From positions 1 through 22,534 of the forward strand of contig CALEDJ010000024.1 of assembly GCA_937951485.1 (NCBI GenBank): 22,534 nucleotides of DNA, read 5' to 3'. The notes under the pieces are model-generated. The model had not been told where the DNA came from. It saw only the letters and a program-made list of their open reading frames with translations, and did not search any database. Shown in pieces: positions 1 through 22,534 of this stretch. The stretch's first letter is position 1. Each line of letters starts with the position of its first letter. The stretch comes from an uncultured bacterium. GTDB taxonomy: Bacteria > Hydrogenedentota > Hydrogenedentia > Hydrogenedentales > CAILVY01. The position numbers and the translations under genes are program-made.

Positions 1-240
1 CAAGGCGAGGGCGGAGGGGAAGGCGAGGGGGAAGCAGAAGGCGAGGGGGAAGGGGAGGACGAAGGGGAAGGCGAGGGGGAAGGGGAGGGCGAAGGGGAAG
101 GCGAGGGGGAAGGGGAGGGCGAAGGGGAAGGCGAGGGTGAAGGGGAAGGCGAAGGGGAAGGCGAAGGGGAAGGCGAGGGGGAAGCAGAAGGCGAGGGGGA
201 AGCAGAAGGCGAGGGGGAAGGCGAGGGGGAAGGGGAAGGC
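1..240 (+). repeat. GE-coding hexanucleotide microsatellite
   Basis: About 240 bases of purine-rich repeats built from GGCGAG, GGGGAA and GGCGAA units, each encoding Gly-Glu. The unit is six bases, so gain or loss of copies keeps the frame. Several units are interrupted by GAAGCAGAA (E-A-E) and one by GAC. Two further tracts of the same kind lie at 4799-4996 and 7038-7176 on the minus strand. Confidence 0.9.
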
Positions 241-597
241 GAAAGTCAGGGGCACCTGTATGAGAATCCACATACCGCGGACCAGAACAACGATGGGCGC
301 ATCAGCCTCTCCGAACTGCTGCGCGTCATCCAGTTCTACAATTCCGGCGGATACCACTGCGCCGACCCACCCGAAAGCACAGAAGACGGTTATATGCCGG
401 GGGCAGTTGGCGACCAATCCTGCGCGCCGCACGCCGGCGACTACAATCCCCGGGACTGGCGCATCAGCCTTTCTGAACTCCTCCGTCTTATCCAGTTCTA
501 CAACACCGGCGGATACCATCCCTGCCCGGATGACCCATTCAGCGAAGATGGCTTCTGCGCCGGCCCGATGCCGGAACAGCAATACCAAAGCGATTGA
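1..597 (+). CDS. C-terminal part of an exported GE-linker protein with twin dockerin-like repeats (5' end outside window)
   Basis: The open frame begins at base 1 without a start, so the gene is truncated by the window edge. Residues 1 to about 80 are an almost pure Gly-Glu linker with a few Ala and Asp interruptions. Two repeats follow. The first contains [20 protein letters not shown], which fits a 12-residue EF-hand calcium loop (D1, N3, D5, E12). The second contains [21 protein letters not shown], one residue longer in the loop, so its calcium binding is less sure. Cys residues follow each repeat, and an EDG(F/Y) motif ends each half. The same linker and module end the protein encoded at 8993-6705 on the other strand. 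The role is unknown; by analogy with dockerins it may bind a partner or anchor the protein outside the cell. The missing N-terminal part would define the activity. It converges on the next gene with 37 bases between stops. Confidence 0.85.
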
Positions 598-634
598 AAT
601 GGCGTGCAGCGCAATGCAGTGCGCGGCGTGTTGA

Positions 635-2479
635 CTACGGCGCCGGAATGCCGTACTCGAGATCCCGGATTGGCCTGCCTTTTTCGTCGGTGATGCGGAA
701 GACAAATCCCCAGTTAACGAGATTATTGCTGATTTTCAGCAGAATCGTGCTGACGCCTTTGGGAAGGGTCACAGGGATGATGTCGCGGTCGAGGAAGGCC
801 GTGCCCTCAAAGGGGTAATCAAAGATCAGTTCTCCGTTCAGCCAGCATTTTCCCGCGTCATTGGTGCCGAGACGAATCTGTGCGGTACGTTCCTCGGGAT
901 TGTTGACGTAACACAATGCATAAGCCGTAACGTGTTCCGTGGGCGTGAAGACCCTGGTGAAATCCACGGACACCCGCGGTCCTTCCTGGCGGCATTCCCT
1001 CCAGCGAATCGGGCCGTCAACGCCCTCATATTCCGCATCCAGGTCAATCTGGTGTTCTGGCTGGCAGGCGGTGTGATGCCCTTTGAAATCGGGGGGATTG
1101 GGGAACGGGCCGAGCACCAGCCAGTGCATTTGCGTCTGGTACAGCACCTGCACGTCTATCGTTTCGCCCTGGTAGTATTCCAGGGCCTTCCGCCATGCCT
1201 CCTCCAGCACCGAGGGTTCGGTAAATGCGGCGGGCATCACGCGCAGGGAGGGCATATCTTGCGGTCCGGCAAAGGTGAGAGCGGGCATGAATCCGAGCGA
1301 TTGGGAATAATCGCGCAGCACGGCTCCGCGCAAGTCGCGCGCAAGCGCGATGTAATCGGCGTCAACCGCCATCTGCTTGTCGGCGATTATTGCCAGATAA
1401 TCGTCCAGTGGGGCATCGCCGGCATATTTGTCGCGCCCCCGGCCGATGAGTTGTTCGTAACAATTGTGGCTGTAAATCCAGTTGTATCGGCTTGAAAGCA
1501 TCAGCGAGGCGGCGAAACCCTGGCGCAATTCCTCGACGGACATGCCCGGACTGTGCACCGTCTGGTAATCGAAACCAAAAGGCCATACGCCGACGGCAAT
1601 GGAGCATTTCTCCGTCCAGTATTTCCAGGCGGTCTCGCTCAGAAGACGATGAAACAACTGATGCACAGCCCACGCATACGCAAACATGTGGCGGATGTTG
1701 GGATTGCGATAAGTATGTTCCGTGCAGTAATGCACGCCGCCCGGCGCATTGCGGCGCGCCGCTTCTTCGATCCAGGTCGTGTGGATGATCTGCCCCAGGC
1801 TCAACCCCTGTTCTGGAAAGGTCAGGAAGACCATGTCCGGAAATTCGTCGTACAGGACCTGAATGACCTTCAACATCCGTTCACGGATTTTCTCCGTGAG
1901 GTCGCGCCGGGTATAGCCGTTGTAGTCGTAACCTTCCCAGTCGAAACTGTACTGTTTTCCAACATATTCGATATCCAGCGCCATTCCGGTGCAGCCGGTC
2001 TCGCGGGCGAATATCGCAAACTGCCGGAAATTGTGATACGCATGCTGCCAGGCCAGGTCGTTGAACCATTCAAAATGGTTGTCAAAGGCAATTTTCAGGA
2101 ATGTTTCCGATCCGATACGTCGGCACAGTTCATTGGCGCGGCGCGCTTTCTGAAAGGTCTCGTCCGACTCGCCGATGGCCCAGGGCTTGCCGTCCTTTGC
2201 CCAGATGTTGTCCGACCATTCTCGCGCGACATAATCCATGAAGAACGCATTCACTCCGCGCCGCGCCCATTCCTCCGCATCCGCGAGGATGCTGTCGGGC
2301 GACGCGGAAAAAATGATGGTCCTGGGGATGGAAAGCCGATCGGTGATGCCGTACTGCACATTTGGATCGGCGGTGCGCGCCAGCATGTCCAGCGGCACCG
2401 GCTGTCCCCATGCCGCCGCGCCGAGAAATGCGCCGAGCAGGATGCTGACGATCCTCATTGGCGGCCATTTGCGCTTCAT
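635..2479 (-). CDS. Secreted TIM-barrel-like glycoside-hydrolase-type protein with C-terminal beta-sandwich
   Basis: 614 residues. The N-terminus is a signal peptide (KRKWPP, then a hydrophobic stretch ending AAAWGQ), so the protein is exported. Residues about 40-460 read like a (beta/alpha)8 barrel hydrolase: RTIIFSASPDS, GVNAFFMDYVAREW, then TGMALDIEYVG near residue 168 with acidic residues typical of such barrels. Residues about 480-614 begin WLVLGPFPNPP and continue with LGTNDAGKCWLNGELIF and LPKGVSTILLKISN, a pattern of galactose-binding-like or PA14-like beta-sandwiches. I cannot assign a GH family or substrate. The start is set by AAAGGAG ten bases before the ATG. It lies 40 bases downstream of the apiosidase-like gene on the same strand, so the two are probably co-transcribed and act on the same polysaccharide. 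Catalytic activity is inferred from the fold pattern only. Confidence 0.75.
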   Translation of the reverse strand: MKRKWPPMRIVSILLGAFLGAAAWGQPVPLDMLARTADPNVQYGITDRLSIPRTIIFSASPDSILADAEEWARRGVNAFFMDYVAREWSDNIWAKDGKPWAIGESDETFQKARRANELCRRIGSETFLKIAFDNHFEWFNDLAWQHAYHNFRQFAIFARETGCTGMALDIEYVGKQYSFDWEGYDYNGYTRRDLTEKIRERMLKVIQVLYDEFPDMVFLTFPEQGLSLGQIIHTTWIEEAARRNAPGGVHYCTEHTYRNPNIRHMFAYAWAVHQLFHRLLSETAWKYWTEKCSIAVGVWPFGFDYQTVHSPGMSVEELRQGFAASLMLSSRYNWIYSHNCYEQLIGRGRDKYAGDAPLDDYLAIIADKQMAVDADYIALARDLRGAVLRDYSQSLGFMPALTFAGPQDMPSLRVMPAAFTEPSVLEEAWRKALEYYQGETIDVQVLYQTQMHWLVLGPFPNPPDFKGHHTACQPEHQIDLDAEYEGVDGPIRWRECRQEGPRVSVDFTRVFTPTEHVTAYALCYVNNPEERTAQIRLGTNDAGKCWLNGELIFDYPFEGTAFLDRDIIPVTLPKGVSTILLKISNNLVNWGFVFRITDEKGRPIRDLEYGIPAP

Positions 2480-2519
2480 TTTGTTCTTCTCCTTTGCCGG
2501 TTTTGTCCGGGATGGTTTC

Positions 2520-4223
2520 TTAACATTCCAAAATCAAGAGCCAGTCGTGCGCTTCGGGGGGAATGGGAGGATGCCAGTTCCCCTCGGCGTCGCCGGAGAC
2601 CGCTCCGATTTCGTGTCTTTTTCCGGTACACGGGTCAAAATACCATGCAAGGTATTTCAGATCGGATTTCAGCCCGCGCACGGAGGGCGGCGTCCAGCAC
2701 AGCGGCAAATAGAAGATTCGCAATTTCTCCGGGATCCCCGTCGCAACCGGAGCATAGGGGTCATTGGCTTTTTCCGCGCCGTCCATCCATTCGGGGTGCG
2801 CTTCGAGTTGCCACCAGGGAAATTGGGAGAGGCATCGTCCGGCGTTGCCGACCTGCGCGGAACCGGGCAGGCGCATGGCTTCGCGCCAGGGCGTGTTGCC
2901 CCAGCACACGCCGTGCGGCGACGGGCCATAGGGCGTGTCGGTATTGACCTGCCAGATGCCGTTCGCGCCGTAGGTGAATCCGGCCGCGCCGCGCAGCAAC
3001 GTGTGGTAGCAGCACAGGCGCTGCACGTTCTGCCAGCAGCGGCCGAGAATGCCTTCGTAGTTGACCTCGGAATTCACCACCGGCATGCGCGGCGCGCGCC
3101 CGACGGCCCTGGCGACCGAATTGATTACATTGGGCACGCTGTCCATGTCGCTGTGGCCCGTTTGCAGCATCTCGAAGTCCATCAGGGAATCATCGTCCAC
3201 CTGATCGCGACCGAATTGGGTTGGGTGTATCGTAATGAGGTTGTGATAGGGGTCGGTGGCGCGGACCTGTCGCATGATCTCCGTCCAGCCCTTCTTCTGG
3301 CGCGCGGTGTCCGCCTTTCGGTCCTTGGATAAATACCAGGGCATGGCCCCTTCGCCGCAGATGCACCAGACCACTGGATAAGCCGCATACCTCGCCACGA
3401 GATACTGCCAGAACCGCGACGCGCGCTCCTCGCCGATCATCGGCAGATAGTATCCCCACATCCCGACGATGCAGGGGACCAGTCCGTTGCGCACGAGATG
3501 CGCGATTTTCAAATCCGCCAAATCGTAGTAGGCCGGATTGATCCGGGCGAAATCGTCCAGAAACGGGTAACCCGCTTCATTGTCATTGCGCGGATCACCG
3601 GGCGGCATGTCGGGATAGGGACCTGCGACGATTTGTATGACCGTGAAGCCCTTGGTGACGCGGTCCGCAGCCAGTTCCTGAAACCCGTGGGGCCAGTCCA
3701 GCCGAGAAGACAAAGCCATCCACCACGTATCGCCGATCCACAGGAACGGCGTGCCGTCTGCATGCGCAAAGTGACGCCGATCATCACCAATCCGCAGGCG
3801 TCCCCGCCGCAACAACGGATTTTCACCGCTGTACGGCTGCACGGAGAAGTTCCCCACGCGATCATGCAGACCGGCATCCTCCGCATGAGAGCACCTCGTG
3901 CGGAATGCGGAATCGCCTGGCTGCGTCATGCACACCCGTACCTTCCAGACATTCCCGCCCGCCCAGAATCCCGGCACGCGCTGCTCATTACCGTCCGGCA
4001 TAGAGATCACAAGACATAAGTCCACATCCATATATGGATTCGCATAGTGTCGCGTTGACTCGAAAGCGACCTCAAATACCTCCCGTTCCTGTATCGCGTA
4101 TGTAGTCATTGCTCCTCCCTCATGCTGGCGGGCCGGTTGCGCAGGCGCGGCACTCATCGCCGCGCCCAGCACTGCGCCCGCGCTTGTTGCCAAAAACGTG
4201 CGCCGTGGTATCTCCGGGTTCAT
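2520..4223 (-). CDS. Tat-exported DUF5060/DUF4038 apiosidase-like (GH140-type) protein
   Basis: 567 residues from the chosen ATG. The N-terminus MNPEIPRRTFLATSAGAVLG carries a twin-arginine export motif. A DUF5060-like beta domain follows (residues about 40-130: EVAFESTRHYANPYMDVDLC, then GFWAGGNVWKVRVCM). Next is a DUF4038-like barrel: FLWIGDTWWMALSSRLDWP, KGFTVIQIVAGPYPD, and candidate catalytic carboxylates in CGEGAMPW (near residue 288) and NSEVNYEG (near 385). The last part, ending LAWYFDPCTGKRHEIG and DWLLILEC, matches the collagen-binding-like C-terminal domain often found in this family. Known members cleave apiose or other pentosides from pectin-type glycans; the substrate here is inferred. 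A GTG at 4256 would extend the frame by 11 codons, but a TATAAT box at 4272-4267 would put the transcript start next to it, so the ATG codons at 4226/4223 are favoured. It is the first gene of a two-gene operon. Confidence 0.8.
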   Translation of the reverse strand: MNPEIPRRTFLATSAGAVLGAAMSAAPAQPARQHEGGAMTTYAIQEREVFEVAFESTRHYANPYMDVDLCLVISMPDGNEQRVPGFWAGGNVWKVRVCMTQPGDSAFRTRCSHAEDAGLHDRVGNFSVQPYSGENPLLRRGRLRIGDDRRHFAHADGTPFLWIGDTWWMALSSRLDWPHGFQELAADRVTKGFTVIQIVAGPYPDMPPGDPRNDNEAGYPFLDDFARINPAYYDLADLKIAHLVRNGLVPCIVGMWGYYLPMIGEERASRFWQYLVARYAAYPVVWCICGEGAMPWYLSKDRKADTARQKKGWTEIMRQVRATDPYHNLITIHPTQFGRDQVDDDSLMDFEMLQTGHSDMDSVPNVINSVARAVGRAPRMPVVNSEVNYEGILGRCWQNVQRLCCYHTLLRGAAGFTYGANGIWQVNTDTPYGPSPHGVCWGNTPWREAMRLPGSAQVGNAGRCLSQFPWWQLEAHPEWMDGAEKANDPYAPVATGIPEKLRIFYLPLCWTPPSVRGLKSDLKYLAWYFDPCTGKRHEIGAVSGDAEGNWHPPIPPEAHDWLLILEC

Positions 4224-4266
4224 CATACGCTCGCCCGTCAAAGATGTCCGCTCCACCTGGACGGCA

Positions 4267-4272
4267 ATTATA
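4267..4272 (-). promoter_or_regulatory. -10 box upstream of the apiosidase-like operon
   Basis: TATAAT on the minus strand, a perfect -10 hexamer about 45 bases before the ATG at 4223. No good -35 is visible (TGTCCA at 18-bp spacing is the best match). It lies just downstream of the terminator of the preceding transcript, which supports a new transcription unit here. Confidence 0.45.
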
Positions 4273-4301
4273 CCCGCTCAGCATAGCACCTGGACACACA
4301 A

Positions 4302-4342
4302 AAAACCGTCCGGGCGCTCTCAACGCAACACCGGACGGTTTT
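4302..4342 (-). terminator. Intrinsic terminator, potentially bidirectional
   Basis: Perfect 12-bp inverted repeat: AAAACCGTCCGG at 4302-4313 and its reverse complement at 4331-4342, with a 17-base loop. On the minus strand the GC stem is followed by TTTTTT. It lies between the stop of the Ig-like protein gene (4402) and the start of the apiosidase-like operon (4223), so it ends the surface-protein transcript. Confidence 0.85.
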
Positions 4343-4401
4343 ATTCACCCTCTGGAGATTCTTAATCCGCGCGCAGAAGTGCCGGAACGATTTTTCCGTA
4401 T

Positions 4402-5292
4402 CTATCTCCCTGTGGTTTCATGGCGCCGACGGGATACGACGTTCATGGTGACAATGCCGCCCAGAGCGCACGCCACGATCATTGCAATCAATCCCCGCAT
4501 GCCTGCTGCCGGTATGCCTGTCATCACAATCAATTCGACCGGTTCAGAAGCGAATGTGACAACGCCAATAGTGGCTTCGCACATATAAAAGCCCGCATGT
4601 TCCAATTGCACATTGGGTATGGTATGTGTGGCCGCCAGCGCATCGGGTATGGGCGAAAAATCCGTTTTCTGGGCTTCGGCAAAATACCACTGATACGAAT
4701 CCGCTTCGGGAGCGCCGGAAACCGCTGTTTCAAAGGTATGGCTTTCACCGATTGTCTTGTAGACAGGGCTATCTCCCAGAATGACAATCTCGAACTCTTC
4801 ACCCTCGCCCTCGCCTTCACCCTCGCCCTCGCCTTCACCCTCGCCCTCGCCTTCACCCTCGCCTTCGCCTTCGCCTTCACCTTCACCCTCGCCTTCGCCT
4901 TCACCTTCACCCTCGCCTTCGCCTTCACCCTCGCCTTCACCCTCGCCTTCGCCCTCACCCTCGCCTTCGCCTTCACCCTCACCTTCGCCCTCGCCGCTCA
5001 AATCAAAAATCGGTTTGTGTGCGCCGTGATGCAGCAAATCCCCGACCGGTGAAACGGAAAGACCGACGAAAGGCTGTCCGATGGAACCTATGGCAAACGT
5101 ACCGTATGCATCTACAATGAGCACACCGCCGGACGCGATCAGATCATCTTCCATACGGCTGCCGTCGGGTGCGCTGCGCCATCCGGCCCATGCGGCGCCG
5201 CACAACAGCACCGCCAATGCGGCCGGTGGCAGTGCCCGCATCGGCCAGCCTCGCAGCATGGAGCATCGTTGCGGAAATCTTGTATAACACAT
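4402..5292 (-). CDS. Exported Ig-like protein with GE linker and C-terminal membrane anchor
   Basis: 296 residues. A signal peptide ends near residue 37 ([20 protein letters not shown]). A short conserved-looking region follows ([20 protein letters not shown]), then a GE linker at about residues 98-165. After the linker is an Ig-like domain with the usual signs: SYQWYF for the B-strand to Trp region and HAGFYMCEA for the Tyr-x-Cys of strand F. The C-terminus is IPAAGMRGL, a hydrophobic span, then RRRHETTGR. This has the three-part layout of sorting tags such as PEP-CTERM-type signals (short motif, transmembrane helix, basic tail), though I do not recognise it as a named class. AAAGGAG seven bases before the ATG fixes the start. 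It is 23 bases downstream of the fibre-like gene, so the two are likely co-transcribed. It probably sits on the cell surface; the ligand is unknown. Confidence 0.8.
4799..4996 (-). repeat. GE-coding hexanucleotide microsatellite
   Basis: About 200 bases of GGCGAG/GGTGAA-type repeats read on the minus strand, encoding the uninterrupted Gly-Glu linker of the Ig-like protein. It is in frame at any copy number because the unit is six bases. Confidence 0.9.
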
Positions 5293-5315
5293 GACCTGTC
5301 TCCTTTTTTGATGCG

Positions 5316-6632
5316 TTACTTCACCTTGATGAAGAACACCATTGACATGTTGACAGGCCGGGTTTCCGTAGTGCCGGTATTGTTATTGACGTTAATATTA
5401 CCGCTGATGCTGTGTGTGTGTCCGCCTGCCGAACTCGCCGAAGCAGTGACCGGATGCGTATGCGCCCCCGCTGATGCGGCAGTGCCGCTCAGGCTGTGAG
5501 AATGGTTACCGGCATATTGTGTGTATTGGTTTGCGCCATGATAGGGCCCGGAAAAGTTATTTTTCGGCGTTGATGGTCCCGCCCCCACACCGGTAATGTA
5601 GAGGGCGTCATTGATATGAGAACCGGTCTCTGCGTGCTGGTGATTTCCGGCCTCGGCAGTTGTTCCTGTAACGCTGTGTGTATGGGCGCCTGTGGAATCG
5701 GTAGAGGCCGTGATGGCGTGGGTATGTGTTCCGGCATCGCTGGTGCTCAGGTTCCATGTGGTGGGGTGGTCATGTGGCCCGACACTGTGGCCCTGAACTT
5801 GACCAGGGATTGTGCCGCCGCGAAGAAACCGCTGGGAATTGTTCAGGTCTGGAGTAGCCAGATTCATCACCGCATCAGGAATGCCTTGGGATGCCGGGGT
5901 GGTGCCGTCGCAGGTGGCCCAACCCTGCGCGCGTAATTGCGCAAGTGTGGGCACACCGGGCAGACCGGTGTATATGGGGATAATTGTACCAATAGGCACC
6001 GCCATGGCGGTGATGTTGGCGCGGATATCGGCATGCGCGGCGTTGTCCGCGTCGTGCGCGGCGATATCGTCGGCGATCTTGGTGCGGATATCGGCATGCG
6101 CGGTGTTGTCCGCGTCGTGCGCAGTCACCGCCGAATCAATTTCAGCCTGAATGTCCGTTTTGCTCATACCTTCAAGCGTATTGGCATCTTCCGCTTTGGC
6201 GGCGTGGAACGCATAGGGAGCCCGGGTCAGGGGAATGCGTGGATCGTAAATCTGCATGCCGGTGCCTGTATCCACCGCCACTCCGAGCCATAGCGGCGCA
6301 CCTGCCTGGTCTTGGAACAGCGCACCAAAGGGATTTATCAGTCCCAGTTCCACGCTGAACGCCCCGTCCAGCACTGCCACGGATTGCGTTTCACTCCAGA
6401 GGGCCGTACCGCCTGACGGCGCATCATATATGGCAAAGTCCATCTGATATACGCCGTCCGGAACAGGGTCGCCCCCAGCATCCCGCAGTACGCCCTGATA
6501 GGTGACGCTGTCCGCCGCGCCCACCGGCAGGGCAAGCATCACGACGGCAAGCGTCATTATTCCCAATCCACGACCGCTGCACCGTTTCCGAGAAAAAATC
6601 CCCCCTGTCTCATAGATCTTTGTCTTATTCAT
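5316..6632 (-). CDS. Exported phage tail-fibre/collar-like protein with GxHxH repeats
   Basis: 438 residues. An N-terminal signal sequence (LGIMTLAVVMLALPVGAAD) sends it out of the cell, which phage fibres do not have. Residues about 40-155 hold a beta-rich head domain (VTYQGVLRDAGGDPVPDGVY, then IYDPRIPLTRAPYAFHA) seen in many secreted bacterial proteins. Residues about 160-205 hold two 21-residue repeats around AHDADN-AHADIR, probably a trimeric coil. Residues about 215-290 resemble a tail-collar domain (VPIGTIIPIYTG, GWATCDGTTPASQG, LNNSQRFLRGG). The last third has about seven GxHxH motifs (GTHTHA, GAHTHS, GNHQHA, GNHSHS, GAHTHP, GGHTHS). In T4 gp37 the HxH pairs bind iron along a trimeric needle. 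AAGGAGG seven bases before the ATG sets the start. Role inferred: surface fibre or adhesin. No other phage genes are present. Confidence 0.8.
   Translation of the reverse strand: MNKTKIYETGGIFSRKRCSGRGLGIMTLAVVMLALPVGAADSVTYQGVLRDAGGDPVPDGVYQMDFAIYDAPSGGTALWSETQSVAVLDGAFSVELGLINPFGALFQDQAGAPLWLGVAVDTGTGMQIYDPRIPLTRAPYAFHAAKAEDANTLEGMSKTDIQAEIDSAVTAHDADNTAHADIRTKIADDIAAHDADNAAHADIRANITAMAVPIGTIIPIYTGLPGVPTLAQLRAQGWATCDGTTPASQGIPDAVMNLATPDLNNSQRFLRGGTIPGQVQGHSVGPHDHPTTWNLSTSDAGTHTHAITASTDSTGAHTHSVTGTTAEAGNHQHAETGSHINDALYITGVGAGPSTPKNNFSGPYHGANQYTQYAGNHSHSLSGTAASAGAHTHPVTASASSAGGHTHSISGNINVNNNTGTTETRPVNMSMVFFIKVK
6021..6122 (-). repeat. 63-bp tandem duplication inside the fibre-like gene
   Basis: A near-identical stretch of about 39 bases starts at 6021 and again at 6084, so the period is 63 bp, or 21 codons. 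It encodes the duplicated AHDADN-AHADIR segment. The divergence between copies is small, which suggests recent duplication or conversion. Confidence 0.7.
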
Positions 6633-6693
6633 TGCCTCGCCTCCTTCTGTAGTTTATTCATTCCTTCCACATCATGACAACGATCGAGATATG

Positions 6694-6699
6694 ATTATA
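6694..6699 (-). promoter_or_regulatory. -10 box upstream of the fibre-like gene
   Basis: TATAAT on the minus strand, about 60 bases before the ATG at 6632 and immediately after the stop of the InlB-repeat gene. The -35 region is poor. It may give the fibre and Ig-like genes their own promoter besides read-through from upstream. Confidence 0.35.
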
Positions 6700-6704
6700 C
6701 ATCA

Positions 6705-8993
6705 TCATGCTTGTGTTCCAGCGCAAAAACCGTCTTCGGAGTCTCCACATGCATGATAACCATCGGAATTATAAAACTGAATCAGCCGTAACAGTTCACT
6801 CAAGGAAATGCGCCAGTCCTGGGGATTGTAGTCGCTGGCATGCGGCGCACAGGGTGCAGGATTGCTTTCGCTGTAAGGCGGCGTAACCTGGCCGGCTAAA
6901 AAACCATCTTCCGAACTGGAAGGTGGCACATCACATCGCAGCCCTCCAGAATTATAGAATTGAATAACCCGCAACAATTCCGAAAGATTGATTCGGTTGT
7001 CTCGGTTTTGGTCCGCACTGTGATATTGCCCAAAACCCTCACCCTCGCCTTCGCCTTCACCCTCGCCTTCGCCCTCGCCCTCGCCTTCACCCTCGCCCTC
7101 GCCTTCACCCTCGCCCTCGCCTTCACCCTCGCCTTCGCCTTCACCCTCGCCCTCGCCTTCACCCTCGCCCTCGCCGCTATCCACCCCAAAAACAGCCGTT
7201 ATGTTTTTGTCTGCATCCATGATCACCACTAAAGGATTTTCACTGCCTGTTGCATCGCCCTGCCACGACTCGAATCGCCACCCCTCGGCGGGGAATGCTT
7301 CCAGCATGACGGTTTCATTCTCCGGATAGAAATGCAGTCCCACAGAAGGTACGGTATTGCCGCCGCCAATGGCGCTGACCTCCAAGAAAAACAACACCTG
7401 CGTGAAGACCGCCAGAATTGACTTGTCTGAATCCATACGCAACGTGGCAGGGTTAGCGTTTCCGCTCAAATCGCCATGCCATTCATGAAATCGCCAACCG
7501 CTGTCAGGATATGCCGTTACGGTAATTTCCTCATTGGCGGGATGAGTGCTTATGCCGGGTGGGTCCACGCTCCCGTTGCCAGAGACTGCGGTTGTGAGGA
7601 CGAATTCACTGGGACTTTCCTCGAATACAGCGGTAACCGATTTGTCCGTGTTCATGAGAAGCAGGGAGGGATTCTCGTCTCCGCTCAGATCGCCCTGCCA
7701 GCCAATGAAACGCCATCCTGAATCGGCGTCGGCGGTGATCAACACTTCTGCGCCGATCTCGTGTCGGGTTTCACCCGGCGGGTCCACATTGCCATTGCCG
7801 ATCACCGAGGTGGTCAGAGTGACATGGGTCGGGATAATCTCAAAGACGCCGGTTACAACCTTGTCAGAGTCCATCACAATCGTTGTGGGATTTTCATTGC
7901 CGCTGAGGGCCCCGATCCATTCCACAAAACGGGAACCTTCGTTCGGAACGGCTTCAATGGCCACCACGGCGGCAACATCATGCATGGTGGTGCCGGGGGG
8001 CGTGACCACCCCGTCTCCGATGGTCATTGTCGTAAGTGAATACTGGGGCGGCGCTTCCACAAACACCGCTGTCACGGTCTTATCTCCATCTATGTACAGC
8101 GAGGTCGGGTTGACGGAACCTGTCAGATCGTCTTCCCAATGATCGAAGACCCACCCCGGAGGCGTTGGAAAATCCGTACTTGCCGATACGACGATGAATC
8201 GTCCATCCAGGACGCCATGGACACCGGTCGGTGGGGTGGTAATTCCCTGGCCTCTCTGCTGCATGGTCAAGGTGTAGTCGGCCTCGGAAAATATCGCCCG
8301 AACCATCTTGTCGCTATCCATGATGACCTTTTGGTTATATGGATTCTCGCCGCTCAAGGCGCCTTCCCAATGGTCAAACGCCCAGTCGCCATCGGGGGAT
8401 ACGATAAACGCCACTTCCGCATAGGCGTTGTACGTGTAAACACCCGGCGGCGGAAAAACAGTGCCATTCCCTTCGGATTCCACCGTGAGCGTGTATTGTT
8501 CCACTTCTGTAAAGACCGCTGTGACGGACTTATCGCCATCCATGAATACATTGATGAACATATTTGAACCAGCGCCATCACCCTCCCAATGATCAAGCGC
8601 CCAACCTGGGGCCGCGAAGGCGGCCACGGAGGCATAAGCGCCATCCAGATAACTGTGCTCTCCGGGCGCGGGCGCTGTGGTTCCATTACCGATCACCGCG
8701 ATGGATAGCGTCCAGGCGCCTTCCACGAATACTGCCGTGATCTCTTTGTCGGAATCCATGACCAATCCCAGACCGATGGGATCGCCTTCCCATGCGACGA
8801 ACACCCACCCCGGCGAAGGGAGTGCTGTTGGAAAAATGATTGTGCCCGACTCATACTGATGTGTTCCTGCGGCCGGTTCGGTTGTGCCAGAACCGATCAC
8901 ATGTACCGTAAGTGTGTACATTTCCGGCTCCGACCAGGCTCCCATGGCCAATACCGCGGCGAGTACCACAACTGACAAAACAATTTGTCGCAT
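6705..8993 (-). CDS. Exported protein with eight InlB-type bacterial repeats, GE linker and twin dockerin-like repeats
   Basis: 762 residues from the chosen ATG. The signal peptide is MRQIVLSVVVLAAVLAMGAW. Eight repeats of about 70-75 residues follow (to about residue 600). Each has Y/F-x-L-x-x, a G(N/S)G turn, PP-G, GW-F-x-W-x-G-D, and MDSDK-x-(V/I)-TAVF, the pattern of divergent InlB B-repeats in surface proteins. A GE linker of about 50 residues comes next. The end is the same twin module as the gene at 1-597: [20 protein letters not shown] and [21 protein letters not shown], each with Cys and EDGF. A GTG at 9005 also opens the frame, but GGAG six bases before the ATG at 8993 favours the latter. 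It reads as a large non-enzymatic surface or matrix protein with a stalk. The partner of the C-terminal module is unknown. Confidence 0.85.
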   Translation of the reverse strand: MRQIVLSVVVLAAVLAMGAWSEPEMYTLTVHVIGSGTTEPAAGTHQYESGTIIFPTALPSPGWVFVAWEGDPIGLGLVMDSDKEITAVFVEGAWTLSIAVIGNGTTAPAPGEHSYLDGAYASVAAFAAPGWALDHWEGDGAGSNMFINVFMDGDKSVTAVFTEVEQYTLTVESEGNGTVFPPPGVYTYNAYAEVAFIVSPDGDWAFDHWEGALSGENPYNQKVIMDSDKMVRAIFSEADYTLTMQQRGQGITTPPTGVHGVLDGRFIVVSASTDFPTPPGWVFDHWEDDLTGSVNPTSLYIDGDKTVTAVFVEAPPQYSLTTMTIGDGVVTPPGTTMHDVAAVVAIEAVPNEGSRFVEWIGALSGNENPTTIVMDSDKVVTGVFEIIPTHVTLTTSVIGNGNVDPPGETRHEIGAEVLITADADSGWRFIGWQGDLSGDENPSLLLMNTDKSVTAVFEESPSEFVLTTAVSGNGSVDPPGISTHPANEEITVTAYPDSGWRFHEWHGDLSGNANPATLRMDSDKSILAVFTQVLFFLEVSAIGGGNTVPSVGLHFYPENETVMLEAFPAEGWRFESWQGDATGSENPLVVIMDADKNITAVFGVDSGEGEGEGEGEGEGEGEGEGEGEGEGEGEGEGEGEGEGEGEGEGEGEGFGQYHSADQNRDNRINLSELLRVIQFYNSGGLRCDVPPSSSEDGFLAGQVTPPYSESNPAPCAPHASDYNPQDWRISLSELLRLIQFYNSDGYHACGDSEDGFCAGTQA
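7038..7176 (-). repeat. GE-coding hexanucleotide microsatellite
   Basis: About 140 bases of the same six-base Gly-Glu repeat, between the eighth InlB-type repeat and the dockerin-like module. It is the third such tract in the window, shorter than the other two. Confidence 0.9.
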
Positions 8994-9091
8994 CTCATTC
9001 TCCACGGGTTATTAAAAACATTTCATCTTCACGGTCATCAGAAAATCGGCGTGCAAAAAAATCAAACGCCCACGCTCAACTATCGAACCTC

Positions 9092-9120
9092 ATTGTAGCA
9101 TACTCAGATGATCCCGGCAA
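9092..9120 (-). promoter_or_regulatory. Sigma-70-type promoter of the InlB-repeat gene
   Basis: On the minus strand TTGCCG (9120-9115) and TACAAT (9097-9092) are separated by 17 bases. The transcript would start near 9085, giving a leader of about 90 bases before the ATG at 8993. Confidence 0.55.
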
Positions 9121-9702
9121 TGAAAGAATCTACTGATTGTCAGTCTCCTGACTGAGGGGCCACCCAGGTGCTGTGGCAGCCTGATTTTCGTCCACCCGGA
9201 GGATACGGCAACGCTGGGAAGCGCCCTGAGCGCGGTGGCGAAGCCGGAGACGATGACAGGAGACAGGGCGTAATACTTCGCCGCGTTTTTATTCCTGCCG
9301 GATCGGCTTTATGCGATAAATCCCGGGGAAGTGGGAGCAAAGCATCCCAGGGAGAGGGGGCGAAACGTTTGCGGTTGAGGAGTCCTCGGCGCTGCACGAA
9401 AAACAGGGGCAGCCTCATCTGACCCGTCCGCGACGACCTCGCGCAAAGCATTCCTTCGTTTTTGCATGATCAGCGCAGATCCATTGAAGTGCAATGATCG
9501 AAGCGCCGGTGAACTGTTACCAATGCTTGGTTTTTCGATACGGTACAGGCATAATCTCGCAAGAATGGTCGTCCTTCGGCGAGCGTGACACGCTGGTCTG
9601 TGTTTCAACGCCGATTGGTTGCAGGGAGTCCGGATTCCGCCACGAACTGTGTGCAAAGGTGTTTTGTTTTCCAGGATGGTTTCAAGAAACAATGAGGGAT
9701 TC
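9121..9702 (+). other. Long intergenic stretch without a supported gene
   Basis: Short open frames exist on both strands here, but they have no good start signals and their translations are basic and Pro/Arg-rich, like out-of-frame reading. I see no tRNA and no RNase P, tmRNA or clear riboswitch core. A small hairpin (GCCAC and GTGGC arms) lies near 9160-9180. The region could hold a leader RNA for the YhhN gene or a decayed mobile fragment. Confidence 0.5.
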
Positions 9703-10485
9703 ATGCGCTATCACAATGTTCTTAATAGAAATTGCCGAATTTTCATGAACCTCGTCTGCCTTCTGGCCTCCCTCTCGGCGGCGGCGTCTGTCGTCCTGTT
9801 GCTGACAGCGCGAGGTCTGCCGGGGTTGGGATGGGGGAATGCGCGTTTCTTCGCCATGTCTGCGTCCACAGGTTTTGTAGCGACCGCTATTGGCGCGGGG
9901 GCGTTGTGGTCCTGGCACGGCCGTTTCATGCTGCTCGGATTGATCGGCTGTTGGTTGGGCGATTATCTCGGTCCGCATGATTTTGTCCATGGCCTGTATG
10001 CTTTTTTGTTCGGCCATTTCGCATTCATTGCGGCGTATGCGTTATTGGGGATAGATTGGCGGCGCGTTGCGGCGGCATGTTTGCCCATGCTTGTCTTGGG
10101 ATGCGGTATCGCCTTGTGGCTGATCCCGCGTGTTCCCCGGGAGGACCTGCTGCCTGTTGGATTCTACATGACGGGTATCAGCGTCATGGTCGCCGTCGCG
10201 GCGGGCATCCGCCCGCCTTCAAGCCGGTGGATTATTCTGGCGGGCGCGGCAGTGTTCTACATTTCGGATATCTTTGTGGCGCGTTGGAAGTATGTCAATC
10301 CTGATCCCATCAATGCGATGTTCTGCTATCCCATGTATTATTCCGCCTGCCTGACGCTTGCGTTGAGTTTATTGGCATACGCGCCCGGCAAAGATAAAGA
10401 CATCGCATCGGCGGAAGCGACGCCTGGTCGTCAGGCCTGCCTCCCCAACGACGCTTCGGAAAAGACCTGGGCGGAAAAGCGATAG
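9703..10485 (+). CDS. YhhN/TMEM86-family membrane protein (lysoplasmalogenase-like)
   Basis: 260 residues from the chosen ATG, the usual size for YhhN proteins. About eight hydrophobic helices are visible: CLLASLSAAASVVLLLTARG, FFAMSASTGFVATAIGAGAL, LLGLIGCWLGDYLG, VHGLYAFLFGHFAFIAAYAL, and others. Family-like motifs include WLGDYLG, FLFGHFAFIAAY and FYISDIFVAR, with the paired Asp residues expected in the membrane active site. Animal and some bacterial members hydrolyse the vinyl ether bond of lysoplasmalogens; whether this one does is not shown. A GAGG motif shortly before the ATG supports this start; an upstream in-frame codon at 9619 would add a poor N-terminus, and MNLVCLL a few residues in is another option. 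The last 55 bases overlap the convergent AMMECR1 gene. The C-terminal 35 residues are polar and cytoplasmic. Confidence 0.75.
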   Translation: MRYHNVLNRNCRIFMNLVCLLASLSAAASVVLLLTARGLPGLGWGNARFFAMSASTGFVATAIGAGALWSWHGRFMLLGLIGCWLGDYLGPHDFVHGLYAFLFGHFAFIAAYALLGIDWRRVAAACLPMLVLGCGIALWLIPRVPREDLLPVGFYMTGISVMVAVAAGIRPPSSRWIILAGAAVFYISDIFVARWKYVNPDPINAMFCYPMYYSACLTLALSLLAYAPGKDKDIASAEATPGRQACLPNDASEKTWAEKR

Positions 10486-11042
10486 AGTTTTGATCCGGGC
10501 TGGTTCCATGCGCCGTCGGGAACGCCTGCTTTCCGGCAGAGGCCACTGAGATATTGCTGCAGATCCCATCCCTGTTCCACGGGCACCTGGGGGAGCAGTA
10601 ATCCCCCGCCGCGTGGACCCGCCTGCAAATACAGGCCGTCCCTGCCGATCACTATCTCGTTGATGTCGTGTACTTCGATAAAGGGCGAATCCAAGGTTTC
10701 GCCCGGACAAAGCGCCGACACTTCAATTTCGATTTCATCCAATTCATCCGGAGTTACGGGATGGAAGCGCGGGTCACGCGCGGCGGCATTCACGGCATTG
10801 TCACGCACCGCCTCCGCCAACGCCTCAATACTCTTGGTATAGCCGATGCAGCCGCGCAACTCGCCGTTGCGGCGCAGGGTGACGAACGCCCCGTGTTTCT
10901 CGCGCAGCCGGTCTGTCAAGGGATACTCATCCAGATCAAGCGAAATGCCGCGACGCACATAGGCCTCCAGGCTGTCCCGAGCGATGCGCAGCAGCAGTTT
11001 CTCCTCCTCTTCGTCCAAGTAATGATTGCCGGTCTCGTTCAT
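10431..11042 (-). CDS. amrA: AMMECR1-domain protein (AmmeMemoRadiSam system protein A type)
   Basis: 203 residues with the AMMECR1 domain across most of its length. The hallmark LRGCIGY is at about residue 63, and FHPVTPDELDEIEIEVSAL and GRDGLYLQAGPRGGGLLLPQ are also typical. There is no signal peptide, so it is cytoplasmic. GAGGAG seven bases before the ATG fixes the start; a TTG at 11060 is less likely. In many bacteria and archaea AMMECR1, Memo and a radical SAM protein are encoded together, with unknown biochemical function. Here Memo lies 39 bases upstream on the same strand, so they form an operon, but no radical SAM gene is nearby. The 3' end overlaps the convergent YhhN-family gene by 55 bases. 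Confidence 0.85.
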   Translation of the reverse strand: MNETGNHYLDEEEEKLLLRIARDSLEAYVRRGISLDLDEYPLTDRLREKHGAFVTLRRNGELRGCIGYTKSIEALAEAVRDNAVNAAARDPRFHPVTPDELDEIEIEVSALCPGETLDSPFIEVHDINEIVIGRDGLYLQAGPRGGGLLLPQVPVEQGWDLQQYLSGLCRKAGVPDGAWNQPGSKLYRFSAQVFSEASLGRQA

Positions 11043-11081
11043 GGCGTGCTCCTCTTTCAAGTTCCAGCCATTTCCCCGGAA

Positions 11082-12605
11082 TTACGGTGTGGCCTCCTCC
11101 ATAACCGGCGGCTTTCCCGGGCCGCCCTGATAAAGCACTTTGCCTCCCTTGCCTCCGGCAGGCGCTTGGCCCTGAACATCTATCTGGATAGCGCCCTGCA
11201 AGTTTTTGGATCCGCGCATTCGGATAACGACCGGCCGTTCCCCAGGTACTGTCGCCGGCGGGGCAGTTGGCGCAGGTGCAGCGACTGGCTCTTGCGGCTG
11301 TTGCGTTGGCGGCGCATCAACGGGCGCCGATGCCGGCGGCAAGGGCGACGGCGTTGCGGTATCCGGCGGGGGCGCGGTATCCGCGCCCGGCACGGCAAAT
11401 CCTTTTCCGTGCGTTCTTTCAGGCGGAAGCATCGGCATTTCAGCCGCATTATCCTCGCCGGACTGGATTGGCGGCGGCTCAGAATAGATATCGGGCCATG
11501 TCTCCTCTTCAAAATAACCTGTTTCGTATTGCGCTCTGTCTTCGGATGCGCTCCCCTTGAGACGGAAAACGCGGGGGGCTTGTGCGGCGTCTCCCGTTCG
11601 ATCCGCCGCCGGTTCCGCTTGAGTCAACCCCAAGGATTGGTTTGGGATATAGAAATTGACAGCGGCATAACTTACCGAGTGCCGGTCATTATTCGTCTTG
11701 CGTCCGGAGAGTTCATGGGCAAGTACGATACCGCGTGCGGCGGGTGGCAGCAACTGCATGAAAACGTGAATTGCGCTGACCCCGCAAATGGGGGTTCGGT
11801 TCTGCTCCAGATACTCCTGAAACCCCTCAGCGTCCCGGTTCATGATAAAATCGAGCACCTGCCTGTCGAGCGCCTCAATGTTCTCAAAAACATCCTCGCG
11901 AAACGGCCGAAAACTGAAATCATTTCCGTAGTGCGTGAGATCGGTGCTGAGCACGAGGAGGGTCTGTGCATCCATGACTTGCCGGAGCGTATTCGCCACG
12001 GCTGCACTGGTATTCATATTGAAACGACCCGATGCATCGGCCAGGCTTCCCACCAGCACGGGGATGAGGGCAAAGACTCCAAGGCGTTCTTGGAGAAACG
12101 GCAGGAGCACTTCTATGGCGTGTTCCTGCTCATGGAATGGGACCCGTTCGGCGCTCACCTGGGGATGAATCGTCTTGCAGGTGAACAGCGGCGATCGGCA
12201 CAGCCGTTCAACGGCCGCTCCATCCACAGGGACCAGTCCTAACGGCGTGGCGAATGCGCTCACATACGGCACGGAACACCCCTCGAAACTCGCGTAATGG
12301 GACGGGGCCAGAATCATGACCTTGGTGAATTGTCTCGGACGTAGCGCCTTGAAGGCATGGGCTGCAACCTCTCCGCAGAAACCGTAGGCGGAATGCGGCG
12401 AGATTGCCGCGACCAGCCGTGCGTCGGGATAGGGCACTACTGCGGCATCAAAGAAACGGGTCAGTGCCGCGTGCAGGCTTTCGGAAGTCTCCGGGTAAAA
12501 AGTCCCGGCGGCAATCGGCGGTCGCACCACTTCAGCCGCAAAACCTGTAACAGCGGGCAACATGGCCCCGCACACCAGGATGACCACTATTTGCAGCGCC
12601 CTCAT
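11082..12605 (-). CDS. amrB: Exported Memo-family protein with Pro-rich C-terminal extension
   Basis: 507 residues from the chosen ATG. A signal peptide (MRALQIVVILVCGAML, then TGFAAE) precedes the Memo domain at about residues 25-295. Family motifs: PIAAGTFYP, ISPHSAYGFCG, ILAPSHY, EHAIEVLLPFLQ, LVLSTDLTHYG and CGVSAIHVFM. The two His (SPHSAY, PSHY) and the Cys (CGVS) match the metal-ligand positions known in human MEMO1. Residues after 310 are a Pro/Ala-rich low-complexity tail, ending in a small Gly-rich segment. Ordinary Memo proteins are about 270-300 residues and have no signal peptide, so both export and tail are unusual. GGAG nine bases before the ATG at 12605 supports this start; ATG at 12653 would add 16 polar residues with only a weak ribosome site. 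Function unknown; a metal-dependent dioxygenase-like fold is established for the family. Confidence 0.82.
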   Translation of the reverse strand: MRALQIVVILVCGAMLPAVTGFAAEVVRPPIAAGTFYPETSESLHAALTRFFDAAVVPYPDARLVAAISPHSAYGFCGEVAAHAFKALRPRQFTKVMILAPSHYASFEGCSVPYVSAFATPLGLVPVDGAAVERLCRSPLFTCKTIHPQVSAERVPFHEQEHAIEVLLPFLQERLGVFALIPVLVGSLADASGRFNMNTSAAVANTLRQVMDAQTLLVLSTDLTHYGNDFSFRPFREDVFENIEALDRQVLDFIMNRDAEGFQEYLEQNRTPICGVSAIHVFMQLLPPAARGIVLAHELSGRKTNNDRHSVSYAAVNFYIPNQSLGLTQAEPAADRTGDAAQAPRVFRLKGSASEDRAQYETGYFEEETWPDIYSEPPPIQSGEDNAAEMPMLPPERTHGKGFAVPGADTAPPPDTATPSPLPPASAPVDAPPTQQPQEPVAAPAPTAPPATVPGERPVVIRMRGSKNLQGAIQIDVQGQAPAGGKGGKVLYQGGPGKPPVMEEATP

Positions 12606-12756
12606 GCGCCATACTCCCATGCGCCCTGTCCCGGTATCGGCGATATGCGACACATCGGCCGGCGCCTTTTCTGTCTAGGATACCACAATCGCCCCAGTTT
12701 TGATCAGCAGATTGCAGTCTTTTTTCGCCTTAGCCTCGGCAAGCGGACGTGCCGTA

Positions 12757-12784
12757 TTGCTTTTTGACCCTCCTCTGACATACT
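12757..12784 (+). promoter_or_regulatory. Possible promoter of the kelch-symporter gene
   Basis: TTGCTT (12757-12762) and CATACT (12779-12784) with a 16-base spacer, about 30 bases before the start codon. The match is moderate. Confidence 0.35.
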
Positions 12785-12816
12785 ACTTCTGCATAATGTG
12801 AAATAAAGGAACCCAT

Positions 12817-15324
12817 ATGAGTTCTTGGGGAATTTGGGCTGCGTGCTTATTGGTCGTCGCCTGGACCACCTTTGCATCCGACGCATCGGACGTTTTCTCC
12901 TGGCGTGATTTGCCGCCATTACCGGAAGCCATATCGGGGCACAGCGCCGGCATTTCGGACAATGCGTTGATCGTTGCGGGGGGATCGTCCTTTTCGGTGT
13001 CGCCCTGGCAGGGGGGGGCAAAGGAGTGGAAACGGGCCGTCTATGTGTTGGAACCGGCCGCTACGGCATGGCTCCGGGCGGGCGAATTGCCTGAACCCCG
13101 CGCTTATGCCGCCGCCGTATCCGACGGCGATGCATTGTGGATTTTCGGAGGTACAGACGGGAAAACGGTTTTTAACGATGCGTTACGGCTGCGTTGGCGC
13201 AATGGCGCACTGGAAATCTCCCAATCCGCCCGGCGATTGCCCCGGCCATGCGCCTACGCGGGCGCAGCCCTTCTGGACGGCGTCGCGTATATTGTGGGCG
13301 GACAGTCCAGCGTGGATGCTTCACAAGCGTTGGATGTCTTCTGGTCATTGAATTTGCGCGATCCCCAGGCAAGTTGGGAAACGTTGCCTTTCTGGGATGG
13401 TCCCGGCCGTCTTCTACCGGTGCTCGCGGCCCGGGACGGGGCGGTCTATCTGTTCAGCGGTTGCGCCCTGCTCGCGCAGGACGATGGCGGGGTTGCCCGG
13501 GAATACCTCCAGGATGGCTTCTGCTATGTGCCCGGAAAAGGATGGCGCCCCGTTGCCGGTCCACCGCGTCCCACAGCGGCCGCTCCCGCCGCGCCGGTCG
13601 GCCATGCACACATTGCGGTGATCGGCGGCGATGATGGGTCGCTCGTTGCACGCAATGCCGAATTGGGCGATACACATCCCGGTTTTCCCGGACGTGTGCT
13701 GCTATATCACACCATCACGGACACATGGACCGAGAAGGGAATGGCGCCGGAAGGATATGTGACCACGCAGGCGGTGATGTGGCGCGGGGAATTCGTGATT
13801 CCTGGTGGCGAAGACCGCCCCGGTCATCGCGGCAGCCGCGTATTGGCGGGGACGCTGATCGCCGAAAGGGGGATGCTCGGTTGGGTTGACTGGGCGACCA
13901 TGGCCGCCTATCTATGCCTGGTGGTCGCCATCGGCGCGTATTTTTCCCGCCGCGGGAATACCACGGAATTCTTTTTCCTGGGAGGGCGTCGCGTGCCGTG
14001 GTGGGCGGTGGGACTGAGCATTTTCGGCACCGCATTGAGCGCCATCACTTACTTGTCCATTCCTGCCCGGGCCTATGCCGCCGACTGGGGCTTTCTGCTG
14101 ACCAACATGGCGATAATCATTGTCGCACCGTTCGTGGTACGCTATTACATCCCCGCTTTCCGCAGGTCTCCCATCACCACCGCCTATGAGTATCTCGAAC
14201 ACCGTTTCAACCTCGCCGTGCGCATCTATGGCAGCCTGTGTTTCATGGCCTTTCAACTCGGCCGCATCGGCATTGTGCTCTTGCTGCCCGCGCTGGCCCT
14301 CTCCGCCGCCACCGGCATGAACGTCTATCTCTGCATATTGCTGATGGGCGTATTGGCGACGCTTTACACTGCCCTCGGTGGTATCGAAGCGGTTATTTGG
14401 ACCGATGTAATTCAGTCATTTATATTGGTTTTCGGCGCTTTGCTTGCATTTGCGCTGATCCTCGCCCGCATTGACGGCGGTCCCAGCGCCTTTTTACACA
14501 CCGCGCATGATGCGGGCAAGTTCCATGCTTTCGACTGGCGATTGGATTTTAGCGCCGCGACAGTCTGGGTGGTGCTCATCGGCAACGCCTTCTCCAATCT
14601 GTATCCCTACACGGCGGACCAGACCACCGTGCAGCGGTACCTGAGCACAGCGGGGCAACGCGAGGCCGCGCGGGCGGTATGGACCAATGCCTTGCTCACC
14701 ATCCCCATCACCTTTCTGTTCTTCGGACTGGGTACAGCACTTTGGGTCTTTTTCCGGCAGCATCCCGAATTACTGGACCCACGGATCAAGAATGACGCCA
14801 TGCTGCCGCTTTTCGTTGTACGGCAGTTTCCTCCCGGACTCAAGGGGGTGCTGATTGCGGGAATCTTTGCCGCCGCCATGTCAACCCTGGACAGCAGCAT
14901 CAACAGCGTTTCCAGCGTACTGATTCGCGACTATTATGTCCGTTTTCGCACGCAGATATCCGATCGCCGGGAACTGGCCGCTGCGCGCCTGCTGACGCTG
15001 ATCCTCGGCCTTGCAGGATCTCTTGCCGCCGTGTATGCCGCGCGGTTGCAGGCCGTTTCGCTCTGGGAACCGTTTCTCGGATTGCTGAATCTGGTTGGCG
15101 GCGGCCTGGCAGGAATATTTGCCCTGGGCGTGTTTACCCGTCGGGCCAATGGCCCCGGTGCGCTTGCCGGCGCGGTCGTCAGCGCGGGCGCGGTGCTCCT
15201 TGCGCGCCAGACGCCGCTGAACTATCTCATGCACGGGATGGTGGGATTCTTCGCCGCGTTCATCGTGGGATACACGGCAAGCCTATGCTTCGAAATCAGA
15301 AGTGATGACAGGGCCGACACCTAG
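12817..15324 (+). CDS. Kelch beta-propeller fused to sodium/solute symporter (SSS family)
   Basis: 835 residues. After a signal-like N-terminus (MSSWGIWAACLLVVAWTTFA), residues about 28-340 form a kelch propeller: repeated LPPLPEAISGHSAG, LPEPRAYAAAVSDG, LPRPCAYAGAALLDG, GGEDRPG. This kind resembles the cyclically permuted NanM-type sialic acid mutarotase. From residue about 350 comes a complete SSS transporter with about 13-14 helices: TEFFFLGGRRVPWWAVGLSI, ITYLSIPARAYAADWGF, ALGGIEAVIWTDVIQ, and the Na+-site helix AAAMSTLDSSINSVSS. The propeller would sit outside the membrane and could convert or hand a sugar to the transporter. Related fusions are known in sialic-acid settings, but no nan catabolic gene is nearby, so the substrate is uncertain. 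AAAGGA seven bases before the ATG fixes the start. It is transcribed alone, convergent with asd. Confidence 0.85.
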   Translation: MSSWGIWAACLLVVAWTTFASDASDVFSWRDLPPLPEAISGHSAGISDNALIVAGGSSFSVSPWQGGAKEWKRAVYVLEPAATAWLRAGELPEPRAYAAAVSDGDALWIFGGTDGKTVFNDALRLRWRNGALEISQSARRLPRPCAYAGAALLDGVAYIVGGQSSVDASQALDVFWSLNLRDPQASWETLPFWDGPGRLLPVLAARDGAVYLFSGCALLAQDDGGVAREYLQDGFCYVPGKGWRPVAGPPRPTAAAPAAPVGHAHIAVIGGDDGSLVARNAELGDTHPGFPGRVLLYHTITDTWTEKGMAPEGYVTTQAVMWRGEFVIPGGEDRPGHRGSRVLAGTLIAERGMLGWVDWATMAAYLCLVVAIGAYFSRRGNTTEFFFLGGRRVPWWAVGLSIFGTALSAITYLSIPARAYAADWGFLLTNMAIIIVAPFVVRYYIPAFRRSPITTAYEYLEHRFNLAVRIYGSLCFMAFQLGRIGIVLLLPALALSAATGMNVYLCILLMGVLATLYTALGGIEAVIWTDVIQSFILVFGALLAFALILARIDGGPSAFLHTAHDAGKFHAFDWRLDFSAATVWVVLIGNAFSNLYPYTADQTTVQRYLSTAGQREAARAVWTNALLTIPITFLFFGLGTALWVFFRQHPELLDPRIKNDAMLPLFVVRQFPPGLKGVLIAGIFAAAMSTLDSSINSVSSVLIRDYYVRFRTQISDRRELAAARLLTLILGLAGSLAAVYAARLQAVSLWEPFLGLLNLVGGGLAGIFALGVFTRRANGPGALAGAVVSAGAVLLARQTPLNYLMHGMVGFFAAFIVGYTASLCFEIRSDDRADT

Positions 15325-15413
15325 CCGCAAGTACGCATACCCACACCCAAATCTCCGCGAACGGTTCCGAAACAGGCGTCATTCGCGCTCGTTGTGTGAA
15401 TTTCCCACCGGAT

Positions 15414-16421
15414 TCAGACCAGTTTCTCGGCGATCTGCACCGCATTGAGCGCAGCGCCTTTGAGGAGGTTGTCGGAAACGATCCACAAGTCAAGTGCGCT
15501 GGGATGCGAGATGTCTTCGCGGATGCGGCCGACAAAGGTCTCGTACTTGTTCGCGGCATAAATCGCCAGCGGGTAACGCTGCTGCGCGGGGTCATCCTCG
15601 ACTGCGACGCCCGGCGCCTTGCGCAGGATTTCCCGCGCCTGCTCTGCGCTGAGTTTCTTCTTTGTCTCCACATTGACCGATTCACTGTGGCCGGTGTGGA
15701 CAGGGACGCGGACGGTCGTGGCGGTCACGCGGATATTGGGGTCGCCCATGATCTTCTTTGTCTCATTGACCATCTTCATCTCTTCGCTGGTGTAGCCGTT
15801 GTCCGTGAAGGCCCCGCTCTGCGGAATCTGCGGGATGCAGTTGAACGCAATGGGGTGTGGGAAAACCTTCGGTTCAAACGGTTCGCCGTTCAACACCGCG
15901 CGGAGATTCTCGTCGAGTTCATGCAGGGCCGCGCTTCCCGCGCCCGATACCGCCTGATAGGTGGAAACCACCACCCGGGTGACGGTCGCTGCGTCATGCA
16001 GCGGTTTGAGCACCACAACCATCTGGATGGTGGAGCAGTTCGGGTTGGCGATGATGCCCTTGTGTTTGGCGATGTCGCCCGGATTGACTTCCGGCACCAC
16101 CAGCGGCACTTCGGGGTCCATGCGCCACGCGCTGGAGTTGTCCACCACGACGCAGCCGTCCTTCGCGGCGCAGGGCGCAAATTGCTTGCTGGTGGCACCG
16201 CCCGCGCTGAACAGGGCGATATCCACTCCCTTGAACGAATCTTCGGACAGCACCTCCACCGGAATTGCTTCACCGCAAAAACGAAGTGTTTTACCCTTGG
16301 ACCGTTCCGACGCCAGCAGTTTTATGCTGGCCACGGGAAACTTACGGTCTTCGAGCACTTCGATCATTTTTCTGCCGACAACGCCGGTCGCACCCGCCAC
16401 CGCCACGACTTTCGCACTCAT
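15414..16421 (-). CDS. asd: Aspartate-semialdehyde dehydrogenase
   Basis: 335 residues, the normal length. The enzyme reduces aspartyl phosphate with NADPH to aspartate semialdehyde, the branch point to lysine, diaminopimelate, methionine and threonine. NADP-binding motif GATGVVGRKM is at residues 9-18, LFSAGGATSK follows, and the catalytic Cys lies in ANPNCST near residue 129. QAVSGAG and HTGHSESV are further family motifs, the latter holding the active-site His. GAGGAG about ten bases before the ATG at 16421 sets the start; the TTG at 16439 lies upstream of that site. No other lysine-pathway gene is adjacent. It faces the kelch-symporter gene tail to tail, with about 90 bases between and no strong terminator. 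Confidence 0.95.
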   Translation of the reverse strand: MSAKVVAVAGATGVVGRKMIEVLEDRKFPVASIKLLASERSKGKTLRFCGEAIPVEVLSEDSFKGVDIALFSAGGATSKQFAPCAAKDGCVVVDNSSAWRMDPEVPLVVPEVNPGDIAKHKGIIANPNCSTIQMVVVLKPLHDAATVTRVVVSTYQAVSGAGSAALHELDENLRAVLNGEPFEPKVFPHPIAFNCIPQIPQSGAFTDNGYTSEEMKMVNETKKIMGDPNIRVTATTVRVPVHTGHSESVNVETKKKLSAEQAREILRKAPGVAVEDDPAQQRYPLAIYAANKYETFVGRIREDISHPSALDLWIVSDNLLKGAALNAVQIAEKLV

Positions 16422-16524
16422 CGTTGTTCTTCTCCTCAAACACAGGTTGATTTGCGCCTGGTTGCACCCAGTGTCATGCGCATTTCATACAGGTGGCAGT
16501 TGTACGCCGCCTCGAAGGGATGCT

Positions 16525-16569
16525 AAAAAAGCACCTTCGCATCTGCCCAAAGGCATCGCAAACGTGCTT
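16525..16569 (-). terminator. Intrinsic terminator of trxA
   Basis: Read on the minus strand: AAGCAC ... GTGCTT outer stem (16569-16564 with 16534-16529), inner pairing TTTGC/GCGAA and GCC/GGC around a TTTG loop, then a run of six T at 16530-16525. It lies just after the trxA stop and ends that transcript before asd. Confidence 0.8.
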
Positions 16570-16611
16570 CCTGAAACCGTTGTTCCCGGACCGCCGCGCG
16601 GCCCGATTCGA

Positions 16612-16932
16612 CTAGGCCAGGGCGGCGTTCAACGCCTCCGCCAATTCGTGTTTCTTCGTATAGCCGATAAATCGCTTCACTTCCGCACCGTTTTTCATCA
16701 CCAACAGGGTGGGAATGCTCTGCACATTGAATTGCGTCGCCAGGTCCGGTTCCTCGTCCACGTTCACCTTGCCGACTTTCGCCTTGTCGGCATACTCCGC
16801 GGCAATCTCATCTATTACCGGCGCGATCATGCGGCACGGACCGCACCATTCCGCCCAGAAATCAACCAGAGTCACGCCATTGGCCACAGCGTTCTGAAAC
16901 GTCGCGCCTGTCAACGTGGTTGCATTGCTCAT
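16612..16932 (-). CDS. trxA: Thioredoxin
   Basis: 106 residues, the standard size. It is a cytoplasmic dithiol-disulfide reductant. The active site WCGPC is at residues 29-33 (VDFWAEWCGPCRMIAP), and the cis-proline loop SIPTL is near residue 72. VNVDEEPDLATQFNV and FIGYTKKHEL are ordinary thioredoxin sequence. AAGGAG nine bases before the ATG fixes the start. It has its own promoter and terminator, so it is a single-gene unit between araB and asd, and its neighbours say nothing about a special role. Confidence 0.96.
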   Translation of the reverse strand: MSNATTLTGATFQNAVANGVTLVDFWAEWCGPCRMIAPVIDEIAAEYADKAKVGKVNVDEEPDLATQFNVQSIPTLLVMKNGAEVKRFIGYTKKHELAEALNAALA

Positions 16933-17005
16933 GAAAAGAATCTCCTTGAATCGCAGGCTTTATTCGGGGGCGCCTTGGATAAGGTCACTTTTCCCCAGCC
17001 CTGCC

Positions 17006-17035
17006 AGTATACCGCACTTTGTGAAGCCGGCGCAA
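17006..17035 (-). promoter_or_regulatory. Sigma-70-type promoter of trxA
   Basis: On the minus strand TTGCGC (17035-17030) and TATACT (17011-17006) are 18 bases apart, about 75 bases before the trxA start. It lies between the araB stop (17059) and trxA. Confidence 0.6.
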
Positions 17036-17058
17036 ATTCGGGTTTGTATAAGCGGGAA

Positions 17059-18747
17059 TCAGGCGCGTGTTTCATCACGGATGGCCAGAAGTTCCTTCAT
17101 CACATGCGCGAGGTTGGCGCTATATTGACGTGTGCCGAAGGCGTCGTGCAGTTGCCGGTACAGGCGATAAAGCCGATCATACACGACCGCGCGCCCGGGG
17201 TCCGGCGCATATTTGACGTCCTGCACTCCCGTCATCGCCTTTGCCGCCGAGGTAAAATCGTCATGACCGCCCGCCGCTTTGCCCGCCACCACCGCGCCCG
17301 CCATGGCAGCGCCCAGCGCGCAGGTCTGCGTGCTGCGCGAAATCTCCATTGTGCGGTTCATCACATCCGCGAGAATCTGCATGACCAGCGGATTCTTCAT
17401 CGCAATGCCGCCGCAATTGATCACGCGCTTCGCGTTCACCCCATATTCCTCGAAACGCTCCATGATCACCCGCGCCCCAAACGCCGTTGCTTCGATCAGC
17501 GCGCGGTATATCTCCTCCGGGCGCGTGTGCAGCGTCATGCCCAGCATCATCCCCGTCAGGCGGGGGTCCACCAGGATGGTGCGGTTGCCATTGTGCCAGT
17601 CCAACGCGATCAGGCCGCTTTCGCCGGGCCGCAACCGTTGCGCGGCATCAGTCAGCGCCTCATGCGATCCTTTGTCCGGCCCGCCCGGTTGCAGGTAATT
17701 GACGAACCAGTTGTAGATGTCGCCGAAGGCGGACTGCCCCGCTTCCAAGCCATATGCGCCGGGCAGAATGGATTCGGGAACGATCCCGCAGAGGCCGGGA
17801 ATATCGGGCAGGTCTTCGTCCATCGGTGCGACCATCATGTCGCAGGTGGAGGTGCCGATGATTTTCGTAAGCACCCCAGGTGTGATGCCGCATCCCACCG
17901 CGCCGAGATGCGCATCGAACGCCCCGACCGCCACCGGGATGCCTGCCTTCAACCCCAGTCGTTTGGCCCATTCGTCCGTCAACGCGCCGGCGGCGTCCTT
18001 GATGCAGTACAGATTGTCGGGCAGGGTCTCACGCACCCGCGCGAGCGCCTCGTCCACCGACGCCAGGAAAGCGGCGTTCGGGTAGCCGCCCCAGGTGGGA
18101 TTGGCCATGGCTTTGTGACCCGCGGCGCAGATGCACCGCTTGACCCGGTCCGGCGCGGTCGTGCCGGTGAGCAGTCCGGGAATCCAGTCGGCGCATTCCA
18201 CCCAGGTATATGCGGCGTCAAAAACTTCCGGCGCGACGCGCCGGCAATGCAGCAGTTTCGACCAGAACCACTCCGAGGAATAGACCCCGCCGCATTTTGC
18301 CAGGTATTCCGGGTGCGTCGCCGCCGCCTTCTCAGTGATTTCCGCCGCTTCCGCATGGGAGGTGTGGTCTTTCCAAAGCCAGGCCATCGCTGCCGGATTA
18401 TTCTTGAAGGTGTCCTGGAACGCCAGTGGCTCCCCATTCGCGTCCACGGGCAAAGGCGTGCTGCCCGTCGTGTCCACGCCCATACCAATCACTTTGTCCG
18501 GAGAAAAGCCTGGGATTCGCGCGGCGTCCTTCAATGCGCCGCGTACCGCCGCCGTCGCTCCCTCCACATAATCCGCGGGATGCTGCCGTGCCAGATTGGG
18601 GTCCTTCGCATCCAGAATGATGCCCGCTTCGCCATGGGGATAATCAAAGACATGGGTCCCCACCTCCTCGCCGGTGGCGACATTGACGACCAGCGCGCGC
18701 ACCGAATTGGTGCCGTAATCCAGACCAATCGTGTATTTCTCCGACAT
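17059..18747 (-). CDS. araB: Ribulokinase (FGGY family)
   Basis: 562 residues, typical for AraB. It phosphorylates L-ribulose (often other ribuloses too) with ATP, feeding arabinose or related pentoses to the pentose phosphate pathway. The N-terminal phosphate motif GLDYGTNSVRALVV is at residues 8-21. GVDTTGSTPLPVD, FKNNPAAMAWLWKDHT and YSSEWFWSKLLHC are close to known ribulokinases. GAFDAHLGAVGCG holds the catalytic Asp, and GGIAMKNPLVMQILADVM with GAAMAGAVVAG form the C-terminal ATP-site half. GAGGAG about ten bases before the ATG marks the start. No araA or araD is next to it. It is divergent from the symporter operon at 19015, with 267 bases between, so shared control is likely and the symporter may import the pentose. 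Confidence 0.93.
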   Translation of the reverse strand: MSEKYTIGLDYGTNSVRALVVNVATGEEVGTHVFDYPHGEAGIILDAKDPNLARQHPADYVEGATAAVRGALKDAARIPGFSPDKVIGMGVDTTGSTPLPVDANGEPLAFQDTFKNNPAAMAWLWKDHTSHAEAAEITEKAAATHPEYLAKCGGVYSSEWFWSKLLHCRRVAPEVFDAAYTWVECADWIPGLLTGTTAPDRVKRCICAAGHKAMANPTWGGYPNAAFLASVDEALARVRETLPDNLYCIKDAAGALTDEWAKRLGLKAGIPVAVGAFDAHLGAVGCGITPGVLTKIIGTSTCDMMVAPMDEDLPDIPGLCGIVPESILPGAYGLEAGQSAFGDIYNWFVNYLQPGGPDKGSHEALTDAAQRLRPGESGLIALDWHNGNRTILVDPRLTGMMLGMTLHTRPEEIYRALIEATAFGARVIMERFEEYGVNAKRVINCGGIAMKNPLVMQILADVMNRTMEISRSTQTCALGAAMAGAVVAGKAAGGHDDFTSAAKAMTGVQDVKYAPDPGRAVVYDRLYRLYRQLHDAFGTRQYSANLAHVMKELLAIRDETRA

Positions 18748-18813
18748 CGCTTCCCGCTCCTCTCCGGTTGACCCTTTGTTTTACGCCGCTTTTCCCCACA
18801 AACGACGTGCCAA

Positions 18814-18822
18814 ATCATAGCA
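18814..18822 (-). promoter_or_regulatory. Extended -10 promoter of araB
   Basis: TGCTATGAT on the minus strand is an extended -10 element, about 65 bases before the ribulokinase start. The -35 region is weak (TTCGTC at 17 bases), as is usual for this promoter type. Confidence 0.45.
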
Positions 18823-18925
18823 AATAGAACCTGCATGACGAAAAACTTTGTTTCGTGGCCCACGCCCTCCATTTTGTCCGTTCGGTCCAAAAATGTCCCT
18901 TCCCCTCCTCATGAGGGCCATTTTC

Positions 18926-18954
18926 TTGTGAAATGATTCCCTTTTTGGCATACT
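18926..18954 (+). promoter_or_regulatory. Sigma-70-type promoter of the symporter operon
   Basis: TTGTGA (18926-18931) and CATACT (18949-18954) with a 17-base spacer, about 60 bases before the symporter start. Five-base inverted arms CATTT/AAATG (18919-18935) overlap the -35 and might be part of an operator. Confidence 0.55.
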
Positions 18955-19014
18955 TCCTCGAAATTCGGGTTTAATGCGGGCTTTGCGGAACGCCGCAGTC
19001 GCGGGGAGAGCAGC

Positions 19015-20574
19015 ATGACGGAACCAACAATCGGTCTGGCATCAATAGACATCGTTACCATTTTTGTCTATCTCGTTGGCATCTTTGTGCTGGGCACCTT
19101 CTTTGGCAGGTACGTCCAGAACGCGGGCGACTTCTTCATTGCGGGCAAGGCGCTGCCGTTCTGGGCCATCGGCTTCTCCATCGTGGTGAGCGACATTGGC
19201 GCGATGGACTTTGTGGCGGTGGCAGGCGCTACGCATAAGGACGGCATCGCGGCGGCAAATTTCGACTGGATTGGCTCGATGCCCGCCATGGTGTTCGCCG
19301 CCTTTGTATTTGTGCCGTATTTCTGGCGTTCCGGAGTCTTCACTATCCCGGAATTTCTGGGCCGTCGCTATAACGCCGGGGTACAGATCATTCACGCGAC
19401 CATCTGGGCCTGCTTCATGCTCACCATGCTCGCCCTGATGATGTGGGTGGCGGCGGACAAATTGATGTACACGGTATTGGGCTGGGAACAGACCCGCACC
19501 GTCTGGCTGATCGCCTTTGTCACCGGCGTCTATACCTTCTCCGGCGGCCTCTCCGCCGTGGTCATGGTGGACGTGGTGCAACTCATTGTCATGTTCGTCG
19601 GCGGACTTGCCTTGTTGACCCTGAGCATGTGGGAAGTGGGGGGATGGACCGCACTGCGCACGCAGATCGAGGCCATGGGGCCTCAATATGAGAATCACTT
19701 CCGGCTCCTGCTGCCCCATGACACCGCAACGGCCTTCCCGTGGACGGGTATCGTCTTCGGCTTGGGCATCGTGCTGGCCATCGCCTATATGAGCGGCAAC
19801 CAGACCGTCGTCCAGCGCACACTGGGCGCGCGTTCGGAGTGGGATGCCAAAGGCGGCATGCTGCTTGGCGGGTTTCTGAAATCCTTCATCCCGCTCATGG
19901 TGGCATTGCCCGGCCTCTGCGCCGTGGTGCTGCTGCCGGACTTGACGGATTCCGACAGCGCGGTGCCCACGATGATTCGCCTGCTGATGCCGCCGGGCCT
20001 GCGCGGGCTGATGTTCGTGGCGCTATTCGCGGCGCTCTTGTCCAGCGTGGACTCCACCCTGAACTCGTCCACCACCATTTTCGTCACCGACATCTTCGGG
20101 CGCGTCAAGACGTTGTTCTTCGGCAAGCCCTTCAATGAGCGCCAGGCGCTGATTCTCGGGCGCACCCTGACCGTCACCTTTATCATTGCCGCCGCCCTGC
20201 TAGCCAAGACCGTCGGCCAGGCGGAAGGCATCTACATCTTCATCCAAACCGCCCTCTCGCTCTTCCAGGGGCCGACCCTCGCCATTCTCCTGCTCGGCAT
20301 CATGTGGCGGCGCGCTACAAGATGGGGCGGTTTGGCGGGACTGGTGCTCGGCGTGGCGTTCTGTTTCGTTTTGAACTACACCGACGGGCTCTTTCCTTCG
20401 GATGACCCGTTCCTCTTCGTGGCCTGGTGGTCATTCGTTTTCGCGCTGGTCGTCACCGTGGTGGTCAGCCTCCTGACCCCGCCTGAGCCGGAAGAAAAAA
20501 TTCGCGGGCTGGTATGGGATTCCGTGGTGCGCGACGAGGAAATGCAGGATACCCTGCGGGACCGGATATCCTGA
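19015..20574 (+). CDS. Sodium/solute symporter (SSS/SGLT family)
   Basis: 519 residues with about 13-14 hydrophobic helices. Family signs: GDFFIAGKALPFWAIGFSIV in the first helices, FWRSGVFTIPEFLGRRYNAG, VYTFSGGLSAVVMVDVVQL, GNQTVVQRTLGARSEWDAK, and the Na+-binding helix ALLSSVDSTLNSSTTIFVTD. The last residues (EEKIRGLVWDSVVRDEEMQD) are cytoplasmic. Such proteins couple Na+ entry to uptake of a sugar or other solute. The divergent ribulokinase gene suggests a pentose or a pentose-containing sugar. GGGGAG six bases before the ATG sets the start. It is the first gene of a four-gene operon whose other members are small and unrecognised. It is distinct from the kelch-fused symporter at 12817 and lacks any extra domain. 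Confidence 0.9.
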   Translation: MTEPTIGLASIDIVTIFVYLVGIFVLGTFFGRYVQNAGDFFIAGKALPFWAIGFSIVVSDIGAMDFVAVAGATHKDGIAAANFDWIGSMPAMVFAAFVFVPYFWRSGVFTIPEFLGRRYNAGVQIIHATIWACFMLTMLALMMWVAADKLMYTVLGWEQTRTVWLIAFVTGVYTFSGGLSAVVMVDVVQLIVMFVGGLALLTLSMWEVGGWTALRTQIEAMGPQYENHFRLLLPHDTATAFPWTGIVFGLGIVLAIAYMSGNQTVVQRTLGARSEWDAKGGMLLGGFLKSFIPLMVALPGLCAVVLLPDLTDSDSAVPTMIRLLMPPGLRGLMFVALFAALLSSVDSTLNSSTTIFVTDIFGRVKTLFFGKPFNERQALILGRTLTVTFIIAAALLAKTVGQAEGIYIFIQTALSLFQGPTLAILLLGIMWRRATRWGGLAGLVLGVAFCFVLNYTDGLFPSDDPFLFVAWWSFVFALVVTVVVSLLTPPEPEEKIRGLVWDSVVRDEEMQDTLRDRIS

Positions 20575-20620
20575 TGCGGCGCTTTGACACATATTCGTTG
20601 ATAAGGAAAGGAACAAAGAT

Positions 20621-20890
20621 ATGCTGCGTGAGATAATGACCCGGATATTCCAGCCGGTGCTGCAACCGGTATTTCATCCGGTCAATGTATTCCTCAGCAC
20701 CGACTTTATGGACGCGACGGCCAAGTTCGTCACAATAGGATTTTTTGTCGGCACAATGGTCTGGGTCGGGATCATTCTGAGAGAAGGGTATGTCAACCGC
20801 GGCCGGCCCAGCAAATCCATCTGGACGGACCTGCGGATTTGGACCGTCCTGGCCATGCTGCCGCATGTTTTTGTGTACCTGTACTTTTAG
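20621..20890 (+). CDS. Small membrane protein of the symporter operon
   Basis: 89 residues, not recognised. Two hydrophobic helices are visible: FVTIGFFVGTMVWVGIIL and WTVLAMLPHVFVYLYF. The N-terminal segment (FQPVLQPVFHPVNVFL) is amphipathic, and the loop between helices (REGYVNRGRPSKSIWTDLR) is basic. AAAGGA about nine bases before the ATG supports translation. It begins 46 bases after the symporter stop and ends 11 bases before the next gene, so co-transcription is likely. It may be an accessory subunit or stabiliser of the transporter; this is inference from position only. Confidence 0.75.
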   Translation: MLREIMTRIFQPVLQPVFHPVNVFLSTDFMDATAKFVTIGFFVGTMVWVGIILREGYVNRGRPSKSIWTDLRIWTVLAMLPHVFVYLYF

Positions 20891-20901
20891 GAGGCCGCGC
20901 C

Positions 20902-21159
20902 ATGAGCGACATGCACACCATTGACACCAGCAAGAATACGGGGGATGTCCTGAAATTGCGTGACGCGGAAACCCAGATGGCCTTGGGCATTTTCGTGACG
21001 GTGCTCTCCATCCCCGTGCTCATAGGCACCTTCTGGGCCGATGTTGACCCGCATGCGGGTGTCGTCAATTTCGTTTCCGGGCTGGTGTTGTTCGGCGTCG
21101 GGATGGGCCTGCTGATATTCGGGTTCCGGGCCAGGAAACGCATCAAGCGGCGCTCATGA
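20902..21159 (+). CDS. Small two-helix membrane protein of the symporter operon
   Basis: 85 residues, not recognised. After a polar start (MSDMHTIDTSKNTGDVLKLR) there are two helices: MALGIFVTVLSIPVLIGTFW and VVNFVSGLVLFGVGMGLLIF, followed by a basic tail RARKRIKRRS, which predicts a cytoplasmic C-terminus. AGGAGG seven bases before the ATG at 20902 is near perfect and decides this start over longer options. Its stop overlaps the start of the next gene (ATGA), which indicates translational coupling. Confidence 0.78.
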   Translation: MSDMHTIDTSKNTGDVLKLRDAETQMALGIFVTVLSIPVLIGTFWADVDPHAGVVNFVSGLVLFGVGMGLLIFGFRARKRIKRRS

Positions 21160-21749
21160 GCCAATTGTGGCATCTGCCCGCGCGCTATGACGCAGAAGAC
21201 GCATGGCGCTTCTTCCGCAGGCCGAGATGGGGAAATCTCTTTGGTATCCTCGAACTCGCCGGAACTGCCCCGCCCCTGGCGCGCGGTGCGCTCCCCCGCA
21301 TCGAACGCATCTGGATGCCCTATTACCTCATCGACTTCCGCGTCAACTCACGAAAAGGCCCGGGCATCATCAGCGTTTCCCTGGAGGCGTGGTCCGGAAG
21401 TTTCGCACTCTTCGAGCGCCAAAACGACCTCGTCAAAGCCGATGTGGGGGAGGACCATTTCGACCCCGGATGGACCGAAGAAGCCGCCGTCGCCCAAGCC
21501 CGCCGCGACCTCCTGCAGAGCATCATGCGACGCCGCGGGCAGCAGGACAAACCCGTCATTGAAGCCGCCGAACAGGTCAGCCTCTTCCACTACCCCTTCT
21601 GGATTTACTACTTCCTCAAACATGGCCGCTACATTGACATCCGCATCATGGACGCCTACACCGGCGAAGCCGGCGGCAACCGAAACAAGCAGGGCATCCT
21701 CAACGCCATGGTCGCCAAGAAGCGCGACCGTTCTACATCTACAGAGTGA
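21156..21749 (+). CDS. Soluble protein of unknown function, last gene of the symporter operon
   Basis: 197 residues with no signal peptide or transmembrane segment. Two sequence blocks stand out: RIERIWMPYYLIDF near residue 55, and LFHYPFWIYYFLKHGRYIDI with IMDAYTGEAGGNRNKQGILN near residues 145-180. The paired W-x-P-Y and Y-P-F-W blocks look like two related beta hairpins, a pattern I have seen in uncharacterised proteins but cannot name. The start codon overlaps the preceding stop by four bases, so it is translated with the small membrane protein and probably works with it, perhaps on the cytoplasmic face of the membrane. No function can be given. Confidence 0.8.
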   Translation: MSQLWHLPARYDAEDAWRFFRRPRWGNLFGILELAGTAPPLARGALPRIERIWMPYYLIDFRVNSRKGPGIISVSLEAWSGSFALFERQNDLVKADVGEDHFDPGWTEEAAVAQARRDLLQSIMRRRGQQDKPVIEAAEQVSLFHYPFWIYYFLKHGRYIDIRIMDAYTGEAGGNRNKQGILNAMVAKKRDRSTSTE

Positions 21750-21811
21750 AAACTGCTGTGCTTTCCAAAAAGGCTTTGCGTGCCGTGTAAGACCCTTTTC
21801 GTTAAAAAGTT

Positions 21812-22073
21812 CCCCCTCACCCCACCCCTCTCCCAGGGGGAGAGGGAGTTTATGGCGAAACCTCAGATATGCTCCTACTCTTCCCCCAGGGAGAGAGGGA
21901 GTTTATGGCGAAACCTCAGATATGCTCCTGCTCTTCCCCCAAGGAGAGAGGGAGTTTATGACGAAACCTCAGATATGCTCCTGCTCTTCCCCCAAGGAGA
22001 GAGGGAGTTTATGGCGAAACCTCAGATATGCTCCTGCTCCCTCTCCCTATGGGAGAGGGGTGGGGTGAGGGGG
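21812..22073. repeat. Palindrome-bounded array of four 53-bp tandem repeats
   Basis: Perfect 24-bp inverted repeats lie at 21812-21835 and 22050-22073. Between them a 53-bp unit recurs four times: the marker GTTTATG starts at 21848, 21901, 21954 and 22007. Each end also forms its own hairpin (CCTCTCCC arm with GGGAGAGG arm), and each 53-bp unit contains a degenerate copy of that hairpin (CTCTTCCCCC with GGAGAGAG). The period is not a multiple of three, so the array is not coding. It resembles REP/BIME-type or MITE-type elements and has no spacers of the CRISPR kind. Confidence 0.85.
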
Positions 22074-22406
22074 AGACAATACTATCGTCCGCAGGGGGTG
22101 AAATGAAGCAAAGCGCGATGAAGCCCACCCTTGATCATCGCCTCATGACCCCGTTCCCGCCGTGTCATGAAATAGACATGGTGGGTGCCGCTTCGCTACA
22201 CCCAACTGACAGTGCTCATCATTTGCTCCGGGGGTAGCGCGGCCACGGCTTCCGTCACATTGCGGGAGTGGCGTGAGGAGGCGACAAGGCTTATCGCTAT
22301 TTTTTTTCCAGAGAGACTCAGATTCGACGAAAAGGTCTTTGAACCACCCGTGACATCCTGTATTTTCAATGGTTCAGGTGGTGCAAAAAAAGAGGAAGGC
22401 AACAAC
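22074..22406 (+). other. Intergenic stretch without a supported gene
   Basis: Apart from a REP-like hairpin at 22180-22206 I see no gene. Short open frames read through it but have no ribosome site and continue into the repeat array or antisense to the tRNA. Confidence 0.5.
22180..22206. repeat. REP-like imperfect hairpin
   Basis: GGTGGGTG and CACCCAAC arms plus an inner GC/GC pair around a TTC loop. Seven of eight outer positions pair. Similar short palindromes are common as dispersed intergenic repeats; copy number cannot be seen from this window. Confidence 0.5.
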
Positions 22407-22497
22407 TGGCGGAGAGGGTGGGATTTGAACCCACGGTGCGCTTTTGGCGCACAACGCCTTAGCAGGGCGCCACCTTCGGCCACTCGGTCACCTCTCC
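22407..22497 (-). tRNA. tRNA-Ser(GCU)
   Basis: On the minus strand the acceptor arms GGAGAGG and CCTCTCC pair perfectly, followed by G and an encoded CCA. The D-arm has GAGTGGCC. The anticodon stem GCGCC/GGCGT encloses CTGCTAA, giving anticodon GCT (reads AGC and AGU). A long variable arm with GTGCGC and GCGCAC stem is typical of class II serine tRNA. The T-arm GTGGG-TTCAAAT-CCCAC is canonical. Confidence 0.95.
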
Positions 22498-22534
22498 GCA
22501 GAGCCTTTGAACTCTAGCATGAAACGGGCGCGGG

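Follow-up and report, generated by a model that had tools for sequence, protein, structure and literature searches.

Twin calcium-loop modules on exported proteins of Hydrogenedentota: a probable divergent docking module of a non-cellulosomal cohesin system

Type I dockerins (PF00404), such as those of C. thermocellum and C. cellulolyticum, consist of two near-symmetric repeats of a calcium loop and a helix, and usually form the C terminus of exported proteins. In cellulosomes, dual binding is an established property of symmetric dockerins (e.g., PMC5429695), and small monovalent adaptors carrying one cohesin and one dockerin are a known scaffoldin class, exemplified by ScaC of Ruminococcus (PMC11557425). 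Complexes with ordinary dockerins have also been proposed outside cellulosomes: for freshwater Planctomycetes a cohesin/dockerin complex that is not a cellulosome, the "planctosome", has been hypothesized (PMC6461901), and a cellulosome-like, non-cellulosomal complex has been proposed for the Cloacimonadota Ca. Stygibacter (PMC8542988). In the literature, with subscription papers thinly covered, we found no description of a Hydrogenedentota cohesin/dockerin system or of the module reported here.

The twin module shares with type I dockerins the two near-symmetric loop-helix repeats, the usual C-terminal position on exported proteins, the presence of cohesins in the same genome, and an apparent alternation with PF00404 on a related adaptor. 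It differs in its length (about 100 residues vs. about 60), a second loop of 13-15 residues, Glu at loop position 12, added beta hairpins, conserved cysteines, a consensus of its own, and scores below the Pfam cut-off.

The window, that is, the whole stretch of 22,534 bp analyzed, is a complete contig (C24) of a 4.55-Mb metagenome-assembled genome (G000, hereafter the source genome). The original prediction held that two exported proteins in it share one architecture at their ends. Both proteins do end in a Gly-Glu (GE) linker, a first repeat (D-x-N-x-D...E) and a second repeat (DYNP(R/Q)DW), and their twin modules are 70% identical. Export of the protein at 1-597 cannot be shown, because the contig start cuts its reading frame inside the GE repeat and the N terminus is missing. 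The features are as follows.

1-252, forward strand: (Gly-Glu)n linker of truncated protein 1, inside which the contig breaks (translation; tandem repeat at 2-243).
253-567, forward strand: twin module of protein 1 (ORF 1-597; profile match; AlphaFold2 model with pLDDT 92.6 and pTM 0.82).
280-315, forward strand: calcium loop of repeat 1 in protein 1, 12 residues (sequence; Pfam EF-hand models below cut-off).
439-477, forward strand: loop of repeat 2 in protein 1, 13 residues (sequence; loop statistics).
6705-9005, reverse strand: protein 2, with a signal-peptide-like N terminus, eight InlB B-repeat-like (Flg_new_2) domains (PF18998, E 1.4e-71), GE linker and twin module.
7026-7187, reverse strand: (Gly-Glu)n linker of protein 2 (translation; tandem repeat at 7035-7175).
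6717-7025, reverse strand: twin module of protein 2 (profile match, alignment).
6978-7013, reverse strand: calcium loop of repeat 1 in protein 2, DQNRDNRINLSE (sequence).
6795-6833, reverse strand: loop of repeat 2 in protein 2, 13 residues (sequence).

Other parts of the window deserve mention in their own right. An exported Ig-domain protein (4402-5292, reverse strand) has a GE linker followed by a C-terminal transmembrane (TM) segment and an RRR tail, without the module; in this neighborhood, proteins have a second means of anchoring. The protein at 5316-6632 (reverse strand) is trimeric-fiber-like: NCBIfam NF053851, which models the N-domain of Bdellovibrio mosaic adhesive trimer proteins, matches it below the cut-off (E 1.6e-7, 31 bits against 60), and its C-terminal half has weak matches to phage tail-fiber repeats. 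At 21776-22092 lies a tandem array of five 53-bp copies whose edges carry long inverted repeats (arms 21811-21848 and 22037-22074, 95% complementary) and a tRNA nearby at 22410-22497.

The observation made in the window is real, far beyond chance, and larger in extent than first described. The module lies at 37 sites in the source genome (best E 2.7e-74), with both repeats complete at 31, so that it is not restricted to the two genes of the window. About a third of these copies lie at contig ends (window 1-252; C4, C9, C16, C21, C38, C43, C46, C51, C52, C55, and C63); the assembly breaks there at GE-coding repeats and near-identical modules, so that the counts are approximate and the N termini uncertain. 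As computed across the phylum, the module occurs in 41 of 68 Hydrogenedentota genomes. Four of them (G001, G002, G039, and G040) have at least 74 copies each, many others have one to six, and family f11 has almost none. No module was found in about 318 sampled genomes from outside Hydrogenedentota, with at most 13 candidates scored per genome, and a search of plasmids gave no match; within this sample the proposed lineage specificity holds.

Each repeat consists of a calcium loop and a helix with the consensus ISLSELLR-(V/L)-IQFYN, and a profile of the 31 complete source-genome modules has 17 invariant columns, including H7, D10, E21, C36, C57, D63, W69, and E75. Among 155 modules from fetched loci, a set biased toward likeness to the query, the first loop is a 12-residue EF loop in 149, whereas the second has 13 residues in 120, 14 in 10, and 15 in 25. 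The repeats thus do not both have canonical EF loops, and the predicted combination of an intact first loop and a second loop one residue longer describes most modules. In the same set the two helices of one module are identical on average at 7.6 of nine residues. Both sequence and predicted structure place the helices at residues 19-31 and 73-84, with an acidic loop ahead of each.

The module usually ends 2-9 residues ahead of the stop codon, and 147 of 150 modules lie within a few residues of the C terminus. This position, together with the signal peptides of the carriers, among them a gingipain-type peptidase, is what would be expected if the module directed secretion or sorting from the C terminus, as PEP-CTERM or type IX CTD domains do. 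Five copies in the source genome (C36, C29 twice, C43, and C45), however, directly follow a signal peptide, with the payload behind them and in most cases a GE linker between. Moreover, the module contains neither a TM segment nor a basic tail, whereas the phylum has separate TM-basic tails. The N-terminal copies largely refute a sorting signal, to which we give hardly any credence. They also mean that the supposed C-terminal cassette is mostly, not strictly, C-terminal; its GE linker is common but not obligatory, being absent at C58, C23, C38:5899, C11, C45:122697, and C8.

Sequence searches of NCBIfam, Pfam, and the PDB gave no name for the module. Matches to TrAA12 and to "serine-rich" entries cover only the GE linker. 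The Pfam dockerin model PF00404 matches seven of the 31 source-genome modules weakly (best E 0.0026) and none above its cut-off; the first member of the set reaches 14.2 bits against a cut-off of 22.9. EF-hand models likewise match weakly, below the Pfam cut-off. Neither outcome that would have refuted the original prediction was cleanly observed: the module extends beyond two genes, and, for all that the genome encodes cohesin domains, ordinary type I dockerins fall outside the module profile. A profile alignment of module and dockerins (hhalign, probability 15%) involved only four dockerins caught by pattern and is too weak for use. When the predicted structure was compared with 350,542 PDB chains by Foldseek, dockerins ranked first, with weak scores (E at least 0.7, Z at most 4.0), and the 17 PDB entries with Z of at least 2 are all dockerin entries. 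Since these fold scores are weak, we use the term "dockerin-like" and leave the module outside PF00404.

The payloads in the source genome are diverse: CHRD, lactonase propeller, GLUG, P-domains, PhoPQ-related, Kelch/PKD, rhamnogalacturonan-lyase-like, and LRR/Ig proteins, as well as M14 peptidase, C25 (gingipain) propeptide, trypsin/TSP3, and cohesin/PKD proteins. No glycoside hydrolase family was found among them. Nor did these payloads and the cohesin proteins examined include what defines a cellulosome, a multi-cohesin scaffoldin with a CBM and dockerin-bearing glycoside hydrolases. Among genomes of families f2 and f7 with few modules, two architectures are seen repeatedly: a V8-like serine-protease protein of 830-880 aa and a cohesin-like protein with the module, of 265-310 aa. 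The V8-like protein (GNSGSPV motif) is conserved, with the twin module at its end, at eight loci (L200, L203, L204, L205, L208, L222, L223, and L228), and in the f2 and f7 genomes it is one of only one to six module proteins.

Cohesins (PF00963) occur in 59 of the 68 Hydrogenedentota genomes, the source genome among them. They are few (one to nine per genome) compared with up to 74 or more modules, although these cohesin counts are lower bounds because divergent cohesins, the third gene of the operon described below among them, escape Pfam. Most cohesin proteins examined carry a single cohesin. A candidate for the co-occurring receptor that the original prediction proposed to look for is present in most genomes, but copy number singles out no partner: across the 68 genomes, whose rows are not phylogenetically independent, module number correlates only weakly with cohesin number (rho 0.25, P = 0.04), and Pfam dockerins correlate better with cohesins (rho 0.56). 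Module-rich and dockerin-rich genomes tend to differ, a tendency that is not significant and is confounded by phylogeny.

The strongest evidence is genetic, and consists of cohesin fusions, operons with membrane-anchored cohesins, and the alternation with a dockerin in one genome (G064). A profile of the fusion protein finds cohesin and module together in one small ORF in 25 genomes (G001, G002, G004-G010, G014-G019, G027-G030, G033, G035, and G037-G040). The fused domain computes as a cohesin by sequence (Pfam, 1.4e-13; PDB cohesin profile, 2.3e-10), and its predicted structure is a cohesin beta-sandwich (Foldseek 1.5e-14 to 6kge_A; Z 19.0 and rmsd 1.8 over 134 residues to 5nrk_A); more divergent fusion members from f2 were placed by alignment and a purpose-built profile only. 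The model of the whole fusion (pTM 0.68) leaves the orientation of the domains unsure and shows no interface. In the source genome the order is reversed in one protein (on C29), which runs signal peptide, module, GE linker, cohesin (27.7 bits, cut-off 24.1), PKD, and beta-helix, and a cohesin-like protein on C27 has a C-terminal TM segment and an RRARRRT tail. Such a fixed association with cohesins, like the near-identity of the helices across many unrelated payloads, would be unexpected for a passive calcium-stabilized structural cap, or a self-associating module, with no dedicated receptor. A rigid cap outside the cell would fit the conserved cysteines and the EF-type loops, and the GE linker by itself could serve as a spacer, but we consider this reading very unlikely.

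The fusion gene belongs to a recurrent operon that encodes, in order, a dockerin protein, the cohesin-module protein, a cohesin-linker-TM protein, and a cohesin-TM protein. It was found in f5 (G027-G030) and f8 (G039 and G040) and in part in G001, G002, and G038; in the source genome it was not found, only the two dispersed cohesin-like proteins. The first gene encodes an N-terminal ordinary dockerin and a DGxGxPD-rich C terminus, and the cohesin proteins after the fusion gene have a C-terminal TM segment and a basic tail in those read to the end. Small proteins of 165-235 aa with a dockerin-type match also lie beside cohesin operons (L232:3602-4126, L248:3823-4374, L244:7021-7518, and L233:1532-2230), several with a conserved tail like RLT..APP.

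The draft genome G064 (family f11) has no modules and 21 Pfam dockerins. Its operon agrees with the others in the kinds of genes but not in their order, and the adaptor gene joins a cohesin to an ordinary dockerin. The best cohesin match of this cohesin is the cohesin-module gene of G002 (47% identity), and in a tree of 66 cohesin rows it groups with the cohesin-module genes of G001 and G002 (support 98/88). In dockerin-rich f11 genomes, many large proteins carry dockerins that share 50%-65% identity with the one on this adaptor. The simplest reading of this one draft genome is that module and ordinary dockerin are alternatives in the same slot.

That alternation on a related adaptor bears on a further possibility, that the module tags proteins for a surface receptor other than a cohesin, the adaptor cohesin collecting ordinary dockerins while the module plugs the assembly into another receptor. 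Adaptors have been proposed to switch between cohesin and dockerin types (PMC11557425), the ordinary dockerin on the operon's first gene is a possible ligand of the adaptor cohesin, and module number tracks cohesin number poorly. Against this, the module appears to take the place of an ordinary dockerin when G001 and G002 are compared with G064, its nearest predicted fold is, with weak scores, the dockerin, and no other receptor was found among the sequences examined. We regard a non-cohesin partner as unlikely.

We consider it probable instead that the twin module is a divergent, Hydrogenedentota-specific docking module of dockerin type, by which a variety of exported proteins attach to a cohesin scaffold that is not a cellulosome. 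The original suggestion of a pairing like that of dockerin and cohesin, with a consensus of its own, gains support from the module's invisibility to Pfam, its weakly dockerin-like predicted fold, the cohesin fusions, and the neighboring membrane-anchored cohesins. Dozens of exported proteins that are otherwise unrelated carry the module at the end or directly behind the signal peptide, where it would bind cohesins, perhaps in a calcium-dependent manner, and the GE linker usual between payload and module would form a flexible link. The two near-identical helices probably offer two equivalent faces, as in dual-binding dockerins, and we infer dual binding by analogy with those of cellulosomes. 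Some cohesins would be held in the membrane by the order signal peptide, cohesin, linker, TM segment, basic tail, and the conserved small protein made of signal peptide, cohesin, and twin module would act as a monovalent adaptor. Proteases, lyases, beta-propellers, and adhesin-like proteins would in this way be displayed on cohesins at the cell surface, without a cellulosome.

Such a system would resemble the planctosome in its anchoring cohesin protein, its adaptor of dockerin and cohesin, its peptidase payloads, and its lack of cellulases; the planctosome anchor has a lamin-tail domain and its dockerins are ordinary, whereas Hydrogenedentota have TM-basic-tail cohesins and an unrecognized docking module (PMC6461901). 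In Ca. Stygibacter, too, peptidases, one of them gingipain-like, carry dockerins at the C terminus, but there is one large scaffoldin with multiple cohesins and CBM instead of mostly single-cohesin proteins (PMC8542988). The Hydrogenedentota adaptor, like other monovalent adaptor scaffoldins, is a small secreted protein with one cohesin and one docking module, and differs from the ScaC type in that the docking part is the twin module and that there is no link to cellulose degradation (PMC11557425).

A bolder reading is that, within this one phylum, a cohesin surface system swapped one docking module for another: a twin EF-like module, either unrelated or strongly diverged, would have replaced the dockerin on adaptors and payloads, expanded to 70 or more copies per genome, and created a new, orthogonal class of cohesin partner. 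This we hold to be possible, with a little less than an even chance. If it is true, the phylum would supply a new orthogonal cohesin-dockerin pair of use in protein assembly. The payloads, the adaptor, and the membrane-anchored cohesins form a defined protein set for binding tests, and the natural alternation of docking modules on related cohesins offers a way to ask how cohesin specificity changes. A docking module missed by both Pfam and NCBIfam also means that surface complexes would have been overlooked in the annotation of this uncultured phylum.
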